64,000 nt of DNA from Fimbriimonas ginsengisoli Gsoil 348 (GTDB lineage Bacteria > Armatimonadota > Fimbriimonadia > Fimbriimonadales > Fimbriimonadaceae): the NCBI RefSeq assembly GCF_000724625.1, contig NZ_CP007139.1, positions 4,898,001-4,962,000 on the forward strand. The letters are read 5' to 3'. A program made the position numbers and the translations under genes. Positions 1 to 64,000 of this stretch are shown piece after piece. Numbering within the stretch: the first letter of the stretch is position 1; every line of letters starts with the position of its first letter. The notes beneath the pieces are model-generated. The model was not told where the DNA came from, made no database searches, and worked only from the letters and a program-made list of their open reading frames with translations.

Positions 1-159
1 CGCCCCGGAACCGACGGTCTGGGCGGTGTAGGTCGATCGAACCGACTTCGCCTCGTTAAGCGCCTTGCCGAAGCTGGCAAGAAGCGAGGTGCCGGAAGTC
101 TGGGCCGCGGCGACGGCGGCAATAGCGGCGATAGCGACGAGAGGCCACGTTCTTCGCAT
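1..159 (-). CDS. N-terminal fragment of an exported protein (runs off the window)
   Basis: Reading the minus strand from ATG at 159 gives a 53-residue open fragment with no stop before the window edge. It begins MRRTWPLVAIAAIAAVAAAQ, a short basic start, an Ala-rich hydrophobic core and an AXA-like cleavage site, so a Sec signal peptide is likely. The mature part starts TSGTSLLASFGKALNEAKSV and continues into a beta-rich stretch. A GGAG ribosome-binding site lies 7 bases upstream of the ATG. The start of the mature part resembles LolA/LolB-like lipoprotein-sorting proteins, but too little is visible to name it. It is divergent from the gene that follows. Confidence 0.7.
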   Translation of the reverse strand, partial: MRRTWPLVAIAAIAAVAAAQTSGTSLLASFGKALNEAKSVRSTYTAQTVGSGA

Positions 160-242
160 AGAGAATCTCCTGATAAGATGCGTTGAGATGGCGCTAGTGT
201 ATCGCACTTTGCTACGCACGGCGCACAATGTGTCGGCCCTCA

Positions 243-1601
243 ATGTCCCGAAATCTGACCCTCGGCCTTCTATTCGCGATTATCGCGGTTCATGTCGTCC
301 TCGCGGCATCGTTTGCCTCGGTAACTCCGTTCCGCACTCCGGGCCTCCTGGGCGGCCGCGTACAGATCGCGGACGTCGGCGCCCCCGACGAGCGACAACA
401 CGTTAACTATGTCCTCCGACTCGCCCACGGTGGCGGGTTTCCCGTGTTCAATCCCAAAGATCCGAACTTGAGCGAGACGCTGGAGAGCCACCAGCCCCCC
501 CTCTTCTATTTCCTCGACGCGGCTTGGGGAACGGTCATGAACGGCTATATGCCGCCCGCGCCGCCCGCTACCGAGGGAAAAGAGATGAGCCAGGACGATG
601 GGCTCAAGCTGCGGTCCCTCAACGTCCTCATCGGAGCTTTCACCATCGGCGGCGTCTTCATGCTCGCCTTCTGGAGCTACGGGAAATCGGAGGTCGCCCT
701 CGCCGCCGCCGCCTTCGCCGGACTGCTTCCTATGCTCGCCGCGCTCGATGGAGCGGTCAGCAACGATCCGCTTCTCTTCTGCCTCTGCACCTGGACCCTC
801 GCCCTGCTCGCAAAGGGTGTTAGCGAGGGGTGGACCACCCGACTCGCACTGACGATCGGCATCCTCACTGGACTCGCTATCCTCACCAAGACCTCGGGAA
901 TCGTCCTCCTGCCGGTGATATTGGTAGCAGTGCTCCTTAAAGGAGAACGTCCACGTCCATCCGCCACCCAGTTTGCGACCGCACTGGTTCCGATCCTCGT
1001 CCTCACCGTTCCCTGGTTCGTTCGAAATACGAACCTGTACGGAGATCCGCTCGCCCTCGGCGCATTCGGACAAGCTTTCGGCGGCACCGCCCAGGCCAAA
1101 GATTTGATCGGTAGCTTCGGCCCGGCCGGCTACTGGATCGATATGGTCGGCGGCTACACGATCCGTTCCTTCATCGGAACCTTTGGGTACATGGACGTTT
1201 GGCTTACCAACAACGGCCATCGAAATGGCGAACCCGGCCTTTACCGCGCGGCTTGGCTGCTGATCGCCATCGGCGCCGCTGGCTGGGTCTTGGCCATCCG
1301 GCAAGAGCCGAAGGAAGCAAAGCGGGTGCACCTCGTGAACGGGCTATTCTTCCTAGCCGTCCTCCTCACGTTTCTAAAATTCAACATGCAGTATTTCCAG
1401 GCCCAGGCGCGCTATCTGCTGCCGGCGATCGGTCCGATCGCCGCCGCCGTGGGCGCAGGCTTGGTAGCGCTGACGCGCGATCGCCGACTCCTGGCATTGG
1501 GCGTCATCGTGCTCGTCTTCGGATTCCTCGACGTTTTCGCCCTCACCCGTCTTCCCGGTCAATTTGCAGAGCGGACCGGCATGGCCCAGCGGACGCCATG
1601 A
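243..1601 (+). CDS. GT39-like integral membrane glycosyltransferase
   Basis: This 452-residue polytopic membrane protein has an N-terminal membrane anchor. A periplasmic loop follows with an acidic Asp-Glu pair (GAPDERQHVNY) and the motif ESHQPPLFYF. That arrangement is typical of GT-C fold enzymes (GT39/ArnT/PMT type), which move a sugar from a polyprenyl-phosphate donor onto protein or lipid. About ten further hydrophobic segments follow. An in-frame ATG at 228 also exists; 243 (MSRNLTLGLL) was preferred because it leads directly into the hydrophobic segment, and neither has a clear ribosome-binding site. The acceptor cannot be read from the sequence. A second GT39-like gene is at 14939-16684. 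Confidence 0.75.
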   Translation: MSRNLTLGLLFAIIAVHVVLAASFASVTPFRTPGLLGGRVQIADVGAPDERQHVNYVLRLAHGGGFPVFNPKDPNLSETLESHQPPLFYFLDAAWGTVMNGYMPPAPPATEGKEMSQDDGLKLRSLNVLIGAFTIGGVFMLAFWSYGKSEVALAAAAFAGLLPMLAALDGAVSNDPLLFCLCTWTLALLAKGVSEGWTTRLALTIGILTGLAILTKTSGIVLLPVILVAVLLKGERPRPSATQFATALVPILVLTVPWFVRNTNLYGDPLALGAFGQAFGGTAQAKDLIGSFGPAGYWIDMVGGYTIRSFIGTFGYMDVWLTNNGHRNGEPGLYRAAWLLIAIGAAGWVLAIRQEPKEAKRVHLVNGLFFLAVLLTFLKFNMQYFQAQARYLLPAIGPIAAAVGAGLVALTRDRRLLALGVIVLVFGFLDVFALTRLPGQFAERTGMAQRTP

Positions 1602-1666
1602 TCCTCTTCCACGTAACGACCGCCCGTAACGACCGCCTTGGAATTCGCGTCCAATAGGAGATAGTG

Positions 1667-2224
1667 GTGTCGGCCCTGTTCGAAAAAACCCGCGCAAGTA
1701 CCTACGACGAAGACCTCGCTCTCGTCGAGCGTTTCTTGTCGGGTGATCAAACCGCCTTTGAGGCGCTGTACGCCAAATATTACGACAAGGTCTTCTCCAT
1801 CGCCTGCGGCATCCTCGTCGACCACGACGAGGCCGCCGACGCGGTTCAGGAGGTCTTCACCCTCGTCTATCGCCATCTCGGAAGGTTCGATCGCCGCTCC
1901 CGATTTAGCACCTGGCTATTCCGGGTTGCCGTCAATCGAAGCATCCAAGAAGCCCGCCGCCATCGCCACCGATGGCGCAACGTCGAGCTCGACGAAACGA
2001 CCGCCGGAGCCGCGCCGGAAGAGGCCGACACCTCCGATCCAAAGGTCCAGGCCACCCTCCTGCGAATGGTCCCCGCCGACCGCGCCCTCTTAGTTCTCTT
2101 CTACTGGGAGGAGCTAAGCCTGCAGGAGATCGCCGACAGCCTCGGCTGCAATGTCAACGCCGCCAAAACGCGCCTCTACCGAGCTCGCGAACGGTTCCGG
2201 ATGCTGTATGAGGGAGAGGCATGA
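1667..2224 (+). CDS. ECF-family RNA polymerase sigma factor
   Basis: The 185-residue protein has sigma-70 region 2 at about residues 25-95 (EALYAKYYDKVFSIACGIL, then a DEAADAVQEVF helix and the FDRRSRFSTWLFRVAVN segment). Region 4 covers about 125-180, with the helix-turn-helix ELSLQEIADSLGCNVNAAKT. Regions 1 and 3 are absent, as in extracytoplasmic-function sigma factors. GTG at 1667 was chosen because AGGAG lies 6 bases upstream; GTG at 1664 is too close to it. The stop overlaps the next start as ATGA, so the next gene, which looks like a membrane anti-sigma or sensor, is probably co-translated and controls this factor. Confidence 0.9.
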   Translation: MSALFEKTRASTYDEDLALVERFLSGDQTAFEALYAKYYDKVFSIACGILVDHDEAADAVQEVFTLVYRHLGRFDRRSRFSTWLFRVAVNRSIQEARRHRHRWRNVELDETTAGAAPEEADTSDPKVQATLLRMVPADRALLVLFYWEELSLQEIADSLGCNVNAAKTRLYRARERFRMLYEGEA

Positions 2225-2967
2225 AGGGAATTCCGCCTGAAATCGACCGGATCATGTGGACGATCGCGGAAGACGGTAACCACGGCGCGGCCGATGAGTT
2301 CGTTCAGCGTTATCCGCTCTATCGCGAGGAGCTTCTCCGCCGCCGAGAAACCGTTTCCCGCCTCAAAACGAGTGGCAAGCGCGTCAAGTCGGAAACCATT
2401 CCGAAGTTCGTGCCCACCGAGAGCATCCGAACCGCCCCGGCCCCCCGGCAGGTGGCGATCGTCTCCGCCCTCGTCCTTGCCGCGCTGGCTGCCGCATCGT
2501 ATACGATCACGTCGCTCGCCGCCCCGCCCCCCAAGCCGGAGCAGATCCTCGCACCGGGAGGGTCGTCCCCATCGAACGTCGCACCCAAGCTGGAGCCTCG
2601 AAAGCCGGAATCGCCAATCGCGAAATCTAACCCCGATACTTCCGAGGCCGTTGTCTCGCATCAGACGCAGACTCCGGAATATCTGAAACCGCAGACGTTG
2701 GTGCTCAAGAAAGCCGCCCTCGTGGACGCCTTAAGACTCATCGCGAGCCAAGCCAAGGTGCGGATCGAGATCGCTCCCGGCATGCCCAATCCGACCATCG
2801 CGCTCGAGTATCGCGACACTAACGCCATCGAGATGCTCAAAGACCTTGGGTCGAAATACGGGTTCACCCCGTTCGACCAGGGGGATGGAAGCATCGTCGT
2901 GTACCCGGCCGTCGACCCATCCGGAACCTCCGCCGGACCGAGCAACGCCCGCCGGGTAGGCGGATGA
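2221..2967 (+). CDS. Membrane protein with STN-like domain, probable anti-sigma partner
   Basis: The 248-residue single-pass protein has a cytoplasmic N-terminal region of about 75 residues (helical, with a YPLYREELLRRRETV segment) and one transmembrane helix near 80-102. A Pro-rich linker follows. The periplasmic C-terminal domain (about 155-235) contains LKKAALVDALRLIASQAKV and LEYRDTNAIEMLKDLGSKYG. The last part has the beta-alpha-beta pattern of STN domains found at the start of secretins and TonB-dependent transducers and at the end of FecR-type anti-sigma factors. Coupling by ATGA to the sigma gene supports an anti-sigma or signal-transfer role. No canonical FecR domain or zinc anti-sigma motif is visible, so the role is inferred. 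Confidence 0.65.
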   Translation: MKGIPPEIDRIMWTIAEDGNHGAADEFVQRYPLYREELLRRRETVSRLKTSGKRVKSETIPKFVPTESIRTAPAPRQVAIVSALVLAALAAASYTITSLAAPPPKPEQILAPGGSSPSNVAPKLEPRKPESPIAKSNPDTSEAVVSHQTQTPEYLKPQTLVLKKAALVDALRLIASQAKVRIEIAPGMPNPTIALEYRDTNAIEMLKDLGSKYGFTPFDQGDGSIVVYPAVDPSGTSAGPSNARRVGG

Positions 2968-3047
2968 TCTTGCGGAAGTCGCGTTAAGGCATAGGTAACT
3001 CGTTATTCCCGTTGCTATACTGAACGTGGGATCGCGGGAGATTTGCC

Positions 3048-3785
3048 ATGCCTAGAGTTCAGCGCGCCTCTGACGTCATCGAGATAATTTCGGAACGCGC
3101 CATTTATTTCGGCACGTTCGCCATCGGGATCGGAGTCCTTGCCGGTCTGCTGGTCCGCTACCAGGGTCAAACCGGCGTTCTCGTTCCACTGGGATTCGTC
3201 CTGCTCACGATCTTCGTCGGCGTGTTCGGATATTCGGTCTACACCGCACTCCAAGTCCGCAAGGTCGTCGGCAAACCGGTCATCTGCCCGTTCTGCGAAG
3301 TCGCGAACGAAGTGGTCGGCGACGCCAACGAAGATTTCGATTGCGTCAACTGCCACCGAATGATTCCGATCGTTGACGGAGCGGTTCTTCCCGTTTCGCA
3401 GGTTCGATGCGGTTACTGCAACGAGCTCAACTTCTACAGCGAGAAAACCGAAGCGCTCCTTTGCGAGAAATGCAATCACGAGATTCCGCTTGCCCGCGAC
3501 GACGGCGCCCCTAAGAAATCGATCCCGATGGGATTCGCCGTCGTCGACGACGAAGCGATGTACGAGTTGTTGCTGGTCGGCCACGGTCATAAGGAAGAAG
3601 AGCTGATCCAGTGCCTTCAACAGATGCTGGCCCTGAACCGAAACCAGGTGAAGCAAATGCTCGGCGACCTTCCGGTCACCCTGCTCACCGGTATCACTCG
3701 CCGAAAGGCGGAAATGCTAAAGGCGCAGCTCTCCATCCACGACGGCGAAGTAGAGTTCCGCCAAATGGAAGAAGCCCGCTACTAA
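3048..3785 (+). CDS. Two-TM protein with double zinc ribbon and L7/L12-like C-terminus
   Basis: The 245-residue protein starts with two transmembrane helices (about residues 22-40 and 47-68). Two zinc-ribbon-like modules follow: CPFC with a distant CVNC (about 82-105) and CGYC with CEKC (about 123-145). The C-terminal 60 residues (NRNQVKQMLGDLPVTLLTGI then RRKAEMLKAQL and GEVEFRQ) follow the pattern of the ribosomal protein L7/L12 C-terminal fold, in which a helix binds translation factors. That match is by eye. I do not recognise the full-length protein. It stands alone, about 195 bases upstream of the pyrophosphatase gene. Confidence 0.65.
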   Translation: MPRVQRASDVIEIISERAIYFGTFAIGIGVLAGLLVRYQGQTGVLVPLGFVLLTIFVGVFGYSVYTALQVRKVVGKPVICPFCEVANEVVGDANEDFDCVNCHRMIPIVDGAVLPVSQVRCGYCNELNFYSEKTEALLCEKCNHEIPLARDDGAPKKSIPMGFAVVDDEAMYELLLVGHGHKEEELIQCLQQMLALNRNQVKQMLGDLPVTLLTGITRRKAEMLKAQLSIHDGEVEFRQMEEARY

Positions 3786-3980
3786 CCGGCGTCTGCCCCG
3801 TTGCCAAAAACGGTCTGGGATCCTCAGGATTCCGGACCTCTTTGCTTTAGCCGACGGCAACCGCTTAACGCCAAATCGGAACCCCAGTCCGCCAACCTGA
3901 GGTATTCTTTTGCGAAACAAATCAGCGGCCAAGTGCATCATGCATGGAAGCGCTACTCTCTAGGGGGTTCTCCACTCTTG
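3786..3980 (+). promoter_or_regulatory. Long leader of the pyrophosphatase gene
   Basis: The 195 bases before the pyrophosphatase start hold several possible short helices, for example GATCCT/AGGATTC near 3819-3833 and CCGA...TCGG flanking a CGGCAACCG core near 3853-3885. I tried to match this to common metabolite riboswitch cores and could not. A purine-rich AGGGGG lies at about 3962-3967, 10 bases before a TTG and 13 before the chosen ATG. It is recorded as an unexplained leader, not as an identified riboswitch. Confidence 0.25.
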
Positions 3981-6900
3981 ATGAAGTTGCTCCAGCAAGC
4001 GACACACCTGGCCCACCGCCAGGGGTCAACACGCCTTAAGACCACATTGTTCCTCGCCGCCATCGGCGCCCTTCTTCCCACCAGCGCGTTCGCCGCGGAA
4101 GGAGAGGGGGTTAGTCTCAAATTTTCCGGAAGTGATTCCGGTCTGCTCATCGCGGCGCTCGTTTTGGGCCTCATCGCCGTCGGAGCCGCCCTCTTCCTCC
4201 GTTCCTGGGTACTCAAGCAGAACCCGGGCAGCTCGGAGATGCAAGAGGTCGGACTCGCCATCCGAGACGGCGCTACCGCCTACCTAAAGAAGCAGATCGG
4301 GACGATGATCCCGTTCGTCGTCCTGCTCGCCCTCGGACTATTCGGCTTGTCCTATCCGAGCGGAATCTTGCCCGCAATCGGCGTTGCGGTCGCGTTCGTC
4401 TTCGGGGTCATCGGCAGCTATACCGCCGGTTCCACCGGAATGATGATCGCCGTCAGCGCCAACATGCGCACGGCCCATGCCGCCTTGAGCAGCTATAAGC
4501 GGTCGCTCGAGACGGCGTTCCGCAGCGGCGCCGTCGCCGGCCTGCTCACGGTAGGAATCGGCCTTGTCGGCGCGTGCATTATTCTGCTGATCGGCGGCAG
4601 CAACGCCATTCAGTATCTTGTCGGATTTGGCTTCGGAGGTTCGCTAGCCGCGCTCTTTATGCGCGTCGGCGGTGGAATCTTCACCAAAGCCGCCGATGTC
4701 GGCGCCGACCTCGTCGGCAAGGTCGAAAAGGGGATCCCCGAAGACGACCCCCGCAACCCGGCCGTCATCGCCGATAACGTCGGTGACAACGTCGGCGACT
4801 GCGCCGGTATGGCCGCCGACGTGTTCGAGTCGTACCTCGTCACCATCATCTCCGCCATCGTTCTCGCCGCCGCAACATCGAGCGTGCTCGATACGCACAC
4901 TTGGATGAAGCTGGTGCTGTTCACGATGATCGTGTCGGCCCTCGGCATCCTCGCGTCCGTCATCGGAATCTTCACCGTCCGAGGTAACGACAACCTCGAC
5001 TCCGATCCGCTGGTTGCGATTCGAAAGGGATTCACCCGATCCGCGCTCCTTGCCGGTCTCGGCGCGGCCGTCGTGGCATTCTTCTTTATGGGTGGCCGAC
5101 AGCCGCTCCTCACCGACCGCCTTTCGCCGCTTCAGGATTCGCTTCGAACCGATGCGACCTTCCTTCAAAAGGTGCGCGAGGAAGTCGCGACCCGAAAGCC
5201 TTCGCAAGCCGCCGTAGACGCCGCGGTGCAGGAGAAAGCGAAGGAGTTCGCCAAGCAACCGAAGGATATTAAAGCGAGCGATATCTTCGCCGATCCGGCC
5301 AAGATTCCCACGTCCGTCCAAGGATTCTCCCAAGCTTCGGTCGATCGCATTCTGCAGAAGAGCGCTAATCCGGTCGCTCCCTCTGAAGTCACCGCCGCCG
5401 ACCTTGTAAACGTTGCCGAGGTTAAGGCCAAGGGTTACCGCCCGGAGGATGCGGGTTACGTTCAGCAGGCGCTGATGGCGCAGCTCGATCAAATGCCGCC
5501 GTCGAAGCCTCTCACCGGCTTCCAACGGATCACCGACTTCAAGGACACGAGCATCAAGGCGCTCGACTACGGCATTACCGCTCAGGCGACCGACCCGGCG
5601 AATCCGCCGAAGAAGCCGTACGTTGCCATTCGCGACTATTTTGGCGGCGAAGGCGACAACCGGTTCGTGGTCGCCCAGCTTCACGCAAAGGTTCACATTC
5701 CGCCCCGTCCCGCCCAAGGGGGTCAGCCGGCCTCGATCGAGCAAAACACCGACCAGACGATCTGGCAGGGCCCGATCAAGCTGTCCGACCTGAACGACAA
5801 GATCAAGAAGTTCCAGGAGCAGACGAAAACCCAGGGGATTACTTCCGACATCCAGGTCGTCAAGACCGAGGACGTCGGGGTCTACGTCAACCCCTCTACC
5901 GGCGATCTCGCCATCGGCCTTCCCGGCACGATGGATCATCCCGCTTCGCGCCAGAGCGCTCAAAGCCAGTTCGCCTACTACAAGAAGCCGGCGGCGGAGT
6001 TGAACGCCGACTACGAGAAGCTCACCGCTAACCCGCAAGGTCCCCAGCCGGTGCTCCCGCAACGGATGGAAATGCAGCTTGCGGTCAATACGCAGGGCGC
6101 GATTCCGTGGTGGAACTTCTTCATCCCGGTTCTGGTTGGCATCCTGCTCGCCTTCGGCATCGAGCGGCTCACCGAGTTCTACGTCTCGACGCACAAGCGC
6201 CCGGTGCAAGAAGTCGCCGGCGTATCCAGCGGTGGCGCGGCTCCGATGATCATTCAGGGCTTCGCCTATGCCAGCGAGTCGAGCGCGATGATGGTCTTTG
6301 CGATCGTCGCCGCCCTCATGGTCCCGCTCTTCGTCTTCCCCGCCACCGTTTACGGCGGCTACGTGCTGGCCCTTTACGGGGTGTCCTTGGTAGGCATCGG
6401 CCTTCTCTCGACCACCGGCTACGTGCTCGCGATGGACACGTTCGGGCCAATCTCGGACAACGCCCAAGGCGTGTTCGAGATGAGCGGCGCCGGCAAAGCG
6501 AATCCGCAAGCCGCCAAGGCGATCGGCCACCTCGACGCGGCCGGAAACACGACCAAGGCGCTCACGAAGGGATTCGCCATCGCCACCGCGGTCGTCGCGG
6601 CGATCGCGCTGTTCAACTCGTTCCGCGGCGCGGCGATGCTGACCGATATCGGTCTAAAGCTCGACACGCCCGAGATCTTCCTCGGCATGCTGATCGGCGG
6701 CGCGGCGCCGTTCCTGTTCTCGTCGTTCGCCATCAACGCCGTCGGACGAGCTGCCTTCCAGCTCATTAACGAGGTCCGCCGTCAGTTCCGGGAGAACCCC
6801 GGAATTATGGCGGGAACGGTAAAGCCGGACTACGCTCGGTGCGTAGCGCTGGTCACCGCCGCCGCCCAGAAAGAGCTGCTCGCGCCAGGAATCCTGGCGA

Positions 6901-7499
6901 TCGCGCTCCCGACGGCGGTCGCCTTCGGCTTCTCCATCGGAAAGCCGACGACCATCGTCAACGGCGTCGAATACAACCTGATGGGTGCGCAGGCGCTCGG
7001 CGGGTTCCTCGCCGGCACCATCCTCAGCGGCCAGCTCATGGCCGTGCTGCTGTCCAACTCGGGCGGCATGTGGGATAACGCGAAGAAGCTGATCGAGGAC
7101 GGACTTTACGGCGGAAAAGGGAGCGAGGCCCACAAGGCTTCCGTTATCTGCGACACGGTTGGCGACCCGTTCAAGGACACCGCCGGCCCGGCCCTGAACC
7201 CGCTCATCAAGGTCATGAACCTGGTGGCCCTGCTGCTCGCCGCGACGATCATTCGGCCGTTCGGCACGCCGGTCTTGGTCACAGTGACCGTCGTCTGCGT
7301 CGGTGCGTTGGTCTTCTCCATCTATCTGAGCAAGAAGGGTTCTCTCTCCGAGGATCTCCAACGCGCCCAGAAGGAAGGCGCGAACGCCGATGCCCACCTA
7401 ACCCACCCCCCGACCCTCGAAACCGGAACCTCGACCACCATCGAGCCCCCCCGCCAAAAGCGACGGATCACCGTCGAAGACACCGACGACGAGGCATAG
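3981..7499 (+). CDS. hppA: Membrane proton-pumping pyrophosphatase with large periplasmic insertion
   Basis: This integral membrane enzyme hydrolyses cytoplasmic pyrophosphate and pumps ions outward. The pyrophosphate-binding signature DVGADLVGKVEKG and the following DNVGDNVGDC segment are intact, and the C-terminal half carries the second acidic cluster (DTVGDPFKDTAGPALNPLIK). The motif GNTTKALTKG has Lys at the position that distinguishes potassium-independent from potassium-dependent enzymes, so a K+-independent proton pump is expected. It is 1172 residues, against about 660-800 for the family. The excess is a hydrophilic block of about 334 residues (373-706) between two transmembrane helices, on the periplasmic side by topology, plus a charged C-terminal tail. 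ATG at 3981 was chosen because it starts a good signal-like helix (MKLLQQATHL...TSAFAAE). A strong hairpin follows the stop. Confidence 0.9.
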   Translation: MKLLQQATHLAHRQGSTRLKTTLFLAAIGALLPTSAFAAEGEGVSLKFSGSDSGLLIAALVLGLIAVGAALFLRSWVLKQNPGSSEMQEVGLAIRDGATAYLKKQIGTMIPFVVLLALGLFGLSYPSGILPAIGVAVAFVFGVIGSYTAGSTGMMIAVSANMRTAHAALSSYKRSLETAFRSGAVAGLLTVGIGLVGACIILLIGGSNAIQYLVGFGFGGSLAALFMRVGGGIFTKAADVGADLVGKVEKGIPEDDPRNPAVIADNVGDNVGDCAGMAADVFESYLVTIISAIVLAAATSSVLDTHTWMKLVLFTMIVSALGILASVIGIFTVRGNDNLDSDPLVAIRKGFTRSALLAGLGAAVVAFFFMGGRQPLLTDRLSPLQDSLRTDATFLQKVREEVATRKPSQAAVDAAVQEKAKEFAKQPKDIKASDIFADPAKIPTSVQGFSQASVDRILQKSANPVAPSEVTAADLVNVAEVKAKGYRPEDAGYVQQALMAQLDQMPPSKPLTGFQRITDFKDTSIKALDYGITAQATDPANPPKKPYVAIRDYFGGEGDNRFVVAQLHAKVHIPPRPAQGGQPASIEQNTDQTIWQGPIKLSDLNDKIKKFQEQTKTQGITSDIQVVKTEDVGVYVNPSTGDLAIGLPGTMDHPASRQSAQSQFAYYKKPAAELNADYEKLTANPQGPQPVLPQRMEMQLAVNTQGAIPWWNFFIPVLVGILLAFGIERLTEFYVSTHKRPVQEVAGVSSGGAAPMIIQGFAYASESSAMMVFAIVAALMVPLFVFPATVYGGYVLALYGVSLVGIGLLSTTGYVLAMDTFGPISDNAQGVFEMSGAGKANPQAAKAIGHLDAAGNTTKALTKGFAIATAVVAAIALFNSFRGAAMLTDIGLKLDTPEIFLGMLIGGAAPFLFSSFAINAVGRAAFQLINEVRRQFRENPGIMAGTVKPDYARCVALVTAAAQKELLAPGILAIALPTAVAFGFSIGKPTTIVNGVEYNLMGAQALGGFLAGTILSGQLMAVLLSNSGGMWDNAKKLIEDGLYGGKGSEAHKASVICDTVGDPFKDTAGPALNPLIKVMNLVALLLAATIIRPFGTPVLVTVTVVCVGALVFSIYLSKKGSLSEDLQRAQKEGANADAHLTHPPTLETGTSTTIEPPRQKRRITVEDTDDEA

Positions 7500-7507
7500 A
7501 CCCGTTG

Positions 7508-7541
7508 AAAATGCCCGAGCCGATTCACGGCTCGGGCATTT
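7508..7541. terminator. Bidirectional intrinsic terminator
   Basis: A perfect 14-base-pair stem (7509-7522 with 7528-7541) with a 5-base ATTCA loop sits between the pyrophosphatase gene and the convergent aminotransferase gene. T-rich sequence follows on the plus strand and an A-run precedes it, so it can work in both directions. The stop codon of the minus-strand gene lies inside the loop. Confidence 0.8.
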
Positions 7542-8625
7542 CTGCGTTTTGGAGAGCCTTCACAATTCGTTCCTGCTCCAAGAGCGGCTTGACCGCGATG
7601 CGAACGTAGGCGTCCCCCATCGAAGCCGCCGTCCTCCCCGCGTTCCGAAGGTGGACACCTTGCTGCCTTGCCCGCTGTACCACCGCTTCGGCCCCCTTTG
7701 AGTCGGCCGACAGACGAAGAAGCACCCAGTTCGCAACGCTTTCCGTTACGGTTCCAAACGGCCCGAGCGCCGTTGCGAGTTGCTGGCGAAGCGCCTTTGT
7801 CTCCCGATACCGACCTGCGTAGTAGTCCGGCTCCCCCAAGGCACGTGTCGACGCGATCTGCGCGGGAAGGCTCACCGCCCACGGTGGCGACCACTTTGCC
7901 AACTCGTTTGTCCCAGCAGAAGGGCCGGTCATATAAGCCGTTCTCAGCCCACTGAGGGCCAGCCCCTTTGAAAGCGATTTGACCACGAAGACGTTTCTCG
8001 ATTTTGCGGCCAGCATCTCGCAGCTATCGCCTCCGGCATAGTCGATGTACGCCTCGTCGATGAGTACCCTGGTGGTCGGAGGAATCCGATCCAATGCCCG
8101 CTCGACGTCGGTTCGAGCGAGAAACCCGCCCGCCGGATTGTTGGGATTAACCAGCACCGCTAAATCGACTCGCTCTCGCCGGATCCGATCCGACCACTCG
8201 TCAAGGTCGAGCCGAAAGCATTGATCCTCTCGAAGGAGGAGCTTCTCCACTCGGCACCCCACGATTCCGCAGATGTGCTCGTACTCTCCATAGGTCGGCT
8301 CGATCAGAAGAACGCGTGAATCGCGATGAAGCCAAGATCTTAATGCGGAGAAGATCAGCGAAGAGGAGCCGGCCCCGGCAAGAATCGACTCGACCGGAAT
8401 ACGGCGAGCCTCTGAAATCGCGTCTAGGAGCCCCTCGGCATGAGTCGGTGGCGAGGTTCGACACATCCATTCGCCGGCACTTTCGAGTGCCGGCATTACG
8501 GAAGGCGCCGGTGGGAACCAAGCATCGAGCACGTCCGCGTTGACCACCCGATGACGTGTCCCGAGGTTGCAAAAGCGCGCTCCCACCTCATCCCAGAACG
8601 CACCCCCATGAAAACAGGACTCCAC
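7525..8625 (-). CDS. HisC/CobD-like PLP-dependent aminotransferase
   Basis: The 366-residue fold-type I PLP enzyme resembles histidinol-phosphate aminotransferase and the threonine-phosphate decarboxylase CobD. It has NPNNPAGG (substrate and cofactor contact), DEAYIDY (Asp that pairs with the PLP pyridine nitrogen and the Tyr) and SLSKGLALSGLR with the Schiff-base Lys. The C-terminal part ends in a VRIAVK strand as in HisC. No histidine or cobalamin biosynthesis genes are nearby, so the substrate is open. The last residues (AEMPEP) and the stop are encoded inside the shared terminator hairpin. Confidence 0.8.
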   Translation of the reverse strand: MESCFHGGAFWDEVGARFCNLGTRHRVVNADVLDAWFPPAPSVMPALESAGEWMCRTSPPTHAEGLLDAISEARRIPVESILAGAGSSSLIFSALRSWLHRDSRVLLIEPTYGEYEHICGIVGCRVEKLLLREDQCFRLDLDEWSDRIRRERVDLAVLVNPNNPAGGFLARTDVERALDRIPPTTRVLIDEAYIDYAGGDSCEMLAAKSRNVFVVKSLSKGLALSGLRTAYMTGPSAGTNELAKWSPPWAVSLPAQIASTRALGEPDYYAGRYRETKALRQQLATALGPFGTVTESVANWVLLRLSADSKGAEAVVQRARQQGVHLRNAGRTAASMGDAYVRIAVKPLLEQERIVKALQNAEMPEP

Positions 8626-8730
8626 CCCACCAGCTTGCGCTAAGTCGTTGACGTAACCAGCTCGATGCGGAGATTTTTCGGACCTTGTATTCCGAGCGAC
8701 GTCTTAATCTTGGGCATGTAAACTAACCCC

Positions 8731-9579
8731 ATGAAATCCCTTCTCCGCACCCTCGCCGTGGGTGCGATGCTCGCCACTTTCGGGGCGGCTTATGCTTGGA
8801 TCGACACCGGCCACATGGTCATCGCGGCGCTCGCGCAGAAGAACTTGACGCTGAGGGCCCGCGCGGAAGCCGATCGGCTGCTGAAGCTTAGCGGTGCGGA
8901 CTTCATCACCGTCTCGACCTGGGCGGACGAGACTCGGACCAAAGAAAACGGGCCGTGGCATTACGAGGACCACCATTTCCGAACCGATGGTCGGCGAGTC
9001 ACCGCAAAACCGGATCCCGAGAACGTCGTGTGGGCGATCGATAAGTTCACCAAGATCCTGCAAGACAGGAGCCAGCCCGACGAGAAGCGGGCGGAGGCGC
9101 TCAAGTACCTGATCCATTTCGTGGGCGACATCCATCAGCCGCTTCACGCCACCGCCCACGACTCGGACGCCGAGCCGACGGGAGACAAAGGGGGCAACAC
9201 GTTCCACATCAAGCCGGCCAATGAATTCGCCGACATGCAGCGTCCGCCGACTAACTTGCATTTTCTGTGGGACATGGGCTGCGGCCTCTTCCCGCCCACC
9301 CCCGGCCTGCGTAGTGCGGAAGGACAGCAGCGAATCCGTCACGAAGCAAATACCCTGGCCGCAGCTCTCCCCCGGAAGGCACTCCGCCATGTCGACGACC
9401 AGAACCCCGAGCACTGGGCGATGGAAAGCTTCGGAGACGCTAAGCGTTACGTATACGCCCTGCCCGCCGACTCAGCTCCAAATTCCGATTACCTGGCCCA
9501 AGGCCGCGAAGTCTGCGCCCGCCGCGCAACCCTCGCCGCCTACCGCCTGGCCGATCTCTTGAACAAAGCCCTCCGCTAG
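8731..9579 (+). CDS. Secreted S1/P1-type zinc nuclease
   Basis: The 282-residue protein has a signal peptide (MKSLLRTLAVGAMLATFGAA then YA). Mature S1/P1 nucleases begin with Trp, whose backbone binds zinc, and here the predicted mature start is WIDTGHMV. The other zinc ligands are visible as VSTWADE, HYEDHHF, HFVGDIHQPLH and NLHFLWD. This trinuclear-zinc family cleaves single-stranded DNA and RNA and removes 3'-phosphates, so a nutrient-scavenging role outside the cytoplasm is likely. The stop codon abuts an R2 repeat hairpin that may end the transcript. Confidence 0.92.
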   Translation: MKSLLRTLAVGAMLATFGAAYAWIDTGHMVIAALAQKNLTLRARAEADRLLKLSGADFITVSTWADETRTKENGPWHYEDHHFRTDGRRVTAKPDPENVVWAIDKFTKILQDRSQPDEKRAEALKYLIHFVGDIHQPLHATAHDSDAEPTGDKGGNTFHIKPANEFADMQRPPTNLHFLWDMGCGLFPPTPGLRSAEGQQRIRHEANTLAAALPRKALRHVDDQNPEHWAMESFGDAKRYVYALPADSAPNSDYLAQGREVCARRATLAAYRLADLLNKALR

Positions 9580-9682
9580 TGGCATGGGCTTCCAGCCCAT
9601 GTGTATCACGACCATCCTGGTCGTGGGAATGGGCCAAGGGCTGGAAGCCCTTGGGACCCACTGGCTGGAAGCCAGTGCCACG
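9580..9682. repeat. R2 repeat cluster (three palindromic modules)
   Basis: The segment carries successive hairpins: CATGGGCTTCCAGCCCATG, a short CACGACC...GGTCGTG stem, AAGGGCTGGAAGCCCTT and CACTGGCTGGAAGCCAGTG. It lies directly after the nuclease stop and before parA. The same modules occur in reverse orientation at 37561-37717, where one extra module is present. This is a REP-like element and may also act as a transcription stop. Confidence 0.85.
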
Positions 9683-9708
9683 TCTCTAAGCAGGCAACCT
9701 CAGCCATA

Positions 9709-10503
9709 ATGAACCCCGTGCCAGTGTGGGGCGTGGTCAATCAGAAGGGCGGGGTCGGTAAGACGACGACGGCGGTAAACCTCGCGGCGGGATTGGCGAT
9801 GCGGGGCCAGCGGACACTCCTTATCGACTGCGATCCGCAAGGAAACGCGACCACCGGCCTCGGGCTCGACAAAGGGAAGGCCGAGGCGACGCTGTACGAG
9901 GTATTCGTCGACGCGGTCGATAATCCAGACGATCCGAAGGTCATTCACAAAGCGATCTTCCCCATCGCGGAAAACCTCCACCTGCTCCCTGCGACCCTCG
10001 ACCTGGCCGGCGCCGAGCCGATCCTCATGAATGCGGTGGGCAAAGAGCTCATTCTTCGCGACGCGATCGCCCCGGTGCGCGCCAACTACGATTGGATCGT
10101 CCTCGACGCCCCGCCAAGCCTGGGACTGCTGACGATCAACATCTTGGCCGTCGCCGAAGGGGTTCTGGTCCCGATGCAGTGCGAATTCTACGCGCTGGAG
10201 GGGCTGAGCCAACTGCTCAAAACGATCGACGTGGTACGCCGCCGCATCAACCCCGGCCTCAAGGTCGCGAAAGTATTGCTGACGATGTTCGACCCTCGAA
10301 ACCGCCTCACTCAGCAAGTAACTCAAGAGGTGCGCGACTACTTCGGGGAGAAAGTGAGCGGGATCGTCATCCCCCGCAACGTGCGCCTTAGCGAAGCGCC
10401 CAGCTTCGGCGAGCCGGCGGTGCTGCGGTACCCCTCGTCGAAAGGGGCGAGCGCTTATTTCGAATTCGTAGACGAGGTAATCAAAGAATGCGCCGCACGT
10501 TAG
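9709..10503 (+). CDS. parA: ParA/Soj chromosome-partitioning ATPase
   Basis: The 264-residue protein carries the deviant Walker A motif KGGVGKTTTAVNLAAGLA near the N-terminus, LLIDCDPQGNATTGLG (Walker A') and the Walker B-like WIVLDAPPSLG. It ends with VIPRNVRLSEAPSFGEP, typical of Soj-class ParA. ATP-dependent dimerisation on DNA moves ParB-bound origins during chromosome segregation. ATG at 9709 gives the conserved N-terminus; earlier in-frame starts fall in the repeat. The gene overlaps parB by 16 bases, so the two are coupled. Confidence 0.95.
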   Translation: MNPVPVWGVVNQKGGVGKTTTAVNLAAGLAMRGQRTLLIDCDPQGNATTGLGLDKGKAEATLYEVFVDAVDNPDDPKVIHKAIFPIAENLHLLPATLDLAGAEPILMNAVGKELILRDAIAPVRANYDWIVLDAPPSLGLLTINILAVAEGVLVPMQCEFYALEGLSQLLKTIDVVRRRINPGLKVAKVLLTMFDPRNRLTQQVTQEVRDYFGEKVSGIVIPRNVRLSEAPSFGEPAVLRYPSSKGASAYFEFVDEVIKECAAR

Positions 10504-11321
10504 GCAAAGGGTTGAAGGATCTGCTGGGCGAGCAGCTCGAAGGGACCGCTTCCGACATATCGGTCGACGATATCGAGCCGAACGCGCGGCAGCCGCGTAC
10601 CCATTTCGACAAGGAAGCGCTCCAAGAGCTGGCCGATTCGATTCGCGAACATGGAATTCTGCAGCCACTTCTTGTGAGGCCCAGGGCCGAGGGGAAATAC
10701 GAGCTCATTGCGGGCGAAAGGCGGCTAAGAGCTTCCAAACTGGCGGGGCTCAAAACCGTGCCCGTACTGATGCGGTCAGCAGGCAACCAAAACTCGCTCG
10801 AGCTCGCGCTGATCGAGAACATCCAGCGCGAGAACATCAATCCAGTCGAGTGCGCTCGGGCCTACCGGCGGCTGATCGACGAGTTCGATCTGACCCAAGA
10901 ACAGGTCGCCGAAAAGGTCGGTAAGTCTCGAACGGGCGTCGCCAACACGGTACGTCTTCTCCGGCTGCCGAAGCGGATCATCGACGGGCTGGAAGGGGGC
11001 CGCATCAGCGAGGGTCATGCCCGGGCGCTGCTCGCCTTCGATAGCGAGCCGCAGCAGCTCGCCATTTACGACCAAATTATAGAAAAAGGCCTCACCGTTC
11101 GCGAGGTCGAAAAAGCATCTAAGCCACGAGAGGTACCCCGCACCAAGGCCGAACCGCCTGAGCAAGACCCTAACGACGCCGCGCTGCAAGACGCTCTGAG
11201 CACCTTCCTCGGCACGCCGACAAAGTTAGTTAGGGGTGAGGTGGGCGGCAAACTGGTAGTGGAGTTCTATTCCGACGACGACCTAACCCGGGTTCTGGAC
11301 GTGCTCGGCTTCCGTCTATGA
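10488..11321 (+). CDS. parB: ParB/Spo0J centromere-binding CTPase
   Basis: The 277-residue protein has the N-terminal CTP-binding domain with GERRLRASKLAG and ENIQRENINPVECARAY. A helix-turn-helix follows at about 140-165 (LTQEQVAEKVGKSRTGVANT), and a C-terminal dimerisation segment covers about 235-277. ParB loads at parS sites and slides along DNA as a clamp. I found no full parS consensus (TGTTTCACGTGAAACA) in the window. It overlaps parA by 16 bases and the following acetyltransferase by ATGA, so all are probably one transcript. Confidence 0.95.
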   Translation: MRRTLGKGLKDLLGEQLEGTASDISVDDIEPNARQPRTHFDKEALQELADSIREHGILQPLLVRPRAEGKYELIAGERRLRASKLAGLKTVPVLMRSAGNQNSLELALIENIQRENINPVECARAYRRLIDEFDLTQEQVAEKVGKSRTGVANTVRLLRLPKRIIDGLEGGRISEGHARALLAFDSEPQQLAIYDQIIEKGLTVREVEKASKPREVPRTKAEPPEQDPNDAALQDALSTFLGTPTKLVRGEVGGKLVVEFYSDDDLTRVLDVLGFRL

Positions 11322-11944
11322 GCGAGTCGGTCTGGATTCGGGAGATGCGCTTCGAAGACGTCGCCGGCGTCGTCGCCCTCCAAAGGCTCGCCTTCCCTCC
11401 CCCGTTTTCCGAAGATCTCCACTGGGATCCGAAACACCTCGTCCGCCACATCGAGCTTTTTCCAGAAGGCCAATTCGTGGCCGATTGCGCCGGAGAGGTA
11501 GTCGGGAGTTGCAGCAACGCCATCATCGCCGAGCATGCTTGGAACGCCCATGGGAACTGGTATCAAACCGTAGGCGGCCCCAGCCTGCGCGGATTCGATC
11601 CGCTCGGAACGACGCTCTACGGCTTGGACATCGCCATCCATCCCCAACATCGGCGGGTCGGATTGGGGCGGCGCTTCTACAACGCCCGCTTTGACCTAAT
11701 TCGCGCTCGACGGCTCGCTCGGTATGGCACCGGCGTCCGCATGCCCGACTACCGGGCCTATGCGGGCGCCCACCCGGACGTAGATATCCATGAGTACGCC
11801 CGCCGCGTCGTCGCCGGCGAGGCGACCGACCGGACCCTTACGCCCCTCCTCCGATACGGCCTGACGTTTCTCGGCGTCTCAGAAAACTATATGCAGGATC
11901 CTGAGTCGGGCAACGCGGGGGCGCTGCTGGAGTGGCGGCCATGA
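11318..11944 (+). CDS. GNAT-family N-acetyltransferase coupled to a nitrilase gene
   Basis: The 208-residue acetyltransferase domain has the acetyl-CoA loop in IHPQHRRVGLGRRFYNARF (Arg-X-X-Gly-X-Gly pattern) after the beta-4 strand LYGLDIA. The start overlaps the parB stop and the stop overlaps the next gene as ATGA. In a known branch of the nitrilase superfamily this domain is fused in front of a carbon-nitrogen hydrolase; here the two parts are separate coupled genes. The acceptor substrate is unknown. Confidence 0.82.
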   Translation: MSESVWIREMRFEDVAGVVALQRLAFPPPFSEDLHWDPKHLVRHIELFPEGQFVADCAGEVVGSCSNAIIAEHAWNAHGNWYQTVGGPSLRGFDPLGTTLYGLDIAIHPQHRRVGLGRRFYNARFDLIRARRLARYGTGVRMPDYRAYAGAHPDVDIHEYARRVVAGEATDRTLTPLLRYGLTFLGVSENYMQDPESGNAGALLEWRP

Positions 11945-12843
11945 AGCTTCGGATCGCCGCCGCCGCGTGGAAGATCCGCCTTGCCCGCCGGATGCGGGGC
12001 GATAGCGCCTACTTCGGCCACATGCACGACCTCGTGAGCGCCGCCCACGACGCGGAGGCCCAAGTCGTGGTGCTTCCCGAACTCCACGTACTCGAGCTGC
12101 TCCACCTTGCTTCAAAGGTTTCGGAGCGAAATTCGGCGAAGTATCTGGTGCAATACGCCTCGGCGGTCGAAGAGTGGCTGGACCGAATCTCCGACTTAAG
12201 CGGACTCGTCATCGTCGGCGGCTCACACTTCAAAGAAACCCCCGAAGGGATCAAGAACGTTTGCGCCGTCGGCGTACCGGGAGCCGCCACGATCCTCTGC
12301 GAAAAGAATAACCTGACCGCGTATGAGAAGGATGTCTGGAATATCGTTCCCGGGCGAGGCCTGTCGCGGCTCCCGCATTCGATGGGGGTCACTGTCTGTT
12401 ACGACTCGGAGTTCCCCGAAGCGGGACGAGCCCTTGCCGAGGCCGGAATGCTGGTCCAATGTGTTCCCTCGTGGACGGAGACCCAACGCGGCTTCCAGCG
12501 CGTCCGCTGGAGTTGCCTCGCCCGCGCCGTCGAGAACACCACGTTCGTCGTCCACTCATCCTTAATCGGCGACCTCGGCCGCGAGCCCGCTCCCGCCAGC
12601 TACGGTTCCTCGGCGATCATCGTCCCCAGCGCCGACCCATTCCCGATCGAAGCCGTCCTCGCCGAAACCCCGCTCAACGAGGAAGGTATCGTCGTTGCCG
12701 ACCTCGACTTCGACCTACTCCAACAAGCCAGAACCCTCGGCGAAGTACGAAACTGGGCCGACCGGAACCAGGGAACCTGGACCGTGACCCCCGAACCCCG
12801 CTCCCCGGAGTCGCCTGTAAACCAAAAAGGCGAATTGAATTAA
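11941..12843 (+). CDS. Carbon-nitrogen hydrolase (nitrilase superfamily)
   Basis: The 300-residue enzyme has the complete Glu-Lys-Cys triad: Glu in VVLPELHVLELL, Lys in the KNNLTAYEKDVW region, and Cys in VTVCYDSEFPEAG. The family hydrolyses amides or nitriles through a thioester intermediate. ATG at 11941 overlaps the GNAT stop by four bases, so both proteins are made together and probably act on one substrate. Clustering with parAB is most likely only positional. An R1-type repeat follows the stop. Confidence 0.87.
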   Translation: MKLRIAAAAWKIRLARRMRGDSAYFGHMHDLVSAAHDAEAQVVVLPELHVLELLHLASKVSERNSAKYLVQYASAVEEWLDRISDLSGLVIVGGSHFKETPEGIKNVCAVGVPGAATILCEKNNLTAYEKDVWNIVPGRGLSRLPHSMGVTVCYDSEFPEAGRALAEAGMLVQCVPSWTETQRGFQRVRWSCLARAVENTTFVVHSSLIGDLGREPAPASYGSSAIIVPSADPFPIEAVLAETPLNEEGIVVADLDFDLLQQARTLGEVRNWADRNQGTWTVTPEPRSPESPVNQKGELN

Positions 12844-12849
12844 CTTCCG

Positions 12850-12908
12850 GAGCCTGGTGTACCGCAGGTACGCCAGATCATCGGCGAGGCGCCGACGCTA
12901 CGCGTTAG
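12850..12908. repeat. R1 repeat, short form
   Basis: This block has a small hairpin around TGGTGTACCGCAGGTACGCCA and then ATCATCGGCGAGGCGCCGACG followed by CTACGCGTTAGG. The same block returns at 34741-34792 and 55655-55702 with minor changes. It lies between the convergent nitrilase and carA genes and overlaps the carA stop. Confidence 0.75.
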
Positions 12909-14011
12909 GATCGGACGGCGCGCATGCGCTCGACGAACTCCGAGAAGTAGGGTCGGGAATCCCAGGGACCAGGCGCGGCCTCCGGATGGTACTGGATCGA
13001 GTTCGCGTCAAGATCCTTGATTCGGATCCCCTCGACCGTCCCGTCGTTCAAATTGAGCTGCGTAACCTCGGCCCCGGTTCCTTCCAGCGACACCGGGTCG
13101 ACCGCGTACCCGTGGTTTTGACTCGTGATCGTGACCTTGCCCGTAAGAAGATCCTTCACCGGGTGATTGGAGCCCCGATGCCCGAACTTAAGCTTATACG
13201 TCTCGCCGCCGATCGCGTGGCAGAGGAGCTGATTCCCCAGGCAGATGCCGAACATCGGTCGCTTTCCGAGCAAACCCTTCACCGTCTCGACTACGGGTCC
13301 AAGTCGGCGCGGATCGCCCGGTCCCGGGCTGAGCAGGATCCCGTCCGGCTTCCAAGACAAGATCTCTTCCGCCGAGGTGGTGGCCGGAAAAATGATGGGA
13401 CGGCAGCCGGACTTATAGAAGCGGCGCAGGATATTGAACTTCAGTCCACAGTCGAGCACGGCCAAACGAACCCGCCCCGCTTCGTCGGTCTCGCCCATCC
13501 CTTCCCGACCTTCGCGGCCCCACTTGTAAGGCGCGTTCGTGCTGACGCCGTAAACGAAATCCGTCTCGTCGTATCCTTGGGCGGCCGCTAACGCTTCCTT
13601 TCCTGCATCGAGGTCATCGCAAATCGCCCCCATCGTGACGCCGGCGCTCCTAATTCGCTTGGTGATGAGCCGGGTGTCGAGGCCCTGAATGCTGACGGTT
13701 CCCCGCTCGAGGAGGAGCTGGTGGATCGACTTCGTTGCCCGCCAGTTGCTCGGAACGTCGCACGCCTCGCGCACAACCAATCCTGTTGGTTGAATCCGGT
13801 CGGACTCGAAATCGTCTTCGTTGATCCCGTAATTCCCGATGAGGGGATAGGTGAGAAGAACGATCTGGCCGGCGTAGCTGGGATCGGTGAGGATCTCCTG
13901 GTAACCGGTCATCCCAGTGTTGAAGACCACTTCTCCAACCGTCGTTCCACTCGCCCCGAGTGGCTTGCCCTCGAAAACGGTGCCGTCGCTGAGGAGGAGA
14001 TAGCGCTTCAA
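12905..14011 (-). CDS. carA: Carbamoyl-phosphate synthase small subunit
   Basis: The 368-residue protein has the CarA N-terminal domain (MKRYLLLSDGTVFEG, VVFNTGMTGYQEILTDPSY) followed by a class I glutamine amidotransferase domain. The nucleophile Cys is in MFGICLGNQ and the His/Glu pair is in YHPEAAPGP. It supplies ammonia from glutamine to CarB for carbamoyl phosphate, the entry to arginine and pyrimidines. carB is not in the window. It is the last gene of a minus-strand operon behind the Xer recombinase (25-base gap). Confidence 0.95.
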   Translation of the reverse strand: MKRYLLLSDGTVFEGKPLGASGTTVGEVVFNTGMTGYQEILTDPSYAGQIVLLTYPLIGNYGINEDDFESDRIQPTGLVVREACDVPSNWRATKSIHQLLLERGTVSIQGLDTRLITKRIRSAGVTMGAICDDLDAGKEALAAAQGYDETDFVYGVSTNAPYKWGREGREGMGETDEAGRVRLAVLDCGLKFNILRRFYKSGCRPIIFPATTSAEEILSWKPDGILLSPGPGDPRRLGPVVETVKGLLGKRPMFGICLGNQLLCHAIGGETYKLKFGHRGSNHPVKDLLTGKVTITSQNHGYAVDPVSLEGTGAEVTQLNLNDGTVEGIRIKDLDANSIQYHPEAAPGPWDSRPYFSEFVERMRAVRS

Positions 14012-14036
14012 TCTAAGCTAAGAGGATACCCGCCGG

Positions 14037-14942
14037 TCACCCTCTCGGGTGAGAGCGATTGTATTTTTGGCGCACCTCGTCCAGGTCTAGCTGCGTGTAC
14101 ACCTGGGTGGTAGCCACGCTCTCGTGGCCGAGGAGCTCCTGCACAGCCCGCAGGTCGGCCCCCCCTTTGATGAGGTGAACCGCGTAGGTGTGGCGCAACG
14201 TGTGGGGACTTACGCCCACCAAACCGGCGAGTCGCGAGTAACGCTCCATCAGGTCGTAAGCGGTTTGGCGCAACATCGTCCGGCCCGTGTCGCTGATCAA
14301 AAACGTCCCCGTCGGCTTCTTCTGCAAGACTGGACGCGCTTCGTCGAGATACTTCCCGAGCCAATTGACGGTCCCCTCCGGGAGCGGCACCTGGCGGGTC
14401 TTTCCCCGCTTGCCGGTTACCCGCACCGTTCGCTCTTCGAGAGCCAGGTTCGAAAGCGACAATTCCACCGCCTCGGTGACGCGTAGCCCGGCCCCGTATA
14501 CCAGCTCCATCAACGCCCGATCTCTCAAGCCAGTCGGCTTTGTGAGGTCGGGGGTCTGCAGCAACGCCTCCATTTGCTCCCGGCTCAATGCCTTCGGCAG
14601 CGTCTTCGCCTTTCGAAAGCCTCCGGTAGAAGGGAGATCCACCGCCGGTCCCTGGTGATTTCGCTTCAGAAACTTTAGCAAAGAGCGGAGGGCGCTCAAT
14701 CGCCGTTGCGCGGTCGTCCGGGCGATCCCCGGACCTAGGCTCGCCTCGTACGCCACGAGGTCCACCGGGCCGAGCGCTTTCCAGTCGCGCAACCCACGCT
14801 TGGCAAAGAAATCGATCGCCTGGGAAAGATCGTTCTGATACGCGGCGATGGTGTGAGTACTTGCGCCCCGCTCCACCTTCATGTGGTCCAAGAACCACTC
14901 GAGGCTTTCGAGGAGCGCCGCCTTTCCCCCTTCCAAGCTCAC
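14037..14942 (-). CDS. XerC/XerD-type tyrosine recombinase
   Basis: The 301-residue protein has an N-terminal SAM-like core-binding domain (about 10-95) and a catalytic domain. It carries Arg in GAGLRVTE, the box II HTLRHTYAVH, LGHESVATTQ and the nucleophile Tyr in VYTQLDLDEVR. Length and motifs match chromosomal Xer recombinases that resolve dimers at dif. Co-transcription with carA and the absence of att-like repeats argue against a phage integrase. It starts with GTG, overlapping the upstream gene by four bases. XerC and XerD cannot be separated from sequence alone. Confidence 0.87.
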   Translation of the reverse strand: MSLEGGKAALLESLEWFLDHMKVERGASTHTIAAYQNDLSQAIDFFAKRGLRDWKALGPVDLVAYEASLGPGIARTTAQRRLSALRSLLKFLKRNHQGPAVDLPSTGGFRKAKTLPKALSREQMEALLQTPDLTKPTGLRDRALMELVYGAGLRVTEAVELSLSNLALEERTVRVTGKRGKTRQVPLPEGTVNWLGKYLDEARPVLQKKPTGTFLISDTGRTMLRQTAYDLMERYSRLAGLVGVSPHTLRHTYAVHLIKGGADLRAVQELLGHESVATTQVYTQLDLDEVRQKYNRSHPRG

Positions 14943-16684
14943 TTCTTCCGTTTCCAGATGTACACCACCGGATGGATGTACTGCATATCTTCCACCGAGT
15001 CGATCGGATCGCCTACCGTCGACTCCAAATCGTAGGCCGCGGTCAACGCGGTCGTAAACTCCTTGTATTCGCGCCCGGCCGCTACTGCCTCGGGCGGGCC
15101 GACGGTAACCCCCATGAGACGCTCCCGAGGGGCCGATTCCAGGGTGGAATAGGTGATGTAGTCCGGCTTCAGCTCCGTAATCAGGCGGGCGTCGAACGGA
15201 TGGTGAGCTCCGTCTGGCGGAAGGTAATAGACGCCGTGCGGCGCCGACGTCGCGGCCAGTTCACGCAACCGGTCGCGGACCAGACCCATCGGGTGCACGT
15301 TCCCCGCCTCGTCCAACCGAGCCATGTTCAGCTTCGATGGCGAGTTCTTGAAGAGCGGCGGGCTCCAAAACCAAGGGTCGCTCGCCAAGCCGACCACTGA
15401 ATTCGGCTTTTCCTTGAAGTACTTCGCGGCGGTATCGCGCGGGTCGGACTCCAACATGTAGCCGGTATTGCGGACCGCGCCGATCAGCCCGCGCATATCG
15501 GCCCCACCGAGACCAAGGATTCCTAAGGCCACCAAGATCCGCCCGCTTCCCTGCCGACGGTGTCCCACCGCCACCGCATAGCCGAAGCCGACCGCGATCG
15601 CCGGGTAAAGCGGGAACGTGTATCGCATGTACTTGTCGGTCGCCCCGCCGATCATGAAGTAGTAAACGAGGAAGAACGCCAGCAGCGCGATCGCCCAGAC
15701 GTGGCGTCGGTAAGCGGCATAAGCCAGCCCGGCAAGGCCGGTGAGAACGATGAGAAAACCGATCCCGTTGATCAGGTTTCCGATGTGATAGATGTATCCG
15801 CTCGACGTCCCCGCGAACACGATCCCGTGTCCGGTGGCGGTATGCGCCATCTCGAACAACACCCCTTCCTTGAATTTCGCCGTATCCAGCACCGCCCCCG
15901 GCGTGGCGACGACGAACGCGACGATGCAAGTCAAGACGCCGAGCAACCCGTCGCGAATAAGACGCGGGCGGTGCCGCATCCCGAGGACGATGAGCAGCAC
16001 GATCAGGCCGAGAATGCCGGTGTATTTCGTTCCCGCGCTAAGCCCGGCGAAGATGCCGGAGAGGATGGCATCGCGGGTGACGGGATCCTTTATCGGCGAT
16101 TTCTTATTGGCCTCCTCTTCCGCCGAAGCGTTACCCAGCAAACGCAAGGCGTAAAAGATGCTGATCGACAGAAGGAAAGCCGCGAAAATGTCGACGGTTT
16201 GGAAGCGCGAGTGGACGACGTGCGCCGGTGCCACCGCCAAGGCTAGCCCCCCGGCGCTGGCCCCTACATCCCCGACAAACCGACGCAGAATGAGAAAGAC
16301 GATGAGCACCGTCCCGGAGCCGGCCAACGCATTGATAAGCCGCCCGGCCATGTGGCTGCGCGAAACGTAATCCCACGAGGCCTCCTCGTTCTTCGGGTCT
16401 GGTCCCCCGGTGTAAGCCGCCGTCATGTCGCTGGCCACCTTGAGGACGGTGAGGTACAGCGTGCCGTAGTTGTAAAACCGGGGGGTGAAGTTGAGCTTCG
16501 ACGGCTCGATCGCCTGGCTATAAGCCCAGATCACCGGCTCGTCCGGATGGTAGCTCGAATTGTGCAGGTCGTTCTTGAGCCCCCAGCCGATTCCCGCCAG
16601 CCGCAACAGCAGCGCTAGCAGGAACAAGCCCGCCGGCAAAACGATTCGCAGGCGGGCTCGCGATAGAGGAGCGGCGTCGATCAC
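14939..16684 (-). CDS. GT39-like membrane glycosyltransferase, second copy
   Basis: The 581-residue polytopic protein has a first transmembrane helix followed by SSYHPDEPVIWAYSQ. The Asp-Glu pair lies just after the first helix, as in protein-O-mannosyltransferase and ArnT-like GT-C enzymes. About ten more helices and a periplasmic C-terminal domain of about 170 residues follow. GTG at 16684 was chosen because starts further upstream would overlap the preceding gene. The stop overlaps the recombinase start. Donor and acceptor are unknown. Confidence 0.72.
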   Translation of the reverse strand: MIDAAPLSRARLRIVLPAGLFLLALLLRLAGIGWGLKNDLHNSSYHPDEPVIWAYSQAIEPSKLNFTPRFYNYGTLYLTVLKVASDMTAAYTGGPDPKNEEASWDYVSRSHMAGRLINALAGSGTVLIVFLILRRFVGDVGASAGGLALAVAPAHVVHSRFQTVDIFAAFLLSISIFYALRLLGNASAEEEANKKSPIKDPVTRDAILSGIFAGLSAGTKYTGILGLIVLLIVLGMRHRPRLIRDGLLGVLTCIVAFVVATPGAVLDTAKFKEGVLFEMAHTATGHGIVFAGTSSGYIYHIGNLINGIGFLIVLTGLAGLAYAAYRRHVWAIALLAFFLVYYFMIGGATDKYMRYTFPLYPAIAVGFGYAVAVGHRRQGSGRILVALGILGLGGADMRGLIGAVRNTGYMLESDPRDTAAKYFKEKPNSVVGLASDPWFWSPPLFKNSPSKLNMARLDEAGNVHPMGLVRDRLRELAATSAPHGVYYLPPDGAHHPFDARLITELKPDYITYSTLESAPRERLMGVTVGPPEAVAAGREYKEFTTALTAAYDLESTVGDPIDSVEDMQYIHPVVYIWKRKK

Positions 16685-16694
16685 GGCGACGAGC

Positions 16695-17702
16695 TTACTT
16701 CTTCTTTTCGGCTGTCTTTTTCGCCGGAGCAACAATCGTTCGGCTGACCAGGCGAAGGGTGGTGTGCCCCTTCATCCGTTCCTCGTACGCCGCATCGGGA
16801 TTGTCCGGCGTCATGATCTGAAAACTGCCGACCGACGTCGCCTCCGCCTTCAGCGTGTGCTTCGTTTTTGGATCGAGGTCAAAGAGGATCGTGGCGTCCA
16901 GATTGAGCGGCAACTTCTGCAGCCCGGTCTCGGCCGGTGTCGATTCGGAAAGCTGGTGGATAAACTCGGCGAGGTCGGTCGCAAAGTTTAGCTTCGCCTC
17001 TACCCGCAGCACCTTCCCCTTCTCTCCGTTCACCAATCCTTTATAGGTGTAGGTGTAGTCGAGCCGCTGGACCGCGTTCTTCCCGTCCTTCCCCTTCAGC
17101 TTCTGCGGCTGGTAACCCACCGTTCGTTTCCAGGTGTCGCCCACCTTCACGTCGTCGAACGACGTTCGCGGCGCGAGGTCGAGCGCGCTCTCCATATTGC
17201 CGGTGAACAGCGCCAGCCGGTGAAGCTCGCCGATAAATTGACCGAGGAATGCGCCGAGTCCCTGCCGCGCCGTCGTCGCGCCGATGAAAAGCGATTCTCC
17301 TTTCGTGGCGCCTGGCTTCTTCTTCGGCGCGAGGTCCTTCATGTCGACGATCTCGTTGAACGGCGAAACCGTTAAGCGAAAGTCGTAGTTCACCTTGTCG
17401 CGTTTGGTTTGGGGCGGCGAGGTGAACGTCTCTCCGGTGATCTCCTCCATGTAAGGGCGCTTGTAACGGACCACCGCGATGCCGTCCGCCTTCAACGCCT
17501 CCACGTGCACCGTGAAGTCGTAATTGATGTCGAAATCTTCCGGGATCCACGTCTCCAGTCCCCGCGCCCGGCGTTCCGCCGTAATACCGGATCGAACCGA
17601 GTACGTGAGTTGCTCGTTGGGAGTGTAGACCCGCCCCAGGGAGACGGCGGCCTGCCCTTGATGGGCGACTAATGCAAGAACAAGGGAAGGAACGAAGCTC
17701 AA
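16695..17702 (-). CDS. Exported protein of unknown function
   Basis: The 335-residue protein has a short signal-like N-terminus (MSFVPSLVLALVAHQGQA), then a beta-rich mature part and a Lys-rich tail (KKTAEKKK). Sequence such as YTPNEQLTYSVRSGIT and TVHVEALKADGIAVVRY, with alternating hydrophobic strands, suggests an envelope beta-sandwich or barrel-like fold. I do not recognise the family. It is the first gene of the operon leading to the GT39-like enzyme, the recombinase and carA, so it may share a membrane role with the glycosyltransferase. Confidence 0.6.
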   Translation of the reverse strand: MSFVPSLVLALVAHQGQAAVSLGRVYTPNEQLTYSVRSGITAERRARGLETWIPEDFDINYDFTVHVEALKADGIAVVRYKRPYMEEITGETFTSPPQTKRDKVNYDFRLTVSPFNEIVDMKDLAPKKKPGATKGESLFIGATTARQGLGAFLGQFIGELHRLALFTGNMESALDLAPRTSFDDVKVGDTWKRTVGYQPQKLKGKDGKNAVQRLDYTYTYKGLVNGEKGKVLRVEAKLNFATDLAEFIHQLSESTPAETGLQKLPLNLDATILFDLDPKTKHTLKAEATSVGSFQIMTPDNPDAAYEERMKGHTTLRLVSRTIVAPAKKTAEKKK

Positions 17703-17720
17703 ATGGGTACCTCAAATGGA

Positions 17721-17748
17721 GAAACGCCGGAAAATGCTCCGGCGTTTC
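17721..17748 (-). terminator. Intrinsic terminator after acyl-CoA dehydrogenase
   Basis: An 11-base-pair perfect stem (GAAACGCCGGA at 17721-17731 with its complement at 17738-17748) has a 6-base loop. It lies between the acyl-CoA dehydrogenase stop and the next minus-strand gene, so it most likely ends the dehydrogenase transcript. A long T-run is not present. Confidence 0.55.
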
Positions 17749-17773
17749 CATTGTATCGTACGTTGTTTCGGGC

Positions 17774-18946
17774 TTAGCGGGTGACCTGCTTGGCGATCAC
17801 CATTCGCTGGATCTCCGAGCAGCCTTCGCCGATCTCGGTCAGCTTGGCGTCGCGCCACAGCTTCTCCACCAGGTACTCCGGCGTCATCCCCCGGCCGCCG
17901 TGGATCTGGATGGCCCGGTTCGTCACCCGGTTGGAAGTCTCGCTGGCATAAAGCTTGGCCATCGAGCTCTCCTTGATCACCGGCTTCCCTTCGTCGAAGA
18001 GGGTCGTTCCGTGGTGAAGCAGGAGCCGCGCCGCGGTGATCTCCATCTCGCTGTCCGCGATCATGTTCTGCACCGACTGCATGTCGCAGAGTCGGCGGTT
18101 GAACTGCTCGCGCTGCTTGGAGTACTCCACCGTAAGCTCGTGCGCCTTCTCCGCGATCCCGAGCGCCATCCCCGCGATCGCGAGACGGCCACGGTAAAGC
18201 AGCCCGATCGCATCCTCGAACTTGCACGGAGTGTGCCAGCCGACTGCGTCCTTAAGGTCGAAGCTCGTCGTCCACGACGCGGAGACGCCAACGGTATGGA
18301 TCCGCTCGACGTTCGTAAAGCCGAGCTGGTCGGTCTCAACCAGAAACGCGGTGAGCTCCGTATCGGACGTCCGCGCGATAAGGACGATCAGGTCGGCCTT
18401 CCCCGCGTTCGTGATGAACATCTTGCGGCCGTTGATCTTGTAATAGCCGGGACGTTCCTCGATCGGCGTCGCCTTCGTCTTCACCCGGCGCGCGTCGGAG
18501 CCGGCATCCGGTTCGGTAAGTCCCCAGGCCAGCTTGATCTCGCCCTTGATAATGCCGGGCAGATACTTGTCGCACTGCTCCTGCGTCGCGAAGCGATCGA
18601 AGTGCGCTACGCAGAGGGCGTTGATCGCGGCGACGTTCATCGCGAGCGCCGGATCCCCTTTGGCGATCTCCCGAATCGTGTCGCAGTAGGTCGTGCAGGT
18701 CAGGCCCAGCCCGCCCTTTTCGCGGGGCAGCGTCATCGCGAGGATGCCGAGTTCGCCCAGCCGGGGCCAAATCGAATCGGGAAAGGCCCGATTGCTCTCC
18801 CACTCGCGCGTTTTCGGGAGAACCTCGTCGGCCACGAAGGCGCGAACGCGCTCAAGGAAGGAGTTTTCGTCTAGATGCATGTCGAAAGGATTGGGACCGC
18901 CATTGGTCCGGGCGGAAAATTCGGTTAGCGCCATTGCTTCCGACAA
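17774..18946 (-). CDS. Acyl-CoA dehydrogenase
   Basis: The 390-residue flavoenzyme has the N-terminal helical domain, the middle beta domain (WGLTEPDAGSDARRVKT, FITNAGKADL) and the C-terminal helical domain. IHGGRGMTPEYLVEKLWRDA and KLTEIGEGCSEIQRMVIA contain the FAD-binding loop and the Glu of the IxEG motif that serves as base in short- and medium-chain enzymes. It oxidises acyl-CoA to enoyl-CoA, passing electrons to electron-transfer flavoprotein. No other beta-oxidation gene is adjacent. An internal ATG at 18934 is a possible start. Confidence 0.93.
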   Translation of the reverse strand: MSEAMALTEFSARTNGGPNPFDMHLDENSFLERVRAFVADEVLPKTREWESNRAFPDSIWPRLGELGILAMTLPREKGGLGLTCTTYCDTIREIAKGDPALAMNVAAINALCVAHFDRFATQEQCDKYLPGIIKGEIKLAWGLTEPDAGSDARRVKTKATPIEERPGYYKINGRKMFITNAGKADLIVLIARTSDTELTAFLVETDQLGFTNVERIHTVGVSASWTTSFDLKDAVGWHTPCKFEDAIGLLYRGRLAIAGMALGIAEKAHELTVEYSKQREQFNRRLCDMQSVQNMIADSEMEITAARLLLHHGTTLFDEGKPVIKESSMAKLYASETSNRVTNRAIQIHGGRGMTPEYLVEKLWRDAKLTEIGEGCSEIQRMVIAKQVTR

Positions 18947-19044
18947 GTTTACTTCCTGGCGACCCCGACTCAGCGGAGACCTATCTCAACGATAGGCCGA
19001 TGGTTATGGACTCAACTAAGATCCGAGCCTATTTAAAAACGATC

Positions 19045-19112
19045 ACCCTGTCCCGCAGGGTTTCCGTCCCCCAGCGAAGGGTTACCCGCTCCCGCGGGTA
19101 ACCCTGGTATGA
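19045..19112. repeat. R3 repeat
   Basis: The block contains CCTGTCCCGCAGGGTTTCCG, then CAGCGAAGGGTTACCCGC and a stem GGTTACCCGC / GCGGGTAACC followed by CTGGTATGAG. Variants of the same units occur at 20216-20592 and around 33020-33060. It lies between the divergent dehydrogenase and regulator genes; the remaining sequence between 18947 and 19181 holds no visible gene. Confidence 0.65.
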
Positions 19113-19161
19113 GAGCTGAACTAAACCGCCAAATGCCGACGAAACATATCACAGACGAGTA

Positions 19162-19173
19162 TCCTCTAGAGGA
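19162..19173 (+). promoter_or_regulatory. Palindrome over the ribosome-binding site of the ArsR/B12 regulator
   Basis: TCCTCTAGAGGA is a perfect 12-base palindrome ending 8 bases before the ATG at 19182. Its right half, AGAGGA, is also the best ribosome-binding site. It could be an autoregulatory operator for the HTH protein it precedes, or a small translation-blocking helix. This is inference from position. Confidence 0.4.
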
Positions 19174-19181
19174 ATTGTAAT

Positions 19182-20138
19182 ATGTCGAACGTTTACCACG
19201 AGCTTGGTGAAACCTCCCGGAGGTTGATCTTGGCCGAGCTTCGCTCGGGCCCCAAGAACGTGACCGACCTGGTGACCTCGACCGGACTCAAGCAACCGAA
19301 CGTTTCCAACCACCTCGCCCGCATGCGCCAACGGCAGATCGTGCGCGCCGAGAAGGTTGGCCGGGAGGTCTTTTATGCCCTCGCCAGCCCCGAAATCGAG
19401 GCGATCGTCCACTCCGCCTGTTGCCAGGGCAAAGCCGCCGTCTGCTCCGAAGCCCTGGAAGAGCTCACCCGCGCCTACGCCGCCGCCGCGATCGAGGGCG
19501 ACGAGCAGGCATGTTCGGAAGTGATGGACGTGGCGTTCCGAGCCCGGATGGCACTCGTCGACATCTACCAAGAAGTGCTTACGCCCGCCATGGCGATCGT
19601 GGGTGAGCGTTACAAATCCGGGGAGATCAATGCGGCTCAAGAGCACCTGGCCAGCAACGTCACCGAGCGGATGATGTTCCGCACCATGCAGCTCATCGGC
19701 CCTACCCGCCGGCACGACAAGACCGTGATCCTCGGTTGCGCCCCCAACGGCTGGCACGTAATCGGCCTGCGAATGATCGCCGACTACCTCCGCTTCTGCG
19801 GCTGGAAGACCCTCTACCTAGGCGCGAATGTCCCCGTCGCCTGCTTCGTCTCCGCCGTCCACCAATACCGCCCGGAGATGGTTCTCCTAAGCTGCTCTTG
19901 CAGCGACGCCATCGGCGAAACATTGCACCTGATCGCCGCCCTCGACGCCTTGCGAACCGACGGCCTCTCCTTCGTCATCGGCGCAGGCGGCCGCTGCCTA
20001 GAATCCCACCGCGAGCGCTTCCAAGATTCCCCCCTCGACTTCACCGCCTCCTCCCTCCGAGAGTTCGCCACCTGCCACCTCCCCCGCATCGAACAATTGA
20101 CACCCGCCACCCCCGTAGCATCGGCTCCCAGCCGATGA
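19182..20138 (+). CDS. ArsR-type HTH fused to a B12-binding sensor domain
   Basis: The 318-residue protein has a winged helix at about residues 5-75 (GETSRRLILAELRSG, TSTGLKQPNVSNHLARMRQ, VGREVFYALA). A linker leads to a helical cap (about 95-165) and a Rossmann-type cobalamin domain (about 175-295). The cap contains YKSGEINAAQEHLASN, the equivalent of the W-X9-EH motif in CarH-type B12 photoreceptors, with Tyr in place of Trp. The cofactor domain has GWHVIGLRMIADYLR, keeping the His and Gly of the DXHXXG B12-ligand motif but not the Asp. It is probably a transcription factor sensing a corrinoid or light. The last residues and stop lie in an R2 repeat. Confidence 0.8.
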   Translation: MSNVYHELGETSRRLILAELRSGPKNVTDLVTSTGLKQPNVSNHLARMRQRQIVRAEKVGREVFYALASPEIEAIVHSACCQGKAAVCSEALEELTRAYAAAAIEGDEQACSEVMDVAFRARMALVDIYQEVLTPAMAIVGERYKSGEINAAQEHLASNVTERMMFRTMQLIGPTRRHDKTVILGCAPNGWHVIGLRMIADYLRFCGWKTLYLGANVPVACFVSAVHQYRPEMVLLSCSCSDAIGETLHLIAALDALRTDGLSFVIGAGGRCLESHRERFQDSPLDFTASSLREFATCHLPRIEQLTPATPVASAPSR

Positions 20139-20140
20139 CC
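20115..20140. repeat. R2 module forming the 3' end of the regulator gene
   Basis: GTAGCATCGGCTCCCAGCCG continues to a palindrome with stem CATCGGCT/AGCCGATG. The 23-base unit is identical to the complement of a module in the R2 cluster near 37643-37665. It encodes the last residues of the ArsR/B12 protein and contains its TGA. Confidence 0.75.
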
Positions 20141-20573
20141 CCCGGAGGCAGGTGTTGCGGTTTTGGGGTGTCGAGGTGTTAAGGCCGGGACGCTTGGCTT
20201 CTGCTCAAGGAACTACCCGACCCCGTGAGGGGTCTTCAGAAATTAGCCCCGGCCCGACCCCGGCGGGCGGACCCAGAACGTAAGCCAAAGTGGACGATCC
20301 GAATAGATTCCCACCGATTGCCGCTCGTACCGGATACTCCCGAATCTCGAAGAATTTCGTCCCAGCGAATGGTTACCCGCGCCCGCGAATTACTTCGGTG
20401 CGAAGACGCCACCTTTCCGAACCTCGAAGAGTTTCCGTCCGACAGCGAAGGGTTGGACCCGCGTAGCGGAGTCCTACCCTGGTATCGAGACCGGCAACCC
20501 CTTCAACCCCAACGGGGTTGCGTCCCCGGCACCACCGACCATCGGGCGAGGCATCCCGAACCCGGAGGGCTCT
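20139..20573. repeat. Gene-free stretch filled with degenerate R3 units
   Basis: No gene is visible here. Two copies of a unit ending CTTCAGARATTAGCC (near 20229-20245 and 20571-20585) bracket the region. Between them are repeated CGAAGAATTTCGTCCCAGCG-like and CGAAGAGTTTCCGTCCGACA-like units and a palindrome CAACCCCAACGGGGTTG at about 20507-20523. It looks like an eroded tandem array of palindromic repeats. The right copy runs into the 3' end of the STAND gene. Confidence 0.6.
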
Positions 20574-22751
20574 TCAGAGATTAGCCTCGGGAAAAGGGCC
20601 TAAGCCGAATGCTTCCCACCTCGATGACAGCACTTCCTTGTCCTCGACGGTAGCCTGTCGCCAATAGGTGAGGAAGTTCATAAGCACCTTATCCGCGGTA
20701 ATTGAATCTCCAAATTTAAGATAATTCTCTGCCGCCTGTAGCGACCATTCTCCAGCTTCGACGTAATCCCCGAGCATGAAGTAAATATTTGCGAGTTGAT
20801 TGTAAGTGGAGGCCGCGCCGTACTCATCGTTAGATCGCTCTTTGATCTGTAGCGATTTTCCATACCAAACCTCGGCCGCCCCTAGGTTGCCCCGCTCTTC
20901 AGCCAGCCTCCCCATCTCGTGGTACGTCAGGGCGGCGGAGTATTCATCTTCCAGGCGCTCACATAATTCGAGAGACTTGTAATACCAGTTCTCGGCCGCC
21001 ACAAGGTCGCGGCCATCGAAGGCCGCCACCCCTAACTGGTGATAGGTGGCACTGGCAAACGCCTCGAGCCCTAACCGCTCGCTGATCTCAAGCGATTTTC
21101 GATACCAAGTATTCGCCCTTGCCGAGTCCCCGGCTTCTCGTGCAACCATCCCCAGGTGATGAGAGGAGCTGGCTACCCCTTGCTGGTCACCCAACCGCTC
21201 ACTCCAATCCAGTGACTTTCGAAACCAATTCTCAGCTGCCGAGAGGTCACGCCGATCCTGAGCGATCATCCCCAAGCTGTGACAAGTAACGGCCGCCATG
21301 TGCAGGTCGTTCAATCGCTCGCCGATCGCTAGTGTTTTGCGGTACCAAGTCTCGGCCGTCACAAAATCGCGCCGCTTGGCGGCCGACGTACCGAGTTGGT
21401 GGTAAGCCTCGGCGGCACCTAGCTCGTCGCCGTTTGAAAGCTTGAAGTCGGCAAGTCGTTGATACAAGCGACTCTCGCTCGTCAAGTCGCCCATGCCTTG
21501 AGCAAACGTGGCGAGTACTTGGATTAACGCCGAGAAATGAACGTTTAGATTCAGGCGTTCAGCTTCCGCCAGCGCTTGGTAATAGGTTGGTACGAGTTGG
21601 CCGAAGGACAGGCGGTCATCAAGCATGGGACCCGAAGCGAGGGCGGAGCCTAAGCGTGCCATCGTGTCCACGAATGCACCGGCCCAATCTTCACGAGACT
21701 TGCGAGCCACTGCGGTCCTCAGGTAACCGGTTAGCGCACCGTGAACTTGATAGACCCCTTCGCCTAGGTCCTTGAGCAAGCCAGCATCCACAAGTGCACC
21801 GGTAAGGAGGTCGATGTCGGCGCGCGAAGGAGCCGGATCGAAGTGGTTCGCCATGTGCTCCAAGAAAAATGCATCGACGTACCCCTCGAACAGACTAATT
21901 GGAGTGAGGAGCGACTTCAATTCCGGCGACAGCGAATCTTCAACGAATCGAAGGGAGGCGGTCAACTTTGAGCTAAGTTCCCCGTCTGGCAACTTGAGCT
22001 CAGCCATGTTTTTTCGCAAGACTTCGGCGAGTTGTGCCGGCGACCGATCCCTCAGCCGGGGCAAGACTGCCCGCATCGCGAGCGGATGACCACCAAGGCC
22101 ATCGATGAGCTCAATCAATCCCGCGTCGTTTCGGTTGTAAGGAATCCCCAGGTCTTGAAGAAGCCGCTCGCAAAACGCCCATCTACCATTCCCTTCTAAC
22201 CCGCCGATCTCGATCTCGGAGAAGTTGGAACCACCTAGCCACTCCTGAGAGATGTGGCTCGTCATGATGACTTTGCTCTTGCCACCGTCGAGCCGGCCAA
22301 GAAACGTCTTGAGGATTTCGCAATCCTCCGAGGTCAGGTTTCCGAGCGCGAAGTCAAAGTTGTCCCAAACGCTGACCAAGCGGTGCTCTCGCAAGACCGA
22401 ACCGATAGCGTCGAGCTTGACCGCCATCTCGGCCGACGTAAACGAGTCCTCGAACATAGGCTGACCGATCAGATTGATCAAGTGGTCCACAGTTCGGATG
22501 TCGCGGAAGTCAGTCCATAGGCAACCAATGTCTAGGTTGCCGGCGGCTTGGAGTCGTCCCAAATAATCTCGGGCTAGAGTGGTCGTGCCAACTCCCCCAA
22601 CTCCCCTTAGGAGGATTCCGGCAGGCGGGCGAAGCATGGCCCTTTCCAATGCCTGAACCGCCATCTCGCGGCCAACGCACCCATACGGGTTTTCGGTCTC
22701 TCTCGCCTCCGGCGGAAGGTCAGATTGCGGCACGGCATCGCCCCTGCTCAT
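20574..22751 (-). CDS. STAND-type NTPase with C-terminal TPR array, altered P-loop
   Basis: The 725-residue protein has a NB-ARC-like NTPase module at about 25-300: P-loop region GVGGVGTTTLARDYL, Walker B-like LVSVWDNFDFAL, sensor-like KVIMTSHIS and GGHPLAMRAVLPRL (GxP motif). A winged-helix/linker region follows, then at least six 40-residue tetratricopeptide units from about 430 (such as AAENWFRKSLDWSERLGD). The P-loop Lys is Thr (codon 22584-22586, ACG instead of AAG), which should impair ATP binding. Such proteins act as ligand-triggered switches in signalling or phage defence; no effector domain is visible. Base composition looks less GC-rich than its neighbours, which suggests transfer. 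The C-terminus lies in an R3 repeat. Confidence 0.8.
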   Translation of the reverse strand: MSRGDAVPQSDLPPEARETENPYGCVGREMAVQALERAMLRPPAGILLRGVGGVGTTTLARDYLGRLQAAGNLDIGCLWTDFRDIRTVDHLINLIGQPMFEDSFTSAEMAVKLDAIGSVLREHRLVSVWDNFDFALGNLTSEDCEILKTFLGRLDGGKSKVIMTSHISQEWLGGSNFSEIEIGGLEGNGRWAFCERLLQDLGIPYNRNDAGLIELIDGLGGHPLAMRAVLPRLRDRSPAQLAEVLRKNMAELKLPDGELSSKLTASLRFVEDSLSPELKSLLTPISLFEGYVDAFFLEHMANHFDPAPSRADIDLLTGALVDAGLLKDLGEGVYQVHGALTGYLRTAVARKSREDWAGAFVDTMARLGSALASGPMLDDRLSFGQLVPTYYQALAEAERLNLNVHFSALIQVLATFAQGMGDLTSESRLYQRLADFKLSNGDELGAAEAYHQLGTSAAKRRDFVTAETWYRKTLAIGERLNDLHMAAVTCHSLGMIAQDRRDLSAAENWFRKSLDWSERLGDQQGVASSSHHLGMVAREAGDSARANTWYRKSLEISERLGLEAFASATYHQLGVAAFDGRDLVAAENWYYKSLELCERLEDEYSAALTYHEMGRLAEERGNLGAAEVWYGKSLQIKERSNDEYGAASTYNQLANIYFMLGDYVEAGEWSLQAAENYLKFGDSITADKVLMNFLTYWRQATVEDKEVLSSRWEAFGLGPFPEANL

Positions 22752-22858
22752 GTTGTTGTCGCTGTAATGCCAAGTCTCGTCTCCAAAGGGAGCCTACACA
22801 TTACATTGTCTTCGGGGTCCGACGGAAGGGGTTTCCTAAGTAACCGTCCGCTCCGGCG

Positions 22859-23629
22859 CTAGAAGAAAACCAACCGCAATGCCGCCACCACGGTCAGCAC
22901 CATGACGACGTCGTTGAATGCCTTCTGCGGGATGATCGGGAGAAGGCGTTTCCCGAGGAGGGCGCCTACGATGATCACCGGGAACATCAGCAAATTGAAC
23001 TGGAACGTCGGCACCGTGATGATCGGATTCGACGGGTTGTCCCAGGTTAGCCAGAGCAGGAACGGCACCTTCGACAGGTTGAAGATGAAGAAGTAAAGGG
23101 CGGTGGTTCCCATCATCCGCTCCTTCGCCATCCCGGTCGCGATCAGGTAGATCTGCATGATCGGCCCGGCAGCGTTCGCCACCATCGTGCTGAAGCCGGC
23201 GACCACGCCCGTCACCCTCGTCCCAGACTTACTGTGCGGGAGCAGCCGGTCACCCAACCGCTTTCGTAGCAGCGTGATCCCGACCATGGCAAGCACAATG
23301 AGCCCGATCATCGGGTTCATCGGGTCCTTCCAGGTCGGGTGCTCGCCCACGACCTTTAGAAAGACGGTCCCGCAAATCAACCCGCCGACCACCCACGGCG
23401 CGAGCTGCCGGAGCCGCGTCCAATCGGTATCGCCACGATAGAACGCCACCGCGAAGCAGTCGGCGAAGATCAGCATCGGGAGCGTCGCGCCAACCGACAA
23501 CCGCCCCCCAAACACCGCCCCCATGATCGGAATCGCCAAGATCCCGCTGCCCGGCACCCCGGTCTTCGAAAACCCAAAGATCAGCGCCGCCAGCGCCCCC
23601 TCCACGTATTGCTGGGTGGTGAGGGGCAT
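22859..23629 (-). CDS. TauE/SafE (TSUP) family membrane transporter
   Basis: The 256-residue protein has eight predicted transmembrane helices in two pseudo-repeated halves. The N-terminal GFSKTGVPGSGILAIPIM and the mid-protein GVVAGFSTMVANAAGPIMQI are the two family motifs. Members export sulfite, sulfonates or related small anions, or take them up. It has no sulfur-metabolism neighbours here, so the substrate is unassigned. It follows the fba operon on the minus strand after a large inverted repeat. Confidence 0.88.
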   Translation of the reverse strand: MPLTTQQYVEGALAALIFGFSKTGVPGSGILAIPIMGAVFGGRLSVGATLPMLIFADCFAVAFYRGDTDWTRLRQLAPWVVGGLICGTVFLKVVGEHPTWKDPMNPMIGLIVLAMVGITLLRKRLGDRLLPHSKSGTRVTGVVAGFSTMVANAAGPIMQIYLIATGMAKERMMGTTALYFFIFNLSKVPFLLWLTWDNPSNPIITVPTFQFNLLMFPVIIVGALLGKRLLPIIPQKAFNDVVMVLTVVAALRLVFF

Positions 23630-23636
23630 TTGTTTA

Positions 23637-23737
23637 GGCGCTGGGCGTTAGGCGTTGGGCGTTAGGGCGCTGGCTTTTCTTCGCGCCTTACGCTTCGCGC
23701 TTCGCGCAAAACGCCCAACGCCTTAACGCCCAGCGCC
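23637..23737. repeat. Long local inverted repeat
   Basis: A 25-26-base arm (GGCGCTGGGCGTTAGGCGTT and onward at 23637-23661) is repeated in inverse at 23712-23737 with a single extra base. The 50-base centre is rich in TTCGCGC/GCGCGAA motifs and can itself fold. It lies between the small barrel-like gene and the TSUP gene on the minus strand and is likely a strong terminator or a mobile hairpin element. Confidence 0.8.
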
Positions 23738-23744
23738 AAGGTTT

Positions 23745-23936
23745 TCAAGTATTAAAAAGCTTGACCATCCGGACGAGGTGGACACTGAAGAAGACCGTCT
23801 CCGTCTCCGACTTTCGGATCTTGAGCCAGTAGTTGTCCACCGCCTCCAACACGCCGACGTCCTGCCGCTCGGCGGTCGGCTGATTCGAATACACGCTGAC
23901 CTTCTTTCCAACCAATTCTTGTAGCACGCTGTTCAT
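23745..23936 (-). CDS. Small Sm/SH3-barrel-like protein of unknown function
   Basis: The 63-residue protein (MNSVLQELVGKKVSVYSNQP, then GVLEAVDNYWLKIRKSE and VFFSVHLVRMVKLF) has five short strands in the order expected for a small Sm- or SH3-like barrel. It includes a G-X-L-X6-W-L-X-I pattern. It begins 4 bases after the aldolase stop and is surely co-transcribed with it. A nucleic-acid or protein-binding role is possible but not shown. Confidence 0.65.
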   Translation of the reverse strand: MNSVLQELVGKKVSVYSNQPTAERQDVGVLEAVDNYWLKIRKSETETVFFSVHLVRMVKLFNT

Positions 23937-23940
23937 CGCA

Positions 23941-24966
23941 TTACCCTCCGAAAATCGTCTTGCCGAGGCTGCGAAGCTCGTCGGCCGCTTGAATTACCCG
24001 CTTCTTCATACCCGCCTCGCCCTTTTTGAGGAAGCTCCGCGGATCGTAAGTCTTCTTGTCCCCCATCTCTCCGTCGATTCGGAGCACGCCGTCGTAGTTC
24101 TTCATCATGTGGTCGGCGATCGGGCGGGTGAAGGCGTATTGGCAGTCGGTATCCACGTTCATTTTGATGACGCCGTACTCCAGCGTCTCGTGGATTTCCT
24201 CGATCGTGGATCCGCTGCCGCCGTGGAAAACCAGGTCGAGCTTCGCCGCATCGCCGTACTTGGCAACGACCGCGTCGTTCCCGTCTTTCAAGATCTTCGG
24301 CGTCAGCTTCACGTTGCCCGGCTTGTAAACGCCGTGCACGTTGCCGAAGGTCGCCGCCAGCGTGAACCGGCCCAGGTCCTTGAGCTGCTCGTAGGCGTAG
24401 AGCATGTCCTCCGGAGTGGTGTACAGCTTCGACGCATGGGCATGGGTGTTGTCGATACCGTCCTCTTCTCCACCGACGACGCCGGTTTCGACTTCTAGAA
24501 TGAGCCCGAGCGGCGCCATCTCAGCGAGCAGCTCGCGGCTGATCTTCATGTTCTCCTCCATCGGCAGCTCCGATCCGTCGAACATATGGCCGTTAAAAAG
24601 GTTGCCGAGTCCCGCGTCCTTTCGCCGTTTGGCTTCCGCGATCAGAGGGCGGAGAAACGTGTCGACCTTCGCCGGCACGCAATGGTCGGTCGTGATCGCG
24701 ATGTAAACGTCGAGCCGCTCGGCGATCCGGTGGATGTATTCCGCGAGCGCGATCGCGCCGAGCGCCATATTCTTCGCCGGGCCGCTGAAGAACTCTCCCC
24801 CTCCCGTGCTGATTTGTAGGATGCCGTCCGTCTTTGTTTCGGCAAATGCGGCGAGCGCGGCGCTCGCGGTGTTGGAAGAAGTGACGTTGATGGAAGCCAG
24901 CGCATAGTTCCCCGCTTGGGCGGCGTCGAGCAAGCGGGCGAATGTCTGCGGGTCGGGTACGGGCAT
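23941..24966 (-). CDS. fba: Class II fructose-bisphosphate aldolase
   Basis: The 341-residue zinc enzyme cleaves fructose 1,6-bisphosphate into dihydroxyacetone phosphate and glyceraldehyde 3-phosphate. Zinc ligands and active-site motifs are visible: AITTDHCVPAK, EVETGVVGGEEDG, FGNVHGVYKPG, VFHGGSGST and MNVDTDCQYAFTRP. The length and the long insert fit the class IIA (E. coli FbaA-like) type. ATG at 24966 (MPVPDPQTFARLLDAAQAG) gives the conserved N-terminus; the open frame upstream has no family similarity. Confidence 0.94.
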   Translation of the reverse strand: MPVPDPQTFARLLDAAQAGNYALASINVTSSNTASAALAAFAETKTDGILQISTGGGEFFSGPAKNMALGAIALAEYIHRIAERLDVYIAITTDHCVPAKVDTFLRPLIAEAKRRKDAGLGNLFNGHMFDGSELPMEENMKISRELLAEMAPLGLILEVETGVVGGEEDGIDNTHAHASKLYTTPEDMLYAYEQLKDLGRFTLAATFGNVHGVYKPGNVKLTPKILKDGNDAVVAKYGDAAKLDLVFHGGSGSTIEEIHETLEYGVIKMNVDTDCQYAFTRPIADHMMKNYDGVLRIDGEMGDKKTYDPRSFLKKGEAGMKKRVIQAADELRSLGKTIFGG

Positions 24967-25003
24967 TGAACGATAATAGCATCGCGTAGGGTTGAATCTT
25001 CCC

Positions 25004-25810
25004 GTGCAGGCCCTGAAGCGAATACTTGGGTTCGGAGTCGGGTTCGGAGCCGGCATCGCGGCGCTCACCGGCGCCACCTATCTCGTGTCCGGGATGTGGC
25101 TGCCGCTCGCGCTGAGCGTGCTCATGGCCGCGCTGTTCTATTTCTCACCCTGGATCACCTCCTGCGGGTTGGCCGGGCCGATGTCCACGGCGGTCCTCTT
25201 CGGCGTTTGCGCGGGCTGGTTGGCTACTTCGGGAGTCACGGCGCGGAAGATCGACGTCTCGTACTTCCCTAGCCTGGTCTTCACGGTTATGGCGATCCTG
25301 GCGGTGCTGTTCGCCTTTGCCAGCGTGATGGCGGTTCCCGCCAAGCAACGCTCGCCCGGATGGCCGCTTCTCACATTGGTGATTCTCGTCTCGTTAGTCG
25401 CGGCGGCCAGTTCGTCGGCCGGGAGCGCCGGGGTGATGTCGCGGTGGATCATGGCTCATCTCGGATTAAGCCGGACCGATACGGAAACCGCCGTGTACTG
25501 GGTCAGAAAGTCGATCCACTTCACCTACTACGGCTTCGTCGCCCTGACCGCGAGCGTCGCCGCCAAGCGGGCAAAAGAGCCGGTAGGCAAAGCGATCCTC
25601 TTCGCTTTCCTCACCGCCCTCTCCCTCTCCTCATTCGACGAGCTGCGGCAATCCGGTCTCGCCGACCGCACCGGATCGTTCTACGACGTCCTGCTCGACC
25701 TTTCCGGCGCAGCGACGTTTCTCTTCCTGACGAACTTGCGGTCAAAGCCGACGCGTCCCGCCGTTACCGAAAAAACACCCTCCCAACCTCGCAAGCCGCC
25801 GAAGCGGTAG
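25004..25810 (+). CDS. Membrane protein with VanZ-like C-terminal half
   Basis: The 268-residue protein has five hydrophobic helices in its first half. A VanZ-like four-helix part follows with RKSIHFTYYGFVALT and SSFDELRQSGLADRTG then DVLLDLSG, matching the conserved K-X2-H, D-E-X2-Q and D-X5-G pattern. VanZ-like proteins are linked to teicoplanin resistance in enterococci and to glycan or lipid membrane functions elsewhere. GTG at 25004 was chosen; TTG at 24992 is the alternative. It is divergent from fba. Confidence 0.65.
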   Translation: MQALKRILGFGVGFGAGIAALTGATYLVSGMWLPLALSVLMAALFYFSPWITSCGLAGPMSTAVLFGVCAGWLATSGVTARKIDVSYFPSLVFTVMAILAVLFAFASVMAVPAKQRSPGWPLLTLVILVSLVAAASSSAGSAGVMSRWIMAHLGLSRTDTETAVYWVRKSIHFTYYGFVALTASVAAKRAKEPVGKAILFAFLTALSLSSFDELRQSGLADRTGSFYDVLLDLSGAATFLFLTNLRSKPTRPAVTEKTPSQPRKPPKR

Positions 25811-26212
25811 CCACCGATGTGTCAAAGACCACGTCATTCGTCGCTGCGACCGATCCCTCCAGTCGCGCCGTCTGGTAGGGTCCCGCGGGAGCGGCGACGT
25901 TTCGGTTAACTGGCCCGACCCGTCGGCTGAAAACTGCATTGTTGGGTTCGTTTTCGATGTGGTTAGGTTCAAATCTGGGTTCGTTCCGTGGTTTTTACTT
26001 TTTCTGGTCCGAAGCTTTGGGTTTGCCAGCCACTTGGGAGACAGTACATTTTAGCTCATATATGTATCCTTTTGTCTACATATTAAGTCCCCGACACGAT
26101 GCCATCGCGGCCGTTGGCGATAGGTATCTCGTATGAGGAGGGTGGGAGCTCCCGGTGACGCTCGGCGAGGGGGCTCCGCATCCTAAATCTCCCTAGGCCG
26201 TACACTAGGGTT
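25811..26212. other. Gene-free stretch with an AT-rich core
   Basis: No convincing gene is present. The part from about 25935 to 26095 is clearly AT-richer than everything around it (for example TTTTTACTTTTTCTGG and CTCATATATGTATCC), with a purine/T-rich flank. It may hold the promoter of the exported protein at 26213, or be a remnant of foreign DNA. No repeat family is recognised. Confidence 0.4.
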
Positions 26213-28366
26213 ATGAGACGCTTTGCGTTTGCACTGCTGCTAGGACTTGGCTCGATCGCCTTCGCGCAAGACGCGGGAACCAAGGTGACTTTCACCGGCC
26301 GCGCCGCGCGTGTCGAGACAATTCTGGCGGGGCTTAGCCAAGCGTCCGGCGTCAAGCTCTCCGCGTCCGCGCAAACTGCCGATGAGATCTTGATCGTCTC
26401 GGCCAAGGATGTTTCGCTCTCCGACCTAATGGCCCGCATCGCCACCGCGACTTCCGGAGAGTGGCATCAAACTGCCGACGGTTACCGTCTCGCTCAATCG
26501 GTCGGCGCGCGCACGCGGGAAGAAAACGAGTCGTTGAACGCCCGAGTCACCGCAATCCGCAAAGGGATCGCCAAGCATCTGCAACCCCCGAAAAAGAGCG
26601 ACAAGAGCGAGGACCCCGAGGGGCCTCCAATGGAGATGTTTGGCGGCAACGATGCTTCGCTCTACCAGATCGTCGCCAAAGCCGACCTCAATGCGATCGC
26701 CGCCTTGCGGACAGGTGAGCGCGTCGTCTTCTCCACCAATCCGACGCGGACTCAGCGTCCGTTCGCCGGCAACGTAATCTCGCTCATCAACGCCTACGTG
26801 GCCGAGCACAACAAGCAGGTAAGCCAGCAGCCGGCACCGGAGCAGTCTCCTGAGATGGACAAGATGCCCGACTTCGTCAAGAAAATGATGGATCGGATGA
26901 CGAAGCCGGTCGGCCAGGTCTCCAAAGCCCTGTTCGTCGTTTCAAGAATGGGTCTCGGCACCTTTGGGATGATGCAAGCCGAGCTGCGGCTTTACGACGC
27001 CCAAGGGAAGGTAGCGCTGACCACGCCGACCATGCTCGAATCGACCGATACGAGTATCAGCGAGATGATGCAGCAGATCGGCGCAACTAAGCCCGACCCC
27101 AAGAAGCCAAAGACCACGGCCACTCCAATCGACATGACCGAGGATACGAAGGCATTTCAAGCCGCCTTCAAGTCCTCCGGCATGAGCGGAATGCAAGGGT
27201 TGAAGATCCCAGCCACGATTCTCGACAAGCTCTATCGGCCCGACCAGTACGACCCGCTCTCGTTCTTGGCAACCGACGAGGTGCTCTCGCTGGCCAAGAA
27301 AACCGGCAAACCGGTCGTCGCGGTCCTTCCCGACGACATCGTTTCGCTCCTTTCGAGCGTCATGCCGAACCAGAACCCGACGGTAGAGCAATTTGAGAAG
27401 TCGCTGGAATCGGAGCGCGAAGCAAAGGTCGTCGAGGATCCGGCTTGGCTCGTCATCAAGCCGTCCCACCCGGCCGAAGCTCGCGACGCACGGATCGATA
27501 GAAAAGCATTGGCGCGATTGCTGGACGCCGCTCGAACGAAGGGGGTCGCCTCGCTGGACGACGTCGCTCAATACGCCTTGAAAGCTCCTTCGCCGATGGA
27601 AGGTGGACTAGGCAGTCTCTATGTGCTGCTCCTCGTGCCTGGAGCGTTCTCTCAAAGCTTGAGCGGCTTCACCAACTGGGAGATGCTCCGCTTCTACGGA
27701 ACCCTCGAGCCAGTTGCCAAGCAGACCCTTCTTAACGGCGGACGCATCCCGTTCTCGGGCCTCACCGCCTATCAGCACGAGCAAGTACGCCGGATGGCCT
27801 ACGGCGCCATGCCCTCTTTGGAGATCGAAGAGGCGGGCAAAAAGAACGATGGCTTTCCCAGCTTCATGCGCGCCTTTATCGGCGGCAGCGGCGACTACCG
27901 CGAAGAGCCGACCGAGCTCCTTCCGAACGGACTTCCGGGCGACGGCTATGTGGAAATGAAAGGAAGCATCGAACCCTACGCCTCCGCGGTAACCCCCGAC
28001 GGAACCGTAACCCCGGCCAGCATGGCCATCCTAGACGCCGACATGCTCGCGATGTTCAAGATGCTTCGAGAAGACGCTAAGTTGGGTCCGATGGCCTCGA
28101 TGATGCCGAACCCCGACAAGGTTAAGCTCGGCCAGAAGACTGTCATGGCCTTCACGTTCCAGGTCGCGCCCACCGTCGCCATGCACCAAACCTTGAACGA
28201 CCACCAAATGGCCAAGGACGCTCAGGTAACGTCGATGGCCAACCTCCCCGACAACTTCAAACAACTGATCGCCACCCGCCAAGACGCTCTGAAGAAGTCC
28301 CCCTTCGGTTCCCTGATGGGCTTAGCCGGCATGGGGATGGGAGGTCGGACCGTGATTAAGCCGTGA
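26213..28366 (+). CDS. Large exported protein with N-terminal STN-like domain
   Basis: The 717-residue protein has a signal peptide (MRRFAFALLLGLGSIAFA). A domain at about 20-100 follows, with VTFTGRAARVETILAGLSQA and KDVSLSDLMARIATATSGEW, the pattern of STN modules. The long remainder is mixed helix and strand and has a Met-rich, Pro-rich segment at about 205-230. It ends in a Gly/Met-rich tail (SLMGLAGMGMGGR). I do not recognise the family. A second STN-bearing protein is at 2221-2967. It is monocistronic and followed by an R4 repeat. Confidence 0.6.
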   Translation: MRRFAFALLLGLGSIAFAQDAGTKVTFTGRAARVETILAGLSQASGVKLSASAQTADEILIVSAKDVSLSDLMARIATATSGEWHQTADGYRLAQSVGARTREENESLNARVTAIRKGIAKHLQPPKKSDKSEDPEGPPMEMFGGNDASLYQIVAKADLNAIAALRTGERVVFSTNPTRTQRPFAGNVISLINAYVAEHNKQVSQQPAPEQSPEMDKMPDFVKKMMDRMTKPVGQVSKALFVVSRMGLGTFGMMQAELRLYDAQGKVALTTPTMLESTDTSISEMMQQIGATKPDPKKPKTTATPIDMTEDTKAFQAAFKSSGMSGMQGLKIPATILDKLYRPDQYDPLSFLATDEVLSLAKKTGKPVVAVLPDDIVSLLSSVMPNQNPTVEQFEKSLESEREAKVVEDPAWLVIKPSHPAEARDARIDRKALARLLDAARTKGVASLDDVAQYALKAPSPMEGGLGSLYVLLLVPGAFSQSLSGFTNWEMLRFYGTLEPVAKQTLLNGGRIPFSGLTAYQHEQVRRMAYGAMPSLEIEEAGKKNDGFPSFMRAFIGGSGDYREEPTELLPNGLPGDGYVEMKGSIEPYASAVTPDGTVTPASMAILDADMLAMFKMLREDAKLGPMASMMPNPDKVKLGQKTVMAFTFQVAPTVAMHQTLNDHQMAKDAQVTSMANLPDNFKQLIATRQDALKKSPFGSLMGLAGMGMGGRTVIKP

Positions 28367-28381
28367 GGGCGAGTTACGGTG

Positions 28382-28523
28382 TTGGGGTGTTACGGTATTG
28401 CGGTGTTGGGGCCGGTCTCGTGTGGACTGTGGCTTGTGACGTGTGGACTGAGCGAAGCATGAGACCCAGATGTCCCATTCGACCCATCAAAGAAGGTAAA
28501 GCCTCACACTAAGAACACCGCAA
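28382..28523. repeat. R4 repeat copy
   Basis: The core GTGTGGACTGAG...GACCCAGATGTCCCATT...AAGGTAAAGCCTCACACTA at 28441-28511 recurs at 49571-49660 with the same order and small indels. The copy here is flanked by GGTGTTGCGGTGTT-like inverted arms (28383-28411 and 28513-28530). It lies between the 717-residue protein and the rhomboid gene. Confidence 0.7.
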
Positions 28524-28531
28524 CACCGCGC

Positions 28532-29452
28532 ATGTACCCCCAAAGCCGCCGAAGCAATCAAGATCTGCCGATCATGTCGGCGGCTTCGTGCGTCCTCTGC
28601 GGGATCATTTTCGTCGCCTTGAACGCGAATTCCTCGGGCGGCTGGGCGGCCACCGCGAGATGGGGCTTGCTGCCTGAATCCGCGATTTACAAAGGGGCTT
28701 ACTGGGCTCTCATTAGCTCGGCGTTCGTCCATGTGCAATTGCTGCACCTCTTGTTCAACCTCTCCTGGCTTTGGAGCCTCGGCGGGGCGTTGGAACGAAC
28801 GATTGGACCATGGCGCTGGCTCCTGTTCCTCCTCACATCCGCCTTTGTCTCCTCTGGGCTTCAACTCGCCCTGGGGGGTATGGGGATCGGGATGTCGGGG
28901 GTGATCTATGCCATGTTCGGCTTCGCATGGGCGACCCGTCGCCGCTTCCCGGAAATGGCGATGATGGCCACCAAGGGGAATGTCCAGATCTTTGTCGGCT
29001 GGGGTGTGCTGTGCATATTCCTCACCTACACGCATCTGATGAATATCGGCAACGGCGCTCACTTCGGCGGCCTCCTATTCGGCCTCGCCGTCGGGGCGCT
29101 GGTCGACCATCCCAAGCTTCGAATCCCTGCCTCGCTTGGCTTGGTCGTTCTAACCGCCGGCGCCATCGTACCGCTCTACTGGAACCCGCTTTCGCCGCTA
29201 TGGGCGGCTTGGAAGGCAGACGGAGCGTTTCAGCGGAACGACGTTCCCGAAGCGATCCGCTTCACCCGGATGTACTTGGATCGAGGAGGCGACGACCAAG
29301 AGTGGGCCTGGAGGAATCTCGCCATCGTTTACGCCCACCAAAAAGACAGAGCACATTTTCAGGAGGCGATCGACCATCTAAAAGCGGTAAATCGTAACGA
29401 AGCCGAGTCCCTCGCCGGAGACTACGACGCTCTAGGTGCTTCCAGCCCATAG
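28532..29452 (+). CDS. Rhomboid-family intramembrane serine protease with TPR-like tail
   Basis: The 306-residue protein has six transmembrane helices. The catalytic Ser is in GIGMSGVIYAMFG (GxSG) and the catalytic His is in NGAHFGGLLFGL, so the enzyme looks active. Rhomboids cleave transmembrane helices of client proteins within the membrane. After about residue 225 a soluble segment (GAFQRNDVPEAIRFTRMYLD, NLAIVYAHQKDRAHFQEAID) looks like two tetratricopeptide helices and could select clients. The last residues and the stop derive from an R2-like module. The client is unknown. Confidence 0.88.
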   Translation: MYPQSRRSNQDLPIMSAASCVLCGIIFVALNANSSGGWAATARWGLLPESAIYKGAYWALISSAFVHVQLLHLLFNLSWLWSLGGALERTIGPWRWLLFLLTSAFVSSGLQLALGGMGIGMSGVIYAMFGFAWATRRRFPEMAMMATKGNVQIFVGWGVLCIFLTYTHLMNIGNGAHFGGLLFGLAVGALVDHPKLRIPASLGLVVLTAGAIVPLYWNPLSPLWAAWKADGAFQRNDVPEAIRFTRMYLDRGGDDQEWAWRNLAIVYAHQKDRAHFQEAIDHLKAVNRNEAESLAGDYDALGASSP

Positions 29453-29490
29453 CCTCCCGTGGCACGGGCGAGGCGCCTGGTGCCAGCCAG
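29430..29490. repeat. R2-like module at the rhomboid stop
   Basis: GGTGCTTCCAGCCCATAG contains the R2 core GCTTCCAGCCCAT and provides the rhomboid stop codon. A second stem (GGCACGGGCGAGGCGCCTGG) and TGCCAGCC follow. It is a degenerate R2 copy. Confidence 0.5.
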
Positions 29491-29523
29491 CTATTCGCAC
29501 GAATCTTCCGTCCTGAGTTAACA

Positions 29524-29597
29524 CAGAGGCACCAAGGCACGAAGACACAAAGATCCAATAGCTAGGAACTCCGTGTCTTTGTGTCTTGGTGTCTCTG
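29524..29597. repeat. R5 hairpin repeat
   Basis: The left arm (29524-29552, CAGAGGCACCAAGGCACGAA then GACACAAAG) and right arm (29577-29597) are inverted copies apart from an 8-base extra and one change. The loop is about 24 bases. The sequence resembles the TTTGTGTCTTGGTGTC-type hairpins scattered in several environmental bacterial genomes. A related hairpin is at 59979-60034. Confidence 0.7.
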
Positions 29598-29668
29598 CTT
29601 TTGTCTTTTGCCAGGGCTCGCCAAGGCAAAACTTGCAGGCATTAGGCGAGCCGTCCGTCCGAGTTGCG

Positions 29669-30232
29669 CTACGGACCGGGCTTGCCGCCCTTGGCCTTCG
29701 GCCGGACGTGAATATCGGTCACCGGCTCCGTTTTGGGGGTTGGCGGCAGCGCCACATCTCCAACAAACTCCCGCGGCTTCGCCGGAGCTTTCAATTTGCC
29801 TAACAGAGGCGGAGCCGCGATTCGACCGAGCCTTTCCGGAACCGTTCGACCGGCTTGCATCAGAGTGTTCTTATCCAAAAGAGCGCGGACCTTCCCGGTA
29901 ACGCCCGGCCACCGGCCGGCCGGGCTGCAGGCGACGAAGGCGAAACCGCAAACGAGGGCCAACCCACGGCCGAAAGCGCGACGAAGACGCCTATCGTCGG
30001 CGAACTCCGGCCGGCCATCCGGCCGCGCGTCGTATCGCACGCATAGGTGCCCCTCTCCAGAGCTCTCCATAAGCGTCGCGGCCTCCACCGCCGACATCGC
30101 GCTGAGATTATGGACGTGCTTTTCGCACTTCCCGCAATAGCGGCGGCGGTCGTCCCCGTCGAGCTCCTCCCAAGTCTTTGGACACGGCGAGGCGACTCGT
30201 AGAGAGTGCAGCGACTTGCGATCGGGCTTCAT
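29669..30232 (-). CDS. Cys-motif membrane-anchored protein, tandem paralogue 1
   Basis: The 187-residue protein has an N-terminal module of about 70 residues with VASPCPKTWEELDGDDRRRY then CGKCEKHVHNLSAMSAVEA and LCVRYDARPDG. Four Cys (C-P-X2-W...C-X2-C...C) suggest a small metal-binding fold facing the cytoplasm. A single hydrophobic helix at about 88-105 follows, then a Pro/Lys-rich tail. The next gene repeats the module, so the pair arose by duplication. I recognise the module as recurring in environmental bacteria but know no assigned function. Confidence 0.6.
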   Translation of the reverse strand: MKPDRKSLHSLRVASPCPKTWEELDGDDRRRYCGKCEKHVHNLSAMSAVEAATLMESSGEGHLCVRYDARPDGRPEFADDRRLRRAFGRGLALVCGFAFVACSPAGRWPGVTGKVRALLDKNTLMQAGRTVPERLGRIAAPPLLGKLKAPAKPREFVGDVALPPTPKTEPVTDIHVRPKAKGGKPGP

Positions 30233-30275
30233 AGTGGTTGAGTGCTCATTCGTCGGCGAGAGGGTTCAACCGTTT

Positions 30276-30755
30276 TTAGTTTTCGTTCGACTCAGCGCGT
30301 GGAGTTGACTCCCGGGGTACCACTGCGAGCTTTCCCATCATTTCTGAAGGCAAATGATCCGGATTGTTGAAGACCCGGCCGGCCGGCTCGCCGTAAAACG
30401 TCGACTGGACGAATCTAACCGCCATTTTCTGCCAGTCCGCCGCCGGAGCCCAAATGATGGTGATAAGGCCGGCCAAAACCCCCAAGACTCTCAAGAGCGG
30501 ACGAGGAACCCGGCTCTTGGTCTTGGGCGACCCATCGCGTCGTACCGCGAATCGAACGCATACCGAGGCGTCTCCCCGCTCGAGCAAATGTGATACCTCG
30601 CGGGGAGTCATTTCGCTGAGGTTATAAACGTGTTTTTGGCACGAGTCGCAGAAGCGCCTCTGCTCATCTCCCGACATCCCTACCCACTGCTTTGGACAGG
30701 GAGACGCCACGCGAATACTGGTCAAGAGTTTCTTCGTTTCGCCCATTTGGTGCAT
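30276..30755 (-). CDS. Cys-motif membrane-anchored protein, tandem paralogue 2
   Basis: The 159-residue protein contains VASPCPKQWVGMSGDEQRRF, CDSCQKHVYNLSEMTPREVS and VCVRFAVRRDGS, aligning residue by residue with paralogue 1. A hydrophobic helix (LLRVLGVLAGLITIIWAPA) and a polar tail follow. ATG at 30755 (MHQMGETKK) was chosen so that the module starts near the N-terminus as in the paralogue; ATG at 30746 is also possible. Neither has a strong ribosome-binding site. The open frame upstream is unlikely to be coding. Confidence 0.6.
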   Translation of the reverse strand: MHQMGETKKLLTSIRVASPCPKQWVGMSGDEQRRFCDSCQKHVYNLSEMTPREVSHLLERGDASVCVRFAVRRDGSPKTKSRVPRPLLRVLGVLAGLITIIWAPAADWQKMAVRFVQSTFYGEPAGRVFNNPDHLPSEMMGKLAVVPRESTPRAESNEN

Positions 30756-30808
30756 GGGTGCCGAGCGTCGCAAGGAGGGTTCAACTCTTCCCGATCGCGA
30801 ACTGAAAC

Positions 30809-31480
30809 TCAGACGACGTATAGACTCGCGAGAATTACGACGATGACCAAGCCGCCGGCGAGGCCGGCGACCACGTCGGAGAACCAGTGGGCGCCCATGT
30901 AGATCCTGCTGGCGGCAACAATCACCGGCAGGATGGCGAGCGGGATGAACAGCCCCAACCTCAGAGGAAGGTTCTGAACATAAAGGAAGACGAGGAACGC
31001 CAAGAACCAGTACGTGGCGCCGGAGCCCATCGAATGGCCGGAAGGATAGCTGTGCCCCCACCGCGGCCCCGGCAGAATTCGGACTTCCTTCTCCCCCGGC
31101 CGCTCGCGATCGAAGACGTTTTTTAGGGCGATGTTGATCGGCAACGCGCCCAAGGTGGCGAACTCATAGATGCCTGCCCGCAGAAAGCCGGTGAAGTACG
31201 CCACCACGAGGGTGACGAACGAGACGACGATCACCATGTGCCCGTCGCCGATAAAGGTCGCCCACCGGGCGGCCTTGTTCCAGAACGGCGTGTTGACCAC
31301 CTGAAACGCCTTCGTCACGCGCAGATCGAGGATAAGCGTGGCCCGAAGGCGCACCAAAACCGATATCAGGATCAGGACCGCCGTTAGCGACGCCAGAAAG
31401 GCGATCGTCTGCGGGTAGAGAAGCCGGGCGAACCTCTCGGGGGTCAGGTTGAAGTGGTGATTCAGATGCAGGGCTCGCAT
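30809..31480 (-). CDS. PAP2-family membrane phosphatase
   Basis: The 223-residue integral membrane protein has the three phosphatase motifs: KNVFDRERP (K-X6-RP), YPSGHSMGSG (PSGH) and SRIYMGAHWFSDVVAG (SR-X5-H-X3-D). The family dephosphorylates lipid phosphates such as undecaprenyl pyrophosphate or phosphatidic acid on the outer face of the membrane. Six transmembrane helices are visible. It is on the minus strand, upstream of the two Cys-motif genes, separated by about 50 bases, so it may be the first gene of that transcript. Confidence 0.88.
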   Translation of the reverse strand: MRALHLNHHFNLTPERFARLLYPQTIAFLASLTAVLILISVLVRLRATLILDLRVTKAFQVVNTPFWNKAARWATFIGDGHMVIVVSFVTLVVAYFTGFLRAGIYEFATLGALPINIALKNVFDRERPGEKEVRILPGPRWGHSYPSGHSMGSGATYWFLAFLVFLYVQNLPLRLGLFIPLAILPVIVAASRIYMGAHWFSDVVAGLAGGLVIVVILASLYVV

Positions 31481-31596
31481 CCATCCTTAGACCACTCCCG
31501 ACCGGTCCTAGATCGCACCGAACAAAACGGTTCGATTACACATCCGACGTTTGAGTGCAAAATCTATCCCATGGCTCTGCCGAGCCCCGTCGCCAG

Positions 31597-32832
31597 ATGT
31601 CGGTGCCGGTTCCGGATCGCGATCAAGTCAAGCATTGGGCTATCCAGGCCGTTACATTCTTGATCGTCTGCTACCTGATCTACGTGGTCCGAGAGATCTG
31701 GCTCCCGCTGGGACTCTCGTTTCTGATCGCGACGGTGCTCGACCCGGTCGTGGACCGGATGGAGGCGCGGGGGTTTAGCCGGGCCATGGGCTCGGCAATT
31801 ATCTTCACGTCGTTCCTTCTCGGGCTGGGGGTTACTCTGTGGTTCCTCATCCCGGCGATCAGCCGGCAAGGTGGGGAGATCCAGGCGTCCTTTGCCAAGT
31901 TCTTCCCCGACATGTCCCCGAAGGGGATTCAAGCCTCGCTTCAAAAGCTGCACACGCCAGCGGCGATGCTCGGAGTGGCAACCCAGGCGTTAAACGGTCT
32001 ACGGGGCGGCTTTGAAAGATCCTCGACCTGGCTCACCTCGTACGGAATGCAGTTTCTGAGCAACTTGATCTGGGTAGTCATCGTCCCGATCGTGGCGTTC
32101 TACGCCCTTCGCGATTTTCACCTGATCCTCGGCAAGGGGCTTCTCCTGGTGCCGAAGGATCGCCGGGGTTCGGTTCAAACCTACGTTGCCGAGGTGACCG
32201 CGATCTTTGCCAAGTACCTGCGCGGCCTGATGCTGGTCTCCATTCTCAACGGCATCGCAACCTGGCTCTTGCTCATGGTGTGCCATGTTCCGAACGCGCT
32301 TCTCCTCGGCGTGATCGCGGGAATCCTTTACTCCGTGCCGTACATCGGCGCTCTTCTTACCATCGTGATTACCGCGGGAGTCTCGTTCATCGCCGGTGGT
32401 CCGACTTACATGGCGGAAATCGTCGGCGTCAGCATTCTGCTGCACCAGATCATCTTCGATCAGATCATCTCGCCCCGGATCTTAGGCGGGCAAGTCGGCC
32501 TGCACCCGATTCTGGCCATCGTGGCGTTGTTATCCGGCAACCTCCTGCTCGGGATCATCGGAATGATTCTTGCGGTGCCGATCGCGGCCTGCATCCAGAT
32601 CGGCGTCCTCGCGCTGATACCGAAGCTCGGTCAAGACATCGCGATCGACCATAACGCCAGCGCGGCCTCCGAGTCGTTACTGGCGACAGAGATCGTTTCA
32701 CGAGAGGCGACCGCGGCGACGGACGCCACCGCAGACCTTCACCAATCGGTACAAGACGCAGTCGATAAAGTCGAACGTCAAATAGAGATCGATCAGGTCA
32801 TCGCCGACTCGGCGGACGAGGTCACGGAGTAA
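31597..32832 (+). CDS. AI-2E/PerM-family membrane transporter
   Basis: The 411-residue protein has about eight transmembrane helices. Hydrophobic pairs lie at both ends of a central soluble segment, and the family motifs IAGILYSVPYIGALLTIV and ISPRILGGQVGLHPI are present. The family includes TqsA (AI-2 export) and sodium/proton antiporters, so the transported substrate is not predictable. It ends in an acidic cytoplasmic tail of about 70 residues. ATG at 31597 was chosen over GTG at 31555. Confidence 0.85.
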   Translation: MSVPVPDRDQVKHWAIQAVTFLIVCYLIYVVREIWLPLGLSFLIATVLDPVVDRMEARGFSRAMGSAIIFTSFLLGLGVTLWFLIPAISRQGGEIQASFAKFFPDMSPKGIQASLQKLHTPAAMLGVATQALNGLRGGFERSSTWLTSYGMQFLSNLIWVVIVPIVAFYALRDFHLILGKGLLLVPKDRRGSVQTYVAEVTAIFAKYLRGLMLVSILNGIATWLLLMVCHVPNALLLGVIAGILYSVPYIGALLTIVITAGVSFIAGGPTYMAEIVGVSILLHQIIFDQIISPRILGGQVGLHPILAIVALLSGNLLLGIIGMILAVPIAACIQIGVLALIPKLGQDIAIDHNASAASESLLATEIVSREATAATDATADLHQSVQDAVDKVERQIEIDQVIADSADEVTE

Positions 32833-33169
32833 CCGCAGCTTCGCGAAGAACGGGCCGAGCCTCCCACGTCACCTCGGCCTCAACCACCGCCTAGGTTTGG
32901 TGACGCATATTGCATGAGCTCGGAGCTCTTCGGTGGCAAACCACTCAAATGCCGTCTCCCCTCCTCTGGGAGCCGTTGGATTGTATTTCTCATCGGAGAG
33001 GACGCGGAAGGATCTCAGGTGATGCCGCCCCGGGTCGCAGACCCGGGGTATGAAGCAGCAACGCCTCCCCGACCCCGGCAGGCGGTCGCAGACCAAACCC
33101 TGCCGTTAGGGCGCCGCTGGAACCCTTCATAGCTATACCAGCGCCCCAACATCCAGTAACCTAACGCGC
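32833..33169. other. Gene-free leader region before trpE with an R3-like hairpin
   Basis: No gene is visible in these 337 bases. A perfect stem CCCCGGGTC/GACCCGGGG (33028-33036 with 33040-33048, loop GCA) is followed by TATGAAG, as in the R3 repeat at 19112. CGGCAGGCGGTCGCAGACC near 33080 repeats part of it. No Trp-rich leader peptide or T-box core was found, so trp attenuation is not supported. Confidence 0.45.
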
Positions 33170-34636
33170 ATGCTAGTTCCAAGCAAGGAGGAGTTCCTCG
33201 CCAAGACGGGGGGCACGCGCCCGATGGCGGTGTATCGCGATATTCTCGCGGATGTTGAAACACCGGTGAGCGCGTATTGGAAACTGGCCCACGACCAGAC
33301 TTTCAGCTTCCTACTGGAGAGCGTCACCGGCGGCGAGCACCTCGCCCGCTATTCGTTCCTGGGAATCCGGCCCCGCAGCGTTCTGAGAATCAAGGACGGC
33401 GAAGGAAGGCGGGAGACGAACGGTTCGATCGACACCTTTACGCTCGCCCAAGGCGAAGATCCGCTCGACGCTCTCAACCGTGAGATGTATCACAAAGACC
33501 CGGTGCCGGTTCCGGGCTTGCCCGCTTTTGCCGGCGGCGCCGTCGGACTCCTGAGCTACGACATCGTCCGCTACTTCGAACGGCTTCCGGATTCGACCGA
33601 AGACGACCTCCAGGTAGACGATCTGGCAATGATGCTCGCCGACACCGTGGTGATCTTCGACCACGCGAAAAACATCATCCGAGTTCTCGTGATGACGGAT
33701 GGAAGTTCCGAGTCCTATCTCCGGGCGACCGTCGAAATCGACTTCATCCTCTCTCGTTTAGCCGAGCCGCTTCCCTCCCTGCCCAAAGGTTCGTACGAAG
33801 TCGAGGAGCCCAAATCGAACGTCACCCAGGAACAGTTCGAAGGAATGGTCACCCGGATGATCGAGTACATCAGCGAGGGAGACGGGGTTCAGATGGTCCC
33901 CGCCCAGCGCTTCTCGACCCGCGTCAACGCCCACCCGTTGACCGTGTACCGGGCGCTTCGGACGATCAACCCGTCCCCCTATATGTTCCTCCTCCGGTTC
34001 GGCGATTTCGACCTCGTGGGAGCTTCTCCCGAGCTTTTGGTTAGTCTGCATGGGCACACCGCCCGCGTCCGCCCGATCGCCGGGACCCGCTGGAGAGGCA
34101 AGGACCAAGACGAGGATCTCGCGCTCGAGAAAGAACTCTTGGCCGACGAGAAGGAGCGGGCGGAGCACGTGATGCTTGTCGACCTCGGCCGAAACGATCT
34201 GGGACGGGTCTGCGAGTACGGCACCGTACGCGTGAACGAGCTGATGGTGATCGAGCGGTACTCGCATGTCATGCACATCGTCAGTGACGTCACCGGCAAG
34301 CTGCGCAAAGAGAAAAGCGCCTTCGACCTATTTCGGGCAACCCACCCTGCGGGAACCGTTTCCGGCGCCCCCAAGGTCCGGGCGATGGAGATTATCGACG
34401 AGCTGGAGCCAACCCGGCGGGGCAGCTACGCGGGCAGCGTCGGCTTTTTCAGCCACACCGGCGAGCTCGACACCTGCATCGCCATCCGCACCATCTTCAT
34501 CAAGAACGGCATGGCCCACGTCCAAGCCGGCGGCGGCGTCGTATACGACTCCAATCCCACAAAGGAATACGAGGAGTCGAAAAACAAGGCGAAGGCTTCG
34601 CTACGTGCCATCGAAATGGCCCAACGCGGCTTGTAG
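33170..34636 (+). CDS. trpE: Anthranilate synthase component I
   Basis: The 488-residue protein converts chorismate and ammonia to anthranilate in tryptophan biosynthesis. The N-terminal feedback motif is in FSFLLESVTGGEHLARYSFLG. The chorismate-binding domain shows IAGTRWRGKDQDEDLALEKE, MLVDLGRNDLGRVCEYGTVR, THPAGTVSGAPKVRAMEIID and QAGGGVVYDSNPTKEYEES. The partner TrpG and other trp genes are absent here. It is monocistronic and bounded by a hairpin after the stop. The LLES pattern suggests it is still inhibited by tryptophan. Confidence 0.94.
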   Translation: MLVPSKEEFLAKTGGTRPMAVYRDILADVETPVSAYWKLAHDQTFSFLLESVTGGEHLARYSFLGIRPRSVLRIKDGEGRRETNGSIDTFTLAQGEDPLDALNREMYHKDPVPVPGLPAFAGGAVGLLSYDIVRYFERLPDSTEDDLQVDDLAMMLADTVVIFDHAKNIIRVLVMTDGSSESYLRATVEIDFILSRLAEPLPSLPKGSYEVEEPKSNVTQEQFEGMVTRMIEYISEGDGVQMVPAQRFSTRVNAHPLTVYRALRTINPSPYMFLLRFGDFDLVGASPELLVSLHGHTARVRPIAGTRWRGKDQDEDLALEKELLADEKERAEHVMLVDLGRNDLGRVCEYGTVRVNELMVIERYSHVMHIVSDVTGKLRKEKSAFDLFRATHPAGTVSGAPKVRAMEIIDELEPTRRGSYAGSVGFFSHTGELDTCIAIRTIFIKNGMAHVQAGGGVVYDSNPTKEYEESKNKAKASLRAIEMAQRGL

Positions 34637-34637
34637 T

Positions 34638-34681
34638 CCCCTCTCCCTCCTCGGGATGCCCGTGCCCGAGGAGGGAGAGGG
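34638..34681. terminator. Strong hairpin between convergent trpE and TPR genes
   Basis: A perfect 17-base-pair stem (CCCTCTCCCTCCTCGGG at 34638-34654 with its complement at 34665-34681) has a 10-base loop. It begins 2 bases after the trpE stop. G-rich rather than T-rich sequence follows, so it may be a mobile CTCTCCCTCC-type hairpin repeat that also blocks read-through. Confidence 0.6.
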
Positions 34682-34698
34682 GGTTGGGGGTGAGGGAG

Positions 34699-34792
34699 CT
34701 ACGTCCGAAGGACGTGTAGCCGTGGGTTCCGTGCCCACGCCTGGCGTACCAAAGGTACGTCAGGATCATCGGCGAGGGCGCCGACGCTACTA
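34699..34792. repeat. R1 repeat, variant form
   Basis: ACGTCCGAAGGACGTGTAGC starts the element, then a GTGGG...CCCAC hairpin, then TGGCGTACCAAAGGTACGTC and ATCATCGGCGAGGGCGCCGA. The second half matches 12850-12908 and 55655-55702. It abuts the stop of the TPR gene. Confidence 0.75.
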
Positions 34793-35653
34793 GGCTTCGA
34801 TCCCCATTTCGTCCAAGAGCCGCCCGAGCAGATCGTGGTCGTAGCGATCCATCTTATCCGCTCGGTTCGACTCCAATTTCGCCTCTTCGGCAAGGTCGCT
34901 TTCTTCGAGCAGGATCCCGAGGAGGCCGTGGTACAGGTGCTTGGACGGGTCGAGGTCGCTGGCGAGGCGAACCGCCTTCACCGCCTCTACCTGCCGACCG
35001 GCGCGCCAAAAGGCGACGGCGGCGCGGACATAGAGGTGATCGTCACCCGGAGAGAGCTCGATCGCGGCGCGTAGCGAATCGAGTGCCCCGTCGTACTGCC
35101 CCATCGTGATAAGCAGGTCGCCGATCCAGTAATGGTAAAACGCGTCGTCCGGCTTCAGCATCACCGCCTCTTGGGCGGCGGCAAGGGCGCGCTTGGGTTG
35201 GCCGGCATCCCTCAGGGTCTCCGCCAGCTTAATCCGCAGGTACGGATTCGAAGGCTCTTTCGCGACCGCGCTTTCCAGCTTCTCGATGGCATCCCGGAAT
35301 CGCCCGTAACGCTTGTAGATCTCGGACATGCCGACGACGGGCTCGACCGCATCGCTCTTGGCCCGAAGCGCGAGCTGGTACTGCCTTAACGCTTGGGGCG
35401 CCTGGTCCGCATAGTCGAGGGCGCCCGCAAGATCGACGCGGGAAGCGATGTCCGTGGCTTCGCGCTGCTCGACGGCTCGCTTGAAGTGGCGGACGGCGGC
35501 ATCGGGATCTCCGTCCGCCAACGACTGTCGACCGAGCGCGTCCGACTCCTCGGCGGTCTTTCCCTCTTTCGGCCGCGGCTTTTCGTCCACCGTCAAGTCG
35601 GTCGGCTGGACCACGGCGAAGAGGTCGGCGATCGTTTTGTAGTTCGGCTCCAT
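34790..35653 (-). CDS. Cytoplasmic tetratricopeptide-repeat protein
   Basis: The 287-residue protein has no signal peptide. It has six to seven TPR units from about residue 40 (for example ALGRQSLADGDPDAAVRHFKRAV, YLRIKLAETLRDAGQPKRAL, FYHYWIGDLLITMGQYDGAL), so it is a protein-interaction scaffold. ATG at 35653 overlaps the upstream stop by one base, so it is coupled to the large exported protein before it. Function is not assigned. Confidence 0.75.
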   Translation of the reverse strand: MEPNYKTIADLFAVVQPTDLTVDEKPRPKEGKTAEESDALGRQSLADGDPDAAVRHFKRAVEQREATDIASRVDLAGALDYADQAPQALRQYQLALRAKSDAVEPVVGMSEIYKRYGRFRDAIEKLESAVAKEPSNPYLRIKLAETLRDAGQPKRALAAAQEAVMLKPDDAFYHYWIGDLLITMGQYDGALDSLRAAIELSPGDDHLYVRAAVAFWRAGRQVEAVKAVRLASDLDPSKHLYHGLLGILLEESDLAEEAKLESNRADKMDRYDHDLLGRLLDEMGIEA

Positions 35654-37518
35654 CAATGCTTTACCGTACGCATTCCGCGTCCCAAGTCGTTCAATGCGGT
35701 ATCGGTTTGCACAGGTCGAATCGTAATGGTGGCGGGATAGCTGCTTCCGGAGACCGGCAAGGTGGTGATATCCAGCCGGCGCGTGCCCCCTGGCGCGAGC
35801 CGGTACCGGGCGATCCGCATCTCCTCTTTCGGCTGCAGGAGCGGCGTGCGAATGACGCTGCCGTTTAAGAAAAAGAGGCCGCCACTATAGCCCGCGCTCG
35901 CCTCGAAAACCACCTCGACGTCCGTCGCCTCGCTGGTCGGGTTCTGAAGGGAAGCTTTGATGTTGTAGATGACGCCGAAGTTTCCGTCCAATTGCGATCC
36001 TTGGTCCTGGCGGATGATCGCCCGCTGGCCGATACGGCAATAGCTATACCGGCCGCCCACTTCGTACGACATCTCCTCCGACTTGTGGGGATTCGGATAG
36101 ACGTGCTCGGAGATCTCGTAGGGAGCGCGGTCGAAGTCGTTAATCGGGGGACAGCCAACCTCGCGCCACGGGGTCGAAGATTCGATCGCCGCCCGCCAAG
36201 CGGCGTCGATTTCAAAAGGTGGCCACGAATCCGTTCGGACGAGCAGCGACTCCGGACCTTCGAGGAGTCGCAAGCCGCAGAGCCCGCTGGAGGTTTCGCC
36301 CGGGTTGAGGCGTCGAAGCGAAATCGGCAGGGTCGCATGAGGAGGAATGACCACCACTTCCCCGCTCCCGATCATCCAAGCGCGGAAATACTGGTCGGCC
36401 GCTTCCAACCCGGCTCGCACCGGATTTCGGTCCGGCTTGCTGTCGCCCGGGACGACGACGACCTTTGCCGGATCGTCGGAACTGTTCACCACCTGAACGC
36501 GGATGTACATCGGTTGGGTCGCCGCGTTGATGTGGTGGTACAAGAGCCGCGCCGGCTGATCCGTTCGCAAGGTCGCGGAGAAAAGCGGCCTCGCCTGGGT
36601 CACGACCTCCGGGCTGTTGGAGTACCAGAGCTCCGCATCGGGGCGTCTCGAAACCGGCAGGTTCTTCACCTTCAGGGTCACCATCCCGTAGTTCGGGAAA
36701 GTGTCGGGCGCCTCGGCGCGAACCCGGATGTTATAGGTGCGAACATCCCCCGTTCCAAGTTGCCCGGTGGGTGGGAGCTGGTAGGAGAATTTAACGCCGC
36801 GCCGTCCTTGGAGCTGAGTACGCAAGGTGCAGGCGAGCGCGCCTTTCACCGAGCTTCCGGCGGCGGGTATCCCCACCACCTCGGCGCTCATCGACTGCGG
36901 GAACTCGGCCGCGAACGGCCGGATCGTCACGTTCAAAGGCTGAGTCAAACCGCCCGAGCTGACGACCACCGAAGCCATGCCTGCGCGCAACGCGCGAATC
37001 TGCATCCCGTCCGGCGTCCGTCTCGCCTCCACGTACTGATTCCCGTTGACGCTGAGCTGCGCCTCATCCGATTTCGAGCCGACGATCCGCACGTTGCGGA
37101 CGGCTCCGACCGGAACCTCGAGCTCGGAAACGCTCAGTTTGAGTGGGGGCAATTGAAGCGCTTGGCGAAGGTTGGACGCCCATTTCTCGGCGAGCGCCAT
37201 CGCGGAAGTCCCGGCTTTTGAGGCGTCGGCGCCGGTAACGGTGATCACCGAAACGTCTCCGACCATCACCAACACGTCCAACCCTTCCTTCTTGACGGAA
37301 ACCGAGCCCCGGTTGGTAGGAAGCCCATCGAGCGCGGCTGCGACAAGCGAGGCTCGCATCGAAGCGTCGAGCGATCCCGACGCGGCCTTGAACTGCATAA
37401 CGGGCACTCCGTTCACCCAGAGCGCCGCCCCCCTGGAGTGGAAAGAGTCCGCGAAGGCACTTCCGAGGAGCGCAAGCAAGAGAAGGGGAGGCGTTAACGC
37501 CCTCAAAAAACGAAGCAT
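35653..37518 (-). CDS. Large exported beta-rich protein of unknown function
   Basis: The 621-residue protein has a signal peptide (MLRFLRALTPPLLLLALLGS then AFA). An N-terminal alpha/beta domain to about 120 includes LWVNGVPVMQFKAASG. An Ig-like segment at about 125-200 (VPVGAVRNVRIVGSKSDEAQ, GMASVVVSSGG) resembles the pilus-assembly N-terminal and bacterial Ig modules. Several more beta-sandwich regions follow. The single-residue coupling to the TPR gene suggests a joint function, perhaps at the cell surface. I do not recognise the whole protein. Confidence 0.6.
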   Translation of the reverse strand: MLRFLRALTPPLLLLALLGSAFADSFHSRGAALWVNGVPVMQFKAASGSLDASMRASLVAAALDGLPTNRGSVSVKKEGLDVLVMVGDVSVITVTGADASKAGTSAMALAEKWASNLRQALQLPPLKLSVSELEVPVGAVRNVRIVGSKSDEAQLSVNGNQYVEARRTPDGMQIRALRAGMASVVVSSGGLTQPLNVTIRPFAAEFPQSMSAEVVGIPAAGSSVKGALACTLRTQLQGRRGVKFSYQLPPTGQLGTGDVRTYNIRVRAEAPDTFPNYGMVTLKVKNLPVSRRPDAELWYSNSPEVVTQARPLFSATLRTDQPARLLYHHINAATQPMYIRVQVVNSSDDPAKVVVVPGDSKPDRNPVRAGLEAADQYFRAWMIGSGEVVVIPPHATLPISLRRLNPGETSSGLCGLRLLEGPESLLVRTDSWPPFEIDAAWRAAIESSTPWREVGCPPINDFDRAPYEISEHVYPNPHKSEEMSYEVGGRYSYCRIGQRAIIRQDQGSQLDGNFGVIYNIKASLQNPTSEATDVEVVFEASAGYSGGLFFLNGSVIRTPLLQPKEEMRIARYRLAPGGTRRLDITTLPVSGSSYPATITIRPVQTDTALNDLGRGMRTVKH

Positions 37519-37560
37519 AGGCGGCTCTGTAAGGATACCAGGTTAGATCCCAAAGTCAGT

Positions 37561-37717
37561 CGTGGCACTGGCTTCCAGCCAGTGGGTCCCAAGGGCTTCC
37601 AGCCCTTGGCCCATTCTCACAACCGATGCGGTCGTGGGGTTCATCGGCTGGGAGCCGATGCTACGTTCACACGACCAGGATGGTGGTGATACACATGGGC
37701 TGGAAGCCCATGCCACG
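37561..37717. repeat. R2 repeat cluster (four modules, inverse orientation)
   Basis: Read on the minus strand, this element matches 9580-9682 module by module: the CATGGGCTTCCAGCCCATG palindrome, ACCATCCTGGTCGTG, then AATGGGCCAAGGGCTGGAAG and CACTGGCTGGAAGCCAGTG. It carries an extra insert of about 52 bases with a CATCGGCT/AGCCGATG hairpin, the same module found at 20115-20140. It lies upstream of the aldehyde dehydrogenase gene. Confidence 0.85.
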
Positions 37718-37742
37718 GGCCGGTAAACTTCGACCAGAAAAA

Positions 37743-39239
37743 ATGCAACCTATCCACGCGAAGAACTACATCGATGGCCAGTGGCAAGAGGCTGGGCAGG
37801 TGTTTGAGAGTTTGAATCCGGCGAACCGCCGGGAGACGGTCGGAACGGCTCCGCTGAGCCAAGCGGCCGATGCCGACCAGGCGGTCGCCTCGGCCAAACA
37901 CGCGTTTGAGAGCTGGCGCGAGTTGAGCTGGGTAAAGCGCGCCGAGTACATCGACGCCTTCGCGCAGCTCATTCGCCGCGATATCGAGGAAATCGCCGCC
38001 CTCGTCACCCGCGAATGCGGAAAGCCCCTGAACGAGGGACGGGCCGACGCCGTCGAGGCGCTGCATATGGCCCAGTACGTGGCGGGGCTGGGCCGGATGC
38101 CGAACGGCTACACCGTCAGCTCCGAGATCTCGGCCAAAGACGCTTTCATCCTTCGCAAGCCGAAGGGGGTCATCGCCTGCATCACGCCATGGAACTTCCC
38201 TTCCGCGATTCCAACCTGGGTCATTCTCCCGTCGATCCTGGCCGGGAACACCGTGGTGTTCAAGCCTGCGGAGCAGACGCCGATCGTGGCGCATAAGTTG
38301 ATGGAGCTTTTCCACGAAGCGGGGCTGCCGGCGGGGGTCGTCAACCTCGTCCATGGCACCGGAGAGGACGTGGGCGACCCGCTGGTCAAGCATAAGGACG
38401 TGGCCGGGATCCTCTTCACCGGCTCGCGAGCGGTCGGCAAATACATCCAGCAGGTTGCGGCCGGCGACGCTTATAAGTTCGTCGCCACCGAGATGGGAGG
38501 CAAGAACGGAACGATCGTCCTCGAAGACGCCGACCTCGATATCGCGGTCAACGCCTGCGTCTTGGGCGCGTTCAAGACCTCCGGCCAGCGGTGCGTCTCC
38601 ACCAGCCGGATCATCGTCGACCGCAAGCTCGAGCCGGAATTCACCCGCCGTTACGTCGAGAACGTCAAGCGGATCAAGGTCGGCAACGGTATGCAAGACG
38701 ACATCTTCATGGGCCCGCTCATCGAAGAGGGCGGTATCGAAAAGTGGAAACTGCATAACGCGAAAGCGCGGGAAGAAGGGGCGGAGGTGCTCGTCGACGG
38801 GCAGGTTCTTACCGAAGGCGAGCACGCCTGCGGGAACTTCGTCTCCCCGTTCGTGTACCGGTTCGACGGCTACAAGCGGAACACCTTCTGCCTGCGAGAA
38901 GAGGCGTTCTCCCCGCACGTCGCGATCATCCCGGTCTCGGGAATGGAAGAAGCGGTCGACGTCTACAACGACACCGATTACGGCCTCTCGATGGCGGTGA
39001 TTACCGAGGACTACCGAAAGTGGCGCTGGGTCCGGGACCATGCCGACTACGGTCTCGGCTACGTGAACCTGCCGAGCATCGGCGCCGAAGTCCACCTTCC
39101 GTTCGGCGGCGTGAAGGCATCGGGCAACGGCCATCCGGGAGCGGAGGGGATTCTAGAGTCGGTGACCCACCGAGTCGCGTTCACCGTCAATCACGCCCGC
39201 GAGATTGTCATGGCCCAGGGTCTATCCACAAAACTATAA
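37743..39239 (+). CDS. NAD(P)-dependent aldehyde dehydrogenase
   Basis: The 498-residue enzyme has the oxyanion-hole Asn in ITPWNFPSAIPTW, the cofactor-binding FKPAEQTP and FTGSRAVGKYIQ, the general base Glu in ATEMGGKNG, and the nucleophile Cys in SGQRCVSTSR. It oxidises an aldehyde to the acid; the family member (betaine aldehyde, semialdehyde or other) cannot be told from motifs. ATG at 37743 was chosen because it starts the conserved YIDGQW region and lies after the repeat. No operon partner is seen. A strong terminator hairpin follows. Confidence 0.92.
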   Translation: MQPIHAKNYIDGQWQEAGQVFESLNPANRRETVGTAPLSQAADADQAVASAKHAFESWRELSWVKRAEYIDAFAQLIRRDIEEIAALVTRECGKPLNEGRADAVEALHMAQYVAGLGRMPNGYTVSSEISAKDAFILRKPKGVIACITPWNFPSAIPTWVILPSILAGNTVVFKPAEQTPIVAHKLMELFHEAGLPAGVVNLVHGTGEDVGDPLVKHKDVAGILFTGSRAVGKYIQQVAAGDAYKFVATEMGGKNGTIVLEDADLDIAVNACVLGAFKTSGQRCVSTSRIIVDRKLEPEFTRRYVENVKRIKVGNGMQDDIFMGPLIEEGGIEKWKLHNAKAREEGAEVLVDGQVLTEGEHACGNFVSPFVYRFDGYKRNTFCLREEAFSPHVAIIPVSGMEEAVDVYNDTDYGLSMAVITEDYRKWRWVRDHADYGLGYVNLPSIGAEVHLPFGGVKASGNGHPGAEGILESVTHRVAFTVNHAREIVMAQGLSTKL

Positions 39240-39246
39240 GGAAATA

Positions 39247-39287
39247 CAACGTTCGGCCCGTTCGCGACGCGAACGGGCCGAACGTTG
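39247..39287. terminator. Hairpin between convergent genes
   Basis: A perfect 19-base-pair stem (39247-39265 with 39269-39287) has a 3-base GAC loop, between the aldehyde dehydrogenase stop and the convergent stop at 39294. Runs of T are short on both sides, so termination may depend on stem strength. Confidence 0.7.
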
Positions 39288-39293
39288 CTCATG

Positions 39294-40262
39294 TTAGTCT
39301 GTGCCCGGCAACTCGACATGTTTCAGACCCAAAAACGGGTCGGTGTAGTCGATGTGGAGGATCGTTTCGAATACGGTTCGCTTGGCCTCGGGTGCCGTGA
39401 TCGGCTGCTTCAGGCTGGCGAGCCACATGTGGATCACCCCTCGAACGGCGCCCAGGTTTTCGTCAGTCTCCAGTTGTAGGAGGCGTTGACCACGTTCTTT
39501 CGGGGTCGCCAGTTCGGGAGCGCCGATCGAGCCGCGAGCGGTCGTCGGATTCATCGGCTGGGCGCTGATGTCGAATAGCCGCTGAGCCGACCACCGGAAA
39601 AGCCTCTCGGCTGGGTCGAGATTGGTCGGAAGTGGGACGAGGGCGTTTGCCGCCGGCGTCGCCAGGATTGGAGCCTCGACCGCTGCCTTCGATCCCGCCA
39701 CGCCCCTCCCAATCCCGAACGGCTGAGGATGCTTCGCGATTTCCGACTGGTGCCAAGCCCGCACTTCTTCCGGCGACTTCTTCGCCATCTCGAGGCTCAG
39801 TCTCAGCTCCGGCAGCAGCCTCGAGGGCTCGTATACGCCTGGGAAAGCATCCACGACCGTGCCATCCGGTCGGAGGACGTAGAGGCAGGTATTTCCGCGA
39901 AGGGTGCGATGTAGAACCTTGCCATCCCCACAATCGATAGTGACCTTGGCGGCCTCCCGAACGAGTTCCCAACTCACGATCGCGTCCTTGGTAATGGCTT
40001 GGAACTCCGGATCTTTCAGGAGGGTGGCGGTCAGCGTGCGGGTGTTCGTGCACGCCATCGGGTCTCCCGGCTTGCCGAACGATTGCAGGTGAAGGATTGG
40101 CTTCCCCTCTTTTGCGGCCGTCGCAGTCGCGGTGGCAAAGGATGTCTCCCAGCGAATCCCGTTCACGACGAAGGGGCGAACCCCGTGCGCGGAAGAACCC
40201 TTGAGACCAAGACCGGTTCCGGTGACGGCGAGAATGGCAACGAGCGCAAGGACCTGCTTCAT
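39294..40262 (-). CDS. Exported thioredoxin-fold-like protein
   Basis: The 322-residue protein has a signal peptide (MKQVLALVAILAVTGTGLGL). A domain at about 35-150 shows WETSFATATATAAKEGKPIL and CLYVLRPDGTVVDAFPGVYE, the pattern of a thioredoxin-like fold. The usual CXXC is absent and only ACTNTRTL and a later IDCGDG carry Cys, so redox activity is doubtful. The C-terminal half (FRWSAQRLFDISAQPMNPTT) is helical and unrecognised. It stands alone on the minus strand. Confidence 0.6.
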   Translation of the reverse strand: MKQVLALVAILAVTGTGLGLKGSSAHGVRPFVVNGIRWETSFATATATAAKEGKPILHLQSFGKPGDPMACTNTRTLTATLLKDPEFQAITKDAIVSWELVREAAKVTIDCGDGKVLHRTLRGNTCLYVLRPDGTVVDAFPGVYEPSRLLPELRLSLEMAKKSPEEVRAWHQSEIAKHPQPFGIGRGVAGSKAAVEAPILATPAANALVPLPTNLDPAERLFRWSAQRLFDISAQPMNPTTARGSIGAPELATPKERGQRLLQLETDENLGAVRGVIHMWLASLKQPITAPEAKRTVFETILHIDYTDPFLGLKHVELPGTD

Positions 40263-40439
40263 GAGACTCTCCTACCTATTCAACCGACTGACGAACGCCC
40301 GCTAAACGCGTTACGGGAGATTGGCAAGGGAGTTCCCTTCATGTTTGGCCGACGGTGAACCGACGACGAAGCTCGGCCCGTTACTTGAAGGCGAAGCGGG
40401 AACCCGGGGACTCGAGAGCGGGTGAAGCGCTCGGCAGGG

Positions 40440-41687
40440 TCAAACGACGGCCAAAGGCTGCAGATCGCGCTTCGGCGCGGTCTCGGGCGGGTCGACCCAC
40501 AGACCGTCGGCCTTGAGAAGGTTGATAAGCTCCAAAACCCCGTCTTCCTGCGGAATGCCGTTCTTCACGATGTTCCGCTTCCGATACAGCGTGATCTTGC
40601 CCCCGGCCGCCCCTACGTACCCGTAGTCGGCGTCTGCCATCTCCCCCGGGCCGTTGACGATGCACCCCATAACGGCGATATCGAGCCCGACCAGGTGTCG
40701 GGTGGCTTCGCGGACCTTGTGCAAGACCGTGGGCAGATCGAACTTCGTTCGCCCGCACGACGGGCACGCGATGTACTCGACTTTTGTTTTTCGAAGGCCA
40801 AGCGCTTGGAGGATGTCGTAACAGACTGGAATCTCGTTCACTGGGTCTTCGGAGAGGGAAACGCGGATCGTGTCGCCGATCCCCTCCATCAGCAGGGTCG
40901 CGATGCCGGCGGTCGACTTGATGCGGGCGTATTCTCCGTCGCCGGCTTCGGTAACGCCGAGGTGGAGCGGATACGCCATTCCTTCCTCGTCCATCCGTTT
41001 CACCATCAGGCGGTTTGCGGCGACCATGACTTGGACCCGGCTCGCCTTGAGCGAGATGTTGACGTTGGTAAAGCCGTACTTCTCGCAAATCCGCAGATAT
41101 TCCATGGCCGACTCGACCATTCCGTCCGGCGTGTCGCCGTAGGTGACTAGCATCCGTTCGGAGAGGGAGCCGTGGTTCACTCCCACGCGCATCGCCCGCC
41201 CATGGAGTTTGCAGGCCTCGACGACGGGCGCAAAGCTCGCCTCGATCGCCAGGCGCTCCGCCTCGTGCTCCTCGGGGCCGTACTCGAGTTGGTTGGTCAG
41301 CTTGCGAAACACGAACAAGCCCGGATTAATACGGACTTCGTCGACATGTTTCGCCGCTTCGATGGCGATCGCGGTCCCCTGGTGGTGCACGTCGGCGGTT
41401 AAAGGCACGTAGCCGTAGCGCTCATTAAGCTTGGAGCGAATCTCGGCTAGGCATTGGGCTTCGCCAAGACTGGGGGTGGTGACCCGCACCATCTCGCACC
41501 CCGCCTGATGCAGTCCGATGATCTGCTCCACGCACGCCTCGACGTTTCGCGTCTCCTCCGTGATCATCGATTGGACGACCACCGGGTGCCCGCCGCCGAT
41601 AGTGATGGGGCCGACTCGGCAGGGGGTCGTCGTTCGCCGCGGATACGTCGTGTCGAGACTCATAAGTTCACGGGTTCCTACGGCCAT
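40440..41687 (-). CDS. ispG: (E)-4-hydroxy-3-methylbut-2-enyl-diphosphate synthase
   Basis: The 415-residue 4Fe-4S enzyme of the MEP isoprenoid pathway converts MEcPP to HMBPP. The N-terminal TIM barrel has [32 protein letters not shown] and EVRINPGLF. The C-terminal iron-sulfur domain has Cys 308, 311 and 342 ([21 protein letters not shown]) and the Glu that completes the cluster site. ATG at 41687 has AGGGG 7 bases upstream; an internal ATG at 41663 is less likely. The long central insert of the plant/chlamydial type is absent. It is monocistronic. Confidence 0.95.
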
Positions 41688-41852
41688 TGTGACACCCCTG
41701 TTTGGAGAGAGAGCCGAAAACGGTCCTAGGACCACCGGAACAAGGATCGAAGGTGGCGCGTCGCCCTTCCAGCTACTCGGGTGCGATCCGGTGGCACTTG
41801 ACACTCAGGGGCTTCGCGCCCCCTCTATTTAGCTTGGGAGGTTTGCCGTTCC

Positions 41853-42461
41853 ATGAATAAGGAAACGGAAAATGCGTCCGATCGCCACACTCTGTCCCGC
41901 CGCGACATCCTCGTCGGCGCGGCCGCGACGACATTAATCGCCACCGCGCCGGGCGCTGCGGCGGCGTACCGGCGCAAAGGGAGCTTGGCGCCCCCGCCGG
42001 CCCCGATGGCCAATGCGCCTCTTCGCCGCTATATGGCGGCGTCGGCGATGCTTGGCGACGGCAGGGTGCTCATCACCGGTGGGTACGACCGGCCATGGTC
42101 GGACTCCGGCCCGCCCTCGGCGCTCAGCTCGGCGATGATTTTAGATCCTGGCAGCGGCCAGCTGGTCGGGGTGGCGCCGATGTCGGTTCCACGTGCCCGC
42201 CATGCCGCGGTCGCGCTTCCGGACGGTCGCGTCGCCGTTCTCGGTGGCGTTGGAAATCGGGCCACGGCATCGGTGGAGATCTACGACCCCAGGACCGATT
42301 CCTGGCAGGTCGGAGAGTCGCTCGACCAGCCGCGGTACGACCACACCGCCGTATCGGATGGCCAGAACGTTTACATCTTGGGAGGCAGCTCTCAATCGAT
42401 GGTGTCCGGTATCGAGGTCTACCGGCCGCAGCGTCTATCGACGACCTCCCCTACCCCGTAA
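41853..42461 (+). CDS. Tat-exported kelch-repeat protein
   Basis: The 202-residue protein has a twin-arginine signal (HTLSRRDILVGAAATTLIAT), so it folds before export, often a sign of a cofactor. The mature part holds kelch units with the GG-plus-Y/W signature: AMLGDGRVLITGGYDRPW, AVALPDGRVAVLGGVGN, AVSDGQNVYILGGSSQ. Three to four blades would not close a propeller, so it may be a partial barrel or part of an oligomer. It ends 13 bases before the Hcp gene and is probably co-transcribed with it. Confidence 0.75.
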   Translation: MNKETENASDRHTLSRRDILVGAAATTLIATAPGAAAAYRRKGSLAPPPAPMANAPLRRYMAASAMLGDGRVLITGGYDRPWSDSGPPSALSSAMILDPGSGQLVGVAPMSVPRARHAAVALPDGRVAVLGGVGNRATASVEIYDPRTDSWQVGESLDQPRYDHTAVSDGQNVYILGGSSQSMVSGIEVYRPQRLSTTSPTP

Positions 42462-42474
42462 GGAACGAGGAACC

Positions 42475-42945
42475 ATGCCGATTTACATGAACTTACAAGG
42501 TATCGAAGGCGATAGCACCAGTGAGCAATTCCGGAACTGGTTCGAGGTGTCGTCTTTCAGTTGGGGAGAGACGCAAGCGGCGTCTCAATCCGGAGGAGGA
42601 GGGGGCGCCGGCAAGGTCCACTTCCAAGATCTCAATATCACCAAACGCGCGGGCAAGGGCTCGCCTCTGCTTATGCTGGCGTGCGCCAGCGGACGGCACC
42701 TGCCCGCCGTTCAACTTGTCGTCACCAACGCTCACGGAAACCATGACCGGGTCTTCGAACGATTCACGTTGACGGACGTGCTCATATCGAGCTACCAGAT
42801 CGAGGGAGATTGGGCGAGCAATCCCACCGATTCGCTCTCGCTCAACTTCGCAAAGATCCAGTTCGAGCAGGCGGTCGGCCGAGGAGACGGCTCCGTCGAC
42901 TTCCAATCGGCCTCTTGGGACGCCAGGGCAAACAAGGGCGGCTAG
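42475..42945 (+). CDS. Hcp-family tube protein, orphan
   Basis: The 156-residue protein begins MPIYMNLQGIEGDSTSEQF and contains LACASGRHLPAVQLVVTNAH and FTLTDVLISSYQIEGDW, matching the Hcp1 family. That family forms hexameric rings which stack into type VI secretion tubes. Length agrees with the family (150-170). A ribosome-binding site (AGGAACGAGG) precedes the ATG at 42475. No TssB/C sheath, baseplate, VgrG or ClpV genes are in the window, so either the system lies elsewhere or this protein has another role with the exported kelch protein. Confidence 0.85.
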   Translation: MPIYMNLQGIEGDSTSEQFRNWFEVSSFSWGETQAASQSGGGGGAGKVHFQDLNITKRAGKGSPLLMLACASGRHLPAVQLVVTNAHGNHDRVFERFTLTDVLISSYQIEGDWASNPTDSLSLNFAKIQFEQAVGRGDGSVDFQSASWDARANKGG

Positions 42946-42954
42946 TTAGTAGAC

Positions 42955-42991
42955 CTACGTGGCTTGGGCATTCTAAGTCCAGGCCACGTAG
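42955..42991 (+). terminator. Hairpin after the kelch-Hcp pair
   Basis: A 13-base-pair stem (CTACGTGGCTTGG with its near-perfect complement ending GCCACGTAG) has a loop of about 11 bases, starting 9 bases after the Hcp stop. A related CTACG-type unit follows. It is a likely end of the transcript. Confidence 0.55.
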
Positions 42992-43243
42992 CCATTAGAA
43001 GTGCGGCTACCGCAAAGCTCACGTCGTCTCACCCGCAATGGATTAGCCGCGACGCTACGACTCCCCTTCCGTTCCCGTGCCGTTGGTCCGTCTTCTCGAT
43101 CCCGAAGAGCATTTCACCCTAGGCTACTTCTGCATCCGTTAGAATATTAGAAAGTAGTTGCAACCGGCCTTGATTTACTGGTGTAACCTTCATTGTGGCG
43201 CTTCAAACTGGAAGGCGCACAGAGTCCCATAGGAGGGAATTTA

Positions 43244-44680
43244 ATGAAGAAGCTTGTTGCTCTCGGTGCGGCGATGGTGGTTTGTACCTCATCTTTCGCA
43301 AATATCATGACCCTTGCATGGACCGCGTCCATACCCAATACTATGACGGGGCCAATGACGGTTAAGATCACATCGGACCACGATGCCTACGTCCTTCAAC
43401 AGGTCACTGGCATGGGACCTGCCTACGCTCAGTACGTCGACTACGCTACGGGAAGTGTCGCTCCCACCGGCATCGTCGGTACGCTTCATGGCTCGGGTTT
43501 CTCTTCGGCGGTGCCATCCGACATAACCCTGGCGGGTACCTATCGAGTAATGCTATGCCAGCAGTCCGGGCCGAACGGGGTCCTTATCGGGGGTTTTACT
43601 CAGACGAGTACGGCTTCCACGTTGGCCTGGACGAAGTTGATCTCACCGACCGGTTCGATCAATTTCTTTCCTCTGGGTATCGAAGCGGGACATCCGGCGA
43701 CCGGAAACCCCTATGTATTTGCCGCATGGGCCCTTTACGACACGTCCACCTATAGTTTCACCGGCTATACCGTTGCGAAGATCGATGCCACTAACGGAAC
43801 GATTCTGGCGCAGGAATCGGGGCCGCAAATCGCCGGCACATACAGTCCTCCTCCATGCAATCAGACCTACAGCGCCACCAGCCCTCCGTCCCAGCGTGTC
43901 TACCAGCAGGCGAAAAAGATTATCTATGTGAATAATAGCGACACCGTTTACCTGGTGGGTCGCCTTAACACCAGCACCGGGCCTTTGGCGTTCCTGTCTC
44001 GATGGTCGGGCACTGGTACGACTACTACCGATGTCGGCCTCACCGGTGGGGCAAGCCCGAACTGGTTCAACGCCGTCGACGGCGACGGCGTCAACGCCTA
44101 CTTCGGAGGTATCGGTTGGGACTCGCACGACTTCCCCAGAACGTATTGGGGTTCGGCCTCACCTACCGGCGCCGCCAGCGCCGTTCTTGTCAGCCCCATT
44201 TACAGCCCTCCGTATCCTTTAAACAACGACGAGTGCGTAAGCCTCGCTTACAGCGTGGACCCGGCTAATAACCATGCCCACGTTCATATGGCGAGCTTCG
44301 CCTTGGGGCCGAACCTGGGCGCAACGAACGTCTATTCCTGGGACTTCGCTACGGGATACGACGGCATTCGCACCGGCGCGATCCCGACCAACACCACGAC
44401 CTATCCCGGAGGATCCTTGATGACGATCGACACCCTGCACTGGAACGATCCGACCTATGGGTACAACGGAATCGACCTTTCTGGTTACAACCCGTCGACT
44501 TCGTCGCCACTCATCAAGGGACTTTACGACCCGGGTCTGTTTGACGTGATCAACCCGATCCTGCCGCTGACACCGCGATCCTTCAAGGGATTCGCTTCCG
44601 ACATGTCGGGCGCCTATCCCGGCGTCTTCGTCCTTTCGACGAATACGATGGGTAACCCGATCTTGTTGAAGTACAACTAA
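43244..44680 (+). CDS. Large secreted protein of unknown function
   Basis: The 478-residue protein has a signal peptide (MKKLVALGAAMVVCTSSFA). The mature part is rich in Thr, Ser, Tyr, Pro and Gly, with beta-propeller-like spacing (for example YTVAKIDATNGTILAQESGP, VAEST-like turns and AYFGGIGWDSHDFPRTYWG). It has no charge bias and no visible C-terminal sorting signal. ATG at 43244 is preceded by AGGAGGGA. I do not recognise the family. A GC-rich terminator follows. Confidence 0.7.
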   Translation: MKKLVALGAAMVVCTSSFANIMTLAWTASIPNTMTGPMTVKITSDHDAYVLQQVTGMGPAYAQYVDYATGSVAPTGIVGTLHGSGFSSAVPSDITLAGTYRVMLCQQSGPNGVLIGGFTQTSTASTLAWTKLISPTGSINFFPLGIEAGHPATGNPYVFAAWALYDTSTYSFTGYTVAKIDATNGTILAQESGPQIAGTYSPPPCNQTYSATSPPSQRVYQQAKKIIYVNNSDTVYLVGRLNTSTGPLAFLSRWSGTGTTTTDVGLTGGASPNWFNAVDGDGVNAYFGGIGWDSHDFPRTYWGSASPTGAASAVLVSPIYSPPYPLNNDECVSLAYSVDPANNHAHVHMASFALGPNLGATNVYSWDFATGYDGIRTGAIPTNTTTYPGGSLMTIDTLHWNDPTYGYNGIDLSGYNPSTSSPLIKGLYDPGLFDVINPILPLTPRSFKGFASDMSGAYPGVFVLSTNTMGNPILLKYN

Positions 44681-44698
44681 GATCGGTCCTTGGCCCCC

Positions 44699-44736
44699 GA
44701 GCCGCCGCGCGCAGGCTTTCTTGCGCGCGGCGGCTC
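44699..44736 (+). terminator. Intrinsic terminator of the large secreted protein
   Basis: A perfect 15-base-pair stem GAGCCGCCGCGCGCA/TGCGCGCGGCGGCTC has an 8-base loop, followed by TATAATCC. It starts about 20 bases after the stop. Confidence 0.8.
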
Positions 44737-45127
44737 TATAATCCTCACACCGTCTCCCCGGCGCCGGCGCGATAGCATTCCTTACCCTAAGGACATTTGC
44801 CTGGGTGCCCGTGTCGGGAAGATTGTCGTCCTACGTCCGAAGGACGTGTAGCCGGCACCTACGCGTGCCGCCCTTATGCCGAGGTCATCGCAGCCGAGCG
44901 GTCAACGATGCCTCCAACCAGTCGGGGTCGATATACCGCAACGTGCGAAACCCTGGTGACGGTGAAATACCCATCCGCTCCCATGCGCCGACCGCGGCAC
45001 GCGTCGGTGCCGGCTACACGGCTTCGCCGTAATCGGAAGAGACCCACGCATCCGAACTCAACTGGCGACCTAATCCGCCAACGAACCCCAACTCTCCTGT
45101 TGACCATAATGCCACCAGTCTCCAGAG
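44737..45127. other. Gene-free stretch with an R1 fragment
   Basis: No gene is visible. CTACGTCCGAAGGACGTGTA with GCCGGCACCTACGCGTGCCG at about 44830-44870 is the left end of an R1 element. The rest holds scattered repeat remnants and no coding pattern. Confidence 0.5.
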
Positions 45128-46057
45128 CTATTGAAAATGGAACGCTCTCAGAGCCTGCTCGACGAAATCTTGGTGGTCGCGGGTCATCGTGGCCTCGGTG
45201 ATGTCGGGTCGGCCGAGGTGGGGGTAGGCGGGGGACCACTCGGGGAGGTTCGCGATGGGGCGCAGGCTGGCGCAGAGGTCCCAGTACGGGAGGGCTGACG
45301 ACTCGATCCCGGTTAACGATAGGAATCGCTCGGTGAACTCGAAAGCCGCGTCGCGACCAAGGATCCACCAGATGTCCAGACGGCTGATCGCGAGGTCGGC
45401 CAGTGGTTCCCCGATGAGGCACTCTTCCCAGTCGATGACCGCAACGATCTCGCCATCGCGCCAAAGGACGTTGCCAGGCCAAAAGTCGCCGTGGCGAAGC
45501 ACCGGAGAATTCGATTGGACCAGAGAAACGGATTCGAGCGCGGCCCGGATCTCCGGCTCACGCAACGAATCGTTCAAAACTTCGGGAGGTCTGCCGAACC
45601 CCCGGCCCTGCTTCGGAAGAAAATCCAACCCGAAGCGGGCGTAGTCCACCCGATGGATTTCCGCCAGTCGCTCCGCATACCGTCGTATGAACCCTTCCGG
45701 GTCGCTAGGCGCCACCTCGGGGCGGCCCTCGATGTATTCGATGACCACGAAAGGATGGGGAAAAGCGTCGGACGCGGGGCAGACGAAGTAAGGGGTTTGA
45801 ACGGGGAGGCCGGCTTTTTGAAGCGCTGCCAAAACCCGATACTCCTCGAGCGCGGCGTCAGGGTCGCGTCCGAAGTGACGTAAATTCGGCTGCCGGGCGA
45901 TCCTTTTCCTTCGCTCCCCTCCCGGCAGCTCGATCTCAAAGGCGACCATCGTCGCCGACATCCCTCCTTCGAGAGGCCAAGCATTTACCAGAGTCCCCTC
46001 CGGCTCGAAGTCACGAACGTATCTTTCGATCTGCGCGGTCAGGAGGGGCGTGGCCAC
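45128..46057 (-). CDS. Aminoglycoside-phosphotransferase-like kinase
   Basis: The 309-residue protein of the APH/choline-kinase fold has the catalytic loop LRHGDFWPGNVLW, with the Brenner-type HXDXXXXN, and the metal-binding Asp in VIDWEECLIGEPLADLA. The N-lobe with GGMSATMVAFEIEL and FVVIEYIEGRPE is complete. Similar proteins phosphorylate small molecules (ACAD10/11-type) rather than antibiotics, so resistance should not be assumed. A second, unrelated APH gene is at 58991. Confidence 0.82.
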   Translation of the reverse strand: MATPLLTAQIERYVRDFEPEGTLVNAWPLEGGMSATMVAFEIELPGGERRKRIARQPNLRHFGRDPDAALEEYRVLAALQKAGLPVQTPYFVCPASDAFPHPFVVIEYIEGRPEVAPSDPEGFIRRYAERLAEIHRVDYARFGLDFLPKQGRGFGRPPEVLNDSLREPEIRAALESVSLVQSNSPVLRHGDFWPGNVLWRDGEIVAVIDWEECLIGEPLADLAISRLDIWWILGRDAAFEFTERFLSLTGIESSALPYWDLCASLRPIANLPEWSPAYPHLGRPDITEATMTRDHQDFVEQALRAFHFQ

Positions 46058-46081
46058 GGTTTATCCTGGCATGCGGACCGC

Positions 46082-46489
46082 TCATTTCTCCCGGGCGGGA
46101 AAGACCTGGCGCACGCGATCGTCTCGAAGATAGATCCCGCCCCATACGAGTAGCCCAATAGCCACCGGGAAGAATAGGGAGAAAGCGCCGGATCCAACCC
46201 GTAAGTTTGTCGAAACCGCGCCTCCAAGGTATCCGGTTATGAGAACGGCGCCGAAAACGGAGTATCGTGGAATCAAGTAGGTGATCGTAATCACGACTAA
46301 GAGGATGCCGATTCCAACGGCGGTCGAGTCGGGGTAGCCCAGCTTTGCCATGGCTTCCACGACGGGAGCCGGCTTAAACAGTTTCATGACTCCGTCCATA
46401 AGGAGGAATAGAGCCGATAAGCCGGTAAAAGTCCGTCCAGTCCAGAGGCTGCCTTTAGCAGTCGGTGCGGTAAGGGTCATCGTTTGCAT
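46082..46489 (-). CDS. DoxX-like small membrane protein
   Basis: The 135-residue protein has four transmembrane helices. It carries the DoxX-like pattern FTGLSALFLLMDGVMKLFKP followed by PVVEAMAKLGYP. Such proteins often accompany YCII/DGPF genes and ECF sigma factors. ATG at 46489 (MQTMTLTAP) was chosen because the upstream open frame has no similarity and no ribosome-binding site. It shares the minus strand with the following regulatory genes. Confidence 0.75.
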   Translation of the reverse strand: MQTMTLTAPTAKGSLWTGRTFTGLSALFLLMDGVMKLFKPAPVVEAMAKLGYPDSTAVGIGILLVVITITYLIPRYSVFGAVLITGYLGGAVSTNLRVGSGAFSLFFPVAIGLLVWGGIYLRDDRVRQVFPAREK

Positions 46490-46885
46490 GGTTTCTTCAC
46501 TTCTCCTGGTGGATTCAGAATCACGGCCGTTACTCAAAGGTTTCGCGGACTCGCTTCATCTTCCTGCCTTCATGAGTTGGTCGATTGGGGCAACCGAGAA
46601 TCGACAATTGCCGAAGCAGACTCTTACGAAATCCGGAAGTCTGTTGCTTGGCTCGAACCGCCGATCCAAAACCCAACATGCAACCCACCCTAAAGTAAAG
46701 GATTTACGCCGAAGGCGTGTAGCCGCAGGTTGGCTCGTACCTACGCGAGAGCGTGTCTCTTTGCAACGAAACTTGTGGATCGTTGGGGACGCAGGTACGA
46801 GCCAACCTGCGGCTCGCTTCGCGTTATCTTTCCGCCACCGCCAATCCAAAAACCGATCCTTCGCGCCGCACTAACGCGAAGCGAG
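46490..46885. repeat. Gene-free stretch with a full R1 element
   Basis: No gene is visible. A complete R1 copy at about 46704-46826 has perfect 22-base inverted arms: AGCCGCAGGTTGGCTCGTAC and two further bases at 46721-46742, with the inverse at 46793-46814. It ends CGCTTCGCGTTA. The 50-base centre contains CAACGAAACTTGTGGATCGT. A second CTAACGCGAAGCGAGCTATG unit lies at 46872, next to the YCII stop. Confidence 0.75.
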
Positions 46886-47227
46886 CTATGCCACCGGACG
46901 GACCTCGATGCACCCTAGCCTCCCGGATGGAATTTTCGCGGCGACGCGGATCGCGTCATTGAGATCCCGGGCTTCGATGAGGATGAATCCCGCCAGTTGC
47001 TCTTTCGTTTCCGCGAAAGGGCCATCGGTGATGAGGGTATTCCCGTCCCGGACTCGAATCGTCGCCGCGGATTGGGCGGACTGAAGGCGATTTGAGGCGA
47101 GGTAGTGCCCGCTTTCCCGAAGCTGCTCGGTGTAAGCCCGCCCCTCCCCGAATAATTCCTTGATCTCAGCATCGGAAAGCGCTTCCAAGATCTTCTCGTC
47201 GATATAGATCAGGCAGAGGTATTTCAT
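46886..47227 (-). CDS. YCII/DGPF-domain protein 1
   Basis: The 113-residue protein (MKYLCLIYIDEKILEALSDA) has the ferredoxin-like YCII fold and the motif ITDGPFAETKEQLAGFILIE, the DGPF signature. Proteins of this type are tied to ECF42 sigma factors in many genomes and are thought to act in the same regulatory circuit; their reaction is not established. ATG at 47227 was chosen. It is followed on the same strand by paralogue 2 after an 11-base gap. Confidence 0.85.
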   Translation of the reverse strand: MKYLCLIYIDEKILEALSDAEIKELFGEGRAYTEQLRESGHYLASNRLQSAQSAATIRVRDGNTLITDGPFAETKEQLAGFILIEARDLNDAIRVAAKIPSGRLGCIEVRPVA

Positions 47228-47238
47228 CTCAAATTTGC

Positions 47239-47625
47239 CTATCGAACCGCCGCCGCCTCCTGAACTTCGATCGGGAAATCGCACATCTCGAACACCTGCC
47301 GAATCTCGATAATGTTTCCCTCCTCCGCGGGACATCGCGAGAACCAGTCGATCGCTTCCTGTTTGGAGCCGACCTCCACCATCCAGAATCCGCCAAGCAC
47401 TTCCTTAGCGTCTACGAACGGCCCATCCGTCACCGTCGCCTTGCCGCTCGAGAACGAGAGACGGGCTCCTTTCGCCGACGACTGCAGTCCTTCACCGGTG
47501 ATCATGACGCCGGCATCCATAAGCTCCTGATTAAACGCCGTCATCTTGGCGACGAGCTCGGGGGAGGGCATCGCGCCGGCTTCGTACTTGTCGGTGTTCG
47601 GAATCATCAAAATCATAAATCGCAT
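47239..47625 (-). CDS. YCII/DGPF-domain protein 2
   Basis: The 128-residue protein (MRFMILMIPNTDKYEAGAMP) has VTDGPFVDAKEVLGGFWMVE and ends in a short tail (IEVQEAAAVR). It is a paralogue of 46886-47227, the two genes being in tandem. It likely belongs to the ECF42 regulon and forms one transcript with paralogue 1. Confidence 0.87.
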   Translation of the reverse strand: MRFMILMIPNTDKYEAGAMPSPELVAKMTAFNQELMDAGVMITGEGLQSSAKGARLSFSSGKATVTDGPFVDAKEVLGGFWMVEVGSKQEAIDWFSRCPAEEGNIIEIRQVFEMCDFPIEVQEAAAVR

Positions 47626-47734
47626 TTGTTTTCTCCTCGGCCCGGTGACCGCTTTTGTTCTGTCAACCCTTAGTCGTCAGGAGCATCGCAAAATCGACAT
47701 ATTCCAAGCTTTTCGGTTCGCGTAAGCTTGTCCG

Positions 47735-48262
47735 GTGAATGGTAAACGGGCACTTGTTGGGCTTGCGGCATTAGCTTTGGCGGCTTCGGCGGGAGCCGAA
47801 TCGGATCGACAGGCGGCAGAACGGTTTGTGGGGCTGTTGCGTCAGCGGCTTCTTCTATCTCGCGAAGTCGCAATCGCGAAATTCAACTCCGGCGCTCCCG
47901 TGGAGGATCTTAAGCGAGAAAAGGCGCTGATCGATCAAACCTTGAAGTCGACCGGGGCAGAGCACGAGTTCGCATATCGCATTCTGAGGGCTCAGATCGA
48001 AGCCAGCAAGGCAGCCCAGCGACGGTTCATCTCCAAATGGGCAGGCCATCCTCGGTTCCGACATGCGCCCAACCTGGCCAAAGACGTTCGACCGAAGCTC
48101 GACCTCCTCACCACGCACATGTTAAGCATGCTGCCAAAGCTTCACGAAACTCGACCGGCGGTATTGAGGCGGGCCGCCACGCAGGTTCGATGGCCGAAAC
48201 AAGATCGCGATTGTTTCGGTCCCGCGTGGAAAGTTGCCGTCGCGCCGGTCGTCGAGAATTAG
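47735..48262 (+). CDS. Exported chorismate mutase (AroQ gamma type)
   Basis: The 175-residue protein has a signal peptide (MNGKRALVGLAALALAASAG then AES) and a helical domain. It shows LLRQRLLLSREVAIAKFNSG, APVEDLKREKALID and RAQIEASKAAQ, matching secreted AroQ-gamma chorismate mutases. The expected Arg, Lys and Glu of the active site are present. It converts chorismate to prephenate outside the cytoplasm, a role not understood in most bacteria. It starts with GTG at 47735. The stop overlaps the convergent ECF42 stop. It is unlikely to serve the cytoplasmic shikimate pathway directly. Confidence 0.82.
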   Translation: MNGKRALVGLAALALAASAGAESDRQAAERFVGLLRQRLLLSREVAIAKFNSGAPVEDLKREKALIDQTLKSTGAEHEFAYRILRAQIEASKAAQRRFISKWAGHPRFRHAPNLAKDVRPKLDLLTTHMLSMLPKLHETRPAVLRRAATQVRWPKQDRDCFGPAWKVAVAPVVEN

Positions 48263-49515
48263 GTCTCGCCCAGTTCGCGAAGTCGGCCTTCCAAGAACCG
48301 CCGCTCGGGCTCCTGCCTGGCGAGCTCCAGCGCCCGGCGATACGAAGCAGCCGCATCGTCGAGCCTTCCGGCCCGGCGACATAGCTCGGCTCTGGCCGAG
48401 TGGGCCAGGTGATAGTCCGCGAGCTCTCCGCGTTCGAGAATCTCATCGATCAGCGCGACCCCCGCGGAAGGTCCGTCGCGCATCGCCACCGCCACGGCGC
48501 GGTTAAGGTCCACCACAGGCGACGGCTCGACCCGAGCCAAGATATCGTAGAGGCTGGCGATCTGAGGCCAGTCCGTGGCGGAAGCCTGCCGGGCGTCCGC
48601 ATGAACCGCGGCGATCGCCGCTTGCAGCGTATAGGGACCAAACCGGCGGGTGGCAAGCCCGCGCTCCACGAGCGCCTGCCCTTCCGCGATCTGATCGCGG
48701 TTCCATAGAGACCGATCTTGGTCTTCGAGCAGGATCAGGTCCCCGCTGGGAGAGGTGCGCGCCAGGCGGCGCGACTCTTGAAGGAGCATCAGGGCGAGCA
48801 GGCCGATCACTTCCGGCTCTGGCAGAAGATCCATCAGAAGCCGGCCAAGCCGAATCGCCTCTCCTGAGAGGTCGGCCCGCGTCAACGAACCGCCGGACGA
48901 GGCGGAATAGCCTTCGTTAAAGACGAGATAGACAACCTGAAGGACCGCTTCCAACCGCTCCGGAAGGTCGGCCGGAGAAGGGACCTGATAAGGAATCTTC
49001 GCGTCTCGAATCTTCGATTTGGCGCGTACGATTCGCTGGGCCACGGTGGCCGGGAACGTGAGAAAGGCGCGGGCGATCTCCTCGGTCGTGAGGCCGCAGA
49101 CCTCTCGAAGGGTCAGCGCGGAACGCGCGTCTGGAGAGAGGGCGGGGTGGCAGCAAGTAAAGATCAGCCGCAGGGTGTCGTCCTTCACCCCTTCCTCGTC
49201 TAGTTCGAACGCAGCCTGGGCGTCGGTATCGAGTCGCTCCGCGATCTCGGAAAGCGAAGCATCGAACCGAGCCCGGCGCCGCATCGCGTCGATTGCCTTG
49301 AACCGCCCGGCGGAGACGAGCCACGCCCGCGGGTTCTGCGGAATACCGTCCCGAGTCCATTGCTGGAGTGCGGAAGCAAACGCATCCTGCATCGCCTCCT
49401 CGGCAAGGTCAAAGTCTCCGAGAAGCCGGATCAGCGTGGCCAAAATGCGCCGCGATTCGGCCCGGTAGACCCCGTCCACCGCCTCCCGCACCCGATCGAC
49501 CGCTATGCCGTTCAT
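48259..49515 (-). CDS. ECF42-type RNA polymerase sigma factor with C-terminal extension
   Basis: The 418-residue protein has sigma region 2 (LIRLLGDFDLAEEAMQDAFA, FKAIDAMRRRARFD), region 4 (LTLREVCGLTTEEIARAFL, then VAQRIVRAKSKIRDAKIPY) and a long C-terminal extension of about 220 residues with TPR-like helices (ELADYHLAHSARAELCRRAG). Length, order and the neighbouring DGPF proteins match the ECF42 group. In that group the extension replaces an anti-sigma factor. No anti-sigma gene is present, in line with that. It probably controls the nearby YCII genes. Confidence 0.9.
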   Translation of the reverse strand: MNGIAVDRVREAVDGVYRAESRRILATLIRLLGDFDLAEEAMQDAFASALQQWTRDGIPQNPRAWLVSAGRFKAIDAMRRRARFDASLSEIAERLDTDAQAAFELDEEGVKDDTLRLIFTCCHPALSPDARSALTLREVCGLTTEEIARAFLTFPATVAQRIVRAKSKIRDAKIPYQVPSPADLPERLEAVLQVVYLVFNEGYSASSGGSLTRADLSGEAIRLGRLLMDLLPEPEVIGLLALMLLQESRRLARTSPSGDLILLEDQDRSLWNRDQIAEGQALVERGLATRRFGPYTLQAAIAAVHADARQASATDWPQIASLYDILARVEPSPVVDLNRAVAVAMRDGPSAGVALIDEILERGELADYHLAHSARAELCRRAGRLDDAAASYRRALELARQEPERRFLEGRLRELGET

Positions 49516-49570
49516 TCAAGAAGACTATCGCCGAAAAAGGCAGGGTTTCGCTAGCGCTGGAGCCGGATGC

Positions 49571-49660
49571 GTGTGGACTGAGGGGACGAATGGGTCAGAT
49601 GGGACACATGAGACCTAGAAGACCCGGATGTCCCATTAAACAAGGTAAAGCCTCACACTA
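49571..49660. repeat. R4 repeat copy
   Basis: GTGTGGACTGAG, GACCCGGATGTCCCATT and AAGGTAAAGCCTCACACTA appear in the same order as at 28441-28511. This copy lies between the ECF42 gene and the third YCII gene and has an additional block GGGTCAGATGGGACACATGA. Confidence 0.65.
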
Positions 49661-49668
49661 GCAACGCC

Positions 49669-50028
49669 TCAGCTCCGTCCCGCTACCTCCACCACCGGAA
49701 TCTCTCTCAACGGGCGGACCTCGACGGTGCCGAACTCCGCGACCGGATGCTGGCTGGCGATCTCGAGCGCCTCATCGAGGTCCTTCGCTTCGATGAGCAT
49801 GTAGCCGGCCAGTTGCTCGCGCGTCTCCGCGAACGGGCCGTCGGTCACGAGGCGGCGGCCTTGTCGTACTCGGAGGCTGGTGGCGGTGGGGGTCGGCTGG
49901 AGGATGCCGCCGGCGATCCAGTGCCCGCTGGCCCCCAGCCTCTCCGCCAAGCCTCCGCATTTCTTAGCCCCTGCCTCGTCCATCTGGGGCGCTTGCTCGT
50001 CGAGATAAATCAGCAACATGTAGTTCAT
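49669..50028 (-). CDS. YCII/DGPF-domain protein 3
   Basis: The 119-residue protein begins MNYMLLIYLDEQAPQMDEAG and has the signature LVTDGPFAETREQLAGYMLI. It is the third DGPF protein around the ECF42 gene and closest to paralogue 1 in sequence. ATG at 50028 was chosen; the longer open frame lacks similarity. It lies upstream of ECF42 on the same strand, so it may be co-transcribed with it unless the R4 repeat terminates. Confidence 0.85.
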   Translation of the reverse strand: MNYMLLIYLDEQAPQMDEAGAKKCGGLAERLGASGHWIAGGILQPTPTATSLRVRQGRRLVTDGPFAETREQLAGYMLIEAKDLDEALEIASQHPVAEFGTVEVRPLREIPVVEVAGRS

Positions 50029-50119
50029 GGTCGTGCCTTCAATATAGGTCGAATGAGGAGACGAGTATTCGACATCAAAAGCTAGTATTGGCTTCTTCAA
50101 TGGCGTTTTGCATCGTTCT

Positions 50120-50602
50120 TCACTGAGGGTGTCGGCGGAGCTCTTCGGCAAGACGATCGAGCATTTGGAGCCAGCTCGGGTAGGCCCCGGTCCGCTTGGC
50201 GACCGATTCAAGGGCGTTTTGATGCAGCGTAACTTCGGTCTTCCCTGCCCGCTCGGCAAACGTGACCGTGACCACGGTCTCCGCGGGCCAGTCGGGGTCC
50301 TTTCCAGCCGTCACAGAATCGGTGAACCGACCATGCTCGTCGGTAAGGGCGATCGAGTAGACAATCCTCTCGGGTGAGGTGACTTCAAGGTAAGTCCCCC
50401 GGCACCAACAATCCGCCCCCTTGGGTGGCCGAATACCGTAGCGAAATTCGCCGCCGGGTCGCACGTCGAGCGAAAGAATCTCGACCTCGCAACCGTGAGG
50501 GGCAAACCAGTGGCGCAAATGCTCCGGATCTGTCCACGCCCGAAAGACCAACTCCCTGGGAGCATCGAAGACGCGAGTGATTAGGACTTCCCGCTCCCTC
50601 AT
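50120..50602 (-). CDS. AHSA1/SRPBCC-domain protein
   Basis: The 160-residue START-like protein has VFDAPRELVFRAWTDPEHLR, WFAPHGCEV and RPGGEFRYG, with a C-terminal helix WLQMLDRLAEELRRHP. The domain forms a hydrophobic pocket that binds lipids or other small ligands. It is coupled by ATGA to the upstream hydrolase gene and forms with the ArsR gene the common ArsR-SRPBCC arrangement. Confidence 0.85.
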   Translation of the reverse strand: MREREVLITRVFDAPRELVFRAWTDPEHLRHWFAPHGCEVEILSLDVRPGGEFRYGIRPPKGADCWCRGTYLEVTSPERIVYSIALTDEHGRFTDSVTAGKDPDWPAETVVTVTFAERAGKTEVTLHQNALESVAKRTGAYPSWLQMLDRLAEELRRHPQ

Positions 50603-51813
50603 TCCATCGCTCCATAGGCGGTCGTCCAAAAGTCGTCGAATACCTTCGGTGGTTCCGGTGAATCCATCATCCGCTGGGTGAATAGAATTCCGATGAGTTC
50701 CTCCGCGGGATCGACGTAGGCGATTGTTCCAAATCCGCCGGCCCACCCAAAACGGCCCGGGTTGTGATAGATCTCCTTTCGTCCGATATCCACCGCCATT
50801 CCGAGGCCCCAACTGGAGTGAGTGCCGAAAAAGATCTCTGCGCCTTCACGTTCGGCCGCGTTGAGCTGATCCGAGGTCATAAGCTCCACCGACGCCCGGG
50901 AGAGGATCTGCTCCCCGCCATAACGACCTTTGTTCAACATCATTTGGCTAAAAGCAAAGTAATCGTCGATCGTCGAAACAAGCCCGCCGCCTCCGGATTC
51001 ACCAGCCGGCGGAGACGCCCAAGCGCTGTTTGCCGGGTCGTCGAAGTCATCGAGCTTGTTCGCCTCCTGATTAAAAAAGTAAAAGCCTGGAAGTCGGCCG
51101 ATTTTCTCGATAGGCACGTAAAAACCGGTGTCTTTCATTCCGAGCGGTTCGAAAATGCTCTCCCGCATGAACTCCCCCAGGGGCTTGCCAGACACCCGCT
51201 GGATCAACGCTCCTAGCGCGTCGGCGCTCGTCTGATACATCCACCGCTCACCCGGCTGGGCGATCAGCGGTAGAGACCCGAGCCTCTTCAGCCACTCATC
51301 CAACGAGGGCGCTTCATTGGGAAGCATAGGACCGTCCCCTCCGAGGCGATATTCTTTGATGAACTTCTGGATCGGATAGGTCCCAGGCATCGCCATCACG
51401 CTGCCGAAACCCATGCGGAAGGTCAACAGATCGCGTACGGTGAGGGCGCGCTTAGCGGGGACGGTGTCGTCGATCTCCGAAGCGAGCGACTTGAGAACGC
51501 GTCGATTCGCCAGCTCCGGCAACCATTCATCGACCGAGTCGTCGAGACGTAGCCGACACTCCTCAAGCAGGATCATTGCCGCGACGGCCGTCACCGGCTT
51601 CGTTATCGAAGCGATTCGGAAGATCGTGTCGCGCCGCATGGGCGATGGGTTCGTAAACGAGAGCGTGCCGAGCGTCTCGACATGGGTGTCGCCGTGACGG
51701 CTCACAAGTGCGACGAGGCCGGGCATCTCCTTTCGCTCGACGAAACCCGACATCGCCCGATACATTCGTTCGAGTCCCGGCTTCGAAAGGCCGGTGTGGC
51801 TTGTTTGGTTCAT
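50599..51813 (-). CDS. Serine hydrolase of the class C beta-lactamase/esterase family
   Basis: The 404-residue protein has the Ser-X-X-Lys nucleophile in FRIASITKPVTAVAAM, then a Tyr-X-X pattern in WMYQTSADALGALIQ. A C-terminal HXG-like segment lies near YHNPGRFGWAGGFG. No signal peptide is visible, which fits a cytoplasmic esterase or peptidase more than a secreted beta-lactamase. It lies between the ArsR and AHSA1 genes, with overlaps on both sides, so it is part of one coupled operon. Confidence 0.85.
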   Translation of the reverse strand: MNQTSHTGLSKPGLERMYRAMSGFVERKEMPGLVALVSRHGDTHVETLGTLSFTNPSPMRRDTIFRIASITKPVTAVAAMILLEECRLRLDDSVDEWLPELANRRVLKSLASEIDDTVPAKRALTVRDLLTFRMGFGSVMAMPGTYPIQKFIKEYRLGGDGPMLPNEAPSLDEWLKRLGSLPLIAQPGERWMYQTSADALGALIQRVSGKPLGEFMRESIFEPLGMKDTGFYVPIEKIGRLPGFYFFNQEANKLDDFDDPANSAWASPPAGESGGGGLVSTIDDYFAFSQMMLNKGRYGGEQILSRASVELMTSDQLNAAEREGAEIFFGTHSSWGLGMAVDIGRKEIYHNPGRFGWAGGFGTIAYVDPAEELIGILFTQRMMDSPEPPKVFDDFWTTAYGAME

Positions 51814-52145
51814 TCCCCTTTCTCCTTTGTTTTGAGGACCCGTAAGTAATCGTCCAAGCGGTCAAAACTCTGTTCCCAGTAACGGCGATACGCCTCTACC
51901 CAATCTGCAACCTCCCGGAGCGGCTCGGCTTCCAATCGGCATGGGCGCCACTGCGCCTCTCGGCCCCGAGAGATGAGGCCGGCATGTTCGAGCACCTTGA
52001 GGTGTTTTGAGATGCCGGGCAAGGAGATATCGAATGGCTTCGCCAACTCGGTTACCGACGTCTCGCCCGAGGCGAGCCGGGCCAGAATGGCGCGGCGAGT
52101 CGGGTCTGCCAGAGCGGCAAAGGTGGCATTGAGCTGGTCTTCCAA
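51810..52145 (-). CDS. ArsR-family repressor
   Basis: The 111-residue winged-helix protein has ALADPTRRAILARLASG, then the recognition helix region PFDISLPGISKHLKVLEHAG and LISRGREAQWRPCRL. No Cys cluster for metals is present, so it is of the non-metal SdpR/SRPBCC-associated type. Its gene starts 15 bases from a perfect palindrome, likely its own operator, and it controls the coupled hydrolase and AHSA1 genes. Confidence 0.92.
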   Translation of the reverse strand: MEDQLNATFAALADPTRRAILARLASGETSVTELAKPFDISLPGISKHLKVLEHAGLISRGREAQWRPCRLEAEPLREVADWVEAYRRYWEQSFDRLDDYLRVLKTKEKGE

Positions 52146-52159
52146 TTGAATTTCACCAT

Positions 52160-52175
52160 TTGGTTAATTAACCAA
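52160..52175 (-). promoter_or_regulatory. Perfect 16-base palindromic operator of the ArsR operon
   Basis: TTGGTTAATTAACCAA is a perfect palindrome 15 bases upstream of the ArsR start, in the only AT-rich spot nearby. Its size and symmetry fit ArsR-family homodimer binding and suggest autorepression. Confidence 0.7.
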
Positions 52176-52230
52176 CCGGCAAATTACACTACATCGGCCA
52201 CTCATGTCAACCCTGTTGCGCACCAGAAAT

Positions 52231-52263
52231 AAAAAAGGCCACCCGGCCGTATGGCCGGATGGC
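52231..52263 (-). terminator. Intrinsic terminator of the exported NTF2-like protein gene
   Basis: Read on the minus strand, a stem GCCATCCGGCC/GGCCGGGTGGC (one wobble pair) with a 4-base loop is followed directly by six T. It lies 24 bases after the stop at 52287. Confidence 0.85.
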
Positions 52264-52286
52264 TCTTCTCACTGAGGGAAGGTTTG

Positions 52287-52799
52287 TTAGCCGCCCATCT
52301 TGGACGGGTCCATCGGCTTGCCGTCCATGGTCATCTTCCCGTTCGTCCAAACCATCTTGGACATCTTCCACTGGGTGCCGACCTTGACGAACGAATCCTG
52401 GGATTTGCCCAGCATCATCACCTTGTGCGGCTTCTTGTCGGGACCGATCATGATGCCGCCCATGACGTGCTCCGTGGTTCCGGCCGCCTTGTTCCCCTTT
52501 TCCTTGAGCGACACGATCTTGGAATTAACCGTCGTGATCTTCTGGAAGGTATTGAAGCCCATCTTCATATTCGCCATCATCTGGTCGAAGTTCTGTCCCG
52601 GCCCCTTCATCCCGGTTTCCATGTACACGAAGTCCTTCGTGGTCCCGGCTTTAATAATTTTGCCGAGGGCGGCAAAGTCTTTCTTCATCATCGCGGCGTG
52701 AATCTTTTTGTTCATCGCTTCCGATTGCGCCCGGAGTGATTGGGCGTTCGCGGTGGAAAGCACCGCGACGAACGACGCTACAAGTGCAACAGTCTTCAT
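52287..52799 (-). CDS. Exported NTF2/SnoaL-like protein
   Basis: The 170-residue protein has a signal peptide (MKTVALVASFVAVLSTANA). It has a mature domain with SEAMNKKIHAAMMKKDFAAL, a repeated Met/Lys-rich region and beta strands (TTEHVMGGIMIGPDKKPHKV, WKMSKMVWTNGKM). The helix-then-curved-sheet order fits SnoaL/DUF4440-type folds. It has no recognised catalytic residues, so its function is open. ATG at 52799 was chosen over an earlier one at 52817. A terminator follows. Confidence 0.65.
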   Translation of the reverse strand: MKTVALVASFVAVLSTANAQSLRAQSEAMNKKIHAAMMKKDFAALGKIIKAGTTKDFVYMETGMKGPGQNFDQMMANMKMGFNTFQKITTVNSKIVSLKEKGNKAAGTTEHVMGGIMIGPDKKPHKVMMLGKSQDSFVKVGTQWKMSKMVWTNGKMTMDGKPMDPSKMGG

Positions 52800-52826
52800 A
52801 ACGGCACCACTATACACCCGTCCACG

Positions 52827-53378
52827 TTACTTGTTCAACGTGAGGTAATAAATTTCGCTCTTCCATTTCCTCGGATCTGGCTCCTTGCCCGGATCGGTGA
52901 GATAGAACTCCATCCGCCCGGCCCAAACATCCCCCTTTGGCGAGCTCTTTACCTTCCACTTGATTCCCTTCTTCGCGGCCCATTGTTGAAGCGTGGCGTT
53001 GGCGCCCACCAGGTCTCTGTAATTCCCGGTGAACGGCATGAACACGTAACGGCCGGCTGGGAAAGCTCCCGCATGCACCTCGCCGCTACCGCGCACGGTG
53101 GCGGTGACGGGAAAACCGAGTTCGATCTCCATTCCCTTGGCCATGTCGATGACATTGAAGCGAATGAACTCCGGGCCCGAGGGCTTTACATGGTTGGCCG
53201 CCGCCCAAGCCATCAGCTTCGGCATCAGCCGGGGAAAGACCGTCGCCATCCCTTGAAGCGTCTCCGTCGAGCGGATCGACACATACGGTTGGGCGGCTCG
53301 ATGGATGAGTTTGGGCAACCCCGCTTGGGACGCATGCGACCCAGCGGCGACAATTGACAATAAGATCTCCTGAAGCAA
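52827..53378 (-). CDS. GyrI-like ligand-binding domain protein
   Basis: The 183-residue protein shows QPYVSIRSTETLQGMATVFP, RFNVIDMAKGMEIELGFPVT and AGRYVFMPFTGNYRDLVGAN, matching the GyrI-like/AraC effector-binding fold. The N-terminus (MLQEILLSIVAAGSHASQAG) is mildly hydrophobic but not a clear signal peptide. No DNA-binding domain is attached. Such stand-alone domains bind or hydrolyse small ligands. The gene is 27 bases before the NTF2-like gene on the same strand. Confidence 0.75.
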   Translation of the reverse strand: MLQEILLSIVAAGSHASQAGLPKLIHRAAQPYVSIRSTETLQGMATVFPRLMPKLMAWAAANHVKPSGPEFIRFNVIDMAKGMEIELGFPVTATVRGSGEVHAGAFPAGRYVFMPFTGNYRDLVGANATLQQWAAKKGIKWKVKSSPKGDVWAGRMEFYLTDPGKEPDPRKWKSEIYYLTLNK

Positions 53379-53486
53379 CGAATTCCTCCGACTCGACAGT
53401 GAAACGGTCCCCGCCGTCGACCGCGAGCGGACTCATCATACACGCGCTTTAGATGGGTCGCTTGACGATGGTTGCTGAATCTCGCG

Positions 53487-54377
53487 CTAAGCCTGGGGAG
53501 GCTCTTTCTTGTCGTTTTCAGTCACGATTCCTTGCTCTTCTAAGAAGGCGAAGAGGGCTTGCAAGTACTCGTCGGCGAGTTCCCAACGGGCTTCGCTGTG
53601 ACCCATGCGAGGGAACCATACGATTTGCTTCGGGCCGATGCAGGCGTCGAAATTCCGCTGCGCCTCCGCTGGCAGGGCAAGGGTGTCTGACTTTCCATGG
53701 AGGATCAGGGTTGGGACAGGACCCGCGCTCGCGAGCGAAACGGAGACGTCGACGTTGAATGGGTTAAAGCCGGCAAATGGAATGGCCAGAATCGCCGTCG
53801 GGGAAAGGATCGCGGCCAATCCGTTTCCGCCGACGAACCGCCACCATCCGATCACCGCGCTCGACAGTCGGGAGTAGGCGCTGTCCAGCACGAGCACGTC
53901 GGCCAACCCAGGGTGGCTTCCGCACGCGATGGCTGACGCGGCCGCGCCCATGGAGCTGCCGAGGAGGACGATTCGCGCTCCCGGTGTCCGGCGTCGGGCA
54001 TACTCGACCGCTGCCACCACATCGTCCGCTTCCCGGAGACCCAGGTAGCTCTTCTTCCCCCCGCTGGCGCCATGGGCGCGAAGGTCGAGGAGAAGGCACG
54101 AAACGCCACGTCGCCAGAGCTGATACGCCACCGGCGTAAGCTCGCTACGGTTCATCATGTAGCCGTGAGCCAAGATGGCGACCGATGTTGCCCCCTCCGC
54201 CTCCACCCACCATCCCCGAAGAGTGAGGCCGTCCGATTCGAACTCCACCTTTTCCTGCGGCGCGCCCATCGCGCCGGGCGAAATAAAGATCGGAATCCGG
54301 AACGGATGCAGACTGAACCAGGCGATGGCGAGCATCGCCAAGAGATACAGCCCCAAAATAACGGCAACGGCAATCAC
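53487..54377 (-). CDS. Membrane-anchored alpha/beta hydrolase
   Basis: The 296-residue protein has an N-terminal transmembrane helix (MIAVAVILGLYLLAMLAIAW) and then the alpha/beta-hydrolase domain. This has AILAHGYMMNRSELT (oxyanion region), the nucleophile Ser in LGSSMGAAAS, Asp in ILHGKSDTLALPAE and His in FPRMGHSEARW, so the triad is complete. It is most like lysophospholipase/carboxylesterase-type enzymes anchored to the membrane. The start codon is GTG. The substrate is unknown. Confidence 0.82.
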   Translation of the reverse strand: MIAVAVILGLYLLAMLAIAWFSLHPFRIPIFISPGAMGAPQEKVEFESDGLTLRGWWVEAEGATSVAILAHGYMMNRSELTPVAYQLWRRGVSCLLLDLRAHGASGGKKSYLGLREADDVVAAVEYARRRTPGARIVLLGSSMGAAASAIACGSHPGLADVLVLDSAYSRLSSAVIGWWRFVGGNGLAAILSPTAILAIPFAGFNPFNVDVSVSLASAGPVPTLILHGKSDTLALPAEAQRNFDACIGPKQIVWFPRMGHSEARWELADEYLQALFAFLEEQGIVTENDKKEPPQA

Positions 54378-54445
54378 ATCCCATGTCTACCGCGAAGGTT
54401 TGCGTTTTTCGCTCGCGGTCTTGGAGAATAGAGACCTAATCGACC

Positions 54446-54793
54446 ATGTACGCGCTTAATTTCTACACCGACCTGTACGGCGACGTCCTCCGGAACAACC
54501 GGAAGACGGTCACGATTCGCATGGGCGACAAATCCGACAAGTACCAAACCGGTATGGTCGTCTGGGTGACGATCGGCCCCCGGTTTGGACGCCGGCAAAA
54601 GCTTTATTCGGCGATTTTGGACCGAGTGGAGGTCAAGACCATCGCCGAGCTATCGCCCCGCGACATTGAGCGGGAGAACCCGGAGTTCCGCACCCAAGAT
54701 GACGTGATCAACGTCCTGAGCCGGATATACGGCGACCTGATTACTCCCGACCACCGGGTCACGGTGATCTACTTCTCACGCATCGACGAGTAA
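54446..54793 (+). CDS. ASCH/PUA-like domain protein
   Basis: The 115-residue protein has LNFYTDLYGDVLRNNRKTVT and MVVWVTIGPRFG, then YSAILDRVEVKTIAELSPRD. That order of strands and helix fits ASCH domains, a PUA-like fold that binds RNA or modified bases. It lies 24 bases upstream of apt and is likely in its operon, suggesting a link to nucleotide or translation metabolism. Confidence 0.7.
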   Translation: MYALNFYTDLYGDVLRNNRKTVTIRMGDKSDKYQTGMVVWVTIGPRFGRRQKLYSAILDRVEVKTIAELSPRDIERENPEFRTQDDVINVLSRIYGDLITPDHRVTVIYFSRIDE

Positions 54794-54817
54794 GGCGCGC
54801 TGCCCCGTCCTGGTAAC

Positions 54818-55351
54818 ATGCCTGCCGACATGTCCGATCTCCTTGCCCGCGACCTTATCCGCGACGTTCCCGACTTTCCCAAGCCGGGAATACTGTTTAA
54901 GGACATCACGCCGGTGTTGGAAGAGCCCGAGGCCTTCCGGCAAGTCTGCCGGCTTCTGGCGGAGGACGCCCGAGCGCGGGGTGCGGACGTGATCGTCGGC
55001 ATCGAGAGCCGCGGATTCCTCTTCGGAGTTCCGATCGCGCTCGACCTGAACCTACCGTTCGCGATGGCGCGCAAGCTCGGCAAGCTGCCGTACGACCGAA
55101 TCTCGGAAGAGTACGCCCTGGAGTACGGCACAAACACGGTCGAGATGCACGTCGACGCCCTGCAACCAGGGCAGAAAGCGTACATCGTGGACGACCTACT
55201 CGCCACCGGCGGAACTGCGGCGGCGGCAAGCCGCCTCGTCAAACGCCTCGGCGGCGTGGTCGTAGGCTTCGGCTGCCTTATCGAGCTGAGCTTCCTAAAC
55301 GGCCGCGCCACGCTTCCCGATGTCCCGATCAAAGCCTTAATGGAGTTCTAG
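54818..55351 (+). CDS. apt: Adenine phosphoribosyltransferase
   Basis: The 177-residue salvage enzyme makes AMP from adenine and PRPP. It shows the N-terminal IRDVPDFPKPGILFKDITPV, the GIESRGFLFGVPIA loop and the PRPP motif AYIVDDLLATGGTAAAA. Length is standard. ATG at 54818 and 54830 are both possible starts. It precedes a long intergenic region of R1 repeats. Confidence 0.95.
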   Translation: MPADMSDLLARDLIRDVPDFPKPGILFKDITPVLEEPEAFRQVCRLLAEDARARGADVIVGIESRGFLFGVPIALDLNLPFAMARKLGKLPYDRISEEYALEYGTNTVEMHVDALQPGQKAYIVDDLLATGGTAAAASRLVKRLGGVVVGFGCLIELSFLNGRATLPDVPIKALMEF

Positions 55352-55398
55352 AATCGTATGGGGTATGCGCGGGTGTCGCGCCTAAGAGTGGTTCCCCT

Positions 55399-55526
55399 TC
55401 GTCCGAAGGACGTGTAGCCGCAGGTTGGCTCGTACCTGCGCGAAAGCCACCAACGATGCTCATGTTTGGTCAAATGACGAAACACCTCCACGCAGGTACG
55501 AACCAACCTACAACGCTCCGCGTTAG
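55399..55526. repeat. R1 repeat, full form
   Basis: The left arm TTCGTCCGAAGGACGTGTAG, then CCGCAGGTTGGCTCGTACCT, leads to a centre with GTTTGGTCAAATGACGAAAC. The right arm is CGCAGGTACGAACCAACCTA, ending CGCTCCGCGTTAG. It matches 46704-46826, 55703-55832 and 58840-58969 along its whole length. Confidence 0.85.
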
Positions 55527-55612
55527 ATCCTGGAATGCTCCGCTAGAGGGTTGGAAGGCTTACTGCCAGACCGCTACCGATCTCGATGATCGCCCAGCGA
55601 CAAGTTTCCCGA

Positions 55613-55832
55613 CATCCCAAGGACGTGTAGCCGCGGATTCTATGCCCGCGTCCGGTGTACCGAAGGTACACCGGATCATCGGCGAGGACGCCGACGCTGC
55701 GGCCGAAGGACGTGTAGCCGCAGGTTGGCTCGTACCTGCGGATAGGCCCCGAGGATCGGCAAGTTTAGTCAAGAGGCGAAACGCTCTCGCGCAGGTACGA
55801 ACCAACCTGCGGCTACAACGCTTCGCGTTAGG
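55613..55832. repeat. Two R1 repeats in tandem
   Basis: A variant (55613-55702) starts AAGGACGTGTAGCCGCGG and carries the GTACCGAAGGTACACC hairpin and the ATCATCGGCGAGGACGCCGA block. A full form (55703-55832) with inverted arms CCGCAGGTTGGCTCGTACCT and AGGTACGAACCAACCTGCGG follows directly. With 55399-55526, the 499 bases between apt and miaA are mostly R1. No gene is visible. Confidence 0.85.
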
Positions 55833-55850
55833 GACTAGCGAGGTCTGCCC

Positions 55851-56720
55851 ATGATCCCCAAGCTGATCGCCGTAATGGGCCCGACGGCGTCGGGAAAAAC
55901 GGAATTGGCCGAGCGGCTGGCCGACGAGCTCGACGCCCAGCTTATCAACGCCGACGCATTCCAGGTCTACCGGGGATTAGATATCGGTACGGCCAAGCCC
56001 GAAACCCGGGACCGATACCTCCTGCTCGATCTTAAAAAACCGGATGAGACCTTTGGAGTTGGCGAGTATGTCCAGCGAGCCCATCGCGAGTTGGAACGGC
56101 TCTACGGCGAGGGGAGGAATGTGGTGGTCGTGGGGGGAACCGGACTGTACGTCCGGGCGCTGTTCGAATCTTACGACGGGATGGGGGACGCTCCGCCGGC
56201 TGAATTGCGCGAATTCCTTAACGCCAAACCGCTCGAACGGCTGGTAGAGAGGCTGCGGGAGCTCGATCCCGAGCGAGCCGAAAAGATCGATTTGCAAAAT
56301 CGCGTTCGAGTTCAGCGTTCGCTCGAACGCATCCTAGCCCCTTCCCCGTCCATCGGTTTGGCTTTGCCTCCGTTTTGCAAGGCAAAGCTCGCCGTAGTGC
56401 CCGACGTCCCTATTACAGACGAACGTGTCGCGCGACGAATCGAGACGATGATGCAAAATGGATGGGTTGAAGAGGTTCGGCGGATACGCTCGGAGGGATA
56501 CTCCTGCGAAGATCCGGGCCTCCGAGCAATTGGGTATCGTACACTATGGCGATACATCGAAAAAGAGGTCGAGTTAGGTGAAGCGGTGGCGACAACGATC
56601 GCCGAAACGAGGCGCTATGCCAAGCGGCAGCGCACGTGGCTTCGATCCGAGCCGAACCTGATCGAGTTGGATATGGGCGATGCGCTTGCCGACGCGCGCC
56701 GCCACTTAAATATGCAATAG
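55851..56720 (+). CDS. miaA: tRNA dimethylallyltransferase
   Basis: The 289-residue enzyme adds a dimethylallyl group to A37 of tRNAs that read UNN codons. The P-loop MGPTASGKTELAERLADEL, the motif INADAFQVYRGLDIGTAKP and VVGGTGLYVRALFES are visible. The C-terminal YAKRQRTWLR ends the tRNA-binding part. In the D-S-X-Q-V-Y motif Ala replaces Ser, a small change. It is slightly short for the family (about 300). hfq follows 20 bases later, a common arrangement. Confidence 0.95.
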   Translation: MIPKLIAVMGPTASGKTELAERLADELDAQLINADAFQVYRGLDIGTAKPETRDRYLLLDLKKPDETFGVGEYVQRAHRELERLYGEGRNVVVVGGTGLYVRALFESYDGMGDAPPAELREFLNAKPLERLVERLRELDPERAEKIDLQNRVRVQRSLERILAPSPSIGLALPPFCKAKLAVVPDVPITDERVARRIETMMQNGWVEEVRRIRSEGYSCEDPGLRAIGYRTLWRYIEKEVELGEAVATTIAETRRYAKRQRTWLRSEPNLIELDMGDALADARRHLNMQ

Positions 56721-56740
56721 GCTAGGAGCTTTTTAATTAC

Positions 56741-57007
56741 ATGGCAAAGGCGATTAATCTCCAGGACATGTTCCTGAACCAGGTGCGGAAAGAAGGGATC
56801 GGGGTGACCATCTACCTCACGAACAGCGTGCAGCTTCGCGGACAGGTCCGGGGCTTCGATGCCTTTACCGTGCTTCTAGACGCACCCGGCAAGCCGACTC
56901 AGCTTGTCTACAAACACGCGGTAGCCAGTATCGTGCCGACCAAGCCGATCTCTTCGTACCGAGCCCAAGGCGAGGGTGAAGAAGGCGACCGCCGGATTCC
57001 CGAGTAG
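56741..57007 (+). CDS. hfq: RNA chaperone Hfq
   Basis: The 88-residue Sm-type protein has [34 protein letters not shown] (Sm1) and [14 protein letters not shown] (Sm2, close to the canonical YKHAISTIVP). Distal and proximal RNA-binding residues are largely kept, and a short acidic C-terminus ([12 protein letters not shown]) follows. The hexamer matches small RNAs to messages. The gene has an AGGAG site and lies between miaA and dapF. Confidence 0.96.
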
Positions 57008-57025
57008 GGTTTACTTCCCTACGTC

Positions 57026-57835
57026 GTGATTAAGTTCACCAAGATGCAGGGGACCGGCAACGACTTCGTCATGGTCGATGCCTTCCGCGAGAAGGAACTT
57101 CCCGCCGATCTGCCCGAGCTTGCCCGGTGGGCTTGCGATCGGCGATTCGGCATCGGCGGGGACGGCCTGATCCTCGCCGATCCTGGCTCTGAGGCGCCGT
57201 TCCGAATGAGGATGTTCAATCCGGACGGAAGCGCCAGCGAAATGTGCGGCAACGGAATCCGCTGCCTGGCCCGCCTTTTGCGCGACCATGGGCACACCGA
57301 AGCCGACTCCGTTCCGGTGGAAACCGGCGCCGGCATCCTCACCGTCGAGCTCCGGCCGGGGGGAGTCCGGGTCGACATGGGCCGGGCTAAGCTCTCGCGT
57401 CAGGAGATCGGGATGCCGGGCATCGGCCCGTTCGTTGAGGAAGATCTCGGAAACGGACTCCGCGGGACGGCGGTCTCCATGGGAAACCCGCACCTGGTGA
57501 TCTTCGTCGACGACGTCGCGGCCGTCGACCTGGTGAAGCTCGGGCGAGAGTTGGAGCATCACCCCTTGTTCCCTAACCGCACCAACGTTCACTTCGTACA
57601 GGTCGTCGACCGGCAAACCCTGATCCAGAGAACCTGGGAACGAGGAGCTGGGATCACGTTGGCGTGTGGTACCGGCGCCTGCGCCTGTGCCGTGGCGGCG
57701 GTGATGACCAACCGGGCCGATCGCTCGGTCGAGATCCGGCTTCCCGGTGGGAATCTCCACATCGACTTCGACGCGGACGGCCGGGTGTTTATGACCGGTC
57801 CCGCGGAGACGGTTTTCGAAGGCGAAATCGGTTAA
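57026..57835 (+). CDS. dapF: Diaminopimelate epimerase
   Basis: The 269-residue two-domain enzyme converts LL- to meso-diaminopimelate for lysine and peptidoglycan. The two active-site Cys are in ASEMCGNGIRCLARL and LACGTGACACAV. The N-terminal MQGTGNDFVMVDAF and the mid-protein MGNPHLVIFVDDV are typical. It starts with GTG, 18 bases after hfq, so it belongs to the miaA-hfq-dapF transcript. Confidence 0.95.
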   Translation: MIKFTKMQGTGNDFVMVDAFREKELPADLPELARWACDRRFGIGGDGLILADPGSEAPFRMRMFNPDGSASEMCGNGIRCLARLLRDHGHTEADSVPVETGAGILTVELRPGGVRVDMGRAKLSRQEIGMPGIGPFVEEDLGNGLRGTAVSMGNPHLVIFVDDVAAVDLVKLGRELEHHPLFPNRTNVHFVQVVDRQTLIQRTWERGAGITLACGTGACACAVAAVMTNRADRSVEIRLPGGNLHIDFDADGRVFMTGPAETVFEGEIG

Positions 57836-57982
57836 CCTGCCCGGCCGGCCTCTCTAGTTGCGCGGACATGGGCCGATATATTCGATGTGCCCCCCGTCAT
57901 TAGCCCTAAAAAGGGAGATTATTGTGGTGCAGAAGGCCTTATTGGGCATCACGCGCAGTGTGACGTCACCGATACTCAAGAC

Positions 57983-58186
57983 ATGGCCGATGACCGCATG
58001 GAAGTAAACACCGAACTTTACGGACTCGCCCTCCATCTTCCGTCCGTGCCGGTCCGCGTTGCGGAAGCCAAGCCGGTCGAAGAAGCAGCGATGACCGTCA
58101 CTTTCAGCTCTTCCGAGAAGCCCGGGGCGAAATCGGGAATGTCGTGGCTGGAGAAGATGCGGCTTTCCCTGAAAACCCACGCCTAA
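57983..58186 (+). CDS. Possible small protein of unknown function
   Basis: The frame from ATG at 57983 (MADDRMEVNTELYGLALHLP) to the stop at 58186 encodes 67 residues with no recognised domain. It has a polar centre and an amphipathic end (SGMSWLEKMRLSLKTHA). No clear ribosome-binding site precedes it. The same frame is open upstream from GTG at 57887. The best site upstream (GGGAG at 57913) instead serves a 27-codon frame in another phase (57924-58007). Coding status is uncertain. Confidence 0.35.
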   Translation: MADDRMEVNTELYGLALHLPSVPVRVAEAKPVEEAAMTVTFSSSEKPGAKSGMSWLEKMRLSLKTHA

Positions 58187-58209
58187 CTCCGTCCCGTCGT
58201 GAGCGAAAG

Positions 58210-58806
58210 CTATCTCGCGATGAGGCCCCTGGCCAGGGCGGAGTCGAGGACTTGCTTGAGAACGGCAAAGAGTTCGGGGTAGGGCGCCAACAGCTTGGTC
58301 TTCCGCTCAATTACTTGAGCGACAGTAAGAGTGCCGGCCGGCGGATGTGCGTGGGAGCCCCAGTGCAGCCAAGTCGGAGCCAGCGCGTCGACGGCGCGCG
58401 CAAAGCTCGCCTCGGGTGACTTCCCCTCTTCGAACTCTTGCCAAAGCGATCGAAAGTAGCTTTCTTGACCGCTTGGCAGCATGCCAAATAACTTATCGGC
58501 CGCCGCCGTCTCGCGGTCGCTTTGACTCTTGACCGCTTCCTCGTCGTAGATGAGGGTGTCGCCGGCGTAGACCTCGACGAGGTCGTGCACCGTCAGGAGC
58601 TGGAGCACCTTGCCCAAGTCGATAGGGTGCGAGCAATGTTCGGCGAGGACCATCGCCATGAGCGCCACGTGCCAAGAATGTTCGGCGCTATTTTCGCAAC
58701 GGGTGCCGTCGCCGATGGAGGAGGTCCGAAGAACGCCTTTGAGGCGATCCGCCTCGAGCAAGAACCTCATCTGAGCCGCTAAACGCGACGGAATGGCATC
58801 TTCCAT
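58210..58806 (-). CDS. HD-domain phosphohydrolase, YfbR/HDDC2-like
   Basis: The 198-residue protein has the metal-binding HD pattern: His in ENSAEHSWHVALMAMVLAEH, His-Asp in LTVHDLVEVYAGDT and a later Asp in ARAVDALAPTWLHW. This matches 5'-deoxynucleotidase YfbR and human HDDC2, which remove phosphate from deoxynucleoside monophosphates. A role in nucleotide pool control is likely. It is single on the minus strand. Confidence 0.85.
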   Translation of the reverse strand: MEDAIPSRLAAQMRFLLEADRLKGVLRTSSIGDGTRCENSAEHSWHVALMAMVLAEHCSHPIDLGKVLQLLTVHDLVEVYAGDTLIYDEEAVKSQSDRETAAADKLFGMLPSGQESYFRSLWQEFEEGKSPEASFARAVDALAPTWLHWGSHAHPPAGTLTVAQVIERKTKLLAPYPELFAVLKQVLDSALARGLIAR

Positions 58807-58833
58807 GTCAAATTCTACCGCTCGGGCAATTCC

Positions 58834-58969
58834 CTACGGTGAAGCCGTGTAGACGCAGGTTGGCTCGTACCTGCGCGATAATGCCCCAACGATCCACCCG
58901 CTTCGTCAGAAATCGGTAGGCTCTCGCGCAGGTACGAGCCAACCTACATCTACAATGCTCTGCGTTAGA
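58834..58969. repeat. R1 repeat, full form
   Basis: The left part TACGGTGAAGCCGTGTAGAC and the arm GCAGGTTGGCTCGTACCTGC precede a centre with GTCAGAAATCGGTAGGCTCT. The right arm CGCAGGTACGAGCCAACCTA and TGCTCTGCGTTAGAA complete it. It lies in the upstream region of the APH-like gene. Confidence 0.8.
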
Positions 58970-58990
58970 ACACCGTGTAGACTCACATCG

Positions 58991-59905
58991 ATGGAGGCTA
59001 CTGCCGAGCAGGTCGCCACGGCGTTGGCGGAGATCTTCGACCCCGTCAGCGTCTCCAACGTAAGCCTCGTCGGCCGGGGATATGAGGCCGAGATCTTTGG
59101 GTTCGAGTTAGCCGGTGAAAAGCTCGTCTTGCGGCTCTTCCACCACGCCGCCGACGACGAAAGGGCGGCCAAGGAATTCACCGTTCAAGCCCGGTTGCAT
59201 CGGCTCGGCTACCCGGTTCCCCAGGTGCACTTAACTCTCTCATCGGGTGAATCGGAGCTAAGGCGGCCACTGGTCGTCATGAAATGGGTCGACGGCACGT
59301 CTCTCGGCGCCGACTTCTGGGGCGGAACTTTCGAGAGGAAGCAGGCGGCGGAAGACCAGCTCTATCGGCTGATGGCCGATCTGCACCTCCTTCGAGTAGA
59401 CGATGTCTTTGGCCCCGCCTGCGACGTAAGCCTGCGAGAGGAGGTGGCTGCAATGAAACGGCTTGCCTCTACCTCACATGGTTTGCGGCCGGTATTCGAC
59501 TGGCTCTTGGAGCAGGCTTCGCACCTTCCCGAGGAACCCGCTTGCGTGGTCCACGGCGACTTCCACGCCAATAACGTTCTCCGCGCCTCCGACTCGAGCG
59601 TAGTCATCGATTGGTCGAACTGCAGGCCCGGCGACTACCGCTGGGACGTTGCCTGGATTCGCTTACTCGTCCGCGCCGACGAACAGGAGGACGGTGGCTC
59701 CCGTGCGCTTGCTACTTATGAGCGTTACTCCGGTCGAAGGCCGGTCCGTCTCGACTTCTTCGAAGTGCTCGGCGCGACTAAGATCTTGCTGGAAGCGGAA
59801 AGCGACAGCCGCGCCAAGCCAGCCGCCGACTTTGTCGCTTACCTAATCTCCCTTATCGAAAAGAGAACCTCGATTTCCGTCGCCCGAGATCCTATCGGCC
59901 GCTAG
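58991..59905 (+). CDS. APH-family small-molecule kinase
   Basis: The 304-residue kinase-like protein has VVHGDFHANNVLRASDSSVV (catalytic Asp and Asn) and VIDWSNCRPGDYRWDVAWI (metal Asp). The N-lobe has GRGYEAEIFGFEL and the linker VVMKWVDGTSLGADF. The substrate is unknown and antibiotic resistance should not be assumed. ATG at 58991 was chosen. It differs in sequence from the kinase at 45128. Confidence 0.8.
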   Translation: MEATAEQVATALAEIFDPVSVSNVSLVGRGYEAEIFGFELAGEKLVLRLFHHAADDERAAKEFTVQARLHRLGYPVPQVHLTLSSGESELRRPLVVMKWVDGTSLGADFWGGTFERKQAAEDQLYRLMADLHLLRVDDVFGPACDVSLREEVAAMKRLASTSHGLRPVFDWLLEQASHLPEEPACVVHGDFHANNVLRASDSSVVIDWSNCRPGDYRWDVAWIRLLVRADEQEDGGSRALATYERYSGRRPVRLDFFEVLGATKILLEAESDSRAKPAADFVAYLISLIEKRTSISVARDPIGR

Positions 59906-59978
59906 GTCGAACAATTCGGGTCGCTCGTGGCTTGGGCGGACCGCCCGAAGCCAACCAGTTTTTCACCGGTCGCGTCTT

Positions 59979-60034
59979 CTTTGCGTTCTTGGCGAGAAAC
60001 TCCGTAAAAGGGATTTCTCGCCAAGAACGCAAAG
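59979..60034. repeat. R5 hairpin repeat
   Basis: A perfect 21-base inverted repeat CTTTGCGTTCTTGGCGAGAA plus one more A (59979-59999) pairs with 60014-60034, with a 14-base loop. A third partial copy GCAAAGGTCGCCAAGAACAG follows at 60068. It lies between the kinase and the convergent permease gene. Confidence 0.8.
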
Positions 60035-60104
60035 ATTGAGGAGAGTCGATTGAAGCAAGATTGAACCGCAAAGGTCGCCAAGAACAGCCCCGCGGTGAGA
60101 GATT

Positions 60105-60159
60105 GTTTCGGACAGGGGCGGGCCGCCCCTGAGACACACGGGCGAGCCGCCCGTGCCAC
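60105..60159. repeat. R2-like hairpins after the permease gene
   Basis: GGGGCGGGCCGCCCC and ACGGGCGAGCCGCCCGT form two adjacent stems joined by TGAGACAC, followed by GCCAC as in R2 clusters. They abut the stop of the MalG-like permease and may end its transcript. Confidence 0.6.
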
Positions 60160-60990
60160 TTACTTCAGGCCGGTGGTGGCGATGCCGGAGACGAAGCTTC
60201 GCTGGCACAGGGCGAACAGGGCCACCGCCGGGAGGACCGTCACCACCGCTGCCGCCATAACGAGGTTCCACGGGGTTCCTTGAACGGTGCCGCTGGAGCC
60301 GACGAAATTGACCAGGGCGACCGGAAGCGTCATCCGCTCCTCGCGGTGAAGGTACACGAGGGGACCCCAAAGGTCGTTCCAGGAACCCAGAAAAGCAAAT
60401 ACCGCGACGGTGACCACCGCCGGCCGCGCCAGCGGAACCGCGATGCTGACGAGGATCTTCCCTTCGCTGGCTCCGTCGAGCCGCGCCGCCTCCATCGTCT
60501 CCTCCGGAAGAGTCCGGAAGAACTGGCGGAGCAGGAAGACGGCGAAGGCGTTCGTTCCAAGCCAAGCCGGCACGATGAGAGGGGCGTAGGTATCCACCAT
60601 TCCCAGACTGGCGAAAAGCCGAAACACCGGAATGATCGTGATCTGCCCCGGCAGCATCAAGGTGGCGAGGAGGCCGTAGAAGACCCAGTCGCTTCCCCGC
60701 GCCTTCAGCCGGGCAAAGGCGTAGGCGGCGGGGATGGACGAGGCGAGGGTTCCCAGCACCGTGAGGACGGCCACGAAGGCGGAGTTGCCGAAGGCGCGCA
60801 GAAAGTCGAACGTGCGTAGCGCGTCCGAATAGTTCGCGCCCCTCGGGTGGGCAGGAATCAGGGACGGAGCCCCCTTAAACAGCTCGTCGAACGGCTTCAG
60901 CGAAGTCGAAAGCATCCACGCAAGCGGGGCGAGGCACAGGAGCAGGCCAACCAGAATCACCAGGAGACCCGGAAGAACCCGTACCTTCAT
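60160..60990 (-). CDS. Sugar ABC transporter permease, MalG-type
   Basis: The 276-residue permease has six transmembrane helices. The EAA loop MEAARLDGASEGKILVSIAVPLARPAV (split here as EAARLDGASEGKI and VPLARPAV) contacts the ATPase. The type is carbohydrate uptake subfamily CUT1. It starts inside the previous gene's stop (ATGA). The ATPase gene is not in the window; many CUT1 systems use one shared MsmK-like ATPase encoded elsewhere. Confidence 0.93.
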   Translation of the reverse strand: MKVRVLPGLLVILVGLLLCLAPLAWMLSTSLKPFDELFKGAPSLIPAHPRGANYSDALRTFDFLRAFGNSAFVAVLTVLGTLASSIPAAYAFARLKARGSDWVFYGLLATLMLPGQITIIPVFRLFASLGMVDTYAPLIVPAWLGTNAFAVFLLRQFFRTLPEETMEAARLDGASEGKILVSIAVPLARPAVVTVAVFAFLGSWNDLWGPLVYLHREERMTLPVALVNFVGSSGTVQGTPWNLVMAAAVVTVLPAVALFALCQRSFVSGIATTGLK

Positions 60991-61871
60991 GCCGCCTCCT
61001 CATGCACCCACCGCTTCGAGAGGCGGAAGTTAAGGGCGGTGAGCAGGCCGATCACAGCGAACAGAATCCACGCCATCGCGCTCGCCAGCCCCATGTGAAA
61101 GTGCTCGAACGCCTTGGTATACAGGTTCAAAACGTAGAAAAGCGTCGCCCGGGCCGGACCGCCGATGCCTGGCCCCGATTGCCCAAACGCGAACGCCTGG
61201 TCGAAGGTCTTCATCGCTCCGATCAGGCTCATGGTCACGTTGAAGAACACCACCGGCGTGAGCGCGGGCCAAGTCACCACCCGAAATCGCCGCCAAGCTC
61301 CCGCTCCGTCCAGCGCCGCCGCCTCCAGCAGCGTTTTCGATGTCCCCTGTAGACCGGCCAGAAAGACGACCATCGCCCCGCCATAGCTCCAGACGCTCAT
61401 GATGACCAGCGCGGGAAGCGCCCAGCTTGGCGACTGAGTCCACGCCGGGCCATGCACCCCCACCCCCGCCAGCAGCCGGTTCAGCGCACCGTCGGTCGGA
61501 TGGAAGATCCACGCCCAAAGCACGCCGGAGGCGGTCGCCGGCAACAGCGTCGGCAAGTAGTAGAGCGTGCGGAAGGCGCCCCGGAACGGCACGTCCATGT
61601 TCAACAGCATCGCCACCGCGAGCGCGGTGAACAGCCCGAGCGGAACGCTCGCCACCGCATAGATCGCGGTGACTTTGACCGACACCCAAAACGATGGGTC
61701 TGCGGTTAGCAGATATTTATAGTTCGCCGATCCGACGTATCGCGGCGCGCTCACCACATCGTAGTCGGTGAAACTTAGCGCCAGCGAGGTCAGCATCGGC
61801 CCGATCGTAAAGATCAGGAGGCCAAGCGCCACCGGGGCGATCATCAGCCAGCACCAACGTGCCTGGTTCAA
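60987..61871 (-). CDS. Sugar ABC transporter permease, MalF-type
   Basis: The 294-residue permease has six transmembrane helices and the EAA loop LLEAAALDGAGAWRRFRVVT followed by WPALTPV. It pairs with the MalG-type protein in a heterodimer. The genes overlap by four bases on both sides, so the whole operon is translationally coupled. Confidence 0.93.
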   Translation of the reverse strand: MNQARWCWLMIAPVALGLLIFTIGPMLTSLALSFTDYDVVSAPRYVGSANYKYLLTADPSFWVSVKVTAIYAVASVPLGLFTALAVAMLLNMDVPFRGAFRTLYYLPTLLPATASGVLWAWIFHPTDGALNRLLAGVGVHGPAWTQSPSWALPALVIMSVWSYGGAMVVFLAGLQGTSKTLLEAAALDGAGAWRRFRVVTWPALTPVVFFNVTMSLIGAMKTFDQAFAFGQSGPGIGGPARATLFYVLNLYTKAFEHFHMGLASAMAWILFAVIGLLTALNFRLSKRWVHEEAA

Positions 61872-63115
61872 CGCGCACCTCGGCCGGTGGCATGCAGAAA
61901 GGCGTTGGCGGCACGGGTCGCGCTTCGGGCCGCGTCGGCAGGCGGGATCCCTTCGGTCAACATCCGGTCGATCTCCGGCTGCACCAGATCCAACGCGATC
62001 TCGACGAAATCAGGCGTACTCGGAGTCGGCTCCGCGCTTTCCAGCGCCCGATCGACGGCGGCCCGGTTCAGCGGCCGGTTGCGCGCGCCTGCGGTTTCTT
62101 GGGCGACCGAGCGCCGGATGGCGAGGTAGCCGTGGTCGACGTGAACCCGGATGCTCTCTTTGGAGCTCATAAACTTAAGGAATCGCCAGGCGGCTTCCCT
62201 CTCCGGCGAGTCTTTCGAGATTCCCAGCGCGGTAAGCGAGATCTCCCCTCCGCGGCGGCCGGACGGACCTTTCGGAAGCGCCTCGATATCCCAATCGAGA
62301 GACGGGATCTGGCGGTAGGTCGACCAAAGGCCGACGTGCCCGCCGTAATCCATCGCGAGCTTGTCGCTCGCAAAACCGGTGGACGGCCCCTCGCCGGGAG
62401 GCGGCGCGAACTTTAGCTTGCCGATGGTGTCGCGATAGAAAGTGAGACCGCGGATCGCCTCCGGCGTATCCAGAGTGCAACGACTCATTGCCGGGTCGAA
62501 CAGGTCGCCGCCCGCGCCGTGGACCAACGTAAGCCACTCGCCCCACCATCCAGTGGTGACATTGCTCCCCCAGGTCCCGTTTCGGGTCAGCCGCTTGGCG
62601 GCCCCGGCGTAGTCGTCCCAGGTCCAGTCGGCCCTCGGGTACGGTTCGTGGGCCGCGTCGAACAGACGCCGGTTGTAGTAGAGCAAAGAAACGTTGAACC
62701 ACTGCGGGAGGAAGTAGATGTGCCCGCCCGGCTGCATCGCCCTTTGAACCGCCGGGTAGAAGTCGCCAAGGTCCACCTCCTTCGCGTCCCGCTTCGCCAA
62801 GTCGGAGAGGTCCGATAGAAACGGCTTCAGGTAGGCGAAGAAGACGTCGCCGCAGATGAAAACGTCGGGCGGTTCGCCGGCGGCGACGAGGGTCTTCAGC
62901 TTCGTCTGGTATTGCGACCCGGGCACGGCCCGGATGTCGATATGGACGTCTTTATTCTCCTGCTCGAACCGCCGAACCAGGTCCTCGATCATGGGCCGGT
63001 TCACGTCGGTTGGATAGAGCCAGACGACGGTGTGCCGTCCGAGCGGGTCGACCGGGCGTTCGAGCTTACAGCCAGCCGCGAGGATCGCAACGGCGGCGAC
63101 CCAAAAGCCGCGCAT
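61868..63115 (-). CDS. Sugar-binding lipoprotein of an ABC importer
   Basis: The 415-residue binding protein has a lipoprotein signal with lipobox in VAAVAILAAGCKLERPVD. The two-lobed type I domain has VVWLYPTDVNRPMIEDLVRR, FICGDVFFAYLKPFLSDLSD and WDDYAGAAKRLTRNGTWGSN. It captures a carbohydrate outside the membrane for the two permeases. The sugar cannot be told from sequence. It follows the upstream unknown gene without a gap (stop at 63116). Confidence 0.92.
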   Translation of the reverse strand: MRGFWVAAVAILAAGCKLERPVDPLGRHTVVWLYPTDVNRPMIEDLVRRFEQENKDVHIDIRAVPGSQYQTKLKTLVAAGEPPDVFICGDVFFAYLKPFLSDLSDLAKRDAKEVDLGDFYPAVQRAMQPGGHIYFLPQWFNVSLLYYNRRLFDAAHEPYPRADWTWDDYAGAAKRLTRNGTWGSNVTTGWWGEWLTLVHGAGGDLFDPAMSRCTLDTPEAIRGLTFYRDTIGKLKFAPPPGEGPSTGFASDKLAMDYGGHVGLWSTYRQIPSLDWDIEALPKGPSGRRGGEISLTALGISKDSPEREAAWRFLKFMSSKESIRVHVDHGYLAIRRSVAQETAGARNRPLNRAAVDRALESAEPTPSTPDFVEIALDLVQPEIDRMLTEGIPPADAARSATRAANAFLHATGRGAR

Positions 63116-64000
63116 CTACCGTCCCTCCAGCACCAAGGTTCGCGAATTCTTATCGAAGCCGGTCGGCCGCGTGTAGCGCGCTCCGCCAATGTACGCCTGG
63201 CGCTTAAAAGTGCCGTCCACGAGCAGCGGCTGACAACCGATCTTCGCCCCAGCTTTGACAAGCTGGTTCAAGGGCATCCGCACGCCGCTGGCGCGGTACA
63301 GATCGGTCCACGCGATCTTGCCGAAAATGATCCGGTTCGACGCGCTCGCCGTACCGTTCGTGGTCGTTTCGATCCCGGTCAGATCGGGTGAGAACGCGAG
63401 GTTCTTCAAGCGGCGCGAGCTCCACCCCACCGTGACTTCCGGAACGTTCGCGACGGCGATTTTCTCGCGGCCAAAGTCGAGGCTCAGTACGACATCTTCG
63501 AAATCCCACCAATGACGGCGGAGCTCCGCCACGTTGGGAGCCTCGATCGTCGCCGTCGAGGGGGCTCGCTGATCGAGCCGGAAGTGCAGGTACCTCTTGT
63601 CCCACGCAAAGCGGAGCTCGGCCCGCATTTTGCTCCCCTCGCCCCCGCTCAGCTCGACGCCTTGGCTCCGGTTCCAAGGGATCGTGCCGTCCCGACCGAC
63701 TTGCGGGACCCGCACTAGGACGCTCAGGTCGCGCCGCGCTCTTTCCACTCGGGGCGGAAGCGGAACCCGACCGTTGTTGTAGTCGATCGGAACCCCTGCG
63801 ATGAGGGAGCGGTTCCGGTCGAAGCTCAGCCTCCCGGTTGCCGGCACGCGAACGACCTGGACGGATTGCTTGGCCGAGAGGTGCAAGCGATAGGCGCCCT
63901 TGACCGGAGTCGCGGCCAGGAAGCGGTTCGAGACCGCGTCGTACAAGCGAACGGGAGTCGGCCCAAGTTCCAGCCGAATCGACTTTGCGCTCTCGTACGG
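63116..64000 (-). CDS. C-terminal part of an unknown protein heading the sugar importer operon (start beyond the window)
   Basis: The frame is open to the window edge, so the N-terminus lies outside. The visible 294 residues are beta-rich, with YRLHLSAKQSVQVVRVPATG and MRAELRFAWDKRYLHFRLDQ. A domain follows with WWDFEDVVLSLDFGREKIAV, resembling CBM9/DOMON-like sandwiches found at the end of secreted glycoside hydrolases and sugar-binding proteins. Being the first visible gene of an importer operon, it may be a surface enzyme or carbohydrate-binding protein that feeds it. The identity is not established. Confidence 0.6.
   Translation of the reverse strand, partial: PYESAKSIRLELGPTPVRLYDAVSNRFLAATPVKGAYRLHLSAKQSVQVVRVPATGRLSFDRNRSLIAGVPIDYNNGRVPLPPRVERARRDLSVLVRVPQVGRDGTIPWNRSQGVELSGGEGSKMRAELRFAWDKRYLHFRLDQRAPSTATIEAPNVAELRRHWWDFEDVVLSLDFGREKIAVANVPEVTVGWSSRRLKNLAFSPDLTGIETTTNGTASASNRIIFGKIAWTDLYRASGVRMPLNQLVKAGAKIGCQPLLVDGTFKRQAYIGGARYTRPTGFDKNSRTLVLEGR

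Follow-up and report, generated by a model that had tools for sequence, protein, structure and literature searches.

Inverted doublets of REP palindromes, or REPINs, have been described in Pseudomonas fluorescens SBW25, where, in the available text of Bertels and Rainey 2011 (PMC3116915), they number in the hundreds, lie outside genes, have conserved ends and a less conserved spacer, and are tied to RAYT genes. The survey of GTAG REP families by Di Nocera 2013 describes, in the portions accessible to us, REPs with a GTAG foot and stems of 6-13 bp, head-to-head dimers mostly 20-100 bp apart and, in S. maltophilia, hybrid dimers (PMC3733652). The same portions mention REP dimers nested in other palindromes (A. 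variabilis, H. neapolitanus), REPs in small palindromes (T. roseum) and, around two Pseudomonas RAYTs, "double inverted repeats" that consist of a degenerate GTAG-1 unit and an unrelated stem-loop and occur in hundreds of copies (PMC3733652). As for the proteins, the excerpts at hand state that TnpAREP enzymes cut at C|T and that GTAG helps to choose the cleavage site in one system (PMC8266576), and that subclass 2.5, or RAYT group 3, carries the signature DH[LF]H, WQ, YI[VI]ANP and is found mostly in Xanthomonad and Pseudomonad species (PMC6006769). REPINs, hybrid dimers, REPs in palindromes and joints of REP and stem-loop by two Pseudomonas RAYTs are therefore already in print, as far as these texts go (PMC3116915, PMC3733652, PMC6006769).

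We analysed a window of 64,000 nucleotides (positions 4,898,001-4,962,000) in the single-contig genome (5,231,762 bases) of Fimbriimonas ginsengisoli Gsoil 348. The G+C content of the window is 61.0%; the accessible part of the genome description gives 60.8% for the published chromosome and counts no more than 12 transposase genes, stating that known IS elements are lacking (PMC4072686). The window contains a repeated element, R1, which belongs to the known REPIN class. With the SBW25 doublets it shares the inverted REPs, the conserved ends, the extragenic location, the less conserved spacer and the tie to RAYT genes, and with the GTAG families the GTAG foot, the range of stem lengths, the head-to-head spacing and the occurrence of hybrid dimers. 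R1 differs from the SBW25 REPINs in a further hairpin outside the GTAG, of a kind that the available text of PMC3116915 does not describe for SBW25 and that is rarely seen in such repeats, and in numbering about 40 doublets accompanied by broken RAYTs. It is also unlike the joined stem-loops described in the accessible portions of PMC3733652, since here the stem-loop sits directly against a GTAG that is intact, its sequence changes are compensatory, and it is found ahead of several REP families within a single genome. Armatimonadota are not named in those portions, and our search of the open-access literature found no report of REPINs or RAYTs in Fimbriimonas or any Armatimonad. Very probably, R1 is a non-autonomous doublet of two inverted, GTAG-tagged REP palindromes that was spread in trans by a RAYT, a single-strand transposase of the Y1/HuH type.

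Read from the outside inwards, R1 consists of CT, a small hairpin (hp1), GTAG, a palindromic arm (REP-a, CGCAGGT..ACCTGCG), a centre of mostly 49-51 bases, the inverted arm, CTAC, a second hp1 and AG (Table 1). hp1 has a stem of 5-6 bp and mostly a GAA loop, so that GTAG sits between hp1 and the REP hairpin (hp2). The first-pass annotation had described a common order of start, long arm, centre of about 50 bases, inverse arm and end for the full copies; the near-complete elements of the window show small hairpin, GTAG, long arm, centre, inverse arm and second small hairpin in this order. The same annotation had counted at least seven copies at eight places; near-complete elements stand at four of them, 46704, 55399, 55703 and 58834 (46706-46826, 55399-55526, 55699-55831 and 58836-58968), whereas the other four are mosaics that share one or more modules with R1. 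The mosaics at 34699 and 55613 combine the small hairpin, degenerate at 55613, with a REP other than that of R1 (the CCGCGGGTTCCGTGCCCGCG type), a GGTGTACC hairpin and a REP of a third kind, and the one at 44830 joins a small hairpin to a fourth REP type. A second repeat pair in the window (28458-28542 and 49607-49691; 85 bases, 74% identity) is unrelated to R1.

Table 1. Coordinates of R1 elements, their parts and related mosaics in the window
Feature	Position	Strand
hp1 (A type), small hairpin abutting GTAG, with CT before it	55399..55413	+
GTAG tag and left REP-a arm, first R1 copy	55414..55440	+
Centre of first R1 copy, about 50 bases, the most diverged inner part	55441..55490	+
Right REP-a arm (6 bases deleted) and CTAC, first R1 copy	55491..55511	-
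hp1 (B type) AACGC..GCGTT and terminal AG (CT on the opposite strand)	55512..55526	-
R2 mosaic piece: degenerate hp1, GTAG, REP-c, GGTGTACC..GGTACACC hairpin, inverted REP-b	55613..55700	+
Second R1 copy: hp1 (A), GTAG, REP-a, centre, inverted REP-a, CTAC, hp1 (B), AG	55699..55831	+
R1 copy, core inverted relative to its own outer hairpins	46706..46826	+
R1 copy, hp1 of ACGGT/GCCGT type	58836..58968	+
R2 mosaic: hp1 (A), GTAG, REP-c, middle hairpin, inverted REP-b	34701..34790	+
hp1 (A), GTAG, REP-d single unit	44833..44871	+
R2 mosaic, right half only: middle hairpin and inverted REP-b	12856..12908	+

That the repeats are not random debris, as had been supposed from the window, is confirmed. 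BLAST comparison of copies with the window gave E-values as low as 6e-29 between R1 copies, two copies folded as DNA lie 5.8 and 6.8 standard deviations below shuffled sequences (z -5.8 and -6.8), and the arm CGCAGGTTGGCTCGTACCTGCG, allowing up to 3 mismatches, occurs 126 times genome-wide (75 of the 126 free of mismatches) against 0 for a reversed-pattern control. A genome-wide search with a covariance model built from 26 R1 copies, which match it by construction, recovered the same four elements within the window and established that further copies exist. Among the 150 of 1549 first-look candidates that were scored, 42 distinct places, counted by hand with the two strands merged, score 68 bits or more across the full model (E no worse than about 3e-15), and 58, counted likewise, reach E 0.01; among the weaker of these are hybrids and single arms. 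Inverted doublets with the GTAG outside number 36 by script in the sampled DNA of this genome, to which four window doublets were added by hand. When 85 genomes of the family were scanned with the same model, strong matches came from the Gsoil 348 genome only and weak ones from four others. The positions of the copies, judged by eye, display no clear replication-strand bias. A plasmid origin was considered and rejected, the segment 55397-55850 having no match in PLSDB.

The conservation of R1 is uneven. In an alignment of the 26 copies, which were selected via their arms and are thereby biased towards high arm identity, mean pairwise identity reaches 0.98 and 0.94 in the two arms and 0.94 in GTAG. 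It is 0.63 in the centre, 0.55 and 0.62 in the hp1 of the two ends, and falls to 0.33 and 0.26 in the flanks. The centre is thus homologous among copies yet less conserved than the arms, contrary to its earlier description as conserved. Compensating changes in the arms, which had also been suspected, are not borne out either: 16 of 22 arm pairs are invariant, a single cell has changes on both sides, and 274 of 500 shuffles attain at least that.

These data bear on whether R1 is a structured RNA element, such as a regulatory 3' UTR or a terminator-like hairpin, kept for its function in transcripts. The strong single-strand folding would suit such a role, as would the placement of the copies: all 40 are intergenic, overlapping predicted genes by no more than 14% in sampled DNA that is 80% coding according to a crude home-made codon-usage caller trained on 37 window ORFs, and convergent genes flank 12 of the 37 copies for which both neighbours could be assigned. 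Of the remainder, 19 lie between genes of one direction. Against such a role, 6 lie between divergent genes, no Rfam family matches within the window at the gathering threshold, covariation in the arm-arm helix and the centre hairpin does not exceed that of shuffles, one arm pair is non-standard in 7 of the 26 copies, and the consensus ends without a U-run. The folded RNA proposed in the first-pass annotation thus finds no support, and we consider this explanation quite unlikely; a secondary use of R1 in RNA is possible. The REPIN alternative offered at the same time fares better: the copies are numerous, intergenic doublets of inverted, GTAG-tagged REPs, and in related bacteria RAYT genes are flanked by REPs, several of which follow the R1 template.

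The cluster at 55399-55832 sits in a gap of 499 bases between two genes that we take, from their protein sequences, to be apt and miaA. Among 19 loci in relatives, 15 have both genes, with gaps of 2-428 bases: four have 2, 11, 20 and 30 bases and eight have 392-428. Since eight of the 15 have gaps of the latter size, reading the cluster as an insertion leans on the tight relatives.

Outside the GTAG, the sequence of hp1 varies while its pairing is kept. In sampled DNA of this genome, the hairpin abutting GTAG is fully paired (Watson-Crick or G.T) in 71 of 97 arms, with 12 stem types, among them AACGC/GCGTT, ACGGC/GCCGT, ACGTCC/GGACGT, ACATCC/GGATGT and ACAACC/GGTTGT. Stems of 5 bp are paired in 55 of 66 cases, against a mean of 26 after the 3' halves had been re-dealt, and those of 6 bp in 16 of 31, against 10.4. 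When each distinct pair is counted once, 8 of 18 are paired in the 5-bp class (shuffle mean 1.7, highest 7) and 4 of 17 in the 6-bp class (mean 1.6, highest 6); because the contrast shrinks over distinct pairs, the 6-bp class is indecisive by itself. A perfect hp1 precedes 64 of 149 GTAG-REPs of this genome, a fraction raised by the fact that the sample was largely recruited via R1, as compared with 34 of 1490 shifted positions. In the loci sampled from other genomes the corresponding figures are 3 of 131 and 9 of 1310. As hp1 is almost absent there, it is mainly a feature of this genome and its role is not general. Within the genome, hp1 precedes REP-a, REP-c and REP-d but not REP-b, whose single case has an unrelated hairpin.

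The hp1 could be classed in 78 of the 97 arms. At these ends, T directly precedes the hairpin in 75 and CT in 52, which is compatible with cutting at C|T. Ends of the A and C types mostly read CCCT, whereas those of the B type have little further similarity. The broken GGTGTACC hairpin of the R2 mosaic abuts the B end in 8 of 41 cases and A/C ends in 1 of 37, and another palindrome family abuts 7 of 37 A/C ends.

The two ends of R1 also differ systematically from one another. Both could be classed in 32 of the 36 scripted doublets, the four with an unclassified end being set aside; in 28 of the 32 an A/C-type end is combined with a B-type end, the rest being B/B (3) or A/A (1). The core follows no such rule: in the 28 A/C-B doublets it is oriented one way in 18, the other way in 8 and indeterminately in 2. 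The hand-labelled copy at 46706 is inverted, and its core is 95.5% identical to the oppositely oriented core of the copy at 1109716. On a tree of the cores, which is weak and in which 7 of 34 rows lack an orientation label, the 9 inverted copies need 7 changes, against a mean of 7.8 for shuffled labels, and the well supported branches force only 2. Double-hairpin ends, a fixed polarity and a core that lies either way are unusual features of R1. The core orientation is most simply accounted for by inversion between the inverted arms, the alternative being independent assembly of A and B units.

That alternative can be put more broadly: R1 doublets may have arisen by the joining, at C|T, of A-type and B-type double-hairpin REP units rather than by copying of whole doublets, which would be compatible with RAYT action on single units. 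The regular pairing of A/C-type with B-type ends, the preference of the broken R2 hairpin for B ends and the presence of the A hairpin before REP-c and REP-d all speak for such joining. The centres, on the other hand, are homologous well above the 26-33% background, which indicates at least shared descent of most doublets, and we hold this account to be rather unlikely. A tentative possibility, less likely than not, is that the double-hairpin end is a distinct recognition module in which hp1 loops out to set the C|T cut site against the GTAG guide, that this end is swapped between the REP families of one genome, and that the core inverts repeatedly while the ends keep their A-to-B polarity.

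Whether the genome holds a candidate enzyme was addressed with Y1_Tnp, which has 13 matches, and with a profile of six RAYTs from two relatives that was run against the Gsoil 348 genome. RAYT homologues of the clade are present, but they are damaged. One (L041) is 157 aa long and has lost its N-terminal part; it scores 86.1 against the NCBIfam REP_Tyr_transpos cut-off of 80. Another (L036) is divided over two reading frames. At 4206144 there is a piece of at most 75 residues whose HuH motif is broken to H-M-R, and a fragment lies at 2936183. A further locus (L042) gave one weak match to a RAYT of another type. R1-type sequence is found beside L041, as a decayed R1, and beside the piece at 4206144. 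REP-b, with 92 copies, has its own RAYT (L037), which is open and flanked by inverted REP-b. Because the clade RAYTs of this genome are broken, R1 has probably lost its mobility, unless another RAYT acts on it. All 34 cores differ from one another, with 73-96% identity between nearest neighbours, so there is no sign of recent copying. That the arms are nevertheless so alike would mean either that the loss was recent, or that another RAYT serves the arms, or that something else keeps their likeness.

An association between the clade RAYTs and GTAG-REPs is seen in relatives. The profile yielded 26 matches at E 4e-40 or better, from which 18 clade loci, in relatives plus L041, were tested: a matching inverted GTAG-REP pair lies within 700 bases at 8 of the 18, against 0 of 16 IS200-type controls, and 10 of the 18 are without a matching pair under this strict test. 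Several REPs beside the relatives' RAYTs have the R1 plan with other stem bases (GTAGCCGCCGGATGGTTCGTACCGGCG, GTAGCCGGAGGTGGTTCGTGCCTCCG and GTAGCCGCCGGATGTTTCGTGCCGGCG; examples in genomes G020 and G019). A stem template with two free positions per side, matched against GTDB species genomes, gave 40 matches in 33 stretches. By our reading, both free positions form Watson-Crick or G.T pairs in 38 of the matches, all of them from MAGs of Fimbriimonadaceae, Armatimonadetes or Chthonomonas or from the one labelled SJ84. Between species, the stem of the REP thus varies in a compensatory manner. The 2 matches in an Actinomycetes and a Chloroflexi MAG were dismissed as likely chance, their free stem positions being unpaired. 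For one clade member, TnpArep (4er8) was the only PDB match at E 0.1. The clade member L140 reads DHFH, WQ, YIAANP, which fits the signature of subclass 2.5 or group 3, placed mostly in Xanthomonads and Pseudomonads by the accessible text of PMC6006769; most other clade RAYTs read DHLH, WQ, Y[IV]FxNP, with L133 lacking the WQ and L041 reading DHVH.

The flanking REPs also weigh on another possibility, in which R1 would have nothing to do with RAYTs and would be the MITE of an ordinary DNA transposon bounded by terminal inverted repeats. Inverted arms, a length of about 130 bases and a high copy number are what such an element would have. Each arm, however, is itself a GTAG-tagged palindrome with relatives that flank RAYT genes, and no obvious autonomous partner is left by the 12 transposase genes and the lack of known IS elements in the available genome description (PMC4072686). 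On these grounds, and with our own search for transposases directed at the Y1 type, we consider a MITE very unlikely. A third reading, that R1 is an integron attC site or cassette boundary, meets still greater difficulty. Its length and GTTAG end are reminiscent of attC sites; the copies are scattered in both orientations rather than arranged in cassette arrays, and no integron integrase in the genome passes the curated cut-off (best match 80 bits against 265), so that we consider an attC site exceedingly improbable. An ORF at 14091-14888 of the window has weak similarity to tyrosine recombinases of the integron/Xer type, below the integron cut-off.

For R1 as a REPIN, the published TnpAREP mechanism suggests how movement might proceed. 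On single-stranded DNA, a RAYT would bind the GTAG foot together with the REP hairpin, cut at the C|T next to the unit and then move or copy the doublet elsewhere. We propose that in R1 hp1 would fold away, such that the C|T cut site comes to stand beside its GTAG guide. An extra hairpin whose pairing is kept would then offer a simple explanation of how REP elements might position their cut site, a question left partly open in the accessible published work (PMC8266576). More generally, REPINs and their RAYT partners are now seen in a phylum for which our search of the open-access literature found no printed report, in a genome described as lacking known IS elements, and the broken RAYTs suggest a REPIN family that is losing, or has already lost, its transposase.

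The comparison also brought up several arrangements of REPs and transposase genes. In genome G020 (L141, G020:C7:9045-9299), a RAYT gene neighbours five REPs arranged head to tail at intervals of about 88 bases, together with one REP in inverse orientation. At four loci of G019 (L107, L109, L113 and L116), REP doublets lie within longer outer inverted repeats of the GGCACGCCTTAATGTCAAACAGTTTTGG type, as would a REPIN inside a TIR element. In the Gsoil 348 genome, a RAYT-like gene at 2235782 (L038) is open in frame inside a longer ORF and has inverted repeats at its edges; the ORF on both sides presumably encodes an alcohol dehydrogenase-like protein. Two IS200-type transposase genes of the same genome (L033 and L035) are nearly identical, possibly through recent transposition. 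Finally, a contig of the SJ84 MAG (L211, JADZEW010000008.1) and a Fimbriimonadaceae contig (L209, JANJUB010000169.1) share 88.5% identity along 2.8 kb and 89% along 3.4 kb and have a REP doublet at the same place; the label of the former, Methanoregulaceae archaeon SJ84, looks wrong.
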